From Dyadobacter sp. (lineage in GTDB: Bacteria > Bacteroidota > Bacteroidia > Cytophagales > Spirosomataceae): a DNA stretch of 64,000 nucleotides. This document shows, piece after piece, positions 1 to 64,000 of the stretch. Where the stretch lies: assembly GCF_017744695.1 (NCBI RefSeq), contig NZ_JAGIAS010000004.1, positions 331,303 to 395,302 of the forward strand, given 5' to 3'. The translations under genes and the position numbers were made by a program. A model generated the notes under the pieces. It was not told the origin of the DNA and ran no database searches. It saw nothing but the letters and a program-made list of their open reading frames with translations. Within the stretch, counting starts at the first letter, position 1, and the number at the start of each line of letters is the position of its first letter.

Positions 1-312
1 CCGCATTTGCGCGGCATAGTTGCCTGCGACATTTTGCGACATACGAGGCGGGACAGCAATCACCACAACGTCCACATCGAAGAACGCCCCTGAAACGCTG
101 GCGTCGATGCCCGCTTCGGGGTTTAACGGCAGTAGATAACCATCGATACCAACTCCCGCGAAAGTATCCAGCTTGGCCTCCGAAGTGGTACTCCCTTTCA
201 CCTGCGATGTAATACCGCTGCCGAGTAACCGTTTAGCTAATGGAAACCCGAGCCAGCCACAGCCCAGGATGCTTATGCGTTTTTTTTCTACTTTTGAAAC
301 TTGTTCCGACAT
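1..312 (-). CDS. SDR/NAD(P)-binding epimerase-like protein, C-terminus cut by window edge
   Basis: The frame is open from an ATG at 312 to the left edge, about 104 residues. After a short charged start (MSEQVSKVEKKR) comes a Rossmann beta strand with the nucleotide-binding signature ISILGCGWLGFPLAKRLL, as in YeeZ-like members of the short-chain dehydrogenase/epimerase superfamily. A strand FFDVDVVVVAIPP follows near residues 85-97. The substrate cannot be told. The start codon is only 16 bases from that of gldB on the other strand, so the two genes diverge and their promoters must overlap each other's 5' ends. The remaining two thirds or so of the protein lies outside the window. Confidence 0.75.
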   Translation of the reverse strand, partial: MSEQVSKVEKKRISILGCGWLGFPLAKRLLGSGITSQVKGSTTSEAKLDTFAGVGIDGYLLPLNPEAGIDASVSGAFFDVDVVVIAVPPRMSQNVAGNYAAQMR

Positions 313-328
313 ATATTCTCTCCGTCCA

Positions 329-1339
329 ATGGTTTATTTCAGGTCCTTGTTGTGCATTCTGCTTGTAACACTCCTCCAATTTTCTTGTAAAACCGACCAA
401 CGCAAGGAGGCCGACACCAGCAATATCCGGGTTGAACTGACTTCCAAAAATCTTGACGAAGAGCTGTTCTCCTGCAAATCGGTTGAGGATGTACAAAAGT
501 TCCTGGACAGTCACCCCTATCTCGCGAAGGCCTATTTTACCAATGCCCCCGTCGAGCCTGCAAAACTGGCTGCGCATTTGTTTACAATCCTGCAAAACCC
601 CGATTTACAGGCATTCCGGGCGCAACTCGATTCGATTATCGGGGACCGCAAAACCCGTATCCTGAACCCGCTGACCAATGCATTCAAGCAAATTAAATAC
701 CATTATCCCCAATTCAGAATCCCTGAGGTAGATTTTATCGTTACCGGCTTCGCTGGCAACGACCTTTATATTTCCGATTCGCTGATCGTCATTGGTCTCG
801 ATTATTTCGGGGGCCCTGCGGCGCGCTATCGACCTAATGTATATGATTACCAGCTTCGTCGGTACCAGCGTGAGTACATTGTGCCGTCAATCGTTTTCTT
901 TGAATCCAATCAGTTCAATTTCATGAATGTCGGTGACCAGACATTGCTTTCGGACATGATCGGTTACGGCAAAGGCTACGAATTTGTGAAGCAGATCATG
1001 CCTCAAACGCCGGACAGCCTCATTATCGGCTATTCGGAAGACGATCTGAGGAGGACGTATAACAGCCAGACGGACATCTGGGCATATTTTATTTCCAGCA
1101 AGCTACTCTACGAAAAAAGCGACCTGAAAAAGCGCAAGTTCATCGACGACCGCCCGTTTACAACCGAAATCGGCAACAAAGTGCCAGGCGCGATCGGCCG
1201 GTGGGTCGGTTGGCGGATCGTGAGCCGGTTTTTAGCTGAAAATCCGGACACAAAGCTCACTGATCTCATGGCGATTGACAATGCCGGCCGAATTTTGCAG
1301 GAATCGGGATATAAGGGACAGACAGACGAAGATGAGTAA
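329..1339 (+). CDS. gldB: gliding motility lipoprotein GldB
   Basis: 336 residues from the ATG at 329. An upstream in-frame start at 173 is rejected because it lies inside the divergent SDR gene and would bury the signal peptide. The N-terminus is a lipoprotein signal (VYFRSLLCILLVTLLQFSC, lipobox LQFSC). The body carries features I associate with GldB: DFIVTGFAGNDLYISDSLIVIGLDYF in the middle and FIDDRPFTTEIGNKVPGAIGRWVGW near the C-terminus. GldB belongs to the Gld set needed for gliding and for the type IX secretion machinery of Bacteroidota. It is probably anchored in an envelope membrane facing the periplasm. No other gld gene is present in the window. nuoH follows 46 bases later. Confidence 0.85.
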   Translation: MVYFRSLLCILLVTLLQFSCKTDQRKEADTSNIRVELTSKNLDEELFSCKSVEDVQKFLDSHPYLAKAYFTNAPVEPAKLAAHLFTILQNPDLQAFRAQLDSIIGDRKTRILNPLTNAFKQIKYHYPQFRIPEVDFIVTGFAGNDLYISDSLIVIGLDYFGGPAARYRPNVYDYQLRRYQREYIVPSIVFFESNQFNFMNVGDQTLLSDMIGYGKGYEFVKQIMPQTPDSLIIGYSEDDLRRTYNSQTDIWAYFISSKLLYEKSDLKKRKFIDDRPFTTEIGNKVPGAIGRWVGWRIVSRFLAENPDTKLTDLMAIDNAGRILQESGYKGQTDEDE

Positions 1340-1349
1340 GTTTTTTACT

Positions 1350-1357
1350 TACTTTTG
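1350..1357 (+). promoter_or_regulatory. candidate Bacteroidota -7 box for nuoH
   Basis: TACTTTTG fits TAnnTTTG and lies 28 bases before the nuoH start codon. No good TTTG -33 element is seen 19-20 bases upstream, so this is weak evidence that nuoH has its own promoter rather than depending on gldB read-through. Confidence 0.25.
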
Positions 1358-1385
1358 CGTCAAACCATTGTTCAGATAGCATTTA

Positions 1386-2471
1386 ATGCCTTTTACGCTC
1401 ATCATTTTCCTCCTGCTCGTCCCCGGCTTTGTCGTGATCGGTGTGTACTTGGAAAGGAAGGTCTCAGCCTTCATTCAGGACCGCCTCGGACCCATGGAAG
1501 TAGGAAAATGGGGGTTATTGCAGCTATTCGCCGATTTGCTCAAGCTGCTTCAAAAAGAAGATATTGTACCGAAAGCTGCTGACCGGCGACTCTTTCTGAT
1601 CGCCCCGTTCGTCATTTTCATCTCTGTTTTTGCAGGATTCGCGGTGGTACCACTCGCACCGGAACTCGCGGGATCGGGCGCGGCTGTGGGGGTATTTTTC
1701 CTGCTCACGATCGTTTCCGTGGACGTAATCGGGTTGCTAATGGCGGGTTGGGGTTCCAATAACAAATTTGCATTGTACGGCGCCATGCGCGCGGTCGCTC
1801 AGATCGTCTCCTACGAAATACCGTTGGGTCTTTCCATACTTTGCGTGATTATGCTCACGCAGACGCTCGATTTACAGGTAATCAGCTATCAGCAAGGCAT
1901 TTACACACCCGAAACAGTCTATTTATTCGGCATGCGCGAATTAGGAATCGATGTGAGCGGTGTGGGTGGGGTTCTGTCGTGGAATATCGTACGCAATCCA
2001 TTCCTGCTGATCGCCTATGTCGTTTTCTTCATAGCTTCATTGGCCGAATGTAACCGCGCCCCTTTCGATCTTCCCGAAGGTGAATCGGAGTTGGTAGCCG
2101 GTTTTCACACCGAATATTCCGGAATGCGCTGGGCGTTGTTCATGCTCTCGGAATACGGTATGATGCTGCTGGTGTCGTTGTTGGGGGCTATTCTTTTCCT
2201 GGGAAGCTGGAATACGCCGCTGCCCAACATGGGTCCGGTAAAACTGGCCGACTGGACCAGCGGTGAGCCGGGAACATGGTTCGGTTACCTGACGGGGATT
2301 TTCTGGCTGCTATCGAAGGCATTATTCGGCATTCTGATCCAGATGTGGGCGCGCTGGACGCTCCCGCGCCTCCGCGTGGACCAGCTCATGTACCTTGGCT
2401 GGAAGGTGCTTACGCCCGTAGGACTCGTATTGTTCTTTATCTCGGGTGTTTGGCGCCTGATCGGCGTCTGA
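1386..2471 (+). CDS. nuoH: NADH-quinone oxidoreductase subunit H (membrane)
   Basis: 361 residues, the normal length for NuoH, with about eight hydrophobic segments. Conserved family stretches are visible: ERKVSAFIQDRLGPMEVGKWGLLQ near residue 25-45, AQIVSYEIPLGLS near 140, and the acid-rich loop NRAPFDLPEGESELVAGFHTEYSG near 223-245, which lies near the quinone chamber. It forms the membrane arm of complex I next to the peripheral arm. No other nuo gene is in the window; the next gene is convergent. The stop codon TGA (2469-2471) abuts the stop of the opposite gene inside the palindrome TGATCA. Confidence 0.95.
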   Translation: MPFTLIIFLLLVPGFVVIGVYLERKVSAFIQDRLGPMEVGKWGLLQLFADLLKLLQKEDIVPKAADRRLFLIAPFVIFISVFAGFAVVPLAPELAGSGAAVGVFFLLTIVSVDVIGLLMAGWGSNNKFALYGAMRAVAQIVSYEIPLGLSILCVIMLTQTLDLQVISYQQGIYTPETVYLFGMRELGIDVSGVGGVLSWNIVRNPFLLIAYVVFFIASLAECNRAPFDLPEGESELVAGFHTEYSGMRWALFMLSEYGMMLLVSLLGAILFLGSWNTPLPNMGPVKLADWTSGEPGTWFGYLTGIFWLLSKALFGILIQMWARWTLPRLRVDQLMYLGWKVLTPVGLVLFFISGVWRLIGV

Positions 2472-2924
2472 TCATTTGACGATCTCCGCTCCTTCCAGAA
2501 TGTAGTTCATCTGGTAAATATCATCGGCGTTGAGTTTCAATGTGCCGGTGAACGTGAGGCGTTCGTCCGTTTTGAATTTCTTTCCGTCCTTTTTCTTGAA
2601 ATTCAGGGTCATGACCGTTTCCGGACCGGCGCCGCCGCAAAAAAAGCATGCGCTGAACGGGAATGCAGACAAAACATACAAATTGGCTTCCAAATCAACC
2701 GGAAGAATGTAACCCGTAATCGAAACCTGCTGATTTTTCAGCTTCTGCACACTTGGCCCGAATGTCGGATGCAGCATGTAAATCGATTCTTCGGCATACC
2801 ATTTCTTTTTGAAAGTAACATCCCGCAGCGTTTCCCAGGTCAGTTTCACCGGTTCAATCGCCGGTTTGAAAGCGAACAGTGAGACGATGCAGAAGAACAA
2901 TATGCTGATTTTGACAGATTTCAT
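2472..2924 (-). CDS. exported DUF3299-like protein next to an ABC transporter
   Basis: 150 residues with a signal peptide (KISILFFCIVSLFAF). The core VSITGYILPVDLEANLYVLS followed by FSACFFCGGAGPETVMTL resembles small periplasmic proteins of the DUF3299 type, where a Cys pair sits in a short beta-rich domain; the family assignment is from memory of the motif and is tentative. It lies downstream of an FtsX-type permease and its ATPase on the same strand, the context in which I know such proteins from metal-related ABC operons. The CFFC motif could bind metal or be redox active. A TAAATTTG box just upstream may give it a separate promoter. Confidence 0.55.
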   Translation of the reverse strand: MKSVKISILFFCIVSLFAFKPAIEPVKLTWETLRDVTFKKKWYAEESIYMLHPTFGPSVQKLKNQQVSITGYILPVDLEANLYVLSAFPFSACFFCGGAGPETVMTLNFKKKDGKKFKTDERLTFTGTLKLNADDIYQMNYILEGAEIVK

Positions 2925-2966
2925 CAGTATTCCAATTTTGTATTACAATGATTTGTACCGGTTTAG

Positions 2967-2974
2967 CAAATTTA
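2967..2974 (-). promoter_or_regulatory. candidate -7 box for the DUF3299-like gene
   Basis: On the minus strand the sequence reads TAAATTTG (fits TAnnTTTG), 43 bases before the start codon at 2924 and just after the permease stop codon. No clear -33 element is seen. Confidence 0.25.
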
Positions 2975-2983
2975 CACACATTA

Positions 2984-4228
2984 TTATTCCTCCGCCAGTG
3001 TCCGGGAGATATTCAGCCGGTAAATGCCCAGCGAAGGTAATGCGGCCGCTACCACGCCAATCACGAGCGCACCAAAAAACAGATAGATCTCTTCTGGCAG
3101 CAAGGCGAACTTGCCTAACGAATAATGAAAGTCCTGCTCCGCCGATTTGGAAAATACCCATAACCCGACCCTGCCGGCAATAACACCCGCAAAAAAGCCG
3201 ATCACAGCAAGCGATACGCCTTCGATCAGCAGCATCAGGAACAACCTCGTGCGCGTGGCGCCCATGGAAAGCATAAGCGCCATCTCGTACTTCCTGTCTT
3301 TTAATGAGTTATACAGCGAAATAAAAACACTAACTCCCGCAATGGAGATAATGATCAATGCCAGGGTACGCAGCGTTTCAATACCTACGCCTAACAATGA
3401 GAAAAGCCGGTTGATTTCTATACTGGGTAATGCGGCCTGCATGGAGGTATTGTCGTTGATCTGGCGTGGAATGGTCATCAACCCCATCGGGTTACGGAAC
3501 TGGATCAATGCGCTGGTTACGTCCTTGCCCTCTTCGTCCGGTTCGGGGTCTGCGTGTGCCTGACTGTCGGTATGCTCCAACTCCGCGACGGCCGGCGCTT
3601 GTGCCCCCTCCGAATGCTCATGAATATCCCAGACGCTCGATAGCCGGGTTACGATGAGCTGATCCACCACCGTGCCGCTGGGCTGAAATATGCCGACGAC
3701 CTTGTATTTCTTATCCTCATGCTTCTCCCCCTCGGAATCCAGCCCGTGCGATCCCGAAAACTGATCTCCGATTTTCAGCTTCGAATCCCGCGCGACCTTG
3801 CTGCCGATCGTCACTTCCATGGATGCATTATATAAATGCCCTTCGGCCAGTTTCGCATTGAAGTGTTCGATGTATTTGGGCGTTGTTCCCAGTATTCTAA
3901 ACCCCTGGTAATTGTCTCCCATCGACAGCGGGATTACCGTCTTCACAAACGGATTTTTCCGAAGCGCATTCACCTCCGCTAGTGGAATATTACCGGTAGG
4001 CGCGTCGATCTGGTAAATACTCGAGAGGATTACCTGCAACGGGCTGCCTTTGGCTCCTACCACCATGTCGATGCCTTTCAGGTTGCGCTTGAACTGTTCG
4101 TCCAGCTGTTTATTCAGCAGCAAAAGCAGGGAGATCATTCCAATACCGAGGGTCAGCAGCAATGCGCTCAGGAAGCTGTTGAGCTTTTTCTCCTTTAAAT
4201 TGGCAATGCTGATCTTGAAAAGATTCAT
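2984..4228 (-). CDS. FtsX/MacB-type ABC transporter permease with His/acid-rich loop
   Basis: 414 residues in the usual layout of this family: one N-terminal membrane segment (LNSFLSALLLTLGIGMISLLLLL, about 15-37), a large periplasmic domain, and three C-terminal segments (starting near 290, 335 and 385). The family includes LolC/E and MacB, which work on substrates in the periplasm rather than importing through the pore. The periplasmic domain has an unusual charged insert, HGLDSEGEKHEDKKYK near 145-160 and EHSEGAQAPAVAELEHTDSQ running into HADPEPDEEG near 205-235, containing several His, Asp and Glu. That composition suggests metal binding. The ATPase gene lies 44 bases upstream. Confidence 0.85.
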   Translation of the reverse strand: MNLFKISIANLKEKKLNSFLSALLLTLGIGMISLLLLLNKQLDEQFKRNLKGIDMVVGAKGSPLQVILSSIYQIDAPTGNIPLAEVNALRKNPFVKTVIPLSMGDNYQGFRILGTTPKYIEHFNAKLAEGHLYNASMEVTIGSKVARDSKLKIGDQFSGSHGLDSEGEKHEDKKYKVVGIFQPSGTVVDQLIVTRLSSVWDIHEHSEGAQAPAVAELEHTDSQAHADPEPDEEGKDVTSALIQFRNPMGLMTIPRQINDNTSMQAALPSIEINRLFSLLGVGIETLRTLALIIISIAGVSVFISLYNSLKDRKYEMALMLSMGATRTRLFLMLLIEGVSLAVIGFFAGVIAGRVGLWVFSKSAEQDFHYSLGKFALLPEEIYLFFGALVIGVVAAALPSLGIYRLNISRTLAEE

Positions 4229-4272
4229 TCTTAAAAGGATTAGGTATGAAAAACGGCAATGCCGGTATGATT

Positions 4273-4899
4273 TTACAGAAAAACCTGGTTGGAAAACTCG
4301 TCTTTAAGGCGTTGGTCGTGAGTAACCACCACCAGACTCGCACCTATTTGCGCCGATTGATTTTTCAAAAGGTGGATCACCCGCTGGCAATTATCATCAT
4401 CGAGGTTGGACGTTGGCTCGTCGGCAAGGATGATATTGGGGTTATTCATCAACGACCGCGCAATGCTTACGCGCTGCTGTTCTCCCTGGCTTAGCTGATT
4501 CGTTTTTTTGGATAAATGATCCGCAAAACCCAGCTGCTCGGCCAGGTGACGGGCCTTTTGGCGGTCTTCTTTCTGATTGGCCAGATAATTGGACAACAAA
4601 ATGTTATCCATCACCGAAAGCGAGCTCACAAAATGCGGCCGCTGATAGATAATACCGATGTTTTTGGCACGTGTAGCAGTAATTTCCTGAGGGGTCAGGT
4701 TTTTGACAGATTTACCCGCGATGACAACATCCCCCGATTCCGGCGTCAGCAACAACGCCAGCAAATGCAGCAATGTGGTCTTTCCCTTACCTGATTGACC
4801 AAGGATAAGGAGTGTTTCTTTGTCGTTGCAATGAATATTGGGGAAGCTGAATCTTTTCTGAGCGGAATAAGAAAACCGTAGCTGATTACTCGAAATCAT
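4273..4899 (-). CDS. ABC transporter ATP-binding protein, LolD/MacB class
   Basis: 208 residues from ATG 4899. A longer frame to 4980 is rejected since the extra 27 residues match nothing in the family and overlap the promoter of the divergent gene. Walker A is GQSGKGKTT (34-42), the signature is [16 protein letters not shown], Walker B is [14 protein letters not shown], and the H-loop is VVVTHD. It would energise the permease encoded 44 bases downstream. The size and D-loop (SNLD) fit the LolD/MacB group. The genes run ATPase, permease, DUF3299-like protein. Confidence 0.88.
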
Positions 4900-4986
4900 T
4901 TTCTGTGGCGCTTTTTGAGTACACAATGATAAGGAAGATTTGTCGTTGAAATGGTGTTGCATCCTGAAGAAAACCAACAACTATTC

Positions 4987-4994
4987 TATTTTTG
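4987..4994 (+). promoter_or_regulatory. candidate -7 box for the barrel operon
   Basis: TATTTTTG fits TAnnTTTG and sits 19 bases before the ATG at 5014, so the leader would be very short. The -33 element is not evident. The position agrees with choosing 5014 rather than 4951 as the start of the next gene. Confidence 0.3.
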
Positions 4995-5013
4995 CAAAAA
5001 AATCGATCTGAAA

Positions 5014-6033
5014 ATGCGTAGAAATTTCGACTTGAGAAGAGTATCCGGAGCGTTGGCTTTAACCCTGATCTTGGGGCTATTACTGTCTGGCAAAGACGTA
5101 AAAGCACAGAACAGGGGGTTCTTCGTTCCCTATTCTACGGCAGGTTTTGGTATTGGTACTTCGAGCTACTATGGCGATCTGGCGCCGTACCGTCGCCCGC
5201 TGGCCTCTACCTTCAAAATGATCCGCTGGAGTGTCGGCGGGAACTACACACGCCACTTTACACCGCGCCTTGCCGCACGAGCAAGCTTCATTTATGCCAG
5301 AATCGCCGGTGACGATTACATCATGAACCGCGATTCGAAACACGTTACCAGTATTTACTACGCCCGGAACCTGCATTTCCGCAATGACCTTAAAGAGTTT
5401 TCGATACAAGGTATTTACAAACTGACACCGGACAACCGCAGTTATGATCGCCGCCCTCAACTGGGCTGGTACCTGTTCGCAGGTGTCGCGCTTACCGCAC
5501 ACAATCCGAAAGCACTCGATTCCCTGAATGGCGACTGGGTAAAATTACAACCGCTTGGAACAGAAGGCCAGGGTCACGAAGGATATGCCAAGCCTTATTC
5601 ACTGGTTCAGTTTGCGATCCCTCTCGGTATAGGCGTCCGCTATAAAATCAATTCCAAATTCGACATTTCGGCTGAACTGGGTTACCGCAAAACGTTCACA
5701 GACTATCTTGACGACGCGCACGGTGCCTATGCCGATCCAGCGCTTTTCGCGGATAATCCAACAGCTGCATTAGTTGCAAACCGCACCACCGAGCAATTCG
5801 CCGCGCGTAAGGGGAAAGACAGAACCAATGATGTGAGAAAATTCATGGATGCCAACTACCCGGGCGTTTTGGCTAGTGGAGAAGACCCTTTTACAAAACT
5901 ACCTACTACCGGATTCGGGGCACCCGGCACCGAACGCGGCAATAGCCCAACCCAAAAGGACGCTTACCTTTTTGGTATGATCAGCGTCCATTACATGCTG
6001 CCTTCGCAGGTAAAATGTCCTCCACTGAGATAA
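5014..6033 (+). CDS. outer-membrane beta-barrel protein, DUF6089-like
   Basis: 339 residues from ATG 5014, chosen because it gives a standard signal peptide (GALALTLILGLLLSGKDVKAQ, cleaved after KAQ). The mature part begins with GFGIGTSSYYGDLAPY and contains alternating amphipathic strands ending in SAELGYRKTFTDYLDD and, at the C-terminus, YLFGMISVHYML. The GxxxYxGDL start and the TFTDYLDD motif also occur in the next gene, so the two are paralogues. Proteins of this kind are annotated as DUF6089 in Bacteroidota, function unknown. It heads a four-gene run ending at 8226; the gap to the next gene is 13 bases. Confidence 0.75.
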   Translation: MRRNFDLRRVSGALALTLILGLLLSGKDVKAQNRGFFVPYSTAGFGIGTSSYYGDLAPYRRPLASTFKMIRWSVGGNYTRHFTPRLAARASFIYARIAGDDYIMNRDSKHVTSIYYARNLHFRNDLKEFSIQGIYKLTPDNRSYDRRPQLGWYLFAGVALTAHNPKALDSLNGDWVKLQPLGTEGQGHEGYAKPYSLVQFAIPLGIGVRYKINSKFDISAELGYRKTFTDYLDDAHGAYADPALFADNPTAALVANRTTEQFAARKGKDRTNDVRKFMDANYPGVLASGEDPFTKLPTTGFGAPGTERGNSPTQKDAYLFGMISVHYMLPSQVKCPPLR

Positions 6034-6046
6034 TAAACTTACCCCG

Positions 6047-6760
6047 TTGAAATACATTTTCGAACATTTGAATGAACGGCCGCTGCTGCGGAGATACTTG
6101 CCGGTTATGATGCTGGCAGGTATTTGTTTTTTTCCGGCAGCCGTGCAGGTACGCGCGCAGCGGGTCGAGATCGGGGCAGGTGTCGGAGGCTTCAACTACC
6201 GGGGGGATATCTCTCCTACTTTTCGCTTTCGTTTTTTCAAACCGGCCGGAAGCCTTTTTTTCCGGTTCAATCCCAACCAGGCCCTATCGCTCCGTGCGGA
6301 GGTAGCCGGCGGCTTCATCGGTGCGGACGATAAGAAAAGCGACGATCCGTTTCAACAGGCCAGGAATATGTCATTCCGCACTACGATATTCGAAGGCAGT
6401 GCGGTGGCAGAGTATAACTTTCTCAATTTTCAGGACCGCCGTTTTGCTGTCAACTGGAGTCCCTATGTATTCGGAGGGCTTGGTTTCAACAAATTTAATC
6501 CCAATATCCAGACCAGTTCATACAAAACATCCGGCCTTGTGCTGCCATACGGCGTAGGCATCAAATATCAGATCCGTCGCCCCTGGAACATAGGACTGGA
6601 ATACGGCACGCGGAAAACTTTTACGGATTACCTCGACAACCTCGGCGGCGACCCTACATCTACCGACAAATTCCAGCAGGGCGATCCCTCCGTAAAAGAT
6701 ACCTACTTTTACGTGCGTCTTTCTGTTAGCTATACCTTCTACAAAATCTTCTGTCCCTGA
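6047..6760 (+). CDS. second outer-membrane beta-barrel protein, DUF6089-like
   Basis: 237 residues if it starts at the TTG at 6047; an in-frame ATG at 6107 would give a shorter protein with a poor, uncharged signal n-region, so TTG is favoured. Signal peptide YLPVMMLAGICFFPAAVQVRAQ. The mature start GAGVGGFNYRGDISPTFRF and the later GLEYGTRKTFTDYLDNLGG match motifs in the preceding gene, pointing to tandem duplication with divergence; this copy is about 100 residues shorter. The C-terminal strand YFYVRLSVSYTFYKIF fits an outer-membrane barrel ending. The next gene starts 3 bases after the stop. Confidence 0.72.
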   Translation: MKYIFEHLNERPLLRRYLPVMMLAGICFFPAAVQVRAQRVEIGAGVGGFNYRGDISPTFRFRFFKPAGSLFFRFNPNQALSLRAEVAGGFIGADDKKSDDPFQQARNMSFRTTIFEGSAVAEYNFLNFQDRRFAVNWSPYVFGGLGFNKFNPNIQTSSYKTSGLVLPYGVGIKYQIRRPWNIGLEYGTRKTFTDYLDNLGGDPTSTDKFQQGDPSVKDTYFYVRLSVSYTFYKIFCP

Positions 6761-6763
6761 TTT

Positions 6764-7306
6764 ATGAAAAGAATTCTACTGATTGTCTTTGCCTTGATCA
6801 TCGTTGCAGTCGCAGGCTTTTGGGGAGTCAGGAAATATACCAAGTCGTTTAGCCCGGAAGCAGTGGCGGAAACCAGTCTGAATGGGGTCAACATCAAAAT
6901 CTCCTACGGACAACCCAGCAAAAAAGGTCGCATGATTTTCGGCAGGGAGCAGGACAAAGCATTGCTGCCCTATGGCAAGGTATGGCGTACCGGTGCCAAT
7001 GAAGCGACGCTGATTGAATTCGAAAAAGATGTCGTAATGGGTGGTAAACCGGTTAAGGCCGGAACCTACTCCCTTTTTTCCGTGCCTGGGCAAAGCACCT
7101 GGAAAATCATCCTCAACTCGGAAACCGGACAATGGGGCACAGATTACAACGACGGCAAGAATGTCATGAATGTCGAAGTTCCGATCCGGATCCGTCCGAC
7201 AGTTCAGGAAGTCTTCCATATTTATTTTGAAGAAATCCCCAATGGTGTCAACATGGTCCTGAGCTGGGACCAGACGGAGGCGCTCGTTCCCTTTACCCAC
7301 CCTTAG
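6764..7306 (+). CDS. DUF2911 family protein, membrane-anchored or secreted
   Basis: 180 residues. An N-terminal hydrophobic helix (ILLIVFALIIVAVAGFWGV) acts as an uncleaved anchor or signal. The body shows the DUF2911 pattern: ISYGQPSKKGRMIFG near 48-62, LLPYGKVWRTGANEAT near 69-84, AGTYSLFSVPG near 100-110 and LSWDQTEALVPF at the end. DUF2911 proteins are common in Bacteroidota and of unknown function. It is third in the operon after two barrels, so probably an envelope protein. Confidence 0.85.
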   Translation: MKRILLIVFALIIVAVAGFWGVRKYTKSFSPEAVAETSLNGVNIKISYGQPSKKGRMIFGREQDKALLPYGKVWRTGANEATLIEFEKDVVMGGKPVKAGTYSLFSVPGQSTWKIILNSETGQWGTDYNDGKNVMNVEVPIRIRPTVQEVFHIYFEEIPNGVNMVLSWDQTEALVPFTHP

Positions 7307-7332
7307 TTCGATACGGCTACGGCCAGTTTTTT

Positions 7333-8226
7333 ATGTTTGTTGATGCTATTGAAAAAATAGATCAGTTTACCCGTCCGGTTCACTTTATCATCCGTTATTA
7401 CGCAGGGAGCGACATTGTTCCGGGTACTGCCACCTTGTTTTTCGTGAATGAAGACGGCTTCGCCGTTACGTGCCGGCATGTCGCCCGGCAGATATTGTAT
7501 GCTAACAACATTTATGAAAATTACCTGAAGTTCAAGGGTGAACTTCGAAAATTCGAGAAAGATCCCGGCCTTGCCACGCAACGTAATTTGCTGGAAACGA
7601 AATACAAAATCGCGCCGGACAGCCCGATCCGCATCCTTTTCAACTTCATCAGTTGTGTATCGGCCTACAAAGGGCTCACAATCCATCTGCATCCGACGCA
7701 GGATCTGGCCATTATCCAATTCCGGAATTACGAATCAAAACAATACCAGTTTCATGCCCAATTCCTGAAAGATTCCAGAATGGTGAAGCAAGGCCGTTAC
7801 CTGTGCCGGTTAGGTTACCCATTCCCCGAATTCACCAATTACCGGTACAATAAGCATACGGGGGACATCGAATGGACGACCGAAGGCAAGATCAAGACCC
7901 CGAGCTTCCCGATTGACGGCATCATCACCCGCCATATCGGCGACAACAGCGAAGTCGTAGGCATCGAAATGAGCACACCGGGACTACGCGGCCAGAGTGG
8001 CGGGCCGTTGTTTGACCAGAACGGCATCATTTATGGAATGCAGAGCTCCACACGTCACCTGCATCTCGGCTTCGACCAGGTCAACCGCGAAGTGACGATT
8101 GACGGTCATCGCAAGCGGGTGTCCAATTACCCGTTCCTGAACGTCGGGCAATGCGTGCACGTCGATGTGATCAAGCAGTTTTTAAAAGAAAAACACATCC
8201 GCTACTATGAAGCCGACCCGGCCTGA
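7333..8226 (+). CDS. trypsin-like serine peptidase without signal peptide
   Basis: 297 residues. The chymotrypsin-fold triad can be read: His49 in TCRHVA, Asp124 in TQDLAII and Ser222 in GQSGGPLF, with the oxyanion-loop glycines in place. There is no PDZ domain, so it is not DegP-like, and no signal peptide or membrane segment, so the product should stay in the cytoplasm unless exported another way. An insertion of about 55 residues, charged and Lys/Glu-rich (58-105), separates the His and Asp blocks. Last gene of the barrel operon; the HAD gene beyond is convergent with a 12-base gap. Confidence 0.75.
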   Translation: MFVDAIEKIDQFTRPVHFIIRYYAGSDIVPGTATLFFVNEDGFAVTCRHVARQILYANNIYENYLKFKGELRKFEKDPGLATQRNLLETKYKIAPDSPIRILFNFISCVSAYKGLTIHLHPTQDLAIIQFRNYESKQYQFHAQFLKDSRMVKQGRYLCRLGYPFPEFTNYRYNKHTGDIEWTTEGKIKTPSFPIDGIITRHIGDNSEVVGIEMSTPGLRGQSGGPLFDQNGIIYGMQSSTRHLHLGFDQVNREVTIDGHRKRVSNYPFLNVGQCVHVDVIKQFLKEKHIRYYEADPA

Positions 8227-8238
8227 CCTCCGGCATCA

Positions 8239-8934
8239 TTAAAGTACGCGCATCAACTCTTCGAGCCTTTTGATATTATAGGTAGGCGATTCGTCGAACA
8301 CCAGACCCGCCGGATTGAGGTACACCGTGTCCATCCCGACCTGTTTTGCGCCGAGAATATCCGCGATCCAGTTGTCGCCCACCATCAGGCTTTCCTCCGC
8401 TGTGGTTTGCGCCAGCTCCAATGCAAACTCGAAAATACGGCGGTCGGGCTTCTTGGCGCTGGCCGTTTCGAATGTCACTACATGATCGAAGAAATGGCCG
8501 ATCTCCGAACTCGCGATTTTCCTCGCCTGGATTTCGTTGAAGCCATTCGTGATAATATGCATTCCATAGCCCGCCGCCGACACGTAGTTCAGCAAATCGA
8601 GCGCGCCTTCCAGCAAATGCTTCTTGGTAGGCAGCGAAGTAAGGTACAACTCCCCGATTTCTGTGTGCTCCGGCGGACATTCCGCGCCGAGCTCCTCAAA
8701 AACCATCCTGAAACGGTTCTCACGTATATAGCTATGGTGCAACTGCCCGCGGTCGAACGCGTCCCACAAAGCAGTATTGATTTTAAGGAATGAACCTACA
8801 AATGCCTCTAACGACGGAATGCCGTAACGGGTGAGCTGGTGATGGTGGAAAATCTCTTCCAGGGATTCGGACGAATTTCTCTCAAAATCCCAAAGTGTGT
8901 GATCCAAATCGAAGAAGATATGCTTGTATCTCAT
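8239..8934 (-). CDS. YjjG-family HAD pyrimidine nucleotidase
   Basis: 231 residues from ATG 8934; the extended frame to 8991 is rejected because HAD motif I then sits in its usual place a few residues from the start (FFDLDHTLWDFERN, nucleophile Asp near residue 9). Motif II is HIITNGF, motif III lysine is in SAKKPDRRIF, motif IV is MVGDNWIADILGAK. The DxDHTLWDFE start with a long helical cap is characteristic of the YjjG family, which removes phosphate from noncanonical pyrimidine nucleotides. It stands alone on its strand. Confidence 0.82.
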   Translation of the reverse strand: MRYKHIFFDLDHTLWDFERNSSESLEEIFHHHQLTRYGIPSLEAFVGSFLKINTALWDAFDRGQLHHSYIRENRFRMVFEELGAECPPEHTEIGELYLTSLPTKKHLLEGALDLLNYVSAAGYGMHIITNGFNEIQARKIASSEIGHFFDHVVTFETASAKKPDRRIFEFALELAQTTAEESLMVGDNWIADILGAKQVGMDTVYLNPAGLVFDESPTYNIKRLEELMRVL

Positions 8935-9316
8935 ATCTGGTAAAAATTCAATTTTTATAAGAAAAGTGAAATTACGATGTCCAGCCGACAAATACAGGGC
9001 CCGACATACTAAAATCGATCTAACTCGACGTGCGCATCGTAAATTATTTATTAAATACTATTATTTATTCTAATATGTCTACGGTGTGGTGACAACGAAT
9101 GCGATGCATCTAAAACATGCACAACTTGTTAACATCTGTTAACGGGAAATAATTTTTCTGCAAAAAGGAACTCAAACATTTGCAAATTATTTTTCAAATC
9201 CATTTCTTTGATTCGTATAATTCGAAATACCGAAAAGTCACATCTAATTTTCACCAAACCAGAAAGGAGAAACAATATCGACGAACTGCTCTACGTTAAC
9301 TAAATCGAATAGTAAA
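8935..9316. other. 382-base AT-rich gap between two diverging genes
   Basis: No coding frame is convincing here. The left half (about 9020-9080) is very AT-rich. Two copies of TGTTAAC occur at 9127-9133 and 9137-9143, 10 bases apart, each containing the palindrome GTTAAC; this could be an operator for the sigma-factor gene but could be chance in AT-rich DNA. A promoter candidate lies at 9179-9210. The leader from there to the sigma-factor ATG is about 100 bases. Confidence 0.5.
9179..9210 (+). promoter_or_regulatory. candidate Bacteroidota promoter for the ECF sigma gene
   Basis: TTTG (9179-9182), 20 bases, then TTTCTTTG (9203-9210), one mismatch from TAnnTTTG. The same TTTCTTTG box with a TTTG 19 bases upstream precedes the leuA leader at 58223-58253. 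Confidence 0.45.
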
Positions 9317-9916
9317 ATGGAGAAAGTCCAAGTTAGCGACAGTGAGTTGGTAACATTGTATATCCGGGGCAATGAGAAGGCTTTCGAGAAGCTTGTTCAG
9401 CGCCATAAGTCGAGAATATACACCACTATTTATCTGATTGTCAAGGATCAATATGTAGCCGAAGATTTATTACAGGATACATTTATTAAAGCTGTTGACA
9501 CAATTAAAGGTGGGAGATATAACGACGAAGGTAAATTCCTGCCATGGATTATACGAATCGCACACAACCTCGCCATTGATTATTTCAGACGCGATAAACG
9601 CTACCCCAATGTAGTGTTCGAAGATGGGAGCAGTGTTTTCAACACGCTGGATTTTTCGGAAGATTCCGTTGAGTCGATCCAGATTCGTCAGGAAACACAT
9701 GAGCAGCTGCGGGAGATGATCCAGCGGTTGCCCGACGTGCAGAAGCAAGTTCTGATCATGCGCCATTACGAGGACATGAGCTTTCAGGAAATTGCAGACG
9801 CCACGGGTGTGAGTATTAATACGGCATTGGGTAGGATGCGTTACGCGTTGATAAACCTGCGTAAGCAATTTAACCAACGTGCCCCACAGTATGACAAAAA
9901 CCTTTACCTACGATGA
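9317..9916 (+). CDS. ECF-type RNA polymerase sigma factor
   Basis: 199 residues. Sigma region 2 lies in 20-90 (DQYVAEDLLQDTFIKAVDTI, then FLPWIIRIAHNLAIDYFRR) and region 4 in 135-185 (LPDVQKQVLIMRHYEDMSFQEIA with the helix-turn-helix SINTALGRMRYALINLRK). No region 3, as expected for ECF factors. It should direct core polymerase to a small regulon. A short gene overlaps its last 26 bases; no standard anti-sigma with a membrane helix or zinc motif is nearby. The upstream gap is unusually long and AT-rich for this window, fitting a regulated gene. Confidence 0.92.
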   Translation: MEKVQVSDSELVTLYIRGNEKAFEKLVQRHKSRIYTTIYLIVKDQYVAEDLLQDTFIKAVDTIKGGRYNDEGKFLPWIIRIAHNLAIDYFRRDKRYPNVVFEDGSSVFNTLDFSEDSVESIQIRQETHEQLREMIQRLPDVQKQVLIMRHYEDMSFQEIADATGVSINTALGRMRYALINLRKQFNQRAPQYDKNLYLR

Positions 9917-10139
9917 TGTTGTAAGGTATTTATATGCCGAAACAACTGAGAATGAAAATGAACAGATTGTTGAGGCGCTCGCTCTTGACGACAACTTGAT
10001 GAACTTTTATCTCGATTCACTGGAAATCCAGAATCAGATGAACAGGATCACTCGGACTCCCTCCGAGAATGTGATTTCAGAAGTTTTCAGATATTCGCGA
10101 CAATTCTCTTCTAAAAGATCTGCTGCACTCCTGTACTAG
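9891..10139 (+). CDS. small unknown protein overlapping the ECF sigma gene
   Basis: 82 residues from ATG 9891, which overlaps the sigma gene by 26 bases in another frame; an earlier ATG at 9879 is possible. I recognise no family. The sequence (MTKTFTYDDVVRYLYAETTE, then acidic helices with ENENEQIVEALALDD and SLEIQNQMNRI) is soluble and probably helical. It has no membrane segment and no HxxxCxxC zinc motif. Overlap implies translational coupling with the sigma factor, so a partner role (binding, holding or degrading the sigma) is a fair inference. Confidence 0.6.
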   Translation: MTKTFTYDDVVRYLYAETTENENEQIVEALALDDNLMNFYLDSLEIQNQMNRITRTPSENVISEVFRYSRQFSSKRSAALLY

Positions 10140-10161
10140 GACGAGTTGGCAGATTTTTTTG

Positions 10162-10190
10162 TTTCCAGCTATCGGTGCGGTAGCTGGAAA
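10162..10190 (+). terminator. 10-bp hairpin after the ECF operon
   Basis: TTTCCAGCTA (10162-10171), a 9-base loop, then the exact reverse complement TAGCTGGAAA (10181-10190). The downstream tract TTGTCATTATTTTT is only moderately U-rich. On the minus strand a run of seven or more A on the left (AGATTTTTTT read on plus) would supply the U tract, but no minus gene ends here. Confidence 0.55.
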
Positions 10191-10211
10191 TTGTCATTAT
10201 TTTTAAGATTT

Positions 10212-10243
10212 GGAACGGAAACCCGCCAGTCGGTTCCCGTTCC
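10212..10243. repeat. second inverted repeat in the nth leader
   Basis: GGAACGGAAACC (10212-10223), 8-base loop, GGTTCCCGTTCC (10232-10243): 12 pairs with one mismatch. It follows the previous hairpin by 21 bases and lies 51 bases before nth. No U tract follows, so it is not an obvious terminator. Confidence 0.5.
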
Positions 10244-10294
10244 CGGTAGATTTCTGTGTCGGAATTCCATCCTTCATAGGACCATGATTGTATT

Positions 10295-10957
10295 ATGCAA
10301 AAAAAAGAACGCTATAAACTCTTCCTGGATTATTTCACCCAGAATTTCCCGGAGCCCGAAACCGAACTGCATTATTCCAATCCGTACGAGCTGTTAGTGG
10401 CGGTAGTCCTGTCGGCGCAATGTACCGACAAGCGTGTAAATATGGTCACGCCGAAGCTTTTCGAGCGTTTCCCGGATCCCGAGTCACTCGCCGCCTCCAA
10501 CTCGGAGGAGGTGTTTACTTATATCAGATCTATTTCCTACCCGAATAACAAAGCCAAACATCTGGTAGGCCTGGGAAGGATGCTGGTTGACCAGTTTCAC
10601 TCAGGGGTCCCTTCCACCGTGGAAGAATTGCAAAAATTACCCGGTGTGGGCCGCAAAACCGCCAATGTGATTGCTTCGGTGATTTTCAGCATGCCGGCAA
10701 TGGCGGTGGACACGCACGTTTTCAGGGTATCACGCAGGCTGGGCCTCGTGCCGCTTACGGCAAAGACGCCGCTAGCCGTAGAGAAGGAACTGGTGAGCCA
10801 CATTCCAAAGCATTTAATTCACAAAGCCCATCACTGGCTTATCCTGCACGGGCGCTACGTGTGTACCGCGCGCAACCCGCAGTGCTTCCAGTGCCCGCTA
10901 TCGCCATTTTGCAAATACTTTGAAAAAAATGTAAAAATCGACGTTTTTCATTCTTGA
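10295..10957 (+). CDS. nth: endonuclease III (DNA glycosylase/AP lyase)
   Basis: 220 residues, typical length. The helix-hairpin-helix motif is LPGVGRKTANV (catalytic Lys in GRKTA) and the catalytic Asp is in VDTHVFRVSRRLG. The C-terminal 4Fe-4S cluster ligands are spaced C-x6-C-x2-C-x5-C in CTARNPQCFQCPLSPFC. It removes oxidised pyrimidines and nicks the abasic site in base excision repair. It stands alone between a structured leader and the FKBP gene. Confidence 0.95.
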   Translation: MQKKERYKLFLDYFTQNFPEPETELHYSNPYELLVAVVLSAQCTDKRVNMVTPKLFERFPDPESLAASNSEEVFTYIRSISYPNNKAKHLVGLGRMLVDQFHSGVPSTVEELQKLPGVGRKTANVIASVIFSMPAMAVDTHVFRVSRRLGLVPLTAKTPLAVEKELVSHIPKHLIHKAHHWLILHGRYVCTARNPQCFQCPLSPFCKYFEKNVKIDVFHS

Positions 10958-11028
10958 TTACAACCAATTTCCGCGTAGCATGGTCTACCCTGAAACTAAA
11001 ACAATCCCATTAATTACTTAGAAAAGAA

Positions 11029-11889
11029 ATGAAGCGTATTAATCTGGTGTGGTGTGTACTACTGACGATGGCGATCGGTGTATCATCTTGTATGAAAGAT
11101 GTATCAAACAGGGATGAGGAGAAAATTGCCGAGAATGAAACTGCTATCCAAGCCGCATTGCAGGCCGACAGCTTAGGCTCAAAAGCGGTGAGGGATTCGG
11201 CCGGCTATTATTACATTATCAGAAAGCCCAATCCGGCCGGTCTGAAAGCACAGATCGGTGACGCAGCAACCATCAAATACACCGGCTACCTGCTGAATGG
11301 GACCAAGGTTATCTCTTCTACTGAGGACAACAAAACGGAATTCTCTTTCCCGGCTTACGGAGGCGTATATTGGCCAGGCATTGAGTTGGGAATTTTCAAA
11401 TTGAGAACTGGCGAAAAAGCGACTTTCTATCTGCCGTTCTACCTGGCCTCCGGCGCCGTGGATAGGGTGAATATCCCCGCTTACTCACCTATTCGCCTTG
11501 AAGTTGAGTTTATCAAAACTCGTACTGAGCCGCAGCAAATCGATGATTTCATCGCTAAAAAAGGCTATACCGTATCCGAAAGAACGCCTGATAATCTCGT
11601 AATAGTGAAAGCCAATACTGTGACCGGTGACACGATCGGCATAGGAAAATCGGTGAATGTAAAATACGTAGGAAGGCTGCTCGACGACACGAAATTCGAT
11701 GAAAATACGAGCAGTTTCGTTACAGGCAGCCCGAACACGATCCCAGGATTTGACAGGGCAATCAGAAAAATGAGAAAGGGTGAAAAGGCGATAATCGTAT
11801 TCCCGTCCAAACTAGGTTATGGCAAAACATGGACCAAATCTATTCTTCCCTATTCTCCGCTTCAATTTGAAATTGAAATTCAAAACTAG
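11029..11889 (+). CDS. lipoprotein with two FKBP-type prolyl isomerase domains
   Basis: 286 residues with a lipoprotein signal ending VSSCMKD (Cys about residue 21). Two FKBP-like domains follow: the first near 75-165 (GDAATIKYTGYLLNGTKV, WPGIELGIFKLRTGEKATFYLP) and the second near 195-285 (GKSVNVKYVGRLLDDTKFD, IPGFDRAIRKMRKGEKAIIVFP, LGYG). The second looks more canonical. The product should assist folding of exported proteins in the periplasm. Its stop TAG shares the palindrome CTAG with the stop of the convergent aminotransferase gene. Confidence 0.88.
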   Translation: MKRINLVWCVLLTMAIGVSSCMKDVSNRDEEKIAENETAIQAALQADSLGSKAVRDSAGYYYIIRKPNPAGLKAQIGDAATIKYTGYLLNGTKVISSTEDNKTEFSFPAYGGVYWPGIELGIFKLRTGEKATFYLPFYLASGAVDRVNIPAYSPIRLEVEFIKTRTEPQQIDDFIAKKGYTVSERTPDNLVIVKANTVTGDTIGIGKSVNVKYVGRLLDDTKFDENTSSFVTGSPNTIPGFDRAIRKMRKGEKAIIVFPSKLGYGKTWTKSILPYSPLQFEIEIQN

Positions 11890-13004
11890 GTTTTGAAGCA
11901 ATCGCTTATGATGCAGGCAATCAGTTCCCTGTCATCGTCATGGAGATTTGACCCTGAAGGCAAACAAATCCCGCGATTAAACAACCCTTCCGAAACGCTA
12001 CCTCCAAAACGAGGTAGCGTTTTGTATATCTCCTGACAATGCATCGGCTTCCACATTGGTCTGGATTCAATTCTGTTCGCGAAAAGCGCATTCTGAATAA
12101 GCAAAGTATCTTCATCCCCGACAATCAGCGCCGTCAACCATCGGTTTGAAAACAAACCGGGAATGCCGTTCTGAAAGCTAGCATGAGGAAGTTTGCTTAG
12201 GGAAGTTTGATAAAACAGATAGTTGGCTCTCCGTTGTTGAACCCTTTCGTCAACCACTTCCAACTGCCCCCGCCCGATCCCAGCACATACATTACTCATC
12301 CGGTAATTGTAGCCCACCTCCCGATGCGCGTAATGTGCCGTCGGCTCCCGGGCTTGTGTTGCCAGATAACGGGCCCTTGCAAGGTATGCTGCATTGTCCG
12401 AAAGCATTGCACCACCTCCCGACGTGGTAATGATTTTATTTCCATTAAAAGACAGAATACCGACATCGCCAAAGGTCCCTACCTTACGGCCATTGTATTC
12501 CGAGCCTAATGCCTCCGCAGCATCCTCAATCAAAGGGATTTCATATTTTTTACACAAATACAAAATCTCATCCAGCATGGCCGGCATACCGTACAAATGC
12601 ACGACTATCACGGCTTTGGGTTTTCTCCCGATACTTATATAATGCAGGATAGCATCTTCCAAAGCATCAGGGCACATATTCCATGTTACCGGCTCACTAT
12701 CGATAAAAACCGGCGTCGCGCCTACGTACATGATCGGATTCGCCGTCGCTACGAATGTCAAGGATTGGCAAAGGACGATGTCGCCTTGGCCGACGCCTAA
12801 TGCGAGCAATGCAAGGTGCAGCGCCGCCGTGCCCGAAGACACCGCTAATGCATGTTCACTGCCGGTGTAGCGGCACAATTCTTCCTCGAAAGCTTCGATA
12901 TTCGGTCCAACAGGCGCGATCCAGTTGCTATCAAATGCTTCCTGGATGTATTTCATTTCGCGCCCGCTCATGTGCGGGGGTGACAGGTAAATTTTATACT
13001 GCAT
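11886..13004 (-). CDS. DegT/DnrJ/EryC1/StrS family sugar aminotransferase (PglE-like)
   Basis: 372 residues from ATG 13004; the longer frame (to 13070) adds residues foreign to the family and overlaps the acetyltransferase gene. MQYKIYLSPPHMSGREMKYI is a typical start, SSGTAALHLALLALGVG binds the PLP phosphate, EDAAEALGS holds the ring-binding Asp, and LSFNGNKIITTSGGG has the Schiff-base Lys. It should transfer an amino group to a 4-keto sugar nucleotide. With the acetyltransferase and phosphosugar transferase just upstream it forms a PglC/D/E-like set for a di-N-acetylated sugar on a lipid carrier. No dehydratase (PglF) is in the window. Last gene of its run. Confidence 0.88.
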   Translation of the reverse strand: MQYKIYLSPPHMSGREMKYIQEAFDSNWIAPVGPNIEAFEEELCRYTGSEHALAVSSGTAALHLALLALGVGQGDIVLCQSLTFVATANPIMYVGATPVFIDSEPVTWNMCPDALEDAILHYISIGRKPKAVIVVHLYGMPAMLDEILYLCKKYEIPLIEDAAEALGSEYNGRKVGTFGDVGILSFNGNKIITTSGGGAMLSDNAAYLARARYLATQAREPTAHYAHREVGYNYRMSNVCAGIGRGQLEVVDERVQQRRANYLFYQTSLSKLPHASFQNGIPGLFSNRWLTALIVGDEDTLLIQNALFANRIESRPMWKPMHCQEIYKTLPRFGGSVSEGLFNRGICLPSGSNLHDDDRELIACIISDCFKT

Positions 13005-13017
13005 AGTGTGTTTTATT

Positions 13018-13608
13018 TTAACAAATGATCCTGGCAGGATTTCCAACCACCTTTGCATAATCGGGGACATCGCGAACCACCACGGAACCTGCTCCGATCA
13101 CACATTCCTTCCCGATATTTACCCCAGGCAGGACTACGCTTCCTGCGCCAATAAGCGTGCATTCGCCTACACGCACGCCTCCGCACAAGATAGCGCCCGG
13201 GCCTACATGCGCAAAGTCGCCGACGGTACATTCATGATCAGTAATAGCGGCGGTGTTGACAATCACGTGATCCCCCAGACAACAATCGACTTGAATGATT
13301 GCACGATGTACTACCACAACTCCCTCGCCTAAATGCACGGAATCATCGATGATCGCCGTCGGATGAACCGCTGCTCCAAAAGAATGCGCGACTCGCCCCG
13401 CGACCTTTCGGCGAGCGAAATTGTTGCCAATGGCGATAATCAGCTTTTCATTCTGCATCAGCCATGGATCATAAGCGACCGGAACGCATGGACCACGCCA
13501 TTTCGCATTTTGCCAATGATCATCGAACAGGCCCAAAACCTGTTCTCCACGCGCCGAAAGTATACTTGCTACCACCTTCGCATGCCCACCTGTACCGTAG
13601 ATCAGCAT
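13018..13608 (-). CDS. PglD/NeuD-like sugar O/N-acetyltransferase
   Basis: 196 residues. The N-terminus is a nucleotide-sugar binding fold (MLIYGTGGHAKVVASIL) and the C-terminal half is a left-handed beta helix of hexapeptide repeats (VHLGEGVVVV, GDHVIVNTAAITDHECTVGD, HVGPGAILCGGVRVGE, GAGSVVLPGVNIGK). The catalytic-type His lies in ITDHECTVGDFAHVGPG. It is expected to acetylate the amino group made by the neighbouring aminotransferase using acetyl-CoA. The 5' end overlaps the upstream sugar transferase gene by 7 bases. Confidence 0.87.
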   Translation of the reverse strand: MLIYGTGGHAKVVASILSARGEQVLGLFDDHWQNAKWRGPCVPVAYDPWLMQNEKLIIAIGNNFARRKVAGRVAHSFGAAVHPTAIIDDSVHLGEGVVVVHRAIIQVDCCLGDHVIVNTAAITDHECTVGDFAHVGPGAILCGGVRVGECTLIGAGSVVLPGVNIGKECVIGAGSVVVRDVPDYAKVVGNPARIIC

Positions 13609-14180
13609 GTCTTACGACCTTTGAATGGGGAAACATCAACGGCGGAACCGGCAGCATTACGCATGAACAGAAGCCCCATAGCTGTCTCGAAGATGATCCT
13701 CACATCGAGCATCAGCGAAAGGTTATCCACATAATGCAAGTCAAATTCAAACTTTTCTTCCCAACTCAGCGCATTGCGCCCATTGATTTGCGCGAGGCCG
13801 GTCATACCGGGTTTTACCGAATGCCGTAGATGCTGTTTTTCATTGTAATGCGGCAGGTATTCTTGCAACAGAGGTCTGGGCCCTACAATGCTCATATCGC
13901 CCCGTAGTACGTTCCAGAACTGCGGCAACTCGTCGATCGACGATTTCCGAAGCAATTTCCCAAGCCGGGTGAGCGGCTTGCCGTCGCCTTGTATTGTCCT
14001 GAATTTCAGGATTGCGAATAACCGCGCATCCAGCCCCGGCCTGATTTGCACAAAGATCGGGTTACCTTTAAAATGCACCGACAACACCGGCAGCAGCACA
14101 ACAAAAAACGGCAACGAGGTGATTAACCCCATTGCCGCCAGTAAAATGTCTAAGATTCTTTTTCCTTTTGAACGATACAT
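13602..14180 (-). CDS. PglC-like undecaprenyl-phosphate phosphosugar transferase
   Basis: 192 residues from ATG 14180, the size of monotopic PglC enzymes without the long WbaP/WcaJ N-terminus. A re-entrant hydrophobic helix (ILDILLAAMGLITSLPFFVVLLP) is followed by family motifs: FKGNPIFVQIRPG, FAILKFRT, the catalytic region SIDELPQFWNVLRGDMSIVGPRP and KPGMTGLAQINGRN. It should transfer a phospho-sugar from a UDP-sugar to a polyprenyl phosphate on the cytoplasmic face. A long in-frame extension to 14327 is rejected as it overlaps the E1 gene. The start is 4 bases after the E1 stop. Confidence 0.88.
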   Translation of the reverse strand: MYRSKGKRILDILLAAMGLITSLPFFVVLLPVLSVHFKGNPIFVQIRPGLDARLFAILKFRTIQGDGKPLTRLGKLLRKSSIDELPQFWNVLRGDMSIVGPRPLLQEYLPHYNEKQHLRHSVKPGMTGLAQINGRNALSWEEKFEFDLHYVDNLSLMLDVRIIFETAMGLLFMRNAAGSAVDVSPFKGRKTC

Positions 14181-14184
14181 AAGA

Positions 14185-16599
14185 TCATACGTTAAACAGC
14201 TCCGGATATTTATCTGGGGCCGCTTCGCGCATGATTTCGTAAACAGTTTCAAAAATGTCGTCCATATTAGGCTTCGAGAAATAATCGCCGTCCGAACCGT
14301 AAGGTGGGCGGTGATCCTTCGCTGCAATGGTTACCGGTGCCGAATCGAGCCAGCGATAAGCCTCTTGCCTTTCCAAAACCTGCTGCATCATAAAACCTGA
14401 CGCACTTCCGGGTAAATCCTCGTCGGCGAAAACGACCCGGTTCGTCTTTTTAATGGACTCCACTATCCGGTTGTCGACATCGAATGGCAGGAGCGTCTGC
14501 ACGTCAATGACTTCAACTTCAATTCCTGAACTCTGCAATTGAGAAGCGGCCTCCATTACTATACGACACATTGAGCCATAGGTAACAATAGTGAGGTCAT
14601 TTCCTTCTCTTAAAATTTCCGGCTGGCCTAGCGGGATATAGTATTCGCCCAGATTATCGGGCAAAATTTCTTTCTGTCGATAGGAGTTAAGCGGTTCGAC
14701 GATCAATGCAGGGTCATCGCCTTTCATTAATGTATTGTAAAAACCTGCGGCCTGAGTGAAATTTCGCGGAACAACCACGTGCAAACCACGCAAACTGCTC
14801 AGCATCGTGCCCATCGGCGATCCCGAGTGCCATATGCCTTCGAGGCGGTGGCCTCTTGTCCGAATGATCAGCGGCGCGCGCTGGCCGCCAGCCGTTCTGT
14901 ACCGCAGCGATGCCAGGTCGTCGGTAAGCGTCGCTAATGCATAGTAGATATAATCAAAATACTGAATTTCAACGATCGGCCGCAAGCCGCGCATAGCCAT
15001 GCCTATTCCCTGACCGATGATCGTCGTTTCGCGGATTCCGGTGTCGGTAATCCGGATCTCACCGTACTTCTCCTGCAAACCGGCAAATCCCTGGTTTACG
15101 TCGCCTATGAAACCGATGTCTTCCCCCAATGCCACAACACGCGGATCTTTTCCGAAAAGTACATCGAAATAGGTGCGTATCACCTCACGCCCGTCTACAA
15201 CGGGGCTATTCTCCGAATAGGTGGGGCTTACCGGCTCCACGAGCATCGGTGAGTAGCGTGTTTCGCTGTATAAGTGGGTATTGAAACGTTCTTTGTTCGC
15301 TTTGAGATTTTCTTTCAAAAACAGCTGCAAGGCATACCTCTCCGGATTCTCTTCCTTTCCAATAATCCTCAAAACCTTGCGCACGATGGCGATCATGTCC
15401 CTGCGCACAGGCAAGTAGGTCTTTTGCAGTTCGAGGATGGCATTGTTTACTTCCGCGGCAAAAGAACTGGCTGCCGCTACTGCCTGCAATAGCTGAATGG
15501 TATCATTATATTCCGCATCCAGCTCCTTCCTGTATGCCTGCCATGCCGCATTGCGCTCCTGCAGGGCCTTTTCTTTGGCTTCGCGCTCAATTTCTTCGAG
15601 TTCCTCGTCAGTGGCATAGCCATTTTTCAGGATCCAGTCGCGGAAACGCACATTGCAATCATGCTCGCGCTCCCACGCGAGCCGCTGCTTCGATTTATAC
15701 CGCTCGTGGGAACCGGAAGTGGAATGCCCTTGCGGCTGAGTGAGTTCAGTAACGTGTACCAGCACCGGCACATGTTGCTCCCTGCTGATTTTCGCCGCTT
15801 TCTGATAGGCCTCCACCAGCGCAGGATAATCCCAGCCATTCACCGTCAAAATCTCGATGCCTTCGCCGTCCTCATTCCTTTGCAGCCCGGCCAATGCCTT
15901 TGAAATACTTCCCTTCGTGGTTTGATATTCAACAGGGACCGATATTCCATAACCATCGTCCCACACCGAAACGATGACGGGAATCTGCAAAACACCTGCT
16001 GCGTTCATCGCCTCCCAAAACATTCCCTGGGAGGTAGAAGCATCACCGATCGTCGAGAAAACCACCTCATTTCCATTGCGGGAAAACGTGGTCATATCGT
16101 GCAACTCGGCATTCTCGCGGTATAGTTTGGAAGCATATCCAAGGCCGATCGCACGAGGGATCTGCCCTGCTGTAGAAGAAATATCACAAACGGAATTGTG
16201 CAATTTGGTCTGATCGAGCCAGTCCCCATTCTCATCGACCCAGCGTGTCGAGAAGTGCCCATTCATGGAACGTCCGCCCGTGTTGGGCTCGTGTTCGAGG
16301 TCGGCGTGGGCATACATTTGGGCAAAAAATTGCTGCCAGGTAAGATTCCCGACAGCCGCTTCGATGGTCTGGTCCCGATAATATCCCGAGCGAAAATCTC
16401 CCGGTTGAAAAACTTTGGAAAGTGCAATCTGTGCTACTTCCTTTCCATCTCCAAAAATCCCGAATTTAGAACGGCCGCCCATTGTATCCTTCCTCCCCAG
16501 CAAACTTACCTGACGACTTTCGCATGCTAAGCGGTAATCATCGATAATATCCTCCTTACTCAAAACACTGGAACCGGTCAAACTATCATTTTGAAGCAT
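14185..16599 (-). CDS. fused alpha/beta E1 of branched-chain-type 2-oxoacid dehydrogenase
   Basis: 804 residues from ATG 16599. The alpha part (about 1-400) has the thiamine-diphosphate region GDASTSQGMFWEAMNAAG with WDDGYGISVPVEYQTTKGS; the beta part (about 455-804) has REVIRTYFDVLFGKDPRVVALGEDIG and later FADEDLPGSASGFMMQQ. Alpha and beta are separate proteins in many bacteria; the fusion is usual for Bacteroidota versions, which are annotated as 2-oxoisovalerate or general alpha-ketoacid dehydrogenase E1. It decarboxylates branched-chain 2-oxoacids and acylates E2. No E2 or E3 gene is in the window. Oddly, it is followed 4 bases later by the sugar module. Confidence 0.9.
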   Translation of the reverse strand: MLQNDSLTGSSVLSKEDIIDDYRLACESRQVSLLGRKDTMGGRSKFGIFGDGKEVAQIALSKVFQPGDFRSGYYRDQTIEAAVGNLTWQQFFAQMYAHADLEHEPNTGGRSMNGHFSTRWVDENGDWLDQTKLHNSVCDISSTAGQIPRAIGLGYASKLYRENAELHDMTTFSRNGNEVVFSTIGDASTSQGMFWEAMNAAGVLQIPVIVSVWDDGYGISVPVEYQTTKGSISKALAGLQRNEDGEGIEILTVNGWDYPALVEAYQKAAKISREQHVPVLVHVTELTQPQGHSTSGSHERYKSKQRLAWEREHDCNVRFRDWILKNGYATDEELEEIEREAKEKALQERNAAWQAYRKELDAEYNDTIQLLQAVAAASSFAAEVNNAILELQKTYLPVRRDMIAIVRKVLRIIGKEENPERYALQLFLKENLKANKERFNTHLYSETRYSPMLVEPVSPTYSENSPVVDGREVIRTYFDVLFGKDPRVVALGEDIGFIGDVNQGFAGLQEKYGEIRITDTGIRETTIIGQGIGMAMRGLRPIVEIQYFDYIYYALATLTDDLASLRYRTAGGQRAPLIIRTRGHRLEGIWHSGSPMGTMLSSLRGLHVVVPRNFTQAAGFYNTLMKGDDPALIVEPLNSYRQKEILPDNLGEYYIPLGQPEILREGNDLTIVTYGSMCRIVMEAASQLQSSGIEVEVIDVQTLLPFDVDNRIVESIKKTNRVVFADEDLPGSASGFMMQQVLERQEAYRWLDSAPVTIAAKDHRPPYGSDGDYFSKPNMDDIFETVYEIMREAAPDKYPELFNV

Positions 16600-16656
16600 A
16601 AGCAAAAATCACGGGTTTTAATCCGTAAGTTAAATTACGTTTTTTTGAATGCAAGC

Positions 16657-16664
16657 CAAAATTA
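16657..16664 (-). promoter_or_regulatory. candidate -7 box for the E1/sugar operon
   Basis: Minus strand TAATTTTG (fits TAnnTTTG), 57 bases before the ATG at 16599. The -33 element is not clear. Confidence 0.25.
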
Positions 16665-16806
16665 TGCAGGAAAATAATAACCACGGCATCGTAACGCCTA
16701 CTTTTGGGGCATTGTTAATATTGGTTAATGATTATTATATTTAGCTTTTTAAGCGTTAATCTTGTTTAACAGTAAGTTTTTCACCACTTAAAGTATAGTT
16801 ACAACT

Positions 16807-17202
16807 ATGAAAGTATTCTTTTCAGCGCTGGTTTTAATCCTCGGGCTGACCACCGTAAGTTTCGCACAGAAAGGTGTTCTGAAATTCAAAGAAGAGACAC
16901 ACAAATTCGGTAAAGTACCACAAGGCACTCCCGTTACGCACGAATTTGTATTTACTAACACAGGTTCAGATCCCGTGATCCTTTCTAACGTAACCGTTTC
17001 ATGCGGATGTACTACTCCTGTATGGTCGAAAGATCCTGTACTTCCAGGTAAAACCGGTTCGGTAAAAGCTACTTTCAACGCTGCTGCGGCCGGTCCTTTC
17101 AACAAGCCCGTAACCGTTTTCAGCAACACAGAAGGTGGTTCTATCACGCTTTACCTGAATGGGGAAGTAGTTCCGAAGGCAGCTAAGCCCGCTTCCAAAT
17201 AG
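16807..17202 (+). CDS. DUF1573 domain protein, secreted
   Basis: 131 residues with signal peptide (VFFSALVLILGLTTVSFAQ). The mature part is one DUF1573 immunoglobulin-like domain: HKFGKVPQGTPVTHEFVFTN, then NVTVSCGCTTPVWSKDPVLPG, with the family's CGC motif, and LYLNGEVV at the end. These small domains are abundant in Bacteroidota; their role is unknown, probably structural in the periplasm. It is monocistronic with a strong terminator right after it. The 200-base upstream gap is AT-rich. Confidence 0.88.
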   Translation: MKVFFSALVLILGLTTVSFAQKGVLKFKEETHKFGKVPQGTPVTHEFVFTNTGSDPVILSNVTVSCGCTTPVWSKDPVLPGKTGSVKATFNAAAAGPFNKPVTVFSNTEGGSITLYLNGEVVPKAAKPASK

Positions 17203-17224
17203 GCATTATGCGCAAGCATTGCAG

Positions 17225-17256
17225 TGGCCGTTCCGATGGGACGGCCATTTTTGTTT
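17225..17256 (+). terminator. intrinsic terminator of the DUF1573 gene
   Basis: TGGCCGTTCC (17225-17234), loop GAT, GGGACGGCCA (17238-17247) with one G-U pair, followed by TTTTTGTTTT. Confidence 0.88.
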
Positions 17257-17272
17257 TAACACAAACTACGGA

Positions 17273-20191
17273 TTAATATGCTGCCCTGTCGTAGAACGAC
17301 CGGCGACGGGTCACTTTCAGATCTTGCAGGATGGCCGACTTCACTTTCAATGTGAAGGAATAGTTGCTCGCACGGGCTGCGCTGCCTGCAAATGGTGTCC
17401 AGTTGAAGCTCATATCCCAGCAATGCAGGTCGCGCGTGAGGCCCAGTTGCGTGATGGTGGGCTCGAATGCGACAAAGTCGAAACCGGTGCTAAGGGTTAC
17501 TTTCAGGTTTTTGGATAGGCTCAGATCCCCCGTAGCCTGAATGGCCTGGATAATCTGTGCCTTCGACAAACCCGGCTTCGTCAATCCGAAGTTATAGTTC
17601 AGCGAGACATTCCAGGGTATGTTAAAATCTACGTACAGCTCAGGGTTTTGTGCGATAAATTCCCTGGCTTCCTGCTTAGCCTTGGCATTAGGATCGTTCG
17701 GATTCGTGGTCTGCGGGTTTTTGGTATTCGTGTTGGAAGAACTGCTTTTGGGTGAAAAGCTGGTCCCTAATGTAAACCCGAGGCTCTGCAAATTGGCAAG
17801 GCCCTGTCCCGAAGTAATCGCATATTTATTCACCTTCGTACCCATCTGATTACCTACAATATTGGGGTTTGCCACGTAGGTATAGGGGTCGAGGTTCATA
17901 TTGAAGTTCAGGTTCAGGTTCCGTCCGATCCGCGCATTGGCATTGATCGTGATATTCGACAAATTCAATGAGTCGGCCAGCAGGTTATAACTACCGCCCA
18001 AGCTCAGGTTATCCAATAGTGAAACCTTTTCGAACTGCTGCGCCGCGGTGTCGCTCTTGCTTTTGAGCTTCATTTCAAACGAGTTGTTCAAACTGAATGA
18101 AATCACACTCGACGCCCGCCCGTTACTCACGCCCGATCCCACTCCGCGGAATTTGGACAACGAAAGATCACGCACATTGCCTTTCTTGTCTTCTACCTGG
18201 ATGTTTTGGTAAAAACCGAATGCGTCTCCCGAAAAATCAGGTGTATAGGTGAATGCCACCGAAGGAATTACCGTGTGGCGGATAGCCTCCAAACGCTTTC
18301 CTCCGAAGAAGAAAGTCCCGTAGAAACGCGTGTTCATCCCTGCCCCGAAGTTGTAGGAATACTCCGTCCCGACCTTTTTGAGTGTGTCGATCCGGATCGA
18401 ATCCCGGCCCGTTTTGGTGTAACGGTATTGTTTGGTGAACACTTCTCCCGAAAGCGACATGCTGGGAGTGATATTCACAAAACGCAGGACCTTGAAGTTG
18501 GGTAGCGAGATCGGCAAGCTGTACCGGCCTGTGAACTGTGCGTCTTTGAGCATATCAGGCAGGTTATCCAGGTTGAATGCCACGATTTTGGTTTTCCTGA
18601 GACGGGTCGTGTCGATCTTGGCATCGGTTATCACAAAGCCTAGGCTGCTGTAAGACGTGTCAATGGCCGTCAGTGCATTGGCTAATGCGTAGTTCCCATT
18701 AAAATCCAGCCCCAAACGGAAGCTCTCATACCAGCGCCCGCGCCCGCCTTTCAATGCGAATGGGGCGATCTGGTTCACCCCGAAACTGAAATCGGTGGAA
18801 ACGTTGGTCTTACCGTTTTCACGTTTCTGGGTAGTCGGATTGATCTGTCCGAAGTTCTGGTTTACGCGCAACGAACCCGCTGCACGCATATACTGCCCGA
18901 AAGTGCGGTTGTACTGTACGGAAGAACTGGCGACGTTGGCGGTATATTTGTTTACATTAAATTCCTGCTGCTGGTTATATGTGTTGCTGCTCACGTTCAC
19001 ATTTGCAGAGAACGTTGAGTTGCCCCTCGCCTTGGGCGCATGCGACCACACAATGCTGAAATCATTGGTTACTCCAAGACCAAAGGACCTTTGGATTTCG
19101 TCACTGGATTTGTTCCTGTTGAAACGCAAAGACAGGTTACCCGAATACTGATAGCGTTTGATATAGCTCGATGTAAGCCCGAGCCCCCAGCTGCTGTTGG
19201 AATAAATCTGTCCTGTTACAATCGCATTGACGTACTCGCTGATCGCGAAGTAATAACCGCCGTCGCGCAGGTAAAAACCGCGTCCGTTCGGTTCTTCCCC
19301 GTACGTTGGAATGATGACGCCGCTCGTGCCGTTTTCTTTCTTCTTTGGGAACGGGAAAAAGCCGAATGGCAAACCGATCGGCAACGGCACATCGCTGATG
19401 ACCAGGTTAAAAGGCCCGGAGATCACCTGCTTCTTGTTCACCATCTTGATTTTCGGCGCATTAATGAAGTAATGCGGGTGGGTGAGGTTACAGGTCGTGT
19501 AAATGGAATGCCTGATGTAGAAATTACCTTCCGTATCCTTCTTAACCTTGTCGCCCCGGATGTTTCCATCGCCTTCCTGGGTAACAATCCCCTGGATCAG
19601 GGCCTTTTTGGATTTGAAATTGTAGCGTATCTCTTTGGTATTATACGTCTCCGGTCCATCCTGAAAGATCGGCTCGCCGGCCATTTTTTTTGCCGTAGAA
19701 TCATAAGTCCCGATCGCGTAAACTTCGTTGGTAATCCAGTTGAGACGGATATAATTCGCTTTAAGGTTGATCGTCCCGTAGTTCACTTCCGCATTTCCAT
19801 ACAAATGCACCTGCTTCAACACGGCGTCCATAATCGTGGAATCTTCGGCCGTATATTCCACGGTGTTTTCGAGATCGTCGGGATTTTTGAGTGTGTCTGC
19901 CGCTGTGGAATCCGCGGCTAATCCTTTGCCCGTCAGCGTAGTATCCGCATTTATGCCCCCTCTTGGAATGGACGCACCGGGTTGACCGGCGCGGGAAGTA
20001 TCCGCACCTGCTTGCTTTCGCACTGTAAGAAGGGAATCCGCTGATTGCTTTGCAGAAGCCGAACTTTTAAGCTTACCCTGATTTTTCCCGGAACCCTTGG
20101 AGCGTTGCTGCACACATGCCACAGTGCTGAACAGGAGAAACGCCGCAACTACCGACGATATAATAATCGCCTTTCTTTTCAGTTCTAACAA
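17273..20191 (-). CDS. lptD: LPS-assembly protein LptD, Bacteroidota type
   Basis: 972 residues. A signal sequence (AIIISSVVAAFLLFSTVAC) is followed by a low-complexity Ser/Lys/Ala stretch to about 110. Then comes an OstA-like jelly-roll (QVHLYGNAEVNYGTINLKANYIRL, with YNTKEIRYNFKSKKALIQGI and the Cys-containing HSIYTTCNLTHPHYF). The rest (about 260-972) is a large beta-barrel rich in alternating polar/aromatic strands with a Pro-rich segment (PLPIGLPFGFFPFPKKK), as in LptD. It inserts lipopolysaccharide in the outer leaflet with LptE. The divergent gene is an amidase 75 bases away. A variable Asn/Thr-rich loop (SSSNTNTKNPQTTNPNDPN) lies near 820. Confidence 0.85.
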   Translation of the reverse strand: MLELKRKAIIISSVVAAFLLFSTVACVQQRSKGSGKNQGKLKSSASAKQSADSLLTVRKQAGADTSRAGQPGASIPRGGINADTTLTGKGLAADSTAADTLKNPDDLENTVEYTAEDSTIMDAVLKQVHLYGNAEVNYGTINLKANYIRLNWITNEVYAIGTYDSTAKKMAGEPIFQDGPETYNTKEIRYNFKSKKALIQGIVTQEGDGNIRGDKVKKDTEGNFYIRHSIYTTCNLTHPHYFINAPKIKMVNKKQVISGPFNLVISDVPLPIGLPFGFFPFPKKKENGTSGVIIPTYGEEPNGRGFYLRDGGYYFAISEYVNAIVTGQIYSNSSWGLGLTSSYIKRYQYSGNLSLRFNRNKSSDEIQRSFGLGVTNDFSIVWSHAPKARGNSTFSANVNVSSNTYNQQQEFNVNKYTANVASSSVQYNRTFGQYMRAAGSLRVNQNFGQINPTTQKRENGKTNVSTDFSFGVNQIAPFALKGGRGRWYESFRLGLDFNGNYALANALTAIDTSYSSLGFVITDAKIDTTRLRKTKIVAFNLDNLPDMLKDAQFTGRYSLPISLPNFKVLRFVNITPSMSLSGEVFTKQYRYTKTGRDSIRIDTLKKVGTEYSYNFGAGMNTRFYGTFFFGGKRLEAIRHTVIPSVAFTYTPDFSGDAFGFYQNIQVEDKKGNVRDLSLSKFRGVGSGVSNGRASSVISFSLNNSFEMKLKSKSDTAAQQFEKVSLLDNLSLGGSYNLLADSLNLSNITINANARIGRNLNLNFNMNLDPYTYVANPNIVGNQMGTKVNKYAITSGQGLANLQSLGFTLGTSFSPKSSSSNTNTKNPQTTNPNDPNAKAKQEAREFIAQNPELYVDFNIPWNVSLNYNFGLTKPGLSKAQIIQAIQATGDLSLSKNLKVTLSTGFDFVAFEPTITQLGLTRDLHCWDMSFNWTPFAGSAARASNYSFTLKVKSAILQDLKVTRRRSFYDRAAY

Positions 20192-20197
20192 TTAGCG

Positions 20198-20225
20198 TAT
20201 TTTTGCATAACGAATTTCAAAATTA
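20198..20225. promoter_or_regulatory. overlapping divergent -7 boxes between lptD and the amidase gene
   Basis: On plus, TATTTTTG at 20198-20205 faces the amidase gene. On minus, TAATTTTG at 20225-20218 faces lptD. Both fit TAnnTTTG and lie within a 75-base gap. The -33 elements are poor, so the assignment rests on the -7 match and position. Confidence 0.35.
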
Positions 20226-20266
20226 GCAGAGAAACCCCTTTCGCGTAAGGCCCCAACTAAAAAATA

Positions 20267-21064
20267 ATGTTAAAACTTCTTAAATTAGTAATTGTAGCAA
20301 GTTTTTTGCTGGCGAGCGTCGCCTTTGTTTTTCAGCAAGAACCGGTTACCGTGAAGTCAGGAAGCAAGGTTAATACAGTTGTCATCGACGCCGGGCACGG
20401 CGGCAAAGACCCCGGTACCAGGGGCAAATATACTAAGGAAAAAGACGTAGCACTCGCCGTAGCATTGGAGCTCGGGAAAAAGATCAAGGAAGAAACGCCG
20501 GATGTCAAAGTGCTCTTCACCCGCTCCACCGACGTATTCATCGAACTCGGTGAACGTTCCGCATTCGCCAACCGCAACAACGCCGATCTTTTCATTTCCA
20601 TCCATTGCAATGCCACACCCCGTTCGAGGTCTGTAAGAGGGACTGAAACGTTCGTTATGGGTTTGCACAAAACCGAGGGAAACCTGGAAGTAGCGAAACG
20701 CGAAAACTCCGTAATCTTGCAGGAAACGAACTATAAGCAGAAATATAAAGGCTTCGACCCCGATTCGCCACTGGCGCATATTATGCTTGCGAATTACCAG
20801 AGCGCATTCATTTCCAGCAGCCTGAAGCTGGCGGACCTGATCGAGAAAAAATTCCAGTCGATCTCGGAGCGGGATAGCCGCGGCGTAAAACAGGCGGGAT
20901 TCCTCGTCTTGTGGCGTTGCGCAATGCCAAGCGTGCTCATCGAAACCGGTTTCCTTTCATCCCCCGACGAGGAGGAATACCTGAGCTCCGAGGCCGGACA
21001 GGAAGAAGTGGCCAAATGCATTCATTCGGCTTTTATGGCATACAAAAAAGATATGGACCGGTAG
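20267..21064 (+). CDS. N-acetylmuramoyl-L-alanine amidase (Amidase_3), with signal anchor
   Basis: 265 residues: N-terminal hydrophobic segment (LLKLVIVASFLLASVAFVF), then one zinc amidase domain over almost the whole length. Zinc and catalytic residues are visible: His in VIDAGHGGKDPGT, Glu in KEKDVALAV, His in LFISIHCNA and Glu in VLIETGFLSS. There is no AMIN or SPOR domain. It cleaves the amide between MurNAc and the peptide stem. The MCE-domain gene lies about 100 bases downstream on the same strand and lptD is divergent, so this is an envelope-biogenesis neighbourhood. Confidence 0.92.
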   Translation: MLKLLKLVIVASFLLASVAFVFQQEPVTVKSGSKVNTVVIDAGHGGKDPGTRGKYTKEKDVALAVALELGKKIKEETPDVKVLFTRSTDVFIELGERSAFANRNNADLFISIHCNATPRSRSVRGTETFVMGLHKTEGNLEVAKRENSVILQETNYKQKYKGFDPDSPLAHIMLANYQSAFISSSLKLADLIEKKFQSISERDSRGVKQAGFLVLWRCAMPSVLIETGFLSSPDEEEYLSSEAGQEEVAKCIHSAFMAYKKDMDR

Positions 21065-21083
21065 CTCAACGGTCACATATTGC

Positions 21084-21115
21084 TTTGATTTGTCAAAACA
21101 ATTTTTGATACTTTG
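21084..21115 (+). promoter_or_regulatory. candidate promoter of the MCE gene
   Basis: TTTG (21084-21087), 20 bases, ATACTTTG (21108-21115), keeping the TTTG of the -7 box. The box ends 53 bases before the ATG at 21169. Confidence 0.4.
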
Positions 21116-21168
21116 GTGTTAATACCGCTTAACCTGCCGCTGCCGCAAGCAGGACAAATCAATAGTCC

Positions 21169-22134
21169 ATGAAAATATCAAGAGAAGCAAAAGTCGGAAT
21201 CATGGCACTTTTCGCCATTATCATGTTGTATTTCGGCTTCCACATCCTAAAAGGCTCCGACGTTTTTTCCAGAACATATAAATACCACGTCGTTTACGAC
21301 AATATCGACGGCCTGACCGCCTCGAATCCCGTTCTGCTCAATGGCTTGAACGTAGGTCGCGTGCAGGAGATCAAATTGCTCCAAAACCGCGGGAACCAGT
21401 TGCTGGTAACGATCGATGTACAAAAGGGCATTGCGGTACCCCAGGGAACTGGCGCGGTACTCGCGGATGGCGGACTGCTCGGCGGCAAGGTAATCCACCT
21501 TGCAATGGGTACCGGCGCCCCGATGAAAGACGGCGACACGCTCGTTGCCAAAAAGGAATCAGGTATTTCTGCCGTTTTGCAGGAAAAAGCATTGCCGCTC
21601 GTCTCACACGCCGATTCACTCATTAAAAACCTCGACCTCGTCGTCGGCGGCTTCCAGGAGACAGGTTTGATTTTGAATCAGGTTTTGAAAAACTATAACC
21701 AGACGGGCACCAGCCTGCAAGGTCTTTTAGCCGAAAACCGCGCAAACTTGCTGGCGATGACCTCCAATCTGAACAAACTCACAACATCGCTCGTCGAAAC
21801 GGAAAAAGAATTGAAACCGTTGCTTGCTAAAACCGGCACCCTAGCCGACTCGCTGAATGCATTACGCCTGGGCGAAACCGTGACGAGCGCGCGGAAGACC
21901 ATTCAAGAATTGCATACCCTGCTTTCAAGCGTCGAATCAGGCAAAGGAACCGCTGGCAAACTCGTGAAAGACGAGACCTTGTATAACAACCTCAACCGCA
22001 CGATGATCAGCATGAACAAGCTGCTCACCAACTTCCGCGAGCATCCGAAACGGTATATCAATGTGTCGGTATTCGGTAAAAAAGATAAAGGACCAGCCGA
22101 GTCGCCGCTGGATACTGCCACTACCATTAAATAG
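21169..22134 (+). CDS. MlaD-type MCE domain protein
   Basis: 321 residues: N-terminal membrane anchor (VGIMALFAIIMLYFGFHIL, about 9-27), one MCE domain (about 38-115) with YDNIDGLTASNPVLLNGLNVGRV and GGLLGGKVIHLAMG, then a long helical region to the C-terminus (LLAENRANLLAMTSNLNKLT, GTAGKLVKDETLYNNLNRTM). MCE proteins form hexameric rings that carry phospholipids between membranes. The usual permease and ATPase (MlaE/MlaF) are not in the window. The helical tail is longer than in E. coli MlaD and could form a periplasmic tube. Terminator at 22159-22190. Confidence 0.88.
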   Translation: MKISREAKVGIMALFAIIMLYFGFHILKGSDVFSRTYKYHVVYDNIDGLTASNPVLLNGLNVGRVQEIKLLQNRGNQLLVTIDVQKGIAVPQGTGAVLADGGLLGGKVIHLAMGTGAPMKDGDTLVAKKESGISAVLQEKALPLVSHADSLIKNLDLVVGGFQETGLILNQVLKNYNQTGTSLQGLLAENRANLLAMTSNLNKLTTSLVETEKELKPLLAKTGTLADSLNALRLGETVTSARKTIQELHTLLSSVESGKGTAGKLVKDETLYNNLNRTMISMNKLLTNFREHPKRYINVSVFGKKDKGPAESPLDTATTIK

Positions 22135-22158
22135 GGCCTCACATTTTAAATTAATATG

Positions 22159-22190
22159 AAAGTCGTTTGCTTACCGGTGAACGACTTTTT
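22159..22190 (+). terminator. intrinsic terminator of the MCE gene
   Basis: AAAGTCGTT (22159-22167), 12-base loop, AACGACTTT (22180-22188), then the T run to 22190. It overlaps the earliest possible start of the next frame (22167), which supports the later start at 22239. Confidence 0.8.
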
Positions 22191-22238
22191 ACATTTGAAA
22201 TAAGCCCATTTCCATTACTCACACCATTCTTCATCATC

Positions 22239-23852
22239 ATGACCAGCCAGGAAAGCCTACCACACCTTATCGAAATCCTCAACCAGAAATACGAGCAGGT
22301 AAAGCTCGGCGGCGGTAAGAAAAAAATCGAGGCGCAGCACCAGAAGGGTAAGCTTACCGCACGCGAAAGGATCGATTACCTGACAGACCCGGACTCCCAT
22401 TTCCTTGAAATCGGCGCATTCGTAGGCGATGGAATGTATGAAGAAGAAGGCGGCTGTCCTTCGGGTGGCGTGGTGACCGGCATTGGCTATGTGTCAGGAA
22501 AGCAATGCATGATCGTTGCCAACGATGCCACGGTGAAAGCCGGCGCCTGGTTCCCTATTGCAGCCAAAAAGAACCTGCGCGCGCAGGAAATCGCGATGGA
22601 AAACCGGCTCCCGGTGATTTACCTCGTCGACAGCGCGGGCGTATTCCTGCCGATGCAGGCGGAAGTATTTGCTGATAAGGAGCATTTTGGCCGCATTTTC
22701 AGGAATAATGCGCAAATGTCGGCCATGGGCATCGTGCAGATTTCGGCTATTATGGGCGCATGTGTGGCCGGCGGGGCCTATTTGCCCATCATGTCAGATG
22801 AAGCTTTCATTGTGGAAGGTACCGGTTCGGTATTTTTGGCCGGACCTTATCTGGTCAAATCATCGATAGGCGAAGATATCGACGTCGAATCTCTTGGTGG
22901 GGCAGCTATGCATTGCGAAATCTCCGGCGTTACGGACAACAAGTTTCCCGACGACAGATCGTGCCTGGACGCCATCAAAAGACATATTGATAAGATAGGC
23001 AAGCCATTATCGGCCGGTTTCGACCGGAAAAATGCGGCGGTACCGACGCGCAAACCGGAAGATATTTACAACCTGCTCCCCACCGACAGGCTAAAACCCT
23101 ACGACGTGCTGCCTATTCTGGAATGCATTGTGGATAACTCGGAGCTCGATGAATATAAACCCGATTATGGCAAAACCCTCATATGCGCCTACGCGCGCGT
23201 GGACGGTTGGGCGGTAGGTATCGTCGCCAACCAACGCAAGATGGTGCGATCGGGCAAAGGAGAAATGCAAATGGGCGGGGTTATCTATGCCGAGGCAGCC
23301 GACAAAGCGGCCCGTTTCATTATGAATTGCAACCAGAAAAAGATCCCGCTTGTTTTTTTCCACGACGTAACCGGTTTCATGGTCGGCAGTCGCGCGGAGC
23401 AGGGGGGCATTATCAAGGATGGTGCCAAAATGGTGAATGCCGTGGCCAACTCGGTAGTGCCCAAGTTTACATTCATCGTCGGCAACTCTTACGGTGCGGG
23501 AAATTATGCGATGTGCGGCAAGGCTTACGATCCGCGGCTGATATTCGCCTGGCCGACGGCCCAAATGGCGGTTATGAGCGGGGCAACCGCTGCCCGGACC
23601 TTGTTGCAGGTTCAAACTGCCACATTGAAAGCCAAAGGCGAGACGATCACGCCCGAGGCGGAGAAGGAATTGTTGAATCAGATTACCGACCGCTATAACC
23701 AGGAATTATCCCCATACTACGCCGCCGCACGCCTATGGGTCGATGGCATTATCGACCCTGTCGAGACCCGGCGCATTATCTCCGAAGGCATTAAAGCCGC
23801 CGATCAGGCGCCCATTGAGAAGCCATTCAATGTGGGCGTTATTCAAGTTTAA
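22239..23852 (+). CDS. acyl-CoA carboxylase carboxyltransferase (beta) subunit, methylcrotonyl-CoA type
   Basis: 537 residues from ATG 22239, the length of MccB/PccB proteins. N-terminal half: LTARERIDYLTDPDSHFLEIG and GGVVTGIGYVSGKQCMIVAND. VDSAGVFLPMQAEVFADKEH, GTGSVFLAGPYLVKSSIGED and GGAAMHCEISGVTD resemble the methylcrotonyl-CoA subgroup more than propionyl-CoA enzymes. C-terminal half: FFHDVTGFMVGSRAEQGGIIKDGAKM and AWPTAQMAVMSG. It transfers carboxyl from biotin to the acyl-CoA; in leucine breakdown this gives methylglutaconyl-CoA. The biotin carboxylase (alpha) subunit is not adjacent. The next gene follows after 21 bases. Confidence 0.85.
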   Translation: MTSQESLPHLIEILNQKYEQVKLGGGKKKIEAQHQKGKLTARERIDYLTDPDSHFLEIGAFVGDGMYEEEGGCPSGGVVTGIGYVSGKQCMIVANDATVKAGAWFPIAAKKNLRAQEIAMENRLPVIYLVDSAGVFLPMQAEVFADKEHFGRIFRNNAQMSAMGIVQISAIMGACVAGGAYLPIMSDEAFIVEGTGSVFLAGPYLVKSSIGEDIDVESLGGAAMHCEISGVTDNKFPDDRSCLDAIKRHIDKIGKPLSAGFDRKNAAVPTRKPEDIYNLLPTDRLKPYDVLPILECIVDNSELDEYKPDYGKTLICAYARVDGWAVGIVANQRKMVRSGKGEMQMGGVIYAEAADKAARFIMNCNQKKIPLVFFHDVTGFMVGSRAEQGGIIKDGAKMVNAVANSVVPKFTFIVGNSYGAGNYAMCGKAYDPRLIFAWPTAQMAVMSGATAARTLLQVQTATLKAKGETITPEAEKELLNQITDRYNQELSPYYAAARLWVDGIIDPVETRRIISEGIKAADQAPIEKPFNVGVIQV

Positions 23853-23873
23853 TTTTAATCTAAACCTGTTATT

Positions 23874-24758
23874 ATGTCTGAAAAAATAGCGTTTCTCGGA
23901 CTCGGGAACCTTGGTACTCCTATCGCTGAAAGCCTGCTCGAAGCGGGTTATGAACTTGTCGTCTGGAACAGAACGAAGTCCAAAGCAGACCCACTGATCA
24001 AACTTGGCGCCACGGTCGTTGACGAACCGATCGAGGCTATTGCCGCCGGCGGTATCGTTTTCTCGGTGCTGGCCGATGATGCGGCTGTCGAAGAATTGTT
24101 TTCCATGGAAGTGGTTGAAAAGCTCGGGAAAGATGGCATACACGTTTCGATGAGCACTATTTCACCTGAAACCTCGCGCCAGCTCGCGCAGGAGCACGAG
24201 TGGTATGGTGCGCATTATGTGGCCGCGCCTATATTCGCCCGTCCGGAAGCCGTGCGCGCAAAGGTGGGGAACATCTGCCTGTCAGGCAATGGGAATGCGA
24301 AAGAGCGGATTAAGCCTATTGTTCAAAGTTTTGTAAAAGGTGTTTTCGATTTCGGCGACGATCCGGGAGCGGCAAACGTGATCAAACTCGCCGGAAATTT
24401 CATGATCGCTTGCAGCCTCGAAATGATGGGTGAAGCATTTACGATGGCTGAGAAGAACGGGATTTCAAGACAAAGCATTTACGAAATGCTGACGGCCACA
24501 TTGTTTGCAGCGCCTATTTTCCAGAATTACGGCAAAATAGTGGCGCAGCATACCTACGAACCTGTGGCATTCCGCTACCCGCTCGGTTTGAAAGACATTA
24601 ACCTGACGCTCCAAACGGCCTCCGATGTAAATGCACCGATGCCTTTCGCGGACATTATCAAAAACCGTTTCATTTCCGGATTAGCCAAAGGCCGCGAAAA
24701 CCTCGACTGGGGCGCATTGGCGCTGGGCGCGTCCGACGACGCCGGTTTGACGAAGTAG
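23874..24758 (+). CDS. 3-hydroxyisobutyrate dehydrogenase-family NAD(P) oxidoreductase
   Basis: 294 residues. The N-terminal Rossmann motif GLGNLGTPIAESLLEAGYEL is followed by VWNRTKSKAD, where Arg after the second strand suggests NADP. The substrate motif VAAPIFARPEAV and the catalytic Lys in NVIKLAGNFM are in place, with GLKDINLTLQTASDVNAPMP near the end. The family covers HIBADH, tartronate semialdehyde reductase and glyoxylate/succinic semialdehyde reductases (GlyR type), so the substrate is uncertain. It is likely co-transcribed with the carboxylase subunit upstream, which favours a role in branched-chain acid breakdown but does not prove it. Confidence 0.85.
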   Translation: MSEKIAFLGLGNLGTPIAESLLEAGYELVVWNRTKSKADPLIKLGATVVDEPIEAIAAGGIVFSVLADDAAVEELFSMEVVEKLGKDGIHVSMSTISPETSRQLAQEHEWYGAHYVAAPIFARPEAVRAKVGNICLSGNGNAKERIKPIVQSFVKGVFDFGDDPGAANVIKLAGNFMIACSLEMMGEAFTMAEKNGISRQSIYEMLTATLFAAPIFQNYGKIVAQHTYEPVAFRYPLGLKDINLTLQTASDVNAPMPFADIIKNRFISGLAKGRENLDWGALALGASDDAGLTK

Positions 24759-24763
24759 CAATT

Positions 24764-24809
24764 AAAAAGCCGGAACCCCGCATTCGGTTCACGAATACAA
24801 GGTTCCGGC
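24764..24809 (-). terminator. intrinsic terminator of the DUF4136 gene
   Basis: Read on minus: GCCGGAACC (24809-24801), 23-base loop that can itself pair (ATTCG/CGAAT), GGTTCCGGC (24777-24769), then TTTTT (24768-24764). The plus strand lacks a U tract after the stem. Confidence 0.72.
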
Positions 24810-24876
24810 GTTCAAATACGCTCGTGCTGACCTCCGGGTCAGCCCCACACTATGTCGCCAATCTCTGATTGGCCAA

Positions 24877-25452
24877 TTATCTTCCAACCTGTTCACTGTA
24901 ACGCCGCGGGTCATACCCTTTCGCGAACAGCGGATACTGATCAAAAATGCGCCTTACAACGCTCCGGTAATGGTTATTGGAACCTTCCGTCCCCTTGAAT
25001 ATCCCCGAAGCGTAACCTCTCCAAACCACCTGGTCGCTCTCCGCATCGATGAGTGAAACAATCAATGTGCCCTTGTCGAGCGCGTACTTGATCGGTTCAT
25101 AGCGAAATCCCTCATTCTCCGTATCCACCCAGTTCTTGATCACCGGCTGCATATAGCCCTGATAACGCAGGTTATCATAGAAAATACCGTAGTTCACCAG
25201 CAACGTAGGCTTTTCGGCAGTGAGCTTATAGCCCCTTACCTGCATCTGACGACGGATCGCCTCATAAATTTCGGTGCAAAGATTATTGGTATCCCTCTCA
25301 CATTCCAGAAACGTATAAGAAGAGTAATCTTTAAAATTGGTTTCGTAGCTGTAATCATGCTCCACAAACACTTTCCGGCCACTGGAACACCCTGCAATCA
25401 CGACTACGAGCAGTAAAGCAGCATAAATAGAAATAGACCTCAGCATAAGCAT
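24877..25452 (-). CDS. DUF4136 lipoprotein
   Basis: 191 residues with signal SIYAALLLVVVIAGCSSG (lipobox VIAGC; Cys about 22). The mature domain fits DUF4136: FKDYSSYTFLECERD, then LCTEIYEAIRRQMQVRGYKL, LLVNYGIFYDNL and GTLIVSLIDAESDQVVWRGYASG. Such lipoproteins occur widely in Bacteroidota and gammaproteobacteria; their role is unknown. An ATG at 25446 is an alternative start. The gene has its own terminator and is separated by about 90 bases from aroB behind it. Confidence 0.87.
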   Translation of the reverse strand: MLMLRSISIYAALLLVVVIAGCSSGRKVFVEHDYSYETNFKDYSSYTFLECERDTNNLCTEIYEAIRRQMQVRGYKLTAEKPTLLVNYGIFYDNLRYQGYMQPVIKNWVDTENEGFRYEPIKYALDKGTLIVSLIDAESDQVVWRGYASGIFKGTEGSNNHYRSVVRRIFDQYPLFAKGYDPRRYSEQVGR

Positions 25453-25518
25453 TTAAATTTGTCAGGTTGTGAATTAAGATATATCAAGAATGTATTTTGA
25501 ATACTCCTCTTACACTAC

Positions 25519-25567
25519 CAATAGCTTATGCTGTAACTGTAAATCTATCCCAAATAATAAGCTATTG
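25519..25567. repeat. 10-bp inverted repeat around the aroB stop
   Basis: CAATAGCTTA (25519-25528) and TAAGCTATTG (25558-25567), 29 bases apart. The right arm is coding for the last residues of aroB. No U tract follows on either strand, so a terminator is doubtful. Confidence 0.4.
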
Positions 25568-26579
25568 ATCTGCGCATTTCAGTTGCCGTTACTACGATGT
25601 CAAAGGCACATTGCCCGGCCCCTTTCAGCAATGAAAACCTGATTTCCTTTCCTTTATTCTTCTTGTCCTGTCGCGTGAGCGCAATGATCTCCTCGATATC
25701 TTCCGGCTTGATCTTCACCTTGCCATACGTCGCGAAAAGGAATTCTTCAATATTCGTCAACGTCTGCTGATCGATCATTTTCCGCTCGAACGACAGGTAT
25801 GCCTCCATAATCATCCCCACTGCAATGGCTTCCCCGTGGAAAAGTCGCTCTTTCGGGCCTTTGTTCAAAAAGCACGTCTCCACCGCGTGGCCGAGCGTAT
25901 GTCCGAAATTCAATATTTTCCGCAAACCCTTTTCCGTCGGGTCCTGATCCACCACCTGCTGCTTGATCTTCACCGAATGCGCGATCAGGTCCGGCCAGTT
26001 CTGCTCTTCAAAATCCTTCGCCCGGATCTCCTCCCATTTCGCGCCGTCGGCAATCAGACAATGCTTGATAATCTCCGCAAACCCCGACCGTATTTCCCGT
26101 TCCGGCAATGTTTTCAAAAACACCGGGTCGATGAGCACGCTCTTAGGGATATTGAATACCCCTAAATGGTTTTTAAATCCCTGGAAATCAATCCCCAGCT
26201 TTCCTCCCACGCTCGCATCCACCTGTGAAAGTAATGTCGTCGGAACCTGGATAAAATCTATTCCACGCTTGTACACCGCGGCACAAAACCCGCCCATGTC
26301 GCCGATCACCCCGCCGCCTACATTGATCACCAACGCATGCCGGTCGAGCTCTTCTTTGGTCATGGCCTCCCAGATCTTCTCGCAAGTCGCCAATGTCTTA
26401 TGCGCCTCGCCCGGGGGAACGGTTACAACATTATGCTTCGGCAAAAACGCCTTTAAAATCGGATAGCAATACCTTTTGGTGTTGTTATCTGCTATTACCA
26501 CAATTTTTGAATACTGCTTGGAACTCAAAAAATCCGGTAGACTCTCGCCTATCGGTGCAATTACTACTGACTGATTCAT
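25545..26579 (-). CDS. aroB: 3-dehydroquinate synthase
   Basis: 344 residues, normal length. NAD-binding VINVGGGVIGDMGGFCAAVYKRGI near 85-108, then FIQVPTTLLSQVDASVGGKLGID, FAEIIKHCLIADG and the zinc-ligand region LNFGHTLGHAVETC with HGEAIAVGMIMEAYL. It makes 3-dehydroquinate from DAHP, the second step of the shikimate pathway. No other aro gene is in the window. It reads alone, with a 279-base gap to the divergent VOC gene in which I see no confident promoter. Confidence 0.95.
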   Translation of the reverse strand: MNQSVVIAPIGESLPDFLSSKQYSKIVVIADNNTKRYCYPILKAFLPKHNVVTVPPGEAHKTLATCEKIWEAMTKEELDRHALVINVGGGVIGDMGGFCAAVYKRGIDFIQVPTTLLSQVDASVGGKLGIDFQGFKNHLGVFNIPKSVLIDPVFLKTLPEREIRSGFAEIIKHCLIADGAKWEEIRAKDFEEQNWPDLIAHSVKIKQQVVDQDPTEKGLRKILNFGHTLGHAVETCFLNKGPKERLFHGEAIAVGMIMEAYLSFERKMIDQQTLTNIEEFLFATYGKVKIKPEDIEEIIALTRQDKKNKGKEIRFSLLKGAGQCAFDIVVTATEMRRSIAYYLG

Positions 26580-26858
26580 TCTAGACTATCATTGAGACGG
26601 GCTCACCACAGATACGATGAGTGCAACCAAATGGATGCGTTGATTTCCAGGTTTTTGAAATAAAATTTTGGAAAACCATTTTAAAGATAGCAATTATTAT
26701 GCTTATCAAATAATCATTTAGATTTTGTATCCCGAGAAATTTTTCCACAGGTCGCATTCCCAGTTCAAATGCCTGAGCCACGGCTCGTTTGCTTTTTATT
26801 TCGTAAAATTGCCGCTTCTTAAAGATTATCCACCTTTATCTTCATAATACCTCAACAA

Positions 26859-27917
26859 ATGAGTGCTCCGCTGATCTCTGGAATTCAACAGGTAGGAATT
26901 GGTTGCCAGAACGTACCCGAAACCTGGAAATGGTACCGGCAAGTGCTGGGTTTCGATGTTCCCATATTCGATGAAAAAGCCGATGCCCCGCTCATGACGC
27001 CCTATACCGGCGGCAAAGTACAATCGCGGCAGGCGGCCCTGGTGATCAATATGGCCGGCGGCGGCGGACTGGAAATCTGGTCGTTCACCAGCCGTGTTTC
27101 GCAGCCGGCGAATTTCAAAGTGGAAATCGGTGATCTCGGTATCAATGCGATCCGCTTCAAGGCTCCGGATGTAAAAAAGGCGCATGATTGGGTCAAAAGT
27201 CATTCCAAAGAAGCCACCGGCCCACTCACGAAGCTGCCGGAAGGCGAAGGTTTCTGGGGAACGGATCCTTACGGCAATGTATTTCAGGTCACCAGCGATG
27301 CTACGTGGTTCCAGACCAAAGGTAAAAACGTGGGTGGCGTAGCCGGCGTGGTAATCGGGGTTTCCGACATAGATAAGGCAGCCGTTTTTTACCAAAACCT
27401 GCTCCAACCACTGAATATAGTTTACGACAAAACCGGCGTTTTCGAAGATCTTCCGACCTCGATTCCAGGCCAGCGTTTCCGCAGAATGCTCCTCCGCAAA
27501 AGCTTTACGCCCGACGGCGCATTCAGCCGCCTGCTCGGCGACGTGCAGATCGAGCTCGTACAAGCGCTCGACCGCACGCCTAAAAAGATATTCGAAAACC
27601 GATATTGGGGCGATTGCGGGTACATTCACCTGTGTTTTGACACGCTGGATATGGACGCATTGAAAACCAAGCTGCAAGCACAAGGTTACCCCTTCACAGT
27701 CGATAGCGAAAGCTCATTCGGCATGGAGAACGCTGCCGGCCGTTTCGCCTACCTCGAAGACCCTGACGGTACGCTGATCGAACTCGTGGAAACACACAAA
27801 GTACCTATTCTGAAAAAACTGGGCTGGTTTTTGGATTTGCAAAAAAGAGGGCTGAGAAAACCGCTGCCGAACTGGATGTTGAAGGCGATGGGACTGGGGA
27901 AAGTGAAAGACAAATAG
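26859..27917 (+). CDS. VOC (glyoxalase/dioxygenase) superfamily protein with two domains
   Basis: 352 residues with two vicinal-oxygen-chelate modules: first about 5-150 (ISGIQQVGIGCQNVPETWKW, then GFWGTDPYGNVFQVT) and second about 165-315 (GVAGVVIGVSDIDKAAVFYQ, YIHLCFDTLDMDALKTKLQ, FAYLEDPDGTLIELVETHKV). The metal-ligand pattern is partly visible in the second module (His in YIHLCF, Glu in LIELVE). Substrate unknown; the layout recalls dioxygenases and lyases of aromatic or methylmalonyl compounds but I cannot choose. The C-terminal 35 residues are basic and carry a KLGWFLDLQKRGLRKPLPNW segment. Strong terminator follows. Confidence 0.78.
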   Translation: MSAPLISGIQQVGIGCQNVPETWKWYRQVLGFDVPIFDEKADAPLMTPYTGGKVQSRQAALVINMAGGGGLEIWSFTSRVSQPANFKVEIGDLGINAIRFKAPDVKKAHDWVKSHSKEATGPLTKLPEGEGFWGTDPYGNVFQVTSDATWFQTKGKNVGGVAGVVIGVSDIDKAAVFYQNLLQPLNIVYDKTGVFEDLPTSIPGQRFRRMLLRKSFTPDGAFSRLLGDVQIELVQALDRTPKKIFENRYWGDCGYIHLCFDTLDMDALKTKLQAQGYPFTVDSESSFGMENAAGRFAYLEDPDGTLIELVETHKVPILKKLGWFLDLQKRGLRKPLPNWMLKAMGLGKVKDK

Positions 27918-27949
27918 TACAATTCCCGGCATCCATAAATACAATTTTC

Positions 27950-27989
27950 AAGAATTAATCATGCAAATTTGCATGGTTAATTCTTTTTT
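27950..27989 (+). terminator. intrinsic terminator of the VOC gene
   Basis: AAGAATTAA (27950-27958) pairs with TTAATTCTT (27977-27985); the inner part TC/GG and ATGCA/TGCAT continues the stem to a 4-base loop, 16 pairs in all. T run 27984-27989. Confidence 0.85.
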
Positions 27990-28005
27990 GAGGTAACACT
28001 AAACC

Positions 28006-28986
28006 TTACCATTTACTCCCCACCCAGGCCAGCAAAGGCAGCCCAATAAATGTACCGAGTCCAGCCTGCCAGCCAGCAAACACGTTGACGATAATGGAAA
28101 GCAGCACGACGATCACCGGATATAAATACAGCAGCATTCCAAACAACACGGAGTCATAAAAAACCGACCTGGCAGTTAGTTTGGCTGCCTTTTTCTGAAA
28201 GAACGAATACAATGGCAAATGAACCATGCGACCGACCCAGCCTATTGCGCCCAGCAACGGGTTACTCTTCGCTTTGGGAGTTGCGCATTGGTCGAAAAAT
28301 GCATTCAAGTGCCGCTGTTGCTCGGCTTTCGGTAAGTCATTGGAAATGGTGAGGATTTCACCATTCATCTTCCGGTCGAGGATTTCGTTGAATTCCCGGA
28401 GCCACTTTTCATATTCCTGCGGACTGGTTTGAATGTCATCAGCGGCTATGGCTTCTCCGAAATTCAATGAAACGCGTTTGCCCGGTCCGCGGAAGTTCTC
28501 ATAGTTGAGGCCAGTCGGGATCACCTTCATACTTTGGAGTGCGTCGTCGCCGTACCAGATTTTATAGGCCATCCTTGCGGTACCCTTACCAAGGGGTCGT
28601 AACCGCCATTCATTCACACAAATACCCTCAGAGAATACCACTACCGCATCGCCTTTTTTCAGCGCGTCGTGACTTTCCTGCGCAGTAACATCATGATTTT
28701 TAACATATTGACGCCCTTCTGACCCACGAAAAACAGGGATCAGGTTGATCTGCCGTAGCCAGAATGCGGCCGCTTTTTTGCGGAACACATCTCCGCGCGT
28801 GAGCGTATGAATCGGCTGTTCCAAAACGGAACCGATCACAACAGCATCGAAAAAAGAATCGGGATGGTTGGAGGCCAAAAGCAGCGGCGCTCCTTTGGGT
28901 AATTTATCGAAATTGACTACGCAAAGCTTTCTCAGATAAATAGGCAATGCCAGACGGACCAGAAAACGCGAGAAATAGTAAAACAA
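28006..28986 (-). CDS. PlsC-type lysophospholipid/glycerol-phosphate acyltransferase
   Basis: 326 residues. The start is TTG at 28986; there is a stop codon two codons upstream and no in-frame ATG before the catalytic block. Motif 1 is SNHPDSFFDAVV (His with five residues before Asp rather than four), motif 2 region RGDVFRKKAAAFWLRQINLIPVFRGSEG, motif 3 FSEGICVNEWRLRPLGKGTARMA. C-terminal hydrophobic segments (VLFGMLLYLYPVIVVLLSIIVNVF, then GLGTFIGLPLLAWVG) anchor it. It should acylate a lyso-lipid in the inner membrane. A promoter candidate lies at 29008-29037. Confidence 0.8.
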   Translation of the reverse strand: MFYYFSRFLVRLALPIYLRKLCVVNFDKLPKGAPLLLASNHPDSFFDAVVIGSVLEQPIHTLTRGDVFRKKAAAFWLRQINLIPVFRGSEGRQYVKNHDVTAQESHDALKKGDAVVVFSEGICVNEWRLRPLGKGTARMAYKIWYGDDALQSMKVIPTGLNYENFRGPGKRVSLNFGEAIAADDIQTSPQEYEKWLREFNEILDRKMNGEILTISNDLPKAEQQRHLNAFFDQCATPKAKSNPLLGAIGWVGRMVHLPLYSFFQKKAAKLTARSVFYDSVLFGMLLYLYPVIVVLLSIIVNVFAGWQAGLGTFIGLPLLAWVGSKW

Positions 28987-29007
28987 GGTTCAAAAAGTAA
29001 GTTTTTG

Positions 29008-29037
29008 CAAAATTATGGGATTATTTTTTTATTCAAT
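29008..29037 (-). promoter_or_regulatory. candidate promoter of the PlsC-like gene
   Basis: Minus strand: ATTG (29037-29034), 18 bases, TAATTTTG (29015-29008), 21 bases before the TTG start. Confidence 0.38.
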
Positions 29038-29073
29038 CCCAACAGCCAGGGTATTCTGCTTCGGTGAGTTTGC

Positions 29074-29081
29074 TACCTTTG
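29074..29081 (+). promoter_or_regulatory. candidate -7 box for the kinase/HAD pair
   Basis: TACCTTTG fits TAnnTTTG and lies 32 bases before the ATG at 29114; no clear -33 element. Confidence 0.3.
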
Positions 29082-29113
29082 GTGCCATCTGTAAAGCCTA
29101 ATGCGAGATTGGA

Positions 29114-30154
29114 ATGCGTTTAAAAGATTATCCCGAAATTATCCGAAAGGCCTGGGCAGGGTTCGATAGTTCGATCGGGGTCAAATTTGTAGAAGATATC
29201 AGTGCCAAAGTTTCGACCAATCACGTTTTCCGCGTCACGCTCGATAACGACGACAAGGTGGTTGCGAAGCTTTCCTATTTTGGAAAATATGAACATTTCA
29301 AGGAAGATCACCGGATTATACAGGCTCTTTCCAATAATCTGCTTTACCCGTTCGAAAATGTCCTTGCGAAGTCCTTGGTGAAGAATAACCAGGTTTATAC
29401 CTACCGCTACCAGGAAGATTTTGTAGATACCTGGGTGGTTTTTTACAACCCTATCCGCGCCATGAATCGGATGCCGCGACGACTGGAAGAAGAGCACATC
29501 CGAAAACTGGGTACCGAAGCGGCCAAATTCCATCAAGCGTGTTTCCGCGCCAGCCGATCCATTCCAAAGTCGTCCAAAAACCTCCGTACCGACATTACCC
29601 ATTTGCTGGAAATCCTTGAAACCGATACGGGCCAGTACGAGCACCGGGGGTACATCCATATCCTGAAAAAGCAATGCGATATTTTCATGAAAAATATCCA
29701 GCGCCTGAACGTGAGCTCATTCGACCTCATGCCCGTTTTTGTGGATTGGAACATTGGAAACTTCTCGGTTACGGACGATATGAAGTTGTTTTCCCGCTGG
29801 GATTACGACTGGTTCCGCGTATCGTCGCGGGTGATGGATTTCTACTTTTTCAGCAGGGTATGCTCTAATGTTGGCGACCGCACGGTGTTCAGCTATCTCA
29901 TCGGGCCGCTGATGGAAGAGCGCTTCCTGATGTTTTTGCAGGAATACCACAAGGTGTATCCGCTAACGGAGAATGAAGTACGCTTCATGAAGGAAGCCTA
30001 CCGCTTTTTTATCCTGAATTATGTGATCAAATATGGCAAATACTTTTTCCACCGCTCGTACTGCACCAAGTTGCAGCGCGAGGCTTACGAGTTGTATTTC
30101 CCGTCGATCGACGGCTTCGATCCCGATAAGATCCTACGTGCCCTGAAAATTTAG
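29114..30154 (+). CDS. APH-like phosphotransferase (aminoglycoside/choline kinase fold)
   Basis: 346 residues. N-lobe: NHVFRVTLDNDDKVVAKLSYFGKYEHF, with the ATP-site Lys in VVAKLSY. C-lobe: LMPVFVDWNIGNFSV corresponds to the catalytic loop (HxDxxxxN in the family; here Val-Asp with the Asn kept) and FSRWDYDWFRVSSRVMDFYFF to the metal-binding Asp region. It is therefore a small-molecule kinase of the APH/CotH/HipA-like fold group; substrate unknown. A HAD phosphatase gene follows 40 bases later on the same strand, so the pair may act on the same type of phosphate ester. Confidence 0.72.
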   Translation: MRLKDYPEIIRKAWAGFDSSIGVKFVEDISAKVSTNHVFRVTLDNDDKVVAKLSYFGKYEHFKEDHRIIQALSNNLLYPFENVLAKSLVKNNQVYTYRYQEDFVDTWVVFYNPIRAMNRMPRRLEEEHIRKLGTEAAKFHQACFRASRSIPKSSKNLRTDITHLLEILETDTGQYEHRGYIHILKKQCDIFMKNIQRLNVSSFDLMPVFVDWNIGNFSVTDDMKLFSRWDYDWFRVSSRVMDFYFFSRVCSNVGDRTVFSYLIGPLMEERFLMFLQEYHKVYPLTENEVRFMKEAYRFFILNYVIKYGKYFFHRSYCTKLQREAYELYFPSIDGFDPDKILRALKI

Positions 30155-30194
30155 TCACCTCCTTTCACCCATTCACTCCCAAGACACCAACTGT

Positions 30195-31043
30195 ATGGTA
30201 CTCGATAATTTTAAATCCGTCATATCAAAATACGACGTTATTTTCTTCGACGCGTTCGGCGTACTTAAAACGTATAACGGGTTGATCCCCGGCATTGAAA
30301 ACACATTTGCCTACCTGCGCGAGCACGAAAAAGATTTTTACGTGGTTACCAACGATGCCTCCCGCAGCCCCGAGCAACTGGCACAGAGCTATGTGAACCT
30401 GGGTATCAACGATGTCACCCCCGACCGCATCATCTCGTCGGGTATGCTCGCCCGCGAGTACCTGGATTTGAAAGTAAGAAAAGGTACCGTTGCGTATCTG
30501 GGAACTGAAAACTCAGCCCATTACATCGAAACTTCCGACCTCAAAACGCTCTCGATCCGTCAGCTGGATTTGAATAATGTGGGGGATATCAATGCGCTGG
30601 TGTTTCTGGACGATGAAGGTTTCGACTGGAATACCGATCTAACCAAAACGCTGAACCTGTTGCGGAAACGCAATATTCCCGTGATCGTGGCCAATACGGA
30701 CAAGACTTATCCTGCGTCCAAAAGCCGCGTATCCTTTGCTATCGGCGCATTGGCGAAGATGATCGAGAACACCATTGGGCGCGAGTTCATCCGCTTCGGC
30801 AAGCCCGACCCGCAGATGTTCATTTTCGCCTACCAGCACATTAAAAACTACCCTAATGTGAGCAAAAAAGACATTTTGATGGTAGGAGACACGCTGAACA
30901 CCGACATCCTCGGCGGAAACAAGTTTGGCCTCGACACCGCGCTCGTGCTCACGGGTAACACGCAGGCGGAAGACGCAGAAGTACGTATCCGCGCGACCGG
31001 TATTATTCCGACTTACATTTGCGTGTCGGCGGTGGTTGAATAA
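30195..31043 (+). CDS. HAD class IIA phosphatase (NagD-like)
   Basis: 282 residues. Motif I FFDAFGVLKTYNGLIPG, motif II YVVTNDASRSPEQLAQ, motif III/IV FIRFGKPDPQMFIFAYQHI and ILMVGDTLNTDILGGNKFGLDTALVLTGNT. The order and the class IIA cap between motifs II and III match NagD/AraL sugar-phosphate or pyridoxal-phosphate phosphatases. The nucleophile block reads DAFGV rather than the usual DxDGV, so the acid/base Asp two residues downstream is replaced by Phe; this is worth noting for activity. Co-directional with the kinase 40 bases upstream. Confidence 0.82.
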   Translation: MVLDNFKSVISKYDVIFFDAFGVLKTYNGLIPGIENTFAYLREHEKDFYVVTNDASRSPEQLAQSYVNLGINDVTPDRIISSGMLAREYLDLKVRKGTVAYLGTENSAHYIETSDLKTLSIRQLDLNNVGDINALVFLDDEGFDWNTDLTKTLNLLRKRNIPVIVANTDKTYPASKSRVSFAIGALAKMIENTIGREFIRFGKPDPQMFIFAYQHIKNYPNVSKKDILMVGDTLNTDILGGNKFGLDTALVLTGNTQAEDAEVRIRATGIIPTYICVSAVVE

Positions 31044-31073
31044 TTGATCGCTGTCACTGGCACATTACTCCCG

Positions 31074-31102
31074 TCCGCACCATATTCCGGTGCGGATTTT
31101 TT
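31074..31102 (+). terminator. intrinsic terminator of the kinase/HAD pair
   Basis: TCCGCACC (31074-31081), 7-base loop, GGTGCGGA (31089-31096), TTTTTT (31097-31102). Confidence 0.82.
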
Positions 31103-31123
31103 GTTATTTTTGATAAAACGACA

Positions 31124-31600
31124 ATGGTTATGGCAATCCAGGCAATTGAAATCACCGAAATTGAAACTCCTCTTGAGGAAACGATGTCGTTGAACCACTC
31201 GCGCCTGATTTACCGCCTGAGCATTCTGCTATCCCAGTACGATGCGCGGTTCGATATTATGCCCGAACTGGAGCTCGAACTATCCGCCGGGCGCAGCAAG
31301 CCGGATTTGTCGATTTTCCAAAACCTATCCTTCAATTGGAAAGAAGACATTATCCGTTACACCGAGCCGCCAATTACTTCCATTGAAATCTTATCCCCCA
31401 CGCAAGCGTACGATGCGCTGACGAGCAAAATCTGGAAAATTTACTTTCCGTCCCGAGTGCAGTCTGCCTGGATCGTCATGCCTTCTATTCAAACTGTCCA
31501 GTTATTCCTCCCTGATCAGCCGGTGCAGAATTTTACCGAATGCGTGTTTACCGACCCTGTAACGGATATTACCATCGATTTAAGGGCGTTGTTCAAATAG
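31124..31600 (+). CDS. Uma2 family (DUF820) endonuclease-fold protein
   Basis: 158 residues. The PD-(D/E)XK-like core is visible: MSLNHSRLIYRLSILLSQY, MPELELELSAGRSKPDLSIF (Glu and PDLSIF acidic residues), then PPITSIEILSPTQAYDALTSKIWKIYF. It is shorter than typical Uma2 proteins (about 190). A TATTTTTG box at 31105-31112 lies just before it, inside the tail of the previous terminator, which would make a very short leader; ATG 31130 is an alternative start. The role of Uma2 proteins is unknown; many genomes carry several copies and another lies at 34364. Confidence 0.82.
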   Translation: MVMAIQAIEITEIETPLEETMSLNHSRLIYRLSILLSQYDARFDIMPELELELSAGRSKPDLSIFQNLSFNWKEDIIRYTEPPITSIEILSPTQAYDALTSKIWKIYFPSRVQSAWIVMPSIQTVQLFLPDQPVQNFTECVFTDPVTDITIDLRALFK

Positions 31601-31620
31601 CTGCGCGTACACAGAGCCAT

Positions 31621-32619
31621 TTATCTAGCTTTCATTTGCACATAATACTCTCTGAATCGTTGATCCTCCTGCCCGGCTTCGACGCCCTTGCCTAATTTCC
31701 GCAACAGTACGGCGCGGTTCTGATGGCACTGCCCGGCCAGCCAGGAGTCGGGGAAGGAACGGGCTGAGCGTGTGAAAAACTCGTATGACTCTCGCAGCAA
31801 TGCGGTATCGCGTTTCGTCATAAACACTTTTCCTTCGTCGAAGTCCTGGCGCCAGCGTTTTGCGATAGGGGTCATGCGTTCGGCTTCCTGGAAAACTTTA
31901 AATGCGGGTATCGCAGGCACTTTCGAGTTCTTAGCGAGAATCGGAGCGACGGGCTTTGCAAAAAATGCGATAATCGCTTCCGTGTAGGCAATGGCCTCCT
32001 TCTGGTTGTGTTCGGGTTGTTTTAATCGCTGCTCCTCAGAAGGATTTGTGAAAAACGAAGCTTCTGCGAGAAGCGCAGGTATTCCGTAGGTATTTCTAAG
32101 TACAGATGCACCCGCATCCGCAAATATGGTGAAGTCGGAAACGAGCGAAACAGGGGTCTGAGGCTGGTGTAAATATTTCAGTAATCGCCCAGCCAGCTCT
32201 TTACCAAAATCCACACTGGCTACATTCTCGGACATATTTCCATGGAAGTAAATGATCGGGAAGTTGACTGATGAATCGGCGGTTGCATTGTGATGGATGG
32301 AGACAAAAAGATCCGCTTTGCGATCCCTGGCCAGTTTGGCACGGTCGGCAAGCGGCACCTCAACGTCCGCGATTCTTGTCATCACCACTTTTGCCCCTTT
32401 CTTTTCGAGCATTTTTTGCAACAGCAATCCTACCCGCAAGTTCACCCACTCTTCCCGCTCTCCGCCCGGGCCGACACGGTAACTATCCGTCGCCGCGGTA
32501 CCGCCGTGACCGGGGTCAATGCAAATGATTTTTCCTTTCAACGGCTTTCGTTTCGATTGCGCTACGCTAAACGATAGGATACCTACGAAAAATAACAAGG
32601 TCAGAAGAATGCGATTCAT
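31621..32619 (-). CDS. N-acetylmuramoyl-L-alanine amidase (Amidase_3), secreted
   Basis: 332 residues with signal peptide (ILLTLLFFVGILSFSVAQ). Amidase_3 domain about 28-220: zinc His in ICIDPGHGGTAATDSYR, Glu in EREEWVNLRVG, His in LFVSIHHNATADSS, and ALLAEASFFTNPSEEQRL where the catalytic Glu lies. About 110 C-terminal residues (KNSKVPAIPAFKVFQEAERM onward) form a helical extension with no domain I recognise. It is a second amidase besides 20267-21064, with different N- and C-termini. Likely periplasmic peptidoglycan hydrolase. Confidence 0.88.
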   Translation of the reverse strand: MNRILLTLLFFVGILSFSVAQSKRKPLKGKIICIDPGHGGTAATDSYRVGPGGEREEWVNLRVGLLLQKMLEKKGAKVVMTRIADVEVPLADRAKLARDRKADLFVSIHHNATADSSVNFPIIYFHGNMSENVASVDFGKELAGRLLKYLHQPQTPVSLVSDFTIFADAGASVLRNTYGIPALLAEASFFTNPSEEQRLKQPEHNQKEAIAYTEAIIAFFAKPVAPILAKNSKVPAIPAFKVFQEAERMTPIAKRWRQDFDEGKVFMTKRDTALLRESYEFFTRSARSFPDSWLAGQCHQNRAVLLRKLGKGVEAGQEDQRFREYYVQMKAR

Positions 32620-32709
32620 GGGTTCAGGATAATGAAATCATAAATTAGGAATGATCAAGCGGTTGCGCAAGCCTTCCCGACGGTTTCCCTGCATTAACCT
32701 TTTTCCTGC

Positions 32710-32717
32710 TATTTTTG
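32710..32717 (+). promoter_or_regulatory. candidate -7 box for yifB
   Basis: TATTTTTG fits TAnnTTTG and lies 35 bases before the ATG at 32753; -33 element weak. Confidence 0.3.
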
Positions 32718-32752
32718 CCTAAAATTTTTCTATTTACTCAAAGCACACACTT

Positions 32753-34294
32753 ATGCTTGCTAAAACCTACGGAAGCGCCGTTTTCGGCGTCGATGCGACG
32801 ATCATCACAATTGAAGTCAATGTCGGCCAGGGGCTGGGATTTTATATGGTCGGCCTGGCCGACAGCGCTGTGAAGGAAAGCCAGCAGCGGGTAGAAGCCT
32901 CTCTGAAACACTTCGGCTACAAAATGCCCCGGCAGAAACTGGTCGTGAACCTGGCGCCCGCCGATATCCGGAAAGAAGGTTCCGCCTACGACCTGCCTAT
33001 TGCCATTTGCACCTTACAATGCTCCGACCAGCTCGTTTGCGTCCGGAATCCCGAAGATTACATTATTCTCGGCGAGCTCTCCCTTGATGGCATCCTTCGG
33101 CCTATCAAAGGGGTACTTCCCATCGCCATCGAAGCGCGCAAACAAGGTTTCAAAGGCATCGTCTTACCTTCCGAAAATGCATCAGAAGCCGCCATCGTGA
33201 ACAACCTCGACGTAATCGCCGTCGACACATTGGCGGACGCCATCGATTTCTTCAAGGGAACGAAAGACATAGAGCCCCTTATCGTCGATACGCGCGACCT
33301 GTTTTTCACTTCTCAAAACGACTACGAGGCCGATTTTGAGCACGTGCAGGGACAAGAAAACATCAAACGCGCATTGGAAATCACGGCCGCCGGCGGACAT
33401 AATGCCATTATGATCGGCCCGCCCGGAGCCGGCAAAACCATGCTGGCCAAGCGGATTCCAGGCATATTACCGCCGCTAAGCTTACCGGAAGCGCTAGAAA
33501 CGACCAAAATACATTCTGTGGCCGGCAGGTTGGGCAAGCAGGCCACGCTGGTATCGCGCCGGCCGTTCCGTTCACCGCATCATTCCATCAGCGACGTCGC
33601 GCTGGTGGGTGGTGGGAGTTATCCGCAACCGGGAGAAATATCCCTGGCGCACAATGGTGTATTGTTTCTCGACGAGCTTCCGGAATTTAAAAGGTCGGTA
33701 CTCGAAGTTATGCGACAACCATTGGAAGAAAGGAAAGTGAGTATTTCAAGGGCTAAAATGGCGGTTGAATATCCCACCAACTTCATGCTGATCGCGAGTA
33801 TGAATCCCTGCCCCTGCGGCTATTACAACCATCCCGAAAAAGACTGCGTATGCGGCCCCGGCGTCGTCCAGAAATACCTCAACAAAATCAGCGGCCCACT
33901 GCTCGACCGCATTGATCTGCACGTCGAAGTAACGCCTGTTTCCTTTGAGCAAATCTCCTCCACCCGCAAATCGGAAAGCAGTGAACAAATCCGTGAACGC
34001 GTGATACTAGCCCGCCAGCGCCAGACCGAGCGCTTCAAAAACCATAAGGAAATTTATTCCAATGCGATGATGACACCCGAAATGGTCAAGCAGATCTGCA
34101 TTGTCGAAGACGCCGGCAAAATGCTCCTCCGCAAAGCTATGGAACGCCTCGGCCTCTCCGCCCGCGCCTACGACCGCATTCTCAAAGTCTCCCGCACCAT
34201 CGCCGACCTCGCCGACAGCGATGATATTAAGGTGGAACATTTGGCGGAAGCGATTCAATACCGGAGTCTGGATCGGGAGAATTGGGCGGGATGA
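32753..34294 (+). CDS. YifB/ComM-family Mg-chelatase-like AAA+ ATPase
   Basis: 513 residues. The N-terminal domain has VGLADSAVKESQQRVEASLKH and NLAPADIRKEGSAYDLPIAI, characteristic of YifB. The AAA+ core starts near 205 with HVQGQENIKRALEITAAGGHN, Walker A GPPGAGKTML, then FRSPHHSISDVALVGGG, Walker B VLFLDELPEF, and the zinc-like ASMNPCPCGYYNHPEKDCVCGPG. The C-terminal Mg-chelatase lid has RLGLSARAYDRILKVSRTIADL. ComM proteins are branch-migration helicases used in natural transformation; this is presumably such a helicase. Confidence 0.93.
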   Translation: MLAKTYGSAVFGVDATIITIEVNVGQGLGFYMVGLADSAVKESQQRVEASLKHFGYKMPRQKLVVNLAPADIRKEGSAYDLPIAICTLQCSDQLVCVRNPEDYIILGELSLDGILRPIKGVLPIAIEARKQGFKGIVLPSENASEAAIVNNLDVIAVDTLADAIDFFKGTKDIEPLIVDTRDLFFTSQNDYEADFEHVQGQENIKRALEITAAGGHNAIMIGPPGAGKTMLAKRIPGILPPLSLPEALETTKIHSVAGRLGKQATLVSRRPFRSPHHSISDVALVGGGSYPQPGEISLAHNGVLFLDELPEFKRSVLEVMRQPLEERKVSISRAKMAVEYPTNFMLIASMNPCPCGYYNHPEKDCVCGPGVVQKYLNKISGPLLDRIDLHVEVTPVSFEQISSTRKSESSEQIRERVILARQRQTERFKNHKEIYSNAMMTPEMVKQICIVEDAGKMLLRKAMERLGLSARAYDRILKVSRTIADLADSDDIKVEHLAEAIQYRSLDRENWAG

Positions 34295-34331
34295 TCGTGC
34301 CCATAGTCTATCTTTTCACCCTAAACTTTGT

Positions 34332-34339
34332 TAAATTTG
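34332..34339 (+). promoter_or_regulatory. candidate -7 box that decides the second Uma2 start
   Basis: TAAATTTG fits TAnnTTTG. It overlaps two possible TTG start codons (34328, 34337) of the next gene, so transcription from here would leave the ATG at 34364 as the first usable start. Confidence 0.33.
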
Positions 34340-34363
34340 GAAACACTAGCTTTGACAAAAGAG

Positions 34364-35011
34364 ATGAGTAATCGTATTGTCTCGGAGATTATGAATGTGC
34401 CGGATGCATATCTGGTCCTCGACGCGGTGCAGAAAGCGCTCGATGAAGAGCGGAAACGTCGGTTGAAATTCTACAACGATATTACTGAGCAGGAGAAAAC
34501 CGAGTTCATCAATGGCACAATCGTGGTTCACTCTCCGGTTAAAATGAAGCATAACAAAGCTTCGCTAAGACTAGCTCAGCTTATCAACATTTATGTTTGC
34601 AAACATGATCTGGGCTTTGTTGGGATAGAAAAAATCATGATCACGCTGACCAGAAATGATTATGAACCTGACATTTGCTTCTTCCGCAAAGACAAGGCCA
34701 CAATGCTCACGGCCGATCAAACTCTTTTTCCGGCGCCCGATCTGGTAGTGGAAGTGCTTTCAGCATCGACAGAATCTCGTGACCGCGGTGTCAAGTTTGA
34801 TGATTACCAGGCGCATGGGATTGAGGAGTACTGGATTATTGATCCCGAAAACGAAACACTCGAGCAATATCACCTCATAGGTGACGAGTATAAGTTAATT
34901 CTTAAAGCACCGAACATTGACGTATCAAGCTTTGCAATAAAAGGCTTCCAAATCCCCATCCGTGCGATTTTCGACGATGCTGAGAATCTGAAAGCCATTC
35001 AAAAGCTATAA
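34364..35011 (+). CDS. Uma2 family (DUF820) endonuclease-fold protein, longer copy
   Basis: 215 residues from ATG 34364; TTG starts at 34328 or 34337 would add up to 12 residues but fall in a promoter-like box. A helical N-terminus (VPDAYLVLDAVQKALDEERK) precedes the core: INGTIVVHSPVKMKHNKASLRL, GIEKIMITLTRNDYEPDICFF (Glu and Asp), PDLVVEVLSASTESRDRGVK and YQAHGIEEYWIIDPENETLEQY. This is the full Uma2 pattern, unlike the shorter copy at 31124. No toxin or antitoxin partner is seen. The next gene is convergent with an 8-base gap. Confidence 0.87.
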   Translation: MSNRIVSEIMNVPDAYLVLDAVQKALDEERKRRLKFYNDITEQEKTEFINGTIVVHSPVKMKHNKASLRLAQLINIYVCKHDLGFVGIEKIMITLTRNDYEPDICFFRKDKATMLTADQTLFPAPDLVVEVLSASTESRDRGVKFDDYQAHGIEEYWIIDPENETLEQYHLIGDEYKLILKAPNIDVSSFAIKGFQIPIRAIFDDAENLKAIQKL

Positions 35012-35019
35012 TATCCTAC

Positions 35020-35835
35020 TCAAAGTTCCTCTACACTTACTCCACCCAACTCCTGAAACAGCGTCTGCCAGTAATGCGTGATGTGCGGGTTGTTCTCTTT
35101 GCTGGAAGCCGTAGGCTCGAAGGGCGATACGATCGTCACCTGCGGAGAACCAATGGCGTAACGTTCCAGCTTTTTAATGTCTGCTTTGGCATCCGTTTCA
35201 GCTTCTGCGTCACTTTTAGGCGGATTGTTGTGAAAATCGCGACGGTCGGCACCTTTGATGCTCTCCACCATATCACTGAAATAGTATACTTTCACTTCGG
35301 ATCCGCTTTCGCCGGCTTTGGCGATGACGGGTAAGCTGGCCCAAATGTCGGTCGACAGATTGGACGCTCCGGTATTCTGCTGGTTGAGTTTGGCTAGCAA
35401 CTGGCGCAGGTAAATGCTCTTTTCCTTTTGTAACGTTAGCTGGAATGCGGTCTCTATCCCTTCACGGTCAGTTGCATTCGCCCCTTCGAGGTTATCGCGT
35501 TCGCTGCGAACGGTCAGTGACAATGCACGGGCTTTTGACGTATTTTCGTGAATGAAGTATACTTCCAGTTTGTCCCCTTTGTTCTTCATATTCTGCTCGA
35601 TAATGTCGGTCAGCGCCTGGCGGTATTTATCGTTCACATAGCGCTTATCGACATGCACACTTTGTGTTTTATCCAGAAACACCAGCGTATAAACCGGCGC
35701 ATCGGGCGCCGCCTGCTGAGTGGCTTCTTTTTCTCCTCCGCATGAAATGAATGTCAGGACTAGGACTGCAAGCAACAGGCTGCTTGCCAATGCCCGGGAT
35801 TTGCTGAAAAAGGGGTGATGAGGCTGATGATTCAT
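35020..35835 (-). CDS. lipoprotein with von Willebrand A-like fold
   Basis: 271 residues with a lipoprotein signal (ASSLLLAVLVLTFISCGGE, Cys about 32). After a linker the first strand reads VYTLVFLDKTQSVHVDK, where DKTQS matches the DxTxS form of the MIDAS metal site. Later strands KLEVYFIHENT, VKVYYFSDMVESIKGADRRD and QVTIVSPF fit alternating beta/alpha of a vWA fold. I do not recognise a named family. It should sit on the periplasmic or surface side of a membrane. It reads alone. Confidence 0.6.
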   Translation of the reverse strand: MNHQPHHPFFSKSRALASSLLLAVLVLTFISCGGEKEATQQAAPDAPVYTLVFLDKTQSVHVDKRYVNDKYRQALTDIIEQNMKNKGDKLEVYFIHENTSKARALSLTVRSERDNLEGANATDREGIETAFQLTLQKEKSIYLRQLLAKLNQQNTGASNLSTDIWASLPVIAKAGESGSEVKVYYFSDMVESIKGADRRDFHNNPPKSDAEAETDAKADIKKLERYAIGSPQVTIVSPFEPTASSKENNPHITHYWQTLFQELGGVSVEEL

Positions 35836-35919
35836 AAATGGAATTTATTTGGCTAAACTAATTGGTTCTTCAAACATTACACAACGCGAAACGGTGTGTA
35901 TACGCATTTATTTTAACGC

Positions 35920-35960
35920 AAAAAGAAAACCCTTCAAAACACGTGCCTTGAAGGGTTTTC
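35920..35960 (-). terminator. intrinsic terminator of fabI
   Basis: 13-bp perfect stem between GAAAACCCTTCAA (35925-35937) and TTGAAGGGTTTTC (35948-35960), 10-base loop; on minus a TTTTT run follows (35924-35920 region, read as CTTTTTGC). Confidence 0.85.
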
Positions 35961-35981
35961 GAATACTGAAACTAAATCTTA

Positions 35982-36809
35982 TTACTGCTGTTCCGCCTGT
36001 TGCTGGATCATCGTTACCAGTTCCTCGGAAATACCGGTTGAAGAGTAACCACCATCGTGGTAGAGGTTCTGCATCGTCACGAAACGCGTGAGATCCGAGA
36101 ACAAGGTAATTGCATAATTAGCGCAGTCATCTGCCGAAGCATTGCCCAGCGGGCTCATTTTTTCTGCGAAATCATAGAATGCGTCAAATCCTTCGATACC
36201 CGAGCCGGCCTTGGTTTTGGTAGGTGACTGGGAAATCGTGTTTACACGCACATTCTTGGCTTTTCCATAGCGGTAGCCGTAGCTGCGCGCAATGCTTTCG
36301 AGCATCGCTTTGGCTTCGGCCATATCGTTATAGAATGAATAGGTACGTTGCGCCGCAATGTAGGATAATGCCACAACCGATCCCCAATCGTTGATCGCGT
36401 CGAGCTTTTCAGCTACTTGCAGAAACCTGTGCAATGAAATGGCGGAAATATCCAGGCCTTTCTGGAACCACTCGTAGTTAAGGTCGCCGTAGGACCTGCC
36501 TTTGCGCACGTTCAGCGACATTCCGATCGAGTGCAATACGAAGTCGATCTTGCCGCCCAGAATCTCGGTTGATTTGGTAAAAAGGTTCTCTATATCTTCC
36601 AGGGAAGTAGCATCAGCTGGGATAATCTCGGCGTCGCACTGCTTAGCCAGATCGTTGATCGCCCCCATGCGCATGGCGATAGGTGCGTTGGTCAGTACAA
36701 ACGTGGCACCTTCTTCCTTTGCTTTCAGCGCTACTTTCCATGCAATGGAGTTTTCATCCAATGCACCCGATATAATTCCTCTTTTTCCTTTTAATAAACC
36801 GTAAGCCAT
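35982..36809 (-). CDS. fabI: enoyl-[acyl-carrier-protein] reductase
   Basis: 275 residues. GLLKGKRGIISGALDENSIAWKVA is the FabI cofactor motif (I-S-G-A-x-D-E-x-SIAW), with DFVLHSIGMSLNVRKGRSYGD in place of the usual SIGFAP motif. The active-site pair is Tyr and Lys in FYNDMAEAKAMLES (Y-x6-K), followed by NTISQSPTKTKAGSGIEGF. It performs the last reduction of fatty-acid elongation with NAD(P)H. Monocistronic with a strong terminator. Confidence 0.93.
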   Translation of the reverse strand: MAYGLLKGKRGIISGALDENSIAWKVALKAKEEGATFVLTNAPIAMRMGAINDLAKQCDAEIIPADATSLEDIENLFTKSTEILGGKIDFVLHSIGMSLNVRKGRSYGDLNYEWFQKGLDISAISLHRFLQVAEKLDAINDWGSVVALSYIAAQRTYSFYNDMAEAKAMLESIARSYGYRYGKAKNVRVNTISQSPTKTKAGSGIEGFDAFYDFAEKMSPLGNASADDCANYAITLFSDLTRFVTMQNLYHDGGYSSTGISEELVTMIQQQAEQQ

Positions 36810-36920
36810 GTTTCCTTTTATTGTTGATTAATTAGGATGTCCGTTCAAGCCGGCAAAGTAAAGCATTTTTAACGGGTTTAACCACAATATCCCCCGCCAG
36901 GATGCCTTTCCTGTACCCGT

Positions 36921-37940
36921 TCAAGGCTGGGTGAGAGGCTTTTCTACTGGTTTCAAATGCAGCTTTTCCTGAAAAAACCGATCTGTGGCCTCATACACGC
37001 TCTTTACATCCTTTGACCGCAACCGCGAGCCGATCACATGGTCGCCGGCTTCAGGGAATGCCATTTCTTCTTTCTGCCCGGCCGGTGTGCCCAGGCCTTC
37101 GAACATTTGACGGATGGCCTTCACCGACACTACTTTATCCTGGTGCTCCTCGTCTTTATAATAGTACCCTACAAAAACCGGCATTTTGACTTCCGCGAAG
37201 ATCTCCGGCCGGGCAATCGCATCGATCATCTGTTGCAGGGTAGTTAGCCCGTTGGTATGGTAGCCCTGCAACCAGAACTGCGCCTGCGCCGGAATGGAAT
37301 CCTTACCCATATTGTGGGTGCCCATCACCTTATGCAGGATTTGCTGTCCCCACGGACCGGTCACCAGCTTCATCGCGGGGTTTGCGATGGCCATGCATGG
37401 CGAATACAACACCAGGCCTTTGATTTCCGGATGGGTAGCTGCCAGATAAACGGAAAGCAGCCCGCCCGCCGAAGTACCCATCACGATCACAGTATCTCCC
37501 AAAACCTTCCCGATCGCCAGCGCGCGTTTCGCCCCGGCCAGGAAATTAGCGGGTGTGAGGTCGTCGAACGCATTGGTATCGGCGATACCGGCATCGTGCA
37601 TACGCGAGAGGTAGAGATTGGCGCCGTATTTTTTAGCAAGGTCCTTGTGAATGGGGTCACCCTCGGCCCAGCTCGCGCCGAACCCATGAATGTACACGAT
37701 ACTGTAAGTCGTCTTCTGCTTCAAGCTGTCGTTCGCCCACACGATCCGCGCCTCATTGTCGGGCTTCAAAAGCGGCGTAGCCTTTTCGGCACGGTTTATC
37801 TCCTCTTCCAGCTTGACAAGATCGCTGGTAACGGTAGGTAAAACAGGCGTAAGGCGTGCTTCCGGCACTTTCGGCCCGGAAATGTACACTACACCGAGAA
37901 TCACGAGGATCGCGGCGACCCATAGGATGAACTTTAACAT
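36921..37940 (-). CDS. alpha/beta hydrolase with N-terminal membrane anchor
   Basis: 339 residues. An N-terminal helix (FILWVAAILVILGVVYISG) precedes an alpha/beta-hydrolase domain: YIHGFGASWAEGDP (oxyanion HG), nucleophile elbow VMGTSAGGLLSVYLA, acid region around PVFVGYYYKDEEHQDKVV, and His in EAGDHVIGS. The overall fold is close to lysophospholipase/carboxylesterase types; the substrate is unknown. The enzyme is probably tethered to the inner membrane facing the periplasm. It reads alone. Confidence 0.82.
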   Translation of the reverse strand: MLKFILWVAAILVILGVVYISGPKVPEARLTPVLPTVTSDLVKLEEEINRAEKATPLLKPDNEARIVWANDSLKQKTTYSIVYIHGFGASWAEGDPIHKDLAKKYGANLYLSRMHDAGIADTNAFDDLTPANFLAGAKRALAIGKVLGDTVIVMGTSAGGLLSVYLAATHPEIKGLVLYSPCMAIANPAMKLVTGPWGQQILHKVMGTHNMGKDSIPAQAQFWLQGYHTNGLTTLQQMIDAIARPEIFAEVKMPVFVGYYYKDEEHQDKVVSVKAIRQMFEGLGTPAGQKEEMAFPEAGDHVIGSRLRSKDVKSVYEATDRFFQEKLHLKPVEKPLTQP

Positions 37941-38114
37941 TTTTTATGAATTAAGAAGGTTCCACAGATACGAAAGATCGCTAGTTTTATCGGGTTAATT
38001 TACGCAGGATGTAACCATTCAGCAATTTTTCCTGAATTCTGTTATTCATAGGCCAACCCACCCCGCCGAGGGATGTTGTATCTTGCAGACCTAAACGATT
38101 TACCCGTTTTCCAG

Positions 38115-38801
38115 ATGCCTAATCTTTTACTCGTTGAAGACGACGCCAACCTCGGAATGCTTCTTCAGGAATATCTGACCGATAAAGGCTTTCCTACCGA
38201 CCTTGCTACTGATGGGCAAAAGGGATGGCAGCACTTTGTGGATAAAGAATACGATCTGTGCATTTTCGATGTGATGATGCCCAAAAAAGACGGCTTTTCG
38301 CTGGCAAAAGAGGTACGTATGAGTGGGCGTGATGTGCCTATTATTTTTCTAACGGCGAAGTCGATGAAGGAAGATACGATGCAGGGCTTCCGGGTCGGGG
38401 CGGATGACTACGTTACCAAGCCTTTCGACCGTGAAGAGCTGCTGATGCGGATCCAGGCTATTCTCAGGCGCTACACCCGGCAGACAGACCAGCCGGAGGA
38501 GGTTAAAGCATTCAAGATTGGCCAGTATACTTTCGATTATAATCATCAGCAATTAGCTATCGGCGAAACTTCGGCACGTCTTACGAGCAAAGAATCGGAG
38601 CTGCTCCGGTTATTTTGCCAAAATCTCAACCAGCCTATCAGCCGCAGTTTTGCTTTGAAAACCATCTGGGGCGACGATTCCTATTTCAATGCCCGCAGCA
38701 TGGACGTTTACATTACCAAACTCCGCAAATACCTCCGCGAAGATCCCTCGATCCAGATCATGAACTTGCATGGAGAGGGTTTTAAGTTGATGGTTGGCTA
38801 A
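38115..38801 (+). CDS. OmpR-family response regulator, orphan
   Basis: 228 residues from ATG 38115; an upstream ATG at 38073 would add 14 residues before the first beta strand and is unlikely. The receiver domain starts NLLLVEDDANLG, with phospho-acceptor Asp in CIFDVMMPKKDGFS and Lys in DDYVTKPFDREELL. The winged-helix DNA-binding domain (about 135-228) has LTSKESELLRLFCQN and SMDVYITKLRKYLREDP with GEGFKLMV. No histidine kinase is adjacent, so its sensor is elsewhere. The next 100 bases hold a heptamer array before hemB. Confidence 0.92.
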   Translation: MPNLLLVEDDANLGMLLQEYLTDKGFPTDLATDGQKGWQHFVDKEYDLCIFDVMMPKKDGFSLAKEVRMSGRDVPIIFLTAKSMKEDTMQGFRVGADDYVTKPFDREELLMRIQAILRRYTRQTDQPEEVKAFKIGQYTFDYNHQQLAIGETSARLTSKESELLRLFCQNLNQPISRSFALKTIWGDDSYFNARSMDVYITKLRKYLREDPSIQIMNLHGEGFKLMVG

Positions 38802-38915
38802 AAACGGAGGAAAGGAGAATGGATACTTTGAATAGAAGTGAGAAAAGGGGCGGTTTGGGAAACTCTGCGTTTCTTTGCATGGTTTTCTAAAAGTACTTTC
38901 ATAAGCTTCAAAAAA

Positions 38916-38950
38916 GCCGACGGCCGAGAGCCGATCGCCGACTGCCAATA
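38916..38950 (+). repeat. five degenerate heptamers GCCGANN before hemB
   Basis: GCCGACG, GCCGAGA, GCCGATC, GCCGACT, GCCAATA follow each other without gaps and end two bases before the hemB ATG. The same 7-base unit occurs in inverted arrays at 60944-61048. Confidence 0.8.
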
Positions 38951-38952
38951 TC

Positions 38953-39936
38953 ATGATCGAATTATCCCGCCGTCCCCGGCGCAATAGAAAATCCGCAGGT
39001 GTGCGTGACCTTGTTCAGGAAACCAATTTGCAGGTATCCGATTTTATTTTCCCCATGTTTGTCGTGGACGGAACGCAGCAGAAATCAGAGGTAAAGTCGA
39101 TGCCGGGCATCTACCGCTATTCGCTGGACAATCTGCTCGAAGAGCTCAAAGAAGTGACCGACCTGGGTATCAGGGCTATCGACCTTTTTCCCAACTATCC
39201 TGAAAGCAAAAAAGACCGTTTCGCCTCGGAAAGCTATCGCGAGGATACTTTCTATCTGAAAGCCATTACGGCCGTTAAGGAAAAATTCCCCGAGTTGGTG
39301 ATCATGACAGACGTGGCCATGGACCCGTACAGCTCCGACGGGCACGACGGTTTGGTCGAAAACGGCAAGATATTGAATGACGCCTCGCTCGAAATCCTGG
39401 CCAATATGTCGCTGGCACAAGCCAAAGCCGGAGCTGACATCCTCGGCCCGAGCGATATGATGGATGGCCGCATAGGTTACATCCGCCAACACCTCGATGC
39501 GCATGGTTTTACGGACGTGAGCATTATGTCTTATTCCGCCAAATACGCCAGCGCGTTCTACGGCCCATTCCGTGATGCTTTGGCATCGGCGCCCAAGTTT
39601 GGTGATAAAAAAACTTACCAAATGAACCCCGCCAACAAGCGCGAGGCATTACTCGAAGCGCAGCTGGATTTTGAAGAGGGTGCCGATATGCTGATGGTGA
39701 AGCCTGCATTGTCATACCTCGATATTATCCGCCTGCTGGATGAAAATTTCGACATTCCGATCGCCGCTTACAACGTTTCAGGCGAATATGCAATGGTGAA
39801 AGCCGCGGCACAAAACGGCTGGCTTGATGGCGAGCGTGCCATGATGGAGGTACTTACGAGCATCCGCCGCGCAGGGTCAAAATGCATCCTTACCTATTTT
39901 GCGAAAGAAGCCGCCGTAATATTGAACAAACGGTAG
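38953..39936 (+). CDS. hemB: porphobilinogen synthase (delta-aminolevulinate dehydratase)
   Basis: 327 residues. Active-site lysines lie in MSYSAKYASAFYGPFRDA and LMVKPALSYLD. In the metal-site block, where zinc enzymes have three Cys, this protein has DVAMDPYSSDGHDG, with Asp and Ala instead; that is the form of the magnesium or metal-independent enzymes. GPSDMMDGRIGYIR and NVSGEYAMVKAA complete the family pattern. It condenses two 5-aminolevulinate molecules to porphobilinogen for heme. The start codon directly abuts the heptamer array, so there is no Shine-Dalgarno. Terminator at 39962-40006. Confidence 0.95.
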   Translation: MIELSRRPRRNRKSAGVRDLVQETNLQVSDFIFPMFVVDGTQQKSEVKSMPGIYRYSLDNLLEELKEVTDLGIRAIDLFPNYPESKKDRFASESYREDTFYLKAITAVKEKFPELVIMTDVAMDPYSSDGHDGLVENGKILNDASLEILANMSLAQAKAGADILGPSDMMDGRIGYIRQHLDAHGFTDVSIMSYSAKYASAFYGPFRDALASAPKFGDKKTYQMNPANKREALLEAQLDFEEGADMLMVKPALSYLDIIRLLDENFDIPIAAYNVSGEYAMVKAAAQNGWLDGERAMMEVLTSIRRAGSKCILTYFAKEAAVILNKR

Positions 39937-39961
39937 CGAATTCCGATTACGGCAACATACG

Positions 39962-40006
39962 AATGTGAAGATGTCTGATTATCTTACGTCTTCACATTTT
40001 CTTTTT
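39962..40006 (+). terminator. intrinsic terminator of hemB
   Basis: AATGTGAAGA (39962-39971) with TCTTCACATT (39989-39998); pairing extends inward for three more bases. Followed by TTCTTTTT. The earliest possible start of the peptidase frame (39965) falls inside it. Confidence 0.82.
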
Positions 40007-40027
40007 GAAAATCATCACAAAACAGTC

Positions 40028-41548
40028 ATGAGACTATCATTACTACTGTTACCGCTCGGCCTCGCCCTTACCCTTCCCGCCGCGGCCCAGAAAAAGACTT
40101 CTTCATTACCTGAGTTTCAAATCAAAAAAAGCGAAACCGAAGCACATATCCGTTTCCTTGCGGGCGATGAGCTCATGGGCAGGCGCACAGGCGAGCAGGG
40201 TAACTTCGTCGCGGCACGCTATATTGCCGAGCAGTTTCGCAAACTGGGTGTTGTTCCTGTGCCAGGCAACACAGAAACGGGTACTTCCAGCTACTTCCAG
40301 CGTGTACCGTTTGAAAAAATGGGGGCTAATGGCCCGGGAGAAATCGCCGCTGATGCCGAAATCATGAAAAGCGGCACCGATTGGCTGCTCATGGCCGGCG
40401 ATGCGGTGGATTTGAAAGCGCCGCTCGTTTATGCGAGTTTTGGTCTGGAAAATGCGGCCAAAAGCTGGGACGATTACAAGGGCCTGGATGTGAAAGGTAA
40501 AATAGTTTTGGTAGAAAGCGGTACACCCGAAACACAGACACCCGCTGAAATCATCGCTACCTCAACCGAAAAACGTAAAATCGCTCAGGAAAAGGGGGCT
40601 ATCGCCGTTATTGAACTTTTCAATGCGCCTATTCCCTGGAATACGGTAAGCAAGTTCTTTGCGGGAGAAAAAATATCGCTGGCCGAAGGTACCGCTGCCA
40701 AATCGATCCCGCATGCCTGGGTGAACGGCAAGGAAACCAAGTTCGCACGTGCATTGCGTGGCGTGAAAGAGGTTAGTTTCAAGACTTCCGGCCGGATTGC
40801 CAAACCTATTTACAGCTATAATGTGGCCGGTTACATTCCCGGCTCCGATCCCAAACTGAAAGAAGAGTACATCCTGCTCTCCGCGCATTACGACCATGTG
40901 GGCGTAGGTAAGCAGGGCGGACAGACATTTACACCCGAGGACAGCATTTTCAATGGCGCACGTGACAATGCATTCGGTGTAACGGCATTGCTTACGGCCG
41001 CCGAGGCTTTGGCTAAAAATCCGCCGAAACGGTCTATCGTCCTGGTGGCGCTGACTGGTGAAGAAGTAGGACTACTAGGCAGTAAATACTACGCCTCTCA
41101 TCCGATTATGCCCTTGAACAAATGCATTTTCAATATGAATTCCGACGGCGCGGGTTATAACGATACCACGATCGTTTCGGTAATGGGCCTCGATCGTACC
41201 GGCGCTCGTGCAGAAATCGAGGCGGCTTCCAAGGCGTTCGGTCTCGGCGTTTATGCGGATCCTTCGCCGGAACAGGGACTTTTCGATCGTTCGGATAATG
41301 TGAGTTTTGCCAAAGAAGGCGTTCCCGCTCCGACTTTCACACCCGGCTTCAAGGAATTCAATGGGGATATCATGAAAAACTACCACCAGGTAACCGATCA
41401 TCCCGAGACCGTCGATTTCAATTATCTCCTGAAATTCAGCCAGGCGTACACGTATGCTACACGTCTGATCGCCGACCGGAAAGCGGCTCCGCAATGGAGC
41501 GCTGGCGATAAGTATGAGCCTGCGGCTAAGAAATTGTACGGGAAATAG
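40028..41548 (+). CDS. M28 family zinc peptidase with PA domain, secreted
   Basis: 506 residues from ATG 40028, which opens a proper signal peptide (SLLLLPLGLALTLPAAAQ); the earlier ATG at 39965 lies in the hemB terminator. A PA (protease-associated) insert lies about 130-250 (LKAPLVYASFGLENAAKSWDDY, then KGKIVLVESG). The M28 catalytic domain has zinc ligands in LSAHYDHVGVG, ARDNAFGVTALL and TGEEVGLLGSKYY, with a later Asp/His (NSDGAGYN, NYHQVTDHPETVDF). It is an aminopeptidase or carboxypeptidase class enzyme of the periplasm or surface. Shares a bidirectional terminator with the convergent S9 peptidase gene. Confidence 0.88.
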   Translation: MRLSLLLLPLGLALTLPAAAQKKTSSLPEFQIKKSETEAHIRFLAGDELMGRRTGEQGNFVAARYIAEQFRKLGVVPVPGNTETGTSSYFQRVPFEKMGANGPGEIAADAEIMKSGTDWLLMAGDAVDLKAPLVYASFGLENAAKSWDDYKGLDVKGKIVLVESGTPETQTPAEIIATSTEKRKIAQEKGAIAVIELFNAPIPWNTVSKFFAGEKISLAEGTAAKSIPHAWVNGKETKFARALRGVKEVSFKTSGRIAKPIYSYNVAGYIPGSDPKLKEEYILLSAHYDHVGVGKQGGQTFTPEDSIFNGARDNAFGVTALLTAAEALAKNPPKRSIVLVALTGEEVGLLGSKYYASHPIMPLNKCIFNMNSDGAGYNDTTIVSVMGLDRTGARAEIEAASKAFGLGVYADPSPEQGLFDRSDNVSFAKEGVPAPTFTPGFKEFNGDIMKNYHQVTDHPETVDFNYLLKFSQAYTYATRLIADRKAAPQWSAGDKYEPAAKKLYGK

Positions 41549-41566
41549 TCTTATTATATTTAAAAG

Positions 41567-41605
41567 AAAATGCCTCCGGAAGCAGTTGCTCCCGGAGGCA
41601 TTTTT
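41567..41605 (+). terminator. bidirectional terminator between the M28 and S9 peptidase genes
   Basis: AAAATGCCTCCGG (41567-41579) and CCGGAGGCATTTT (41592-41604), 13 perfect pairs, loop 12. T run after the stem on plus (to 41605) and on minus (AAAA before it). Confidence 0.88.
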
Positions 41606-41620
41606 ATGTCAGCCGCAGCA

Positions 41621-43801
41621 TTATCTCGCTCCCGGAGGGCAGTTTTTCTTCAGATAATCCGTAAAAAGCGATTGCAGATGGCGGGAAGTGCCTGCGCCTT
41701 CCGAAATGCTGTGCGAACGGTTCGGGTAAGGCATGAACTGGAACACTTTATTGGCCTTAATTAACTCATTGACCAGCATTTCTGCATTCTGGTAGTGCAC
41801 ATTATCGTCGCCGGTTCCGTGGATATACAGCAAGTTACCACGCAGGTTTTTTGCATAGGTGATAGGCGAGCCTTTCACAAAATCCTCACGATTCTCCTGC
41901 GGAATACCCATATAACGCTCCTGGTAAATATTATCGTACGTCAGTTGGTTAGCAACAGCAGCCACTGCGATACCGGTTTTGAAATGCTGCGGATATTGGA
42001 ACAGCAGGTTCAACGTCGATGACCCGCCGCCGCTCCATCCGTGCACTGCTACACGACTGGTGTCGATGAATGCAAATTGTTTGAACATCGCGGTAGCAGC
42101 TCCGTCCATATCCTTGATGTTAATGCGGCCGATATTACGGTAGATCGCCTTGCGCCATTTGGCACCTTTCGGTGAGGGCGTACCACGGTTGTCGATGGAA
42201 GCGTAGATGTATCCGTCGTCGGCCATATTGCCGGCATACAAACGGTTTTTGCCGGTTCCCCAAACGTCTTTCACCGTGCTTCCGGCAGCTTCGCCGTACA
42301 CCATGAATACGATCGGGTATTTTTTGCTTGCATCGAAATTAGTAGGCTTCACCATCCAAGCGTCAACCTCCACGCCTTCGTCGGTTTTTACTTTAAAGAA
42401 CTCGATATTCGCTTTCGACGAATTGATCTTGTCTTTCGACTGTGCAATAGCGTTATTAGGATCGATCGAAACATGTTTAGGGAACGAAATCCACTCTACC
42501 AAAGGCGATGTTCTGGCATTTGAAAACTGGTGACGTCCGAATTTGCCCAGCGGCGAGATGTCATAAGCATGCGTTCCCGACTGATCGGCCGGAGTAATGC
42601 GTACCGGCGTACCTTTGCCATCCAGCGATGTTTTATACAAATAACTCTGCGTCGCATTATCGGGCGAAGCCATGAAATAATAAGTATTGTTCTTCTCGTC
42701 GATACGAACCGGATTGATCATGTCAAAATTGCCCGCAGTGATGAGCGTTTCTTTCTTACCGTCGCGACTTACCCGGTAAGTATGACGCCAGCCGTCCTTT
42801 TCACTTACCCACAAAAATTCCTTACCGCCATTGATCCAGTCCCAGCCCATGGGATCATTCTCCCAGCGGCTTTTGATATCGATCCATGCCTCGTCCTTTT
42901 CATTGTAAAATGGTTTCGCGCTGCCATCGGTGGTATTAATATAGAACAATGTGCTCTCGTTCTGCTTGCGGTTCAGCTGCTGGATCACGAGCTCGTTCGG
43001 CATACCCGACCATTCCATCCGCGGAACGTAGGTATTCTGCGGATCGCCCGGTATATTCATCCATTTAGTCTGCGCCGAAGCAACGTCCACCACACCGATC
43101 TTATACGGCGAAGGCGTTTCTCCTACTTTCGGATACTCCACCGGCACATTGAATGAGTAGATGGAATCCGTGGTGTTGATCATCAAAAAGTTACGGATCT
43201 TGCGCGCGTCAAGTTGCCAGTAGGCGATGGATTTGCTGTCGTCGCTCCAACGGAAACCGTCACGGCAGTCGAACTCCTCTTCGTAAACCCAGTCGAATGT
43301 GCCATTGATCACGCGATCGGTACCATCGGCGGTAACCTGCTTCACTGTACTGGTTGCGAGGTCTTCCACGTACACATTATGCTTGCTCACATACGCGACC
43401 TTCTGGCCGTCCGGCGAAAATTTGGCAAACATCAGGGACGACTCAGGCAGTCCTTTTCCAAGTTGTTTCAGTGTTTTATCCGTAATGTCATAAACCCAGT
43501 AATCGCCGCGCGTATCGTATCGCCACACGCGTTTGGTATTGGTGTAAACCAAAACCTTATCACCCGCTTTGCTGATCGAGTAGCTTCGGATATTCAAAGG
43601 CGTGCCGCCTTGTGGCGTAAGCTGCGCTGCTGATACAATGACTTTTTCCTGATTGGCGGGCAATGTTACTTCCACAATCTGGCTATCGCCCGCATCGCGG
43701 TAGCCGCTACCGTCGGGCAGCCATTGAAATGTGTCGGGAATCTGCGCAAAAAGCTGAAAGGAAAGGATTGTTAATGAAAGTGTCCTGAATATTTGCTTCA
43801 T
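41621..43801 (-). CDS. S9 family dipeptidyl-peptidase IV-like peptidase, secreted
   Basis: 726 residues with signal peptide (LSLTILSFQLFAQ). The N-terminal two thirds form a DPP-IV type beta-propeller (SFNVPVEYPKVGETPSPYKIG, WVYEEEFDCRDGFRWSDDSK with the Glu-Glu motif that anchors the substrate N-terminus). The C-terminal hydrolase has the nucleophile in VHGWSGGGSSTLNLL, acid in IHGTGDDNVHYQNAEML and His in NRSHSISEG. It removes X-Pro dipeptides from peptides outside the cytoplasm. Monocistronic. Confidence 0.9.
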   Translation of the reverse strand: MKQIFRTLSLTILSFQLFAQIPDTFQWLPDGSGYRDAGDSQIVEVTLPANQEKVIVSAAQLTPQGGTPLNIRSYSISKAGDKVLVYTNTKRVWRYDTRGDYWVYDITDKTLKQLGKGLPESSLMFAKFSPDGQKVAYVSKHNVYVEDLATSTVKQVTADGTDRVINGTFDWVYEEEFDCRDGFRWSDDSKSIAYWQLDARKIRNFLMINTTDSIYSFNVPVEYPKVGETPSPYKIGVVDVASAQTKWMNIPGDPQNTYVPRMEWSGMPNELVIQQLNRKQNESTLFYINTTDGSAKPFYNEKDEAWIDIKSRWENDPMGWDWINGGKEFLWVSEKDGWRHTYRVSRDGKKETLITAGNFDMINPVRIDEKNNTYYFMASPDNATQSYLYKTSLDGKGTPVRITPADQSGTHAYDISPLGKFGRHQFSNARTSPLVEWISFPKHVSIDPNNAIAQSKDKINSSKANIEFFKVKTDEGVEVDAWMVKPTNFDASKKYPIVFMVYGEAAGSTVKDVWGTGKNRLYAGNMADDGYIYASIDNRGTPSPKGAKWRKAIYRNIGRINIKDMDGAATAMFKQFAFIDTSRVAVHGWSGGGSSTLNLLFQYPQHFKTGIAVAAVANQLTYDNIYQERYMGIPQENREDFVKGSPITYAKNLRGNLLYIHGTGDDNVHYQNAEMLVNELIKANKVFQFMPYPNRSHSISEGAGTSRHLQSLFTDYLKKNCPPGAR

Positions 43802-43855
43802 CTGAGCTTAAAAAATTAGTACGACAACTATATAAGTGCAATGTTAACATTTTAA

Positions 43856-44038
43856 TTAATCTTTTGCACCGTCCCTATCGCTTCCCTTTGATTTTGAGCG
43901 CCTTTGTTTTTTCAATGCCTCACTTAGTAAAAACTCGATCTGCCCGTTCAAACTGCGGAAATCCTGCTGTGCCCAGGTTTCGAGTTCCCTAAGCATATCA
44001 GGATTGATCCGCAAAACAAATGCTTTTTTCTCCGCCAT
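43856..44038 (-). CDS. Arc-like ribbon-helix-helix DNA-binding protein
   Basis: 60 residues. The pattern AFVLRINPDMLRELETWAQQ then SLNGQIEFLLSEALKKQ is a ribbon-helix-helix: one beta strand (KAFVLRI) and two helices, with the short N-x-Q-I-E-F-L-L second helix of Arc/MetJ repressors. A basic/acidic tail follows (RRSKSKGSDRDG). Its ATG follows the SPFH stop codon by one base (TGATATG on minus), so translation is coupled. Likely autorepressor at the symmetric site 44914-44949; it could also be an orphan antitoxin-like protein. Confidence 0.78.
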   Translation of the reverse strand: MAEKKAFVLRINPDMLRELETWAQQDFRSLNGQIEFLLSEALKKQRRSKSKGSDRDGAKD

Positions 44039-44039
44039 A

Positions 44040-44903
44040 TCATGGATACAAAGTACCGGCGTTCAGAATGGGGGTCGCCGCTTTCTCGCCGCACAAAACT
44101 ACCAACAAATTGCTCACCATCGCGGCCTTGCGCTCTTCATCGAGCTCCACGATCCGCTTATCCGACAGCATGGCCAATGCCATATCCACCATGCCCACGG
44201 CTCCGTTCACGATCTGACGACGTGCAGCTACCACGGCCGACGCCTGCTGGCGTTGCAGCATCGCACCCGCAATCTCAGGCGCATACGCGAGGTGACTGAT
44301 CCGCGCTTCGAGGACATCGATCCCTGCCCGGCTTAGACGCTCGGTGAGCTCGGCTTCGAGCATTTCGTTGATCTTTCCGCTGCCGTCGCGCAAGGTCACT
44401 TCCTGCGTGCTCGCTTCTTCATCCTCCATCGAGTCGTAAGCATAAATACCTGCCAAATGCCGCACCGCCGCTTCCGACTGGATCTCCACATATTTTACAT
44501 AATCATCTACTTCAAAAGAAGCCTTGGCCGTATCGCCCACGCGCCACACGACAACCGCAGCGATCTCAATGGGGTTACCGAGTTTATCATTTACTTTTAG
44601 TTTCTGACCATTCAGGTTACGGGCACGAAGGCTGATCTTTTTCCTGCGGAACAGCGGGTTTACCCAGCGCAGGCCATTCTGCTTCATCGTCCCCATATAA
44701 TCCCCAAAAAAAGTGGTTACCACCGCCTCATTAGGATTAATGACCGTGAGGCCGATCAGAATGATAAATCCGATGATGGCAATGATGATCCCCGTAACCG
44801 GACTACCCGTTGTGACCACATACACAAAGCCGCCGAACAGCAGCAGCAGGCCTATCGCAAACAGCAGATAGCCAGAGATAGAACGTAATTCCTTTTCGAT
44901 CAT
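44040..44903 (-). CDS. SPFH (stomatin/prohibitin) domain membrane protein
   Basis: 287 residues. Two adjacent hydrophobic stretches at the N-terminus (GYLLFAIGLLLLFGGFVYVV and GIIIAIIGFIILIGLTVI) act as anchor, then an SPFH domain (about 60-230: NPNEAVVTTFFGDYMGTMKQ, RKKISLRARNLNGQKLKVND, VVWRVGDTAKASFEVDDYVK). The C-terminus has a helical segment (AGAMLQRQQASAVVAARRQIV) of the type seen in slipins. It probably forms oligomeric membrane rings or microdomains. The downstream RHH gene starts one base after its stop codon. Confidence 0.87.
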   Translation of the reverse strand: MIEKELRSISGYLLFAIGLLLLFGGFVYVVTTGSPVTGIIIAIIGFIILIGLTVINPNEAVVTTFFGDYMGTMKQNGLRWVNPLFRRKKISLRARNLNGQKLKVNDKLGNPIEIAAVVVWRVGDTAKASFEVDDYVKYVEIQSEAAVRHLAGIYAYDSMEDEEASTQEVTLRDGSGKINEMLEAELTERLSRAGIDVLEARISHLAYAPEIAGAMLQRQQASAVVAARRQIVNGAVGMVDMALAMLSDKRIVELDEERKAAMVSNLLVVLCGEKAATPILNAGTLYP

Positions 44904-44913
44904 AGTTTGCTTG

Positions 44914-44949
44914 GTTTGATATTAAATTGATATCACAATATTATCAAAC
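44914..44949. promoter_or_regulatory. symmetric operator-like site before the SPFH-RHH operon
   Basis: GTTTGATA (44914-44921) mirrors TATCAAAC (44942-44949). Between them TGATATCA (44928-44935) is centred on the same axis (44931.5). TTGATA half sites start at 44916 and 44927, their mirror TATCAc/TATCAA at 44931 and 44942: each step is 11 bases. It ends 11 bases before the SPFH ATG. Confidence 0.6.
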
Positions 44950-44978
44950 TCTGGCCAACTTCCTAACGCATTTGGGAC

Positions 44979-45012
44979 AAAAAAATCCCGGAGCCTGTGA
45001 TTGGCGCCGGGA
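44979..45012 (-). terminator. intrinsic terminator of the TonB-like gene
   Basis: Minus: TCCCGG.GCC / GGC.CCGGGA stem (45012-44986, one internal mismatch), then TTTTTTT (44985-44979). Confidence 0.82.
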
Positions 45013-45040
45013 AAGGATAAATGGCTAAACGTCTGCTGCT

Positions 45041-46507
45041 TTATCTGTATATTGTCACGTGGCTGCTTTCCAACTGAAAATTGATAGGCACATTGTATTT
45101 AACCCGTACCTTTTGTCCTCGCATTTCGCCCGGGTTCCATTTTCCGTTCATCAGCTTTGCAACGCGGAGCGCTTCCTCGTCCAAACCGTAACCAACCCTG
45201 TTCTCTACTTTATATTCACACATTGAACCGTCTTCGCAAACCACAAATGAGAGCATTACCCGGCCGGCAACGCCTCTCCGTGCCGCATCAATCGGGTATT
45301 TGATGTTCATTCCCAAAAACTTATAAAACTCTTTGATCCCGCCTTGGAATTCGGGCTGAATTTGTGGTTTTTCATAGGTCATCTTCGTCCCATTCACCCA
45401 CGAAACGCCGGATTTAAATTGACCCAAATCATAAATCTCCTCATAATATTGCGTGCTGTCGGCTAGCTTTCCGACCCATTTCCCGTCCTTAATTCCCTCG
45501 GTAACCTTACCCTGTTCGAACAGCCACTTACCATTCGGCGTTTCGCCGGCAGCCATCCAATAGCCTTCTCCGCTTTTCGTATATTGCACCCCATCCGGCC
45601 CCCAGGCATTCATCAGAAGAGGCTCTTCTTTCACGCCCATTTTGTTTACGGGAAAATCCCTGTGAGCCCTGATTTGACCATTTGCATCCCAATAAACATC
45701 CGTCACAAGCGAATCCGAGAGAAGTTGCTGACGCCTGACCATTCCCGTAAGGTCATAATCTTTAATGAGCGAAGCTTTCCCATCAATGCCATACTCGGTA
45801 TAGGACAGCATTTGACCTTCGGAGGTAAATGTGACCTCGGTAGCGTGGCTGGCTTCATTGTAATCCCGCGCCGAAATGCGGTAAGCGGCTATGGAATCCT
45901 TGTCCGGATTCACGAAGCTTGATTTGTAGCGCACGGGCGTCTTTGCAAATTTCGCTTCGCCGAGCTTCTTCCATTTTTTGCCCTTTTCTTCGTATCCTAC
46001 ATTTCCAGCTACAAATCCTCGCTCGTCTACCGGCATTGTGCGGCGGTATTTAGCGCGCGCAGAATCTATCGGGGCAAAATTTTCATTGAAATAATCGACG
46101 AAAGCATGTTTTGTCTCATCGTAGGTAGGCTTGGTATCCGCTTTGAAAGTCACAGGGAAGAACACTGTTTGCCGGACCCTTTGCCCGCCCAGCATGGCCG
46201 GCTTCCAGGCCTTGTACATTCCGAGCACTCGTACAGCGGCCGCATTGCATAAAGTATCGATACCGCGCGTGACCTCAATATTGCTCATGCTGCCATCAGG
46301 CTGCACTACGCCTTTGAGATAAACCCGACCATTAACGCCTTTCACCGAGTTTTGAAAAGGGATTTCCAGGTTAGAAGTGATAAACTGGTTCAGTACCGTC
46401 AATCCGCCGGCCGGCTCGGCTTGTTTTTCTACTTCGTGGGGCAAATACACTTGCTGAGCGAATGCCTGAGCACCGGAAAACAACAATAGAGTGAGTAGTT
46501 TTTTCAT
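45041..46507 (-). CDS. TonB-like energy-transducer protein with two TonB C-terminal domains
   Basis: 488 residues with a signal peptide (KLLTLLLFSGAQAFAQQ). A first TonB-C type domain lies about 40-130 (QNSVKGVNGRVYLKGVVQPD, then CNAAAVRVLGMYKAWKPAMLGG) and a second at 395-485 (INIKYPIDAARRGVAGRVML, LDEEALRVAKLMNGKWNPGE). Between them are repeated YxxYGIDGK/YWDANGQ strands, resembling MORN-like or YwqK repeats. There is no N-terminal transmembrane anchor after the signal, so it is not a classical TonB that couples to ExbB/D; it may be a periplasmic adaptor. Own terminator. Confidence 0.78.
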   Translation of the reverse strand: MKKLLTLLLFSGAQAFAQQVYLPHEVEKQAEPAGGLTVLNQFITSNLEIPFQNSVKGVNGRVYLKGVVQPDGSMSNIEVTRGIDTLCNAAAVRVLGMYKAWKPAMLGGQRVRQTVFFPVTFKADTKPTYDETKHAFVDYFNENFAPIDSARAKYRRTMPVDERGFVAGNVGYEEKGKKWKKLGEAKFAKTPVRYKSSFVNPDKDSIAAYRISARDYNEASHATEVTFTSEGQMLSYTEYGIDGKASLIKDYDLTGMVRRQQLLSDSLVTDVYWDANGQIRAHRDFPVNKMGVKEEPLLMNAWGPDGVQYTKSGEGYWMAAGETPNGKWLFEQGKVTEGIKDGKWVGKLADSTQYYEEIYDLGQFKSGVSWVNGTKMTYEKPQIQPEFQGGIKEFYKFLGMNIKYPIDAARRGVAGRVMLSFVVCEDGSMCEYKVENRVGYGLDEEALRVAKLMNGKWNPGEMRGQKVRVKYNVPINFQLESSHVTIYR

Positions 46508-46680
46508 TAGGGTTGATGAGTTATGTGAGTGGTAAAAATGCTGTTTTTCTTTTAAAGAAACTTATAGTTACTCTGGAAATCTTTCAAAAACGATTTGTAG
46601 AAGTAGTTTTCAGCACAAACTTAACCTACTGATAACCTGCGAATAATATCCAGTTAATATAAAATGAGAAAATTTGTATC

Positions 46681-47547
46681 ATGGGAGATACAACTCACTT
46701 TCGGACTATCATTATTTCTGACGTTCACCTCGGAGCAGGAGGGTCGAAGGCAGAAGAGGTCACCAATTTCCTGAAAAGCTATACATGCAAAAAGCTTATC
46801 CTGAATGGCGACATTATCGACGCGTGGCAACTGAAAAAGTATGGTGTGTGGAAACGCAAGCATACGCTGTTTTTCAAACGCGTGCTGAAAATGATAGAGG
46901 ACAACAAAACGAAAGTGATCTACATCCGGGGTAACCACGACGATTTCCTCGACCAGATCATCCCGCTACGCCTCGGCAAGCATTTCCAAATCCGCAAAGA
47001 TTACGTGTTAACGTCCGGCACGCAGCGATTCTACGTCACGCACGGCGACGTTTTCGACTCCATTACCACCCATTTGAAATGGCTGGCTTACCTCGGAGAT
47101 ATCGGTTACACATTCCTGCTATGGGTTAATAAATTTTACAATAAATATCGCGCATGGCGCGGTCTCTCCTATTACTCTTTATCGCAACGTGTGAAGCAGT
47201 CGGTGAAAATGGCTGTGAATTACATGACCGACTTTGAAGAGAAATTGACCGAGCTCGCCCGCTCGCGTAACTGCGATGGCGTGATCTGCGGGCATATTCA
47301 CCACCCGGCGATCCGCGAGATCGATGGTATCAAATACATGAATTCCGGCGACTGGGTAGAGACCCTGAGTGCGCTGGTGGAAGATTTCGACGGCAACTGG
47401 AGCCTGCTCTACTATGATCAGCAGCAGATCGTCGAAAAACCTGTAAAAAAAACGAGTACCAAAAAAGTCGTTGAGAACTTCCCCGGCATGGAAAAGCAGG
47501 TGGCGTTCACCGGTTTTCTGACGGGGCGGAATCAGCGCTATCTATAA
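46681..47547 (+). CDS. UDP-2,3-diacylglucosamine pyrophosphatase LpxH-like metallophosphoesterase
   Basis: 288 residues. Binuclear metal motifs are complete: DVHLGAGG (D-x-H), LNGDIIDAW (GDxxD), IRGNHDDF (GNHD), VTHGDVFD and CGHIHHPA (GHxH). The overall layout with an insertion between GNHD and the last motifs matches the LpxH/LpxH2 group that hydrolyses UDP-2,3-diacylglucosamine in lipid A synthesis. The next gene, a glycosyltransferase, begins 2 bases after the stop, so the two are cotranscribed. LpxH2 in other genomes is likewise linked to lipid genes, but the glycosyltransferase link is unusual to me. Confidence 0.82.
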   Translation: MGDTTHFRTIIISDVHLGAGGSKAEEVTNFLKSYTCKKLILNGDIIDAWQLKKYGVWKRKHTLFFKRVLKMIEDNKTKVIYIRGNHDDFLDQIIPLRLGKHFQIRKDYVLTSGTQRFYVTHGDVFDSITTHLKWLAYLGDIGYTFLLWVNKFYNKYRAWRGLSYYSLSQRVKQSVKMAVNYMTDFEEKLTELARSRNCDGVICGHIHHPAIREIDGIKYMNSGDWVETLSALVEDFDGNWSLLYYDQQQIVEKPVKKTSTKKVVENFPGMEKQVAFTGFLTGRNQRYL

Positions 47548-47549
47548 TC

Positions 47550-48671
47550 ATGAGAATCCTTTTTCTGGTTCAGGGAGAGGGCCGGGGGCATTTGACGCAA
47601 GCCATTTCGCTCGGCCAGATCCTGCGTGGTGCAGGACATAAGGTAGTGGGTGCGATGGTGGGAACGTCTCCGGGCCGGAATATTCCATCATTTTTCCAGG
47701 AGCAGATCTTCGCCCCGGTGCATCATTTCGCTGCACCCAATATCATTTACAAAGCGCACGGTGGCGGCATGAACGTGGGCAAGACGATCGCCACACACCT
47801 CGCGCATTTACCCAAATATCTCAAAAGCTTACATCGTATCCACGAAACGGTCCGGCAGATCAACCCCGACCTGATTGTGAGCTTTTACGATACCTACGGC
47901 GGGTTGTACAATATGATTTATCGCTCGGGCATACCGATGGTTTGCATCGCGCACCAATACCTTTTACTTCACCCCAAATTTATTTTTCCTGAAAACAGCC
48001 GGATCAACCAGTTTCTGATCAACCTCAACTCCAAATCGACCTCCTGGCTTTCGGCTAACCGACTTGCATTGTCGTTCCGGGAAATGCCCTCGGCGCCTGA
48101 TTTGAAAATCACGGTGGTACCGCCGCTGCTCCGCAAGGAAGTTACCCGGCTCACTCCCCAAAATGGCTCTTTCATACTCGTTTACATGACCCACCACAGC
48201 CTGAGCGCTCAGGTCATCGACTGGCACCGAAAACACCCGGAGGTGCAGCTACATTGCTTCTGGGATAATGCGGACGCCTCGGAAGAGTTTGTTTTTGACA
48301 GTACACTTACGTTCCATCAGATCAACAGCGAAAAATACCTTCGTATGCTCGCTACCTGTCGCGCATTGGTGACGACAGCTGGTTTCGAATCCGTTTGTGA
48401 GGCCATGTATCTTGGGAAACCCGTCATGATGGTACCGGTGCCGAACCATTTTGAGCAGGAATGCAATGCAATCGACGGGGTAATATCCGGTGCGGGGGTA
48501 ATGTCCAAATCGTTTGACCTGTCGGTGATTTTTGATTATCTGCCGAAGCACATCGACCAGTCGGAGAAATTCAGGGATTGGTATAACCGCGGACAACAGC
48601 TGTTTGTACGGGAAATCGCGGAATTTGAGAAATCAATCAATATCAGGCGGAAAATACAATCGGAACTTTGA
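47550..48671 (+). CDS. glycosyltransferase, GT-B fold, UDP-glucuronosyltransferase/MurG-like
   Basis: 373 residues. It opens ILFLVQGEGRGHLTQAISLG (GEGRGH loop of GT-B enzymes that bind the acceptor). In the C-terminal half, ATCRALVTTAGFESVCEAMYLGKPVMMVPVP is the nucleotide-diphosphate-sugar binding block (GxxSxxEAxxxGxPxxxxP). This is the MJ1255/VC2487 type family as I know it. Acceptor unknown; its partner is the LpxH-like phosphatase 2 bases upstream, so a lipid or lipid-A related glycan is a fair guess. The gene after it is convergent with a 21-base gap. Confidence 0.83.
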   Translation: MRILFLVQGEGRGHLTQAISLGQILRGAGHKVVGAMVGTSPGRNIPSFFQEQIFAPVHHFAAPNIIYKAHGGGMNVGKTIATHLAHLPKYLKSLHRIHETVRQINPDLIVSFYDTYGGLYNMIYRSGIPMVCIAHQYLLLHPKFIFPENSRINQFLINLNSKSTSWLSANRLALSFREMPSAPDLKITVVPPLLRKEVTRLTPQNGSFILVYMTHHSLSAQVIDWHRKHPEVQLHCFWDNADASEEFVFDSTLTFHQINSEKYLRMLATCRALVTTAGFESVCEAMYLGKPVMMVPVPNHFEQECNAIDGVISGAGVMSKSFDLSVIFDYLPKHIDQSEKFRDWYNRGQQLFVREIAEFEKSINIRRKIQSEL

Positions 48672-48692
48672 TATTCTCCGCCCGAATACCTC

Positions 48693-49166
48693 TCATTTAT
48701 CCTTTTTGAACACAAGCTGTTCCGGGTTTTGATCAAATTTGAGGATCAGTTTATCGGACTGCACGTGATAGCTTCCTTTGGCCCCCGTCGAGTCCGACGG
48801 CAGCCATGCTTTTCGGCTCCATTCAGGCTCACCAACTTTACTTCCACCAAAGCTGGTAATTTTGACAGTACAATTCGCGCCAAGCGTATAAGCGCCGGTA
48901 ACCGTATTCACAAACGTATGGCCTGAAATCGTCCCACTTTTCTGATCGTCCGAAAAGGTGAAAACTACACTTTTTCCACTGATTCCAGGGTCTTTGTCTA
49001 TTGCACCAGTGGCAGTGTTCTGAAAATAGTCCAGCCGCCAGGTCCCGGCCAACGACGCGATTTCCGAACACGGAGGCATCGCGCAACAATCCTTGTTATT
49101 TCCGCACTCAAATGCCGTCAGGGCAAGAAAAACGAGGCAGATAAGCAAATACACAATTCTTTTCAT
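48693..49166 (-). CDS. small META/lipocalin-like lipoprotein
   Basis: 157 residues with lipoprotein signal (IVYLLICLVFLALTAFEC, Cys about 21). The mature part is rich in Cys at the start (CGNNKDCCAMPPCSE) and then LAGTWRLDYFQN, VVFTFSDDQKSGTISGHTFVN, GAYTLGANCTVKITSFGG, as in META or lipocalin-like beta domains (a TWRLxxF opening and a GNTVxG-like strand). Identification is tentative. It is last in a run of three envelope genes: LVIVD lipoprotein, barrel, this one, all read leftward with short gaps. Confidence 0.6.
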   Translation of the reverse strand: MKRIVYLLICLVFLALTAFECGNNKDCCAMPPCSEIASLAGTWRLDYFQNTATGAIDKDPGISGKSVVFTFSDDQKSGTISGHTFVNTVTGAYTLGANCTVKITSFGGSKVGEPEWSRKAWLPSDSTGAKGSYHVQSDKLILKFDQNPEQLVFKKDK

Positions 49167-49176
49167 GGCATATAAT

Positions 49177-49755
49177 TTAAAAACTGATCCCTAACCGCAA
49201 GGCGAGCCTGTTGTAGACCCTGTCCTCAAACCTCTCCTTTTGATCCCACAACGGCACTTTTGTAACATGCGCCTCCTGACGTTTGTAGGTCAATGCCAGC
49301 GTAAATGCAGCAGATCCCGGCTTTCCCGCCTTAATGCCCAAGCCCGGATTGACCATCAGGCCACCCTTCGTATCGAAGCCCTCGGAATCATCGTGAAACC
49401 AGGCAAAGGCGTAACCGGCATCAACCGTGCCAAAAAGCTGCACATTTTTCCTCCCGACCAAATCATAGCGCACGCCTCCCGCGACAAGGTTCAGTAATGC
49501 CGCCTTGTACCAGTCCATTCCAAGGGTTACACCGGCAGATAGCCGGCGATTCAATTGCACGCCGTTAAATGTCTGGATCGTGAGGCTCGTCTTGCTATCG
49601 ACCTGTTCCTGGTTTCCTGTATAAGGATTGCTATATTTAACCCTGCCGAACAGTCCGCCAAATTCGGTATGGTTCACGAACCTGGGACTGTTTGCCGTTT
49701 GCGCATTAGCCGCCGTAGCAGCAAGCAGCAACCATAAATACGCGATCTTTTTCAT
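49177..49755 (-). CDS. outer-membrane beta-barrel protein
   Basis: 192 residues from ATG 49755, which opens a signal peptide (KIAYLWLLLAATAANAQ); the earlier frame to 49836 overlaps the LVIVD gene. Amphipathic strands (EFGGLFGRVKYSNPYTG, SLTIQTFNGVQLNRRLSAGVTLGMDWY, LFGTVDAGYAFAWF) and a final RLALRLGISF with terminal Phe fit a small 8-stranded barrel. Its ATG follows the LVIVD stop by one base (TGATATG on minus), as in the SPFH/RHH pair, indicating coupled translation. Confidence 0.75.
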   Translation of the reverse strand: MKKIAYLWLLLAATAANAQTANSPRFVNHTEFGGLFGRVKYSNPYTGNQEQVDSKTSLTIQTFNGVQLNRRLSAGVTLGMDWYKAALLNLVAGGVRYDLVGRKNVQLFGTVDAGYAFAWFHDDSEGFDTKGGLMVNPGLGIKAGKPGSAAFTLALTYKRQEAHVTKVPLWDQKERFEDRVYNRLALRLGISF

Positions 49756-49756
49756 A

Positions 49757-51055
49757 TCAAATCGCTTTTCCAACCGGAATTTTACCCAGTAACCGCAAAT
49801 CTTTCGGATTAGAAGAATCATATTGATAAAAACCATCCTCGCCGATCAGCAGCAAAGTTTTACCGAGGGAGATCACGTCATATGCGTGCATATCCTTGAA
49901 GTGCGCCAGCAGGTTTTTATCCACTGAGAAGCGCTCGCTTACATCGAATACTTTCAGGCCATGTTCGCCTTCACAGAGGAAAAGCGTCGGGAAATCCACA
50001 CTAAGGCCGTGCGGGTTTTCCATTTGGTAACTTTTGATTAACTGCGGCGCGGAAGGATTGCTCACATCCACGAGATCGAGCTGGTTCTGGGCTCCCCCGC
50101 ACGCGGTACCCGTACGCAATGTCACATACGCCACGCCCTCGTGCACCACTACAGGATCACACGCGCGGCCGTGCCGGAACATCGAAAGCTGCTTCGGCTC
50201 CGCAGGATCAATATTGTCGTAGATAAACATGCCCGACGAAGAACCGATGAACAGTTTGTTGTCGTAAGGAAAAATAGTTTCGATGCCCCATCCGAGATCT
50301 ATTGTTTTAAAGTCAACCGGTTGTGAGGGCTTGTCGATCTTAAACAAATGCATTCGGCTCTGGCCGACGGCATAGAGAAAATTGCGGTCGAGTGCGAAAC
50401 GGGCCATAGAGCCGCCCTGTCCGCTGGTGCTACCCGAAGACTGCGGCGAAGCCGACGACGCGCTACTGAGAAATGCCCTATCCGCAAACAACCAGCCGCC
50501 CCACCATGATGTGGGCGAAATATTGTCTTCGCAGTTCACGGCCACGGTTTCTTCTACCCATTCGACATTCTGATCGGAAATCGCGCCTATCGTTTCATTG
50601 AGTGCCCAGCTGCCTCCGTCGAAAGTACCTGTTTGAAAAACATTTTTAACACGGCCCACTTCTTTGGGCGCAGTAGGGTCGGTAATGTCGATCGAAACGA
50701 GGTCGGAATAGCTATCGGCATAAAGAATGTTATCGCGTACGGCGATATCGCCATTACCGGGGATATTGATAAATGTTATAAATTTGGGGCTGGCAGGATT
50801 CCCATTGTCAATGATATGAATCCCCTTTTTGATTTCATTGACATACAAATACTTCCCTTTCACATACATCTTTCCAGGTTGCTCCAAAGTACGTGGCGCT
50901 TCCGCCTTTACTTGTGTCCTGAGCTCCATCAGGGAATACGTAACGTTACTGAAACGGCGTACAACGCGCGTTTCCTTACATTGATCATTACACGACCAGC
51001 AGAGCCATGCTACGATACATAACAGTAAAAGTTTAGGTTTCATACGGTTAGGCAT
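49757..51055 (-). CDS. LVIVD-repeat lipoprotein (beta-propeller type)
   Basis: 432 residues (ATG 51055, or 51043 as alternative) with lipoprotein signal LLLLCIVAWLCWSCNDQ. Repeats of about 40 residues with the LVIVD-like pattern, e.g. YLYVNEIKKGIHIIDNGNPAS, ILYADSYSDLVSIDITDPTAPKEVG, LFIGSSSGMFIYDNIDPAEPKQL, and LDLVDVSNPSAPQLIKSY, make a propeller. A Ser/Gly-rich loop (SSASSASPQSSGSTSGQGG) lies near 200. Likely surface or periplasmic; function unknown. First gene of a three-gene operon; the promoter region before 51055 shows nothing clear. Confidence 0.8.
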   Translation of the reverse strand: MPNRMKPKLLLLCIVAWLCWSCNDQCKETRVVRRFSNVTYSLMELRTQVKAEAPRTLEQPGKMYVKGKYLYVNEIKKGIHIIDNGNPASPKFITFINIPGNGDIAVRDNILYADSYSDLVSIDITDPTAPKEVGRVKNVFQTGTFDGGSWALNETIGAISDQNVEWVEETVAVNCEDNISPTSWWGGWLFADRAFLSSASSASPQSSGSTSGQGGSMARFALDRNFLYAVGQSRMHLFKIDKPSQPVDFKTIDLGWGIETIFPYDNKLFIGSSSGMFIYDNIDPAEPKQLSMFRHGRACDPVVVHEGVAYVTLRTGTACGGAQNQLDLVDVSNPSAPQLIKSYQMENPHGLSVDFPTLFLCEGEHGLKVFDVSERFSVDKNLLAHFKDMHAYDVISLGKTLLLIGEDGFYQYDSSNPKDLRLLGKIPVGKAI

Positions 51056-51138
51056 TAGAGGCTAGTAAAAGTGATGTTTCAACTTGGGTAAGTGCAGGAC
51101 ACTATTTTTTTGTAATTAGTTGGAACACAAAACAAAAT

Positions 51139-51163
51139 CGTCCGAAAGCAAGGCCTTCGGACG
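51139..51163 (-). terminator. second terminator-like hairpin after the serpin gene
   Basis: CGTCCGAA (51139-51146) and TTCGGACG (51156-51163); on minus the stem is followed by ATTTTGTTTT. Works for transcripts from the right (serpin gene). Confidence 0.65.
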
Positions 51164-51176
51164 ATAACGCACCCCG

Positions 51177-51202
51177 AAAATACCGGCGAACCGGTATTTT
51201 TT
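51177..51202 (-). terminator. first terminator-like hairpin after the serpin gene
   Basis: AAAATACCGG (51177-51186), tetraloop CGAA, CCGGTATTTT (51191-51200). T tracts on both strands, so it can act either way; only the serpin gene ends into it. Confidence 0.75.
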
Positions 51203-51235
51203 ATCTTTGATATTTTTAAATGCTTTTCAACCTAC

Positions 51236-52468
51236 TTATTTCGATTCCGGATTATTGATCCTTCCTGCGAAAAGAATAGTATTGGAAGTGCTTTCACTGA
51301 TCACCAGACCAAAAGGTCTATCACAGATAAAGCGTGGCGGCTCTGGTTCAGCCGAGGTAACTCCTACACCGATCGACGTGACCGCTGCTGCCTCGGTTCC
51401 CTTTTCATCGATGCCCAGGTATGCATCTTGCTTCACAAAATCAACATACAGCTTTGCTGTTTTGTTGATTTTACCCAGTTGAGCACTGTCATCAAATGCG
51501 CGTTTAATACCCATTCCCTTCAATGTCTCCTTCAATTGCGCCGAGTATTTGAGCGTGAACTTTGGCAGGCCTATTGTGATGCCGCGCTCTGTCATTTTTC
51601 CCGCATTCAATTGCGCCCACTCATCCGAGGTAATTCCTTTCAGCACTTCATCAATTGTATTCTGGCCTCTCGGAATTAGCACCGTCATATTGAACTGGCC
51701 GTTGGCGTAAGGAAGACGAACTGCGTCGTAATTGCTTCCCGATCCAACTTTGAAGTCGGATTCGGCAAACATCATTTTTACGTTTTTGCTCTGTCCGTTT
51801 TCAAGCCTGAATGGTGTGTCCCGCGTGTTACCCGCATCAAACTTCGTTTGCCAGTCTCCCTTGAAGTACAATGCATTCAGAAGAAACATGACATGCTGCT
51901 GCTGGATCTTATCGAGGACCTTTGGTATTTTTCCGTTTGTCTTATCGCTTGCCCATTTGTTAATTCGGTCCTTTGCGGCATCGTCAAATGGCAAGCCTGT
52001 CACTTCCGATTCGAATGAATTTTTCAAAACAGATTGAAAATCATTTTCAACCGAAAAATCGTTTCGATACCAAACCGAATTTGCTAATCCTAAACTCACT
52101 TTTGAATCGGCAACCGGCAAATCGTTAATCAATGTCTTATATGCCGCATTCAAATCAGCCAATGCAACTGCATCCATTTTCAATGCTTTTTGGATTTCGC
52201 CGGCGGTTTCTTTTTCCGCCCCGTTCAAAAGCATTCCCAAAGCCATATGCAAGCTGAGTGGTGATACAAAGAAATTTTCCTCCGCAGGTTGCGTTTTTTG
52301 TAATGCGTGAATGAATTCAAATGCAAAAGTGGTGGTCCCGCTCGAAACCGAGGCCGGTATTTCCACCGGATTCACCTCGTTATCGGGACTAACTTTGTCA
52401 TTTGTGCAACCAAACAGCATCGCTGCTGCCAGCATCGGAATGGTGATAGATTTCTTTGAAATTTTCAT
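51236..52468 (-). CDS. serpin-family protease inhibitor, lipoprotein
   Basis: 410 residues from ATG 52468 with lipoprotein signal (ITIPMLAAAMLFGCTND). The serpin fold is clear: FFVSPLSLHMALGMLLNGA near 70-90, LANSVWYRNDFSV, MFLLNALYFKGDWQTKFD, then LPKFTLKYSAQLKETLKGMG and near the end RPFGLVISESTSNTILFAGRI. The reactive loop begins GIDEKGTEAAAVTS: the hinge P15 Gly, P14 Thr, then small Ala residues, is the inhibitory type, so it should trap a serine or cysteine protease. P1-P1' is predicted near Thr-Ser (GVGVTSAE), which would suit an elastase-like enzyme, but the register is uncertain. Terminators at 51139-51202. Confidence 0.88.
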   Translation of the reverse strand: MKISKKSITIPMLAAAMLFGCTNDKVSPDNEVNPVEIPASVSSGTTTFAFEFIHALQKTQPAEENFFVSPLSLHMALGMLLNGAEKETAGEIQKALKMDAVALADLNAAYKTLINDLPVADSKVSLGLANSVWYRNDFSVENDFQSVLKNSFESEVTGLPFDDAAKDRINKWASDKTNGKIPKVLDKIQQQHVMFLLNALYFKGDWQTKFDAGNTRDTPFRLENGQSKNVKMMFAESDFKVGSGSNYDAVRLPYANGQFNMTVLIPRGQNTIDEVLKGITSDEWAQLNAGKMTERGITIGLPKFTLKYSAQLKETLKGMGIKRAFDDSAQLGKINKTAKLYVDFVKQDAYLGIDEKGTEAAAVTSIGVGVTSAEPEPPRFICDRPFGLVISESTSNTILFAGRINNPESK

Positions 52469-52566
52469 GGCTAACAGATGCAAGGACCTTTTCCTTCTCC
52501 ACAATCAACCCACAAATCGATAGATTCAAACCAGTTGGTAATGGTTGGAATCTTTTTTGAATTATC

Positions 52567-54114
52567 TCAAAAAGAATAGCGAACGGACCAGGATACTCCG
52601 TATAAATAAGGATGCGAATCGAGGCTTTGATTGGATTTGAAACCCGATGAGACAGCCTTTTGGTATGAACCCGTCAGGTTAGCAGCCCAGTTTGAAGAGA
52701 GCTTGTAATTTAATCGCAATCCCGTTGTCGCGGCCCAATTTGTACCACGGTAAATATCATCGCTCGCTGTGGTCCTGATAATATCTCCGGACGCCGATTC
52801 CAGTTCGTTTACCAGAAAGAAATTGGCCATCATCCCACCCAGCACCGAATAGCTGAATTTCTTGTCCGGATTTAATGTAAACCCGGCCTGAACCGGCAAT
52901 TGGAGGTATTGGTAATTATTGCTTACTTTCTTGGCCACATCAATATATAATGCACCATTATTGAAGCCCGCCGCTTTATCGGCAGCCGGACTATTCGCCG
53001 CGGTGTTCAAGCCCGCCAATGCATTCTCCAAAACATTCGAAGACAAACTGTTGTAGGGATTCAGCACATAACCTCCACCTTCGTAAGCCGAATTACCCCG
53101 GAGGTAGCTTATCCCGGTTTCCACAGACCAATGTTTCGACAACCGCACGCCGCCCTGGGTCTGTACCGCATACGAAGCCCGTGCTTCACTTGATCCGGTG
53201 GTCGCCCGCCTTTGGCTCACCGACTGTGCTGAAAAAGCCATAGGTGCTTCTTTCAGCTGCACATCCGGGTTAAACGATGCCGGCATCACACCCACTCCCG
53301 CAAAATATTCTTTCGGCTTTTTCTTCTTTACAGGCTCTTCAATTTGCAAGTGAGGGCGGAAGAAAACATGGCGTTTTTGTACATATACGTCCAGGTCGCT
53401 GTAAGGCAAAGAGGCCAGCAGCTGCGCTGAGATCGTTTTATTTTGATCCTCCCATCCGGCCGCGTTACTATTTCCTGCCGCTTTTACCACGGCAATTTCC
53501 GAAGGCTGCACGTTTTCAACAGCCACAGAGGCTGAATTAATTACCTCATTCACAGAGTCATATTTTGCAGCAGGTCTCTGCGTATCGACACCCACTCTCA
53601 CACCGGCCTGCTCAATCGCGGAGTTTGCAGTTTTGGCAAATGTATTTTCGCGCTCCTCATTCGCATTCCCGTTTCTCGCTGCCGCAATCTCTACCCTTGA
53701 TTCGATGGGCTCTTGTTGCCCAGCTTTTATTGATGCCGTTTTAGGCCCGCCTGCGGCAGCCACTTTCTCCGTATTCGGACTCTCACCCACGGACGGAGCA
53801 TGTTGAGCCGTTTCAGCACTTTCACTTTCCAATACACCTGCTGGTTTTCTGGTTACAGCCACTTGCGGGCTGTTACTATCGGTTTTAATACCCGACAACC
53901 AAAGTCCGCCGCCTACCAGCAGCAATGCAACGATCGACGCGGCGGCATACCACACTTTCGGTGACTGCCACCACATCGGAACAACCTTCTCCTGCTCCTT
54001 GTCAAGACGCGCTTCGATACCCTCCCACACAGACGGCGGGGGAGTTTCGCAAGCCTCCTGCAAGGCCTTTCTCCACTGATCCTCAAAATTGTTTATGTTG
54101 GACGGATCCATCAT
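52567..54114 (-). CDS. anti-sigma-like protein fused to an outer-membrane beta-barrel
   Basis: 515 residues from ATG 54114 (TTG 54117 and ATG 54111 are close alternatives). Residues 1-55 are a soluble N-terminal part (EDQWRKALQEACETPPPSVWEGIEARLDKEQE) typical of anti-sigma N-domains, then one membrane helix (VWYAAASIVALLLVGGGLWL, 55-75). A long low-complexity linker to about 265 (repeated Ala, Glu, Ser, Asn) follows, and then an outer-membrane barrel (EYFAGVGVMPASFNPDVQL onward, ending SWSVRYSF). The start overlaps the sigma gene by about 30 bases. The chain would have to run from the cytoplasm to the outer membrane. The barrel could be a sensor arm. Confidence 0.78.
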   Translation of the reverse strand: MMDPSNINNFEDQWRKALQEACETPPPSVWEGIEARLDKEQEKVVPMWWQSPKVWYAAASIVALLLVGGGLWLSGIKTDSNSPQVAVTRKPAGVLESESAETAQHAPSVGESPNTEKVAAAGGPKTASIKAGQQEPIESRVEIAAARNGNANEERENTFAKTANSAIEQAGVRVGVDTQRPAAKYDSVNEVINSASVAVENVQPSEIAVVKAAGNSNAAGWEDQNKTISAQLLASLPYSDLDVYVQKRHVFFRPHLQIEEPVKKKKPKEYFAGVGVMPASFNPDVQLKEAPMAFSAQSVSQRRATTGSSEARASYAVQTQGGVRLSKHWSVETGISYLRGNSAYEGGGYVLNPYNSLSSNVLENALAGLNTAANSPAADKAAGFNNGALYIDVAKKVSNNYQYLQLPVQAGFTLNPDKKFSYSVLGGMMANFFLVNELESASGDIIRTTASDDIYRGTNWAATTGLRLNYKLSSNWAANLTGSYQKAVSSGFKSNQSLDSHPYLYGVSWSVRYSF

Positions 54115-54652
54115 CAAATCTTTTTTCTTTGTTCAACTTCTGTTGAAGTAAGGTCCTGGCCCGAGAGTATTGTGACTTGGACGTTCCCTCGGAGATACCC
54201 AACATCTGGGCAATCTCATTGTGCTGGTAACCTTCAATCGCGTACAGATTGAAGATTGTCTGGCAACCGGGCGGCAATTCGCGGATCATTTCCATGAGTT
54301 GCTGCATCTGGAAATTCCCCAGCGTGAATTCCCTGTCCGACAAACCATTATGATGTACATCTATATCGTCGAGCTCTTTCAGGTATTTCTGCTGCCTCAA
54401 ATGGTTCAGCGCCGTATTCACGACCACCGACCTAAGCCAGTATTCCAGCGGGCTGTCGCTCCTGAAAGAATCTATGTTTTCGTAAATCTTGATGAAGGCA
54501 TCCTGCAACACATCCTCCGCATCGGCGCGGTTTTTCGTGTAGCGCAGACAAATAGCGAACAACTTACCCCCAAAAACATCATACAGCTGTTTCTGGGCGA
54601 TGCGGTTGCGCTGCTTGCAGCCTGTCACCAGTTCCTTTTCGTTAAACGTCAT
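54083..54652 (-). CDS. ECF-type RNA polymerase sigma factor
   Basis: 189 residues. Sigma region 2: VFGGKLFAICLRYTKNRADA, EDVLQDAFIKIYENIDSFR and LEYWLRSVVVNTALNHLRQ; region 4 (about 120-180): LPPGCQTIFNLYAIEGYQHNEIA with GISEGTSKSQYSRARTLLQQ. The 3' end overlaps the anti-sigma-like gene by about 32 bases, a common layout for Bacteroidota sigma/anti-sigma pairs. Unlike the factor at 9317, this one has a membrane partner. The 247-base gap to the next, divergent gene presumably holds its promoter, though I see no clear -7 box. Confidence 0.92.
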   Translation of the reverse strand: MTFNEKELVTGCKQRNRIAQKQLYDVFGGKLFAICLRYTKNRADAEDVLQDAFIKIYENIDSFRSDSPLEYWLRSVVVNTALNHLRQQKYLKELDDIDVHHNGLSDREFTLGNFQMQQLMEMIRELPPGCQTIFNLYAIEGYQHNEIAQMLGISEGTSKSQYSRARTLLQQKLNKEKRFDDGSVQHKQF

Positions 54653-54899
54653 CCGAAGGTTAGGGGTGCTTCGTTCGGGTTGTAAATAAATTCAGCACCT
54701 CTATCCATAAGATAGCCGATTACTGTTGCGTTATGATCCGGCCCGCTCTCTCGAGTCCGTCGTAAATTGTCTGACACCCTCATTATCAAAATGGTTGGAA
54801 CACCTCAAAAAACTATTGCCAAATGTTCGGTACATTACGCTAAGGAACTATTCAGAAGCGCATATCATTTAATAAGTACAACCTAAAATCTATCGCCCC

Positions 54900-55196
54900 A
54901 TGAGCCAATATATGGTTGAAATCCAGCTGCCGGCTGTCATGTCGGAAGATTTCACAGCAAAAATACCTGCTCAGAGAAAAAAGATTAATGAACTGATGGA
55001 GCAAGGAAGGCTGATGTCTTATGCTTTGTCCGACGACTATTCGAGACTCTGGTGTGTGGTTCGCGCAGAAACTGAATTTGAAGTTATGTCGCTCGTTTCG
55101 GAATTTCCGCTGATCGATTATATGGATCCCAAAATAACCAAGCTTATGTTCAATAATGTGGTAGCTCTTCGCTTGCCCATGTTTTCATTGAACTGA
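54900..55196 (+). CDS. muconolactone isomerase-like small protein
   Basis: 98 residues: MVEIQLPAVMSEDFTAKIPA, then KINELMEQGRLMSYALSDDYSRLW, VVRAETEFEVMSLVSEFPLIDYM, ending with a beta strand NNVVALRLPMF. The ferredoxin-like pattern (beta-alpha-beta-beta-alpha-beta) and MSEDF/ELMEQGRLMSYALS resemble the muconolactone delta-isomerase/YCII dimer families. No catechol pathway genes are nearby, so a true isomerase role is doubtful. It reads alone with a strong terminator. Confidence 0.6.
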   Translation: MSQYMVEIQLPAVMSEDFTAKIPAQRKKINELMEQGRLMSYALSDDYSRLWCVVRAETEFEVMSLVSEFPLIDYMDPKITKLMFNNVVALRLPMFSLN

Positions 55197-55217
55197 CACT
55201 AATTGAAGCTATTTTGT

Positions 55218-55249
55218 TGCCTCGTCGGCTATTCCGACGAGGCATTTTT
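55218..55249 (+). terminator. intrinsic terminator of the isomerase-like gene
   Basis: TGCCTCGTCGG (55218-55228), 5-base loop, CCGACGAGGCA (55234-55244), TTTTT (55245-55249). Confidence 0.9.
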
Positions 55250-55257
55250 ATTAGCAA

Positions 55258-55743
55258 TCAGAGTTTCCTGGTAATCAGGGAGGCTATTTTCTCCAAGGCT
55301 TCCTGATCGGTTTCATTGAAATCGTCGAGCTGATCGCTATCCACGTCCAGCACCATGGCAACGGTTCCGTTTCTGTGAAAAACCGGCACTACTATTTCGG
55401 AACGCGATGCAGAGCTGCACGCGATATGGCCTGGAAACTGCTCCACATCGGGCACGATAATCGTTTCCGCACGCGTATAGCTGGCGCCGCATACACCCTT
55501 GTGGAACGGTATGCGCGTACATGCAATCGGCCCCTGAAAAGGCCCCAATACCAATTGTCCTTCCTTAACTAAATAAAACCCTACCCAAAAAAAGCCGAGT
55601 GCTTCCTTTAAAACCGCAGTTATATTCGCGAGGTTAGCCGTAAGGTCACTTTCATCGGCAATCAGCGCTTCGATTTGTGGAAAAAGCACTTCATAAACTT
55701 GTCTTCTGCTTGTATCCGTCGGTATGAATAATGTTTCTGCCAT
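55258..55743 (-). CDS. msrC: free methionine-(R)-sulfoxide reductase (GAF domain)
   Basis: 161 residues, one GAF domain. The three Cys of the fRMsr active site are found: GPIACTRIPFHKGVCGAS supplies two, HIACSSASRSEIVVPV the third, with the family Asp in LDVDSDQLDDF near the end. It reduces free methionine-R-sulfoxide in the cytosol. The gene reads alone; its 3' end nearly meets the terminator of the gene at 54900. Confidence 0.88.
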   Translation of the reverse strand: MAETLFIPTDTSRRQVYEVLFPQIEALIADESDLTANLANITAVLKEALGFFWVGFYLVKEGQLVLGPFQGPIACTRIPFHKGVCGASYTRAETIIVPDVEQFPGHIACSSASRSEIVVPVFHRNGTVAMVLDVDSDQLDDFNETDQEALEKIASLITRKL

Positions 55744-55850
55744 AATCGTAAAATACTTTTCGATTTCTGGTTAACACAGATGCCTTTTGAATAGTTACAA
55801 ATACGATGAAAATGCGCTCTCGCCCAGCCTTTAATAGCATTCATCCGTCG

Positions 55851-55858
55851 TATATTTG
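55851..55858 (+). promoter_or_regulatory. candidate -7 box for purU
   Basis: TATATTTG fits TAnnTTTG, 29 bases before the ATG at 55888; -33 element unclear. Confidence 0.33.
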
Positions 55859-55887
55859 AGGCCCACTAAGCGTTAGAAGTAGACCCC

Positions 55888-56721
55888 ATGAGTCAAAGAC
55901 ATATCTTATTAATGGACGGCCCCGATCATAAGGGGCTGATCTATCATGTTACCCGCATTCTCTTTGCCCATAATCAGAATATCATTAGCAACGACGAGTA
56001 CGTAAGTCCTTCGCGCTATTTCTTTATGCGTACAGAATTTGAGGGAGACACGGATATACCCGAATTATTAAAAGCGCTACAATCCGAATTACCGGGCGGA
56101 CTGAACCTGCGGATTAATCCTAAGAAGAACAAGGATATTGTGCTGATGGTCACCAAGGAGCACCATTGCCTGGGCGAACTGCTCATCCGCTATGCATTCA
56201 ATGAGCTGGATGCCACTATTCTGGCAGTCGTAAGTAACTATAATACCTTACAGCCACTCGTGGGCAAATTCGGGATACCGTTTCATTTTATTTCACATGA
56301 AAATAAGAGTCGGGAAGAACATGAAGAAGCGATACTGAGGACATTAGATATTTACCGTCCCGATTACGTGGTGCTGGCCAAATACATGCGTATCATCACG
56401 CCACAATTTGTCGAGCGCTTTCCAAACCGGATCGTGAATATTCATCATTCGTTCCTTCCTGCATTTATCGGGGCAAACCCTTACCGGCAGGCATACGAAC
56501 GCGGGGTGAAAATCATTGGAGCAACCGCGCATTTTGTAAATAATGATCTCGACGAAGGTCCGATCATTGCGCAAGATGTGAAGGAAGTCGATCACAAACT
56601 GACCGCTTCGGATATGGCTACTTTGGGAAAAGATACGGAAAAAGCAGTGTTGTCGAAGGCACTGAAACTGGTGTTTAACGACCGGGTTTTCATTCACCAC
56701 AACCGTACCATTATCCTATAA
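55888..56721 (+). CDS. purU: formyltetrahydrofolate deformylase
   Basis: 277 residues. An N-terminal ACT domain (MDGPDHKGLIYHVTRILFAH, about 1-80) is followed by a formyltransferase fold: KNKDIVLMVTKEHHCLGELLIR, GIPFHFISHENKSREEHEEA, VLAKYMRIITPQFVERFPNR and the catalytic VNIHHSFLPAFIGANPYRQA with HFVNNDLDEGPIIAQDV. It releases formate from 10-formyl-THF to balance one-carbon units. Monocistronic with a terminator shared in position with leuA. Confidence 0.93.
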   Translation: MSQRHILLMDGPDHKGLIYHVTRILFAHNQNIISNDEYVSPSRYFFMRTEFEGDTDIPELLKALQSELPGGLNLRINPKKNKDIVLMVTKEHHCLGELLIRYAFNELDATILAVVSNYNTLQPLVGKFGIPFHFISHENKSREEHEEAILRTLDIYRPDYVVLAKYMRIITPQFVERFPNRIVNIHHSFLPAFIGANPYRQAYERGVKIIGATAHFVNNDLDEGPIIAQDVKEVDHKLTASDMATLGKDTEKAVLSKALKLVFNDRVFIHHNRTIIL

Positions 56722-56728
56722 AACAAAG

Positions 56729-56763
56729 AAAAAGCCCTTAGTCAGAATCACCGAGGGCTTTTT
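56729..56763 (+). terminator. bidirectional terminator between purU and leuA
   Basis: AAAAAGCCCT (56729-56738) with AGGGCTTTTT (56754-56763), loop 15. T tracts occur on both strands, so it serves both convergent genes. Confidence 0.85.
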
Positions 56764-56862
56764 GCAATCTGATGGATGTTATTGAATATGTAATCTTACA
56801 AAAAATTCTTTAAAACATCAAATTCAGATTCAAGCTGTTAACTAATTCTAAGGATATTCTAA

Positions 56863-58017
56863 TTAAACTGCTTCTGCTGTACGCACCAGCTCAACCAGAT
56901 CCCCGTCGTTTACTTCTTTCTTGATATCGGCTACTTCGAGAAAGCGCGTGTACAACTCGTCGAGCACAGGTTTTTCGAAAGAGAATCCAAGTAACTCCAG
57001 ACGGTGCTTCAATGCATGGCGTCCGCTGCGTGCTGTTAACACGATGTCCGACTTATCAACGCCCACATCCTGCGGGTTCATGATCTCGTAGTTCAGGTTG
57101 TTTTTCAGGAAGCCGTCCTGGTGAATACCCGATGAGTGTGCAAATGCATTGCGCCCAACGATCGCCTTGTTTGCCTGCACCGGCATGCGCATCATTTTCG
57201 ACACCAATTGGCTGGTCGGATAGATATGCTGCGTGTTAATGCCCGTTTCCAGGCCCAACTCCTGGTGCACTTTCAATGCCATTACCACCTCTTCCAACGA
57301 AGTGTTACCGGCACGCTCGCCGATACCGTTGATAGTCACCTCTACCTGACGCGCGCCCTGATTGATACCCGCGATAGAGTTCGCAGTTGCCAACCCGAGG
57401 TCGTTATGGCAGTGGATCGAAATAGTGGCTTTATGAATATTCGAAACATGTTCGAATATGTATTTGATTTTGTTTCCGTACTCGTCAGGCAGGCAGTAAC
57501 CTGTCGTGTCAGGAATATTAACTACCGTTGCCCCCGCACCAATCACCGCTTCTACCAGTTGGGAAAGGAAAGCGAGGTCGGCACGGCCTGCATCTTCACA
57601 GTAAAATTCCACATCTTCCACCTTGGTTTTAGCATATTTCGTAGCCGCGATCGCTCTTTCGATGATTTTCTCGCGGGTCGTGTTGAATTTATGCTGAATG
57701 TGAATGTCCGACGATCCGATTCCGGTGTGGATCCGTGCCCGTTTAGCATACTGCAATGCATCCGCTGCCGCGTCGATATCGCCTTGCACCGCACGTGAAA
57801 GCGCACAAATGATCGGCTCACGCACAGCTTTGGAGATTTCTACCACAGAACGAAAATCTCCGGGACTTGAAACCGGGAAGCCGGCTTCGATGATATCTAC
57901 CCCCAGCTTTTCGAGTTGTGTGGCAACAACAATTTTTTCCTCTGTGGTCAATTGGCTGCCCGGCACCTGCTCGCCGTCTCGTAAAGTAGTGTCGAAGATC
58001 TGAACTCGATTACTCAT
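56863..58017 (-). CDS. leuA: 2-isopropylmalate synthase lacking the regulatory domain
   Basis: 384 residues. The HMGL-like TIM barrel is complete: [17 protein letters not shown] near the start, [27 protein letters not shown], and the metal/His block [20 protein letters not shown] with [19 protein letters not shown]. After the linker part ([15 protein letters not shown]) the protein ends at about 384 where full LeuA proteins (about 510) carry a leucine-sensing dimer domain. It condenses 2-oxoisovalerate with acetyl-CoA. Loss of the feedback domain is notable because expression appears to be controlled instead by a leader attenuator (58067-58188). Last gene of the leu operon. Confidence 0.9.
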
Positions 58018-58066
58018 TGGTGGGTATTAATTTTTTTATGGGACACGAATTTAACAATATTTCAGG

Positions 58067-58132
58067 CAATATAAAACCCTTTCCTTGTCACGGGAAAGGG
58101 TCTGTAACTTATCAAAACATAACCTTTCCCGG
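58067..58132 (-). promoter_or_regulatory. leucine attenuator hairpins before leuA
   Basis: Three segments on minus: 1 = CGGGAAAGG (58131-58123), 2 = ACCCTTTCCCG (58101-58091), 3 = GGAAAGGGT (58084-58076). 1 pairs with 2 over nine bases (antiterminator); 2 pairs with 3 over nine bases followed by TTTATATT (terminator). The two structures exclude each other. Segment 1 starts three bases after the leader stop codon. Confidence 0.78.
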
Positions 58133-58134
58133 CC

Positions 58135-58188
58135 TCACGGTAGCTGCTGGAGATTGAGAATGAGGTTATCTTGTTGGCTCATGTTCAT
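58135..58188 (-). CDS. leuA leader peptide, 17 codons
   Basis: Reads MNMSQQDNLILNLQQLP then TGA. Leu codons are at positions 9, 11, 13 and 16 (CTC, CTC, CTC, CTA), with one Ile. Promoter 35 bases upstream, attenuator hairpins directly after the stop codon. A second ATG (codon 3) is possible as start. The composition and position are those of a control peptide: stalling at Leu codons should free segment 1 to pair with segment 2. Confidence 0.75.
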   Translation of the reverse strand: MNMSQQDNLILNLQQLP

Positions 58189-58222
58189 GTTGCGAAATTT
58201 CGCTCACCGCGATTTTCTTCTG

Positions 58223-58253
58223 CAAAGAAAGCACAAGTTTTGAATGCAACAAA
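58223..58253 (-). promoter_or_regulatory. promoter of the leuA leader transcript
   Basis: Minus: TTTG (58253-58250), 19 bases, TTTCTTTG (58230-58223). One mismatch from TAnnTTTG, ideal spacing. The start of transcription would fall about 28 bases before the leader ATG. Confidence 0.55.
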
Positions 58254-58280
58254 TATTGTTTGGCAAAACTTTGAAATTTT

Positions 58281-59351
58281 TTAAATTCTTTTCAAAAGCT
58301 CTTCGCCAGCCTGTTGGGTATTCAGGATCTTGTCAGCCGGTGTGGTTACATCGGCAATGTCACGAGTTCTGAAACCATCTTTCAGCAACTTGTCAACCGC
58401 CGAAATAATCGCTTCCGATTCTTCTTTCAAACCAAATGAAATATCGAGGAGCAATGCAGCAGAAAGTACTGATGCCAAGGGATTTGCAACACCTTTACCG
58501 GTAATGTCGTGGGCTGAGCCGTGGATCGGCTCGTAAACGCCGGTGCTATCGCCAACAGACGCCGAAGCGAGCATTCCCATCGATCCGGCGATCTGGCTAG
58601 CCTCGTCGGTAAGGATATCTCCGAACAAATTAGCAGTCACAACTACGTCAAAACGCTTAGGATCTTTGATGAGCATCATCGCCGCTGCATCCACGAACTG
58701 GTGCTCAACGGTAATGTCCGGATATTCAGGAGCCAATGCCTGAACCACTTCACGCCACAGACGGCTGGTCTCGAGAACGTTTGCCTTATCTACAGAGCAA
58801 AGACGTTTTCCACGCGTACGCGCGGCTTCGAAAGCTTTACGAGCAATGCGCTCTACCTCGTAACGGCTGTATTCCGCGATGTCGTAGGCAGTATTGTTGT
58901 CGTTTTTGCGGCCTTTTTCTCCAAAATAAATATCGCCGGTAAGCTCACGGAAGAAAAGGATATCCGAACCTTTCAAAATTTCAGGACGGATAGAAGAAGC
59001 CCCCAGCAACTCATCGAACAACTTGATCGGACGAAGGTTAGCATACAAACCAAGCTCCTTACGCATTTTCAGCAAGCCTTGCTCAGGGCGAACTTTGGCA
59101 GTAGGATCATTGTCATATTTCGGGTGACCAACCGCACCAAAAAGGATCGCATCGGAATTACGCATCTTTTCCAATGTCTCGTCGGGAAGCGGGTTACCTG
59201 TCGCTTCGATGGCCACGTGGCCCATCAATGCTTCGTCGTAAGTGAATTCATGACCGAATTTCTCGGCGATTTTTACCAACACTGCCTTTCCTACCTCTGT
59301 AACTTCTTGTCCGATTCCGTCGCCCGGAACGATAAGGATATGCTTTTTCAT
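58281..59351 (-). CDS. leuB: 3-isopropylmalate dehydrogenase
   Basis: 356 residues. ILIVPGDGIGQEVTEVGKAVL start, LLKMRKELGLYANLRPIKLF, RELTGDIYFGEKGRK, and LFGDILTDEASQIAGSMGMLASAS with YEPIHGSAHDITGKGVANPLAS, the classical beta-decarboxylating dehydrogenase signature. It oxidises 3-isopropylmalate to 2-oxoisocaproate. It lies between leuA2/cimA-like (27-base gap) and leuA; the leuA promoter and attenuator come right after its stop. Confidence 0.95.
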   Translation of the reverse strand: MKKHILIVPGDGIGQEVTEVGKAVLVKIAEKFGHEFTYDEALMGHVAIEATGNPLPDETLEKMRNSDAILFGAVGHPKYDNDPTAKVRPEQGLLKMRKELGLYANLRPIKLFDELLGASSIRPEILKGSDILFFRELTGDIYFGEKGRKNDNNTAYDIAEYSRYEVERIARKAFEAARTRGKRLCSVDKANVLETSRLWREVVQALAPEYPDITVEHQFVDAAAMMLIKDPKRFDVVVTANLFGDILTDEASQIAGSMGMLASASVGDSTGVYEPIHGSAHDITGKGVANPLASVLSAALLLDISFGLKEESEAIISAVDKLLKDGFRTRDIADVTTPADKILNTQQAGEELLKRI

Positions 59352-59378
59352 TAAGTGGTTTAATTGATAATCAACAAA

Positions 59379-60941
59379 TTATAAAGTAATGATTGGCTCG
59401 GGGGTAATCTTATGATCGGGAACACCGATCAGGTTCAGCATTTTCTGGGTAGCCTTGATCGCCGCAAACGTCTGATCTGAGTCCAAACCACGCGTTTTGA
59501 CTTCCTTGCCATTGATTTCCCAGGTAATGATCGTTTCGCACAATGCATCTGTCTTACCACCCGGCGGAATCCGCACGGTATAGTCGCTCAGCATAGGCAG
59601 GTCGATTCCCTTTTTTGCGTAAATCTTCTTCAATGCATTCATAAATGCATCGTATTGACCGTCGCCCTGCGCATTTTCCTCAAAAACCTCCTCGCCAAAA
59701 GATATCTGCAATGTGGCAGAAGGTTTCAGGTTTTTAGAATGCGTGAGCACGTAATTGGTAATAACGACCTTTTCTTCGATCGCGTCACTATCGAGAATAT
59801 CGGAGATAATGTAAGGCAAATCCTCCGGCGTTACCACTTCCTTGCGGTCGCCAAGCTCGATAATGCGTTGCGTTACCTTTTTAAGGTCTGCGTCTGAGAG
59901 CGAAATCCCCAGATCGCGCAGGTTGTTTTCGATATTCGCCTTTCCGGAAGTTTTACCCAATGCATACAAGCGCTGACGTCCGAAACGCTCCGGCATCAGT
60001 TTGCTGAAATAGAGATTGTTCTTTTTATCACCATCTGCATGAATACCGGCAGTTTGCGTAAAAACGCTCTCCCCTACAATAGGTTTATTCGCAGGAATGC
60101 GGATACCCGAAAACGTCTCCACCAGCTTGCTGATCGAGTACAGCGACTTTTCATTCACGGCCGTCGTGCATTCGGGCATCAGGTCATTGATCACCGCGAT
60201 CGTGCTCGCAAGCGGTGCGTTACCTGTGCGCTCGCCCATACCGTTCACCGTCAGGTGTAACCCATGCGCACCTGCGCGAAGTGCTTCCATCACATTTGCC
60301 ACGCTCAGGTCATAGTCGTTATGTGCATGGAATTCGAAATGGTGGTTCGGATAACGATCCACAATCTCCTTCACGAATGCATATGACTCGGAAGGGGTCA
60401 GAACGCCCAGTGTATCAGGCAATAAGATGCGCTTTACAGGCAACGTGGTCAGAAAATCCAGTGATTGGAATACATATTCTTTCGAGTTACGCATTCCATT
60501 GCTCCAATCTTCTAGGTACACATTGCATTGAATGCCCTTAGTCTCTGCGAGTTCAACTACATTCCGAATATCTTCGAAATGCGCTTCCGGCGATTTTTTG
60601 AGCTGATGGGTCAAATGGTTCAGCGACCCTTTCGTGAGGAGGTTCATCACTTTCGCACCAGCCTGCACCATCCAGTTAATGGACGCATCGCCGTCGACAA
60701 ATGTGAGTACTTCTATTTTATCCAGAAAACCATTCTTCCCCGCCCAATCCGTGATTTTCTTAACCGCCTGAAATTCTCCCTCCGACACACGTGCCGAGGC
60801 CACTTCAATGCGATCGACCTTCACTTCCTGCAACAGGATCTGGGCGATGGTCAGTTTTTCTGATGCGGAAAACGACACCCCGCTGGTTTGTTCACCATCG
60901 CGGAGTGTCGTGTCCATTATTTCAATGTAGCGACTAGTCAT
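59379..60941 (-). CDS. second 2-isopropylmalate/citramalate synthase-like enzyme with regulatory domain
   Basis: 520 residues, the full length. Catalytic barrel: [74 protein letters not shown]-terminal dimer/regulatory domain about 395-520 (LQISFGEEVFEENAQGDGQY, then VRIPPGGKTDALCETIITWE). The VSFSASEKLTI start and the LEDWSNGMR motif are of the citramalate-synthase (CimA)-like group rather than LeuA. It could make citramalate for isoleucine or be a second LeuA. It is preceded by heptamer arrays. Confidence 0.85.
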   Translation of the reverse strand: MTSRYIEIMDTTLRDGEQTSGVSFSASEKLTIAQILLQEVKVDRIEVASARVSEGEFQAVKKITDWAGKNGFLDKIEVLTFVDGDASINWMVQAGAKVMNLLTKGSLNHLTHQLKKSPEAHFEDIRNVVELAETKGIQCNVYLEDWSNGMRNSKEYVFQSLDFLTTLPVKRILLPDTLGVLTPSESYAFVKEIVDRYPNHHFEFHAHNDYDLSVANVMEALRAGAHGLHLTVNGMGERTGNAPLASTIAVINDLMPECTTAVNEKSLYSISKLVETFSGIRIPANKPIVGESVFTQTAGIHADGDKKNNLYFSKLMPERFGRQRLYALGKTSGKANIENNLRDLGISLSDADLKKVTQRIIELGDRKEVVTPEDLPYIISDILDSDAIEEKVVITNYVLTHSKNLKPSATLQISFGEEVFEENAQGDGQYDAFMNALKKIYAKKGIDLPMLSDYTVRIPPGGKTDALCETIITWEINGKEVKTRGLDSDQTFAAIKATQKMLNLIGVPDHKITPEPIITL

Positions 60942-60943
60942 AA

Positions 60944-61048
60944 GCGGCTGTCGGCGGTCGGATTTCGGCTATCGGCGGTCGGGTGTTGGCTGTCAGAAAA
61001 ATGTGATAGCCAATTGCCGATTGCCGACGGCCGATAGCCGATTGCCGT
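60944..61048. repeat. inverted arrays of 7-base repeats filling the leuD/leuA2 gap
   Basis: Seven direct units on plus (GCGGCTG, TCGGCGG, TCGGATT, TCGGCTA, TCGGCGG, TCGGGTG, TTGGCTG; 60944-60992), a 14-base spacer, then six inverted units (TAGCCAA, TTGCCGA, TTGCCGA, CGGCCGA, TAGCCGA, TTGCCGT; 61007-61048). Arms can pair in each TCGGC/GCCGA core, giving a long imperfect hairpin. Confidence 0.85.
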
Positions 61049-61644
61049 TAAAATATTCTCTCTGCTTCAAACTCCTTGATCTCTCCCTTCATAGCTTGCA
61101 GATAATCGATATCGTCGAAGCCGTTCATCAGGTTATGTTTTTTATAACCATTGATGTCAAAGGACTCTTTTTCTCCGGTAGCGACGATCGTAATAGTCTG
61201 CTCAGGCAGGTTCACTTCCAGTTCTGCATTCGGATCAGCCTCGATTGCTTCGAATATTTCGTTCAAAAATTCAGGGCTCACCTGCACCGGCAAAATGCCG
61301 ATATTCAATGAGTTACCTTTGAAAATATCTGCAAAAAAGCTCGAAACCACGCAACGGAAACCGTAGTCGTAGATCGCCCACGCAGCGTGCTCACGACTGG
61401 AACCGCTACCGAAGTTGTGGCCTCCTACGAGGATCTTACCGGAGTAAATAGGGTTGTTCAACACGAAGTCCTGCTTCGGCGTATCGTCGCCGTTGAAGCG
61501 CCAGTCGCGGAAGAGGTTGTCGCCAAATCCTTCACGCTTGGTCGCTTTCAGGAAGCGTGCAGGGATGATCTGGTCGGTATCGACGTTTTCGATCGGCAAA
61601 GGTACTGCCGAGCTTTTCAGTATGGTGAATTTATCGTAAGCCAT
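61048..61644 (-). CDS. leuD: 3-isopropylmalate dehydratase small subunit
   Basis: 198 residues. [58 protein letters not shown] with the loop that closes the active site, and [20 protein letters not shown]. It pairs with LeuC for the isomerisation of 2- to 3-isopropylmalate. The gene is separated from leuC by an inserted four-helix-bundle gene (fhb) with heptamer arrays; normally leuC and leuD are adjacent. Confidence 0.95.
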
Positions 61645-61686
61645 TGTTTAATGCTTTATGCCCTAAGCTTTAAGCTTTAGGCTTTT
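61645..61686 (+). repeat. 7-base repeat array, 3' flank of the four-helix-bundle gene
   Basis: TGTTTAA, TGCTTTA, TGCCCTA, AGCTTTA, AGCTTTA, GGCTTTT: six units in phase, from just after the leuD start codon to inside the last codons of the fhb gene. Unit type NGCYTWA, in the same orientation as the array at 62055. Confidence 0.75.
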
Positions 61687-62036
61687 TTTGTAATGCTTTT
61701 TTCCAGATTGTACAGCATTCTCTTTATCAGGTTAATTCTTTCGTTCAGTGATAAATAATCCGTTTCTGAAAGATATTTTAAATCCTTTGAGAGCTGTAAG
61801 AGATATTCAACTTCGTGGGCAGAACCCAATGAAATATGTATGAATCTTGCGAACTCCGAGTCTGTCGTTCTGCCACCTCCCTCTGCTAAATTCGTTGGAA
61901 TTGAAACAGATGCCCTCCTGATCTGCGAAGTAACACCATATGTTTCATTCGACGGAAATTTTCGCGTTTTGGTGTAAACATCAAGAACAAACTCATGGCT
62001 AACTCTCCATACCTCATACTTCCTGAAATCTCTCAT
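61677..62036 (-). CDS. four-helix-bundle protein (23S rRNA intervening-sequence protein family)
   Basis: 119 residues. MRDFRKYEVWRVSHEFVLDV start, FPSNETYGVTSQIRRASVSI, PTNLAEGGGRTTDSEFARFI, HISLGSAHEVEYLLQLSKDL: the SIPxNLAEG motif is diagnostic of the fhb/IVP family. Such proteins also occur next to diversity-generating retroelements (Avd), but no reverse transcriptase is here. The gene is AT-rich (a 120-base stretch at 61681-61800 is about 31% G+C by hand count) in an operon near 60%, so it is foreign. It sits in the same direction inside the leu operon and is flanked by heptamer arrays. Confidence 0.88.
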   Translation of the reverse strand: MRDFRKYEVWRVSHEFVLDVYTKTRKFPSNETYGVTSQIRRASVSIPTNLAEGGGRTTDSEFARFIHISLGSAHEVEYLLQLSKDLKYLSETDYLSLNERINLIKRMLYNLEKSITKKA

Positions 62037-62054
62037 AGTGTGTTAATTGTAATC

Positions 62055-62096
62055 TGCTTTTAGCTTATAGCCTATCGCCTAAAGCCTATCGCTTAA
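62055..62096 (+). repeat. 7-base repeat array, 5' flank of the four-helix-bundle gene
   Basis: TGCTTTT, AGCTTAT, AGCCTAT, CGCCTAA, AGCCTAT, CGCTTAA: six units in phase between the fhb start codon and the leuC stop codon (62102). Confidence 0.75.
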
Positions 62097-62101
62097 TACC
62101 C

Positions 62102-63505
62102 TCAAAGCAACGTCCTCGGATCCGTAACCACGCCCGTTACCGCTGCGGCGGCGGCTACGAGCGGGCTTGCGAGCAACGTACGTGCGCCTGGGCCCTGGCG
62201 ACCTTCGAAGTTACGGTTGGAGGTACTTACCGCATACTTACCGGCAGGGACCTTGTCGTCGTTCATTGCGAGACAAGCCGAGCAGCCAGGCTGACGCAAT
62301 TCGAAACCAGCTTCGGTCAAAATATCCAGAATACCTTCTTCTTTAATTTGTGCCTCCACAATGTGCGAGCCCGGAACGATCCACGCCGTTACATTATCAG
62401 CCTTCTTGCGGCCCTTCACGATTGAAGCGAATGCTCGGAAGTCCTCGATACGGCCATTGGTACAGCTACCGATGAAAACGTAATCGATTTTCTTGCCTAG
62501 CATATTTTCGTTCTCATGGAAGCCCATGTAGTTCAGCGACTTATCGTAAGTAGCCTTACCACCTTCTACCTGATCCGAAGTAGGGATCGCGCGGGTGATA
62601 CCCTGGCCCATTCCCGGGTTGGTACCGTACGTGATCATCGGCTCGATGTCGGCTGCATCGAAGTTATATTCTTTGTCAAAAACAGCGCCTTCGTCTGTTT
62701 TTAAAGTCTTCCAGTAAGCCAATGCCTTGTCCCACTTCTCGCCCTTCGGAGCCTGCTCGCGGCCGTTGATGTAGGCAAAAGTCGTTTCGTCGGGAGCGAT
62801 CATACCGCCGCGGGCACCCATTTCGATGCTCATGTTGCAGACGGTCATACGGCCTTCCATCGACATATTTTCGAAAACATCCCCTGCATACTCAACGAAG
62901 TAACCCGTCGCACCGGCAGTTGTCAATTTCGAAATGATATAAAGCGTCACGTCTTTCGGCGTCACGCCTTTGCCCAGCTGGCCATTTACGTTTACACGCA
63001 TTTTCTTCGGCTTGGGCTGCATAATGCATTGCGACGAAAGTACCATTTCCACCTCCGAAGTACCGATACCGAACGCGATCGCGCCGAAAGCACCATGGGT
63101 AGAAGTGTGCGAGTCACCGCAAACGATAGTCATACCTGGTAGCGTAATACCATTCTCAGGTCCCACCACGTGGACGATACCATTGCGGGCGTGACCCAAT
63201 CCCCAGTGTGAAATGCCGTATTTCGCAGCATTCGCTTCGAGGGCTTTCAACTGATTGGCTGAAAGCGGGTCCTGAACCGGAAGGTGCTGGTTAATGGTCG
63301 GGGTGTTGTGGTCGGCCGTCGCGAAAGTACGCTCAGGGTACATCACACCGATACCTCTGGTTTCGAGTCCTAGGAAAGCAACGGGGCTCGTTACTTCATG
63401 GATAAAGTGGCGGTCGATGAAGAACACATCCGGACCATCCTCGATTTTACGGACAACGTGGGCATCCCACACTTTGTCGAAAAGGGTACTCGCTTGATTA
63501 CTCAT
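62102..63505 (-). CDS. leuC: 3-isopropylmalate dehydratase large subunit
   Basis: 467 residues from ATG 63505. The start [18 protein letters not shown] is the normal one; an in-frame 29-residue extension to 63592 exists and is discussed separately. 4Fe-4S Cys ligands are in [17 protein letters not shown] and [16 protein letters not shown], with [19 protein letters not shown]. It forms the aconitase-type heterodimer with LeuD. First gene of the leu operon on this strand. A promoter is not obvious; the leader (63506-63685) is AT-rich. Confidence 0.95.
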
Positions 63506-63685
63506 TTTGATTAAAATTAGAATTTCGCCTCGTCGTTCGGCTTCAAAGAAAGAGCTGATAATCAACGCCTTTCTCAGAAGGAGAACCGACATTACAAATT
63601 ACCGCATATTTAAACGAATATGTATAACGGTAACGGTTCAAAAAATAGTGATTTTGGTTTGGGTGTAGGGTTTGAGCGGAAATCT

Positions 63686-63991
63686 TTATTCCAAATCGTC
63701 ATGTTCCATCAGCGGCTCTTGCCGATTGTCCCAAAAGAAAAGAACGTGTATTTGATCACCTTCGACTTCGTAGAAAAATGAGCAGTTCTTGTGAATCCAG
63801 CCTTTGCGAACGTTTGGATTTTGCCGGGTGCCTTTGAAGATGAAAGGAGTGAGACTTATCGTATCTAAGACATGAATTACCCTGCGGTTAAATTGCCTGG
63901 CAACGTTTTTACCAAACCTTGATTCAATTTGGTCATAAATGGCATCGAATGTTTCGACGGCCGTGGGCGCCAAGATCACCTCATAAGTCAC
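63686..63991 (-). CDS. RelE/ParE family toxin, type II TA system
   Basis: 101 residues starting at GTG 63991. Pattern TYEVILAPTAVETFDAIYDQ, GKNVARQFNRRVIHVLDTIS, HKNCSFFYEVEGDQIHVLFFWDNRQEP with the basic C-terminal strand of ParE/RelE toxins. The start lies 9 bases from the right edge, so the antitoxin, usually upstream and overlapping, lies outside the window. Whether it cleaves mRNA (RelE) or acts on gyrase (ParE) cannot be told. Confidence 0.82.
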   Translation of the reverse strand: MTYEVILAPTAVETFDAIYDQIESRFGKNVARQFNRRVIHVLDTISLTPFIFKGTRQNPNVRKGWIHKNCSFFYEVEGDQIHVLFFWDNRQEPLMEHDDLE

Positions 63992-64000
63992 TATCCGGTT

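Follow-up and report, generated by a model that had tools for sequence, protein, structure and literature searches.

How leuA is controlled in Dyadobacter is the question raised by the short interval that separates it from the rest of its gene cluster. The window, i.e., the whole 64,000-nt stretch analysed, corresponds to G000:C12:331303-395302 of a Dyadobacter genome (Cytophagales). On its minus strand, the gene order is leuC, a four-helix-bundle gene, leuD, a citramalate-synthase-like gene (cimA), leuB, the leader, and leuA. The gene preceding the leader in this leuC-leuD-cimA-leuB cluster is leuB (58281..59351, minus strand), and the regulated gene leuA (56863..58017, minus strand) encodes a 2-isopropylmalate synthase of 384 aa with no LeuA_dimer domain. 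The four-helix-bundle protein gene (TIGR02436) sits between leuC and leuD at 61677-62036 of the window. An ilvD-ilvB-ilvN-ilvC-ilvA operon begins approximately 15 kb further upstream on the same strand, and each of its five genes exceeded at least one NCBIfam cut-off.

The minus strand upstream of leuA was read base by base, and all the leader elements proposed in the first-pass annotation were found where it had placed them. The -33 promoter element TTTG (58250..58253) lies 19 nt before the -7 element TTTCTTTG (58223..58230), which is one letter off TAnnTTTG; the Bacteroidota promoter consensus is quoted as TTTG / TAnnTTTG in a passage of PMC7366714. The leader ORF (58135..58188; ATG at 58188, TGA at 58137-58135) has 17 codons plus the stop codon and encodes the peptide MNMSQQDNLILNLQQLP. 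Its putative regulatory Leu codons (58141..58164) are codons 9, 11, 13, and 16, i.e., CTC at 58164-58162, 58158-58156, and 58152-58150 and CTA at 58143-58141, so that four Leu fall within the last nine codons. The true start is probably the second ATG (58182-58180; MSQQDNLILNLQQLP), because D. soli (L003) has no first ATG. Three bases past the stop codon lies segment 1 (CGGGAAAGG, 58123..58131), the 5' arm of the antiterminator. Segment 2 (AGACCCTTTCCCG, 58091..58103) is common to the antiterminator (58099-58091) and the terminator (58103-58093), and segment 3 (GGAAAGGGTTT, 58074..58084) is the 3' arm of the terminator. The U tract (TTTTATATT, 58068..58076) is short, interrupted, and weak; the sequence after segment 3 reads UUUUAUAUU. 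A simple generic terminator scan did not list this hairpin, perhaps because the stem runs into the Us. The interval 58067..58253 given by the first-pass annotation thus holds the attenuator parts it named, and also an operator-like palindrome that it had missed. The palindrome GCGAAATTTCGC (58192..58203, minus strand) separates the promoter from the leader ORF and is proposed to be an operator, acting as DNA on both strands; a CGC half box five bases before it (58209..58211, minus strand) may be a second, degenerate operator box.

From this anatomy and its conservation, we infer with high confidence that the leuA leader is a ribosome-mediated leucine attenuator. If charged tRNA-Leu is plentiful, the ribosome would reach the leader stop codon and cover segment 1, the 2:3 terminator would form, and leuA would not be transcribed. 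A shortage of leucyl-tRNA for CUN codons would stall the ribosome on one of the Leu codons ahead of the stop codon, leaving segment 1 free, and the 1:2 antiterminator would form. Read-through would be expected both from a stalled ribosome and from an absent one, because 1:2 is made before segment 3; in this three-segment design, transcription should pass through a leader that is not translated. A ribosome covers approximately 12-14 nt downstream. The geometry agrees with this scheme: a ribosome at the stop codon covers to approximately 58123 and hence segment 1; segment 1 is free when the A site is at codons 9-13, and two or three of its bases are covered when the A site is at Leu codon 16. 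Cover of up to 12 nt past the stop codon is given in a passage of PMC4833913.

When folded alone, the terminator piece reached -15.9 kcal/mol (z -3.93) and the antiterminator piece -16.9 kcal/mol (z -2.56). With energies so nearly equal, the choice between the structures can fall to the ribosome and to the order in which the segments are made. The 75-nt piece with all three segments folded at -19.7 kcal/mol with the terminator formed, at a z of only -1.53 (15 of 200 shuffles were as good). When the 265 nt before leuA were subjected to 20,000 dinucleotide shuffles, the terminator score was reached by 18 of them and the sum of the terminator and antiterminator scores by three; two passed relaxed thresholds for both helices together with a suitably placed ORF that had at least four L/I/V in the last 12 codons. 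Among the 53 ORFs of the window with at least 150 aa, leuA alone passed the same test.

The comparison used the best 80 out of 372 loci that encode a relative; the closest leuA matches among them (98-99% identity) belonged to the D. fermentans group. Loci L001-L052 represent Dyadobacter and close genera (Telluribacter, Rhabdobacter, Runella, Persicitalea, Larkinella, and kin). The leader and the alternating hairpins were present in 49 of these 52 mutually related, hence not independent, leuA loci, 48 being found with their ORF by the script and L025 being added through ORF search and alignment; in L038, the script chose an antiterminator different from the aligned one. The attenuator was absent or broken in the other three. 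In L013 (D. arcticus), a deletion took the palindrome and the leader start and retained the hairpins of segments 1-3, so that under the three-segment model this locus should read through into leuA. In L046, leuB lies directly before leuA, and L047 has the palindrome and no attenuator. Together with the anatomy, this conservation supports the leucine attenuator that the first-pass annotation had read here.

The pairing was assessed in an alignment of 50 rows from which L013, L046, and L047 were excluded. Paired cells made up 98.1% of 539 for the terminator and 97.0% of 401 for the antiterminator, compared with peaks of 88.0% and 75.3%, respectively, in the slid controls. Both the percentage paired and the covariation score exceeded all slid controls for both helices. 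The Leu codons and alternating hairpins were kept among related Cytophagales, as the first-pass annotation had predicted; however, the compensatory changes that it also predicted were few. Double-change cells numbered 18 in the antiterminator, 15 of them at the single column pair 18-59 (A-U, G-C, or G-U), and one in the terminator, which is fewer than in some slid controls; the numbers of pairs with a double change (1 and 2 pairs) were not above shuffles. Covariation within leuA is modest because the segments vary little in sequence. A better argument comes from the ilvD leaders of the family, in which other segment sequences occupy the same layout.

The 49 loci encode 44 distinct leader peptides with 2-7 Leu each (mean 4.1), which differ widely yet remain Leu-rich. 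Leu accounted for 35.7% of the last 10 leader residues compared with 8.1% in 15 genes of the own genome, and its positions peaked 7 to 4 codons before the stop codon. The ORF search favoured L/I/V-rich candidates; nevertheless, the Leu richness does not stem from the choice of frame, since only one stop codon with a fitting ORF was found in each of the 49 loci. The 180 Leu codons of the leaders were CTC (61, 34%), CTT (59, 33%), CTA (26, 14%), CTG (20, 11%), TTG (10, 6%), and TTA (4), and those of leuA in the same loci were CTC (161, 11%), CTT (289, 20%), CTA (59, 4%), CTG (353, 24%), TTG (461, 31%), and TTA (159). The difference gave a chi-square of 172, whose p-value is indicative only because the sequences are related. 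The leaders favour CUC, CUU, and CUA and shun UUG and CUG, which are common elsewhere, as if the sensor were a CUN-reading tRNA-Leu.

Sister leaders were found in the same genome. The ilvD leader, whose peptide MKLTLIVPVLIIVTPQA (then stop) is rich in Ile, Val, and Leu, has the attenuator architecture of leuA with different segment sequences; its antiterminator pairs GTGAGTGGGATG with CACCTCACTCAC, and its terminator has a T-rich tail. The trpE leader (L251, G000:C6:21000-23273, minus strand) encodes MKLFNTIWWWRTYPSKMDK (MKLFNTIWWW..., then stop) with three consecutive Trp codons, followed by a strong GC-rich hairpin and a run of seven T; by eye, it was read as a trp attenuator, a reading that does not include the antiterminator. 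The trpE gene itself fell short of the model cut-off (399.5 bits against 517.7). No leader was evident by eye before hisG and thrA of this genome.

These observations bear on two other accounts of the leader. The hairpin might be a partial terminator blind to leucine, in which case the ORF would be translated, its codons would be irrelevant, and read-through would be set by the general translation or growth rate. Such a device would not explain why Leu is strongly enriched near a fixed distance from the stop codon while the rest of the peptide diverges, why the choice of Leu codons is skewed, or why the ilvD leaders are rich in Ile, Val, and Leu and the trpE leader carries WWW; we consider it very improbable, even though the U tract is weak and, in the passages of PMC1262725 concerned, the Streptomyces ilvB and leuA leaders with candidate peptides are said not to have behaved as strict attenuators when mutated. 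Control by a T-box or another known riboswitch is scarcely credible, given that neither the window nor 12 further loci gave a match at the gathering score to any Rfam family, enteric leader families and T-box included. T-boxes are common at leucine genes in Firmicutes, which is the point in favour of that account. The preferred reading of the leader is thus leucine attenuation by a translating ribosome.

That leuA here lacks the feedback domain had been noted correctly in the first-pass annotation, which went on to suggest that control may have moved to the RNA for that reason. The relatives did not support this suggestion. LeuA_dimer was retained in the three Bacteroidales leuA genes with a leader that were scanned (L059, L073, and L078; the leader and both helices were found by the script in L073, the helices by the script and the ORF by eye in L059, and all by eye in L078), and short LeuA proteins without LeuA_dimer occurred where no attenuator was seen (L046, L047, L064, and L076). 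RNA control as a replacement for the lost domain was therefore rejected, since the leader and the domain coexist and the domain is missing where no attenuator was seen. In the other orders (L053-L080), automatic detection mostly failed on the longer Bacteroidales leaders, and, apart from L073, L077, and L079, what is said of these loci relies partly or wholly on inspection by eye. Leu codons, runs of Ile codons (e.g., IIIIRLR), and long alternating hairpins were seen in the Bacteroidales leuA leaders of L059, L060, L061, L063, L070, L073, L077, L078, and L080, several of them by eye.

The palindrome has a distribution of its own. The exact 12-mer occurs in the own genome in the leuA and ilvD leaders only, the second copy (G000:C12:404265-404276, L083) being at the same distance from the -7 element as in leuA. 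The pattern GCGAAWWTTCGC had three sites in this 7.8-Mb genome, namely the two leaders and one GCGAATATTCGC that is apparently coding. With at most one mismatch, the palindrome was found in 82 of the 112 upstream regions read, some species being represented twice. The palindrome usually stands 19 nt from the -7 element: the distance from a TTTG to the palindrome was 19 nt in 60 of these 82 regions, 18 nt in 8 (one of which has a second TTTG at 6), 20 nt in 4, 21-22 nt in 3, and 2 nt in one; TTTG was absent in 6, one of them incomplete. The CGC half box was found at the same spacing in 52 of the 82 operator-bearing regions, and the distance from the palindrome to the leader start varied. At least one site was held by 92 of 101 family genomes. 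Each of the seven genomes from the own genus carries a pair of sites on a single contig, separated by 13.8-15.0 kb; at the sites inspected (both in the own genome and one per genome in the remaining six), the gene was leuA or ilvD. In other genera, sites were found upstream of ilvD, leuA, malate synthase aceB, pckA, glutamate synthase (gltB), and a peptide symporter, and some lay inside ORFs. Glutamate synthase and an oligopeptide:H+ symporter are the genes that follow the palindrome in genus g28 (L125, L131, L127, and L130), which hints at what may be a wider nitrogen regulon.

The palindrome was also considered as a part of the attenuator, and this was rejected because each module occurs without the other. 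The operator occurred alone before leuA in L047 and before ilvD in, e.g., G002, G004, G018, and G034, and the attenuator alone before ilvD in G020, G046, G060, G072, G083, and G092. Both modules precede ilvD in the own genome, G011, G015, G024, G027, G029, and G031, and neither was convincing before ilvD of G012, G057, and G030.

Lying just past the presumed start point, the palindrome GCGAAATTTCGC would be the operator of a RamB/ScfR-like XRE+IrrE regulator, of the acetate-regulator type, that would control ilvDBNCA as well. The comparison among genomes makes this assignment likely. In genus g36, two sites lie between aceB and a divergent gene for a protein with XRE and IrrE domains. The Dyadobacter counterpart, a single-copy gene at G000:C9:1421229-1422764, encodes a protein 52% identical to that of g36, and a relative is present in 87 of the 101 family genomes. 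Its domains are HTH_3 (48.0 bits) and Peptidase_M78 (25.0 bits, cut-off 22), likewise in three relatives. ScfR-like regulators combine an N-terminal XRE helix-turn-helix with an IrrE/M78-like domain, and the Dyadobacter protein has this build in the wide sense; NCBIfam places the regulator close to RamB, but at 48-53 bits against the RamB model (NF038139) it scored far under the cut-off of 700. A search of solved structures with the regulator gave helix-turn-helix matches only.

Sites accompanied the regulator gene. Among the regulator-bearing genomes, 85 of 87 had a site (241 sites in total, compared with 73 for the reversed-pattern control), and among the regulator-less genomes, 7 of 14 (16 sites, control 8); all 9 inspected of these 16 lay inside ORFs. 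In 30 genomes hand-chosen to span genera, including eight without the regulator, 18 of the 19 regulator-bearing genomes that could be assessed had a site before ilvD, compared with none of the eight regulator-less ones (G003, G007, and G008 were omitted owing to a split match, a short locus, and no start found, respectively); the ilvD of regulator-bearing G046 has no site. For leuA, the corresponding counts were 12 of 22 and 0 of 8. Of 40 regions preceding the regulator gene itself, 13 contained a site, compared with 0.21 expected. Seven of these 13 were already known to have a site when they were selected; among the remaining 33 regions, 6 were positive, and G053 and G078 among these 6 belong to the same genus as two known ones. 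Seven genera have a site directly upstream of the regulator gene (g2, g6, g19, g21, and g36, and second copies of the gene in g3 and g27). The palindrome lies between the regulator gene and a divergent aceB in L115, L117, L195, L210, L230, L237, L238, and L241, and between it and a divergent pckA in L203 and L218. In Dyadobacter, the sequence preceding the regulator gene contains no site even when one mismatch is allowed, and autoregulation is therefore not indicated in this genus. We infer that the regulator most likely acts as a repressor, since the site lies just after the presumed start point. As a possible owner of the palindrome, an AraC-type gene (L084:1552-2400) came into consideration only for its position, between the ilv and leu clusters; it was set aside once the RamB/ScfR-like gene proved to have a site upstream of itself in other genera.

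Two rivals to this assignment were weighed. Another regulator may bind the palindrome, with co-occurrence being phylogenetic: the regulator-less genomes belong to few genera (g13, g21, g26, and g31), which may have lost other genes too, and the Dyadobacter regulator gene has no site. We regard this as rather unlikely, considering that a site stands directly before the regulator gene in seven genera and with two different divergent neighbours, aceB or pckA. Moreover, among six g21 genomes, only G046 has the gene, with a site before it, and in the others the 6 sites inspected of 11 all lay inside ORFs. It is less probable still, and on the whole improbable, that the palindrome works as RNA rather than as a DNA operator, either as a small 5' hairpin or as a three-part CGC-GCG-CGC switch. 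An RNA element would be expected neither to be palindromic to the centre and nearly invariant rather than covarying, nor to stand before unrelated genes and between divergent genes, nor to follow the presence of one transcription factor gene. The palindrome is transcribed at a nearly fixed distance from the promoter and can fold alternately with the CGC half box (-7.0 kcal/mol for a 26-nt piece, 13 of 200 shuffles being as good); nevertheless, the folds were not beyond shuffles (z -0.31 for 33 nt and -1.49 for 26 nt). With the palindrome as an operator of the RamB/ScfR-like regulator, the explanation as a whole, that leuA would be controlled at two levels by attenuation and by control of initiation, appears quite probable to us.

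The attenuator is of a known kind, and the operator common to leuA and ilvD is newly recognised; no paper on this leuA leader or on the pairing of operator and regulator was found in the open-licence literature. Lopatovskaya 2010 (Mol Biol 44:128), a reference given in PMC4833913, may already list Bacteroidota attenuators. The enteric leu leader likewise has a short peptide with clustered CUN Leu codons and a mutually exclusive terminator and antiterminator, and the Dyadobacter leader resembles leuL-leuABCD of E. coli and Salmonella in these respects. However, an untranslated leader terminates in the enteric four-segment scheme, whereas the three segments of Dyadobacter should give read-through. 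The Dyadobacter leader also differs in having a Bacteroidota promoter, serving leuA alone at the cluster end, and matching no Rfam family. As described in the passages of PMC5794164 concerned, the ilv-leu leader of S. aureus similarly combines a repressor site at the promoter with a Leu/Ile-rich attenuator peptide; the regulator there is CodY rather than an XRE + IrrE, RamB/ScfR-like protein, the antiterminator pairs with the poly-U, unlike that of Dyadobacter, and leu and ilv do not each have their own leader with a common operator as in Dyadobacter. Within the same phylum, amino-acid operons of Flavobacterium psychrophilum had been suspected of leader-peptide attenuation (PMC9723704), and Bacteroides thetaiotaomicron was described as having long 5' UTRs whose short ORFs recall such attenuation (PMC7366714); the main-text passages of these papers give no leuA anatomy, covariation, codon bias, or operator. 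The actinobacterial LEU element, in the part of PMC1262725 that describes it, also places a leader ORF with Leu codons before leuA.

RamB, PrpR, and ScfR share the helix-turn-helix and IrrE-like build. In passages of PMC3420887 and PMC10370305, the regulator gene lies beside aceB, the boxes are paired (palindromic in PrpR), the targets belong to glyoxylate metabolism, and RamB of P. denitrificans binds CoA esters. In the present system, the regulator gene stands beside a divergent aceB or pckA in several other genera, though not in the own genome; boxes in pairs, as between aceB and the regulator gene in g36, a palindromic sequence, and putative targets in glyoxylate metabolism are further resemblances. 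It differs in that the palindrome is GCGAAWWTTCGC rather than TTTGCAAA, that the protein is far below the RamB cut-off, and that the proposed targets include ilvD, leuA, and gltB. One evolutionary account, for which we see even chances, is that a regulator of the glyoxylate shunt and gluconeogenesis (aceB and pckA) in sister genera has been narrowed in Dyadobacter to the leaders of leuA and ilvD, with gains and losses of operator and attenuator in the family independent of one another. An acyl-CoA-type carbon signal would then gate the promoter, and charged tRNA-Leu or tRNA-Ile/Val would act afterwards at the attenuator. A search of the own genome with one relative's aceB and one pckA gave no match, with no positive control for these queries, and this fits a regulon narrowed to ilvD and leuA.

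Translation initiation in Bacteroidota proceeds largely without Shine-Dalgarno sequences, and to our knowledge, whether the ribosome follows RNA polymerase closely in this phylum has been little studied. A conserved attenuator read by the ribosome at leuA, together with the sister leaders of ilvD and trpE, would imply working coupling near promoters, and the leuA leader may offer a simple reporter for transcription-translation coupling.
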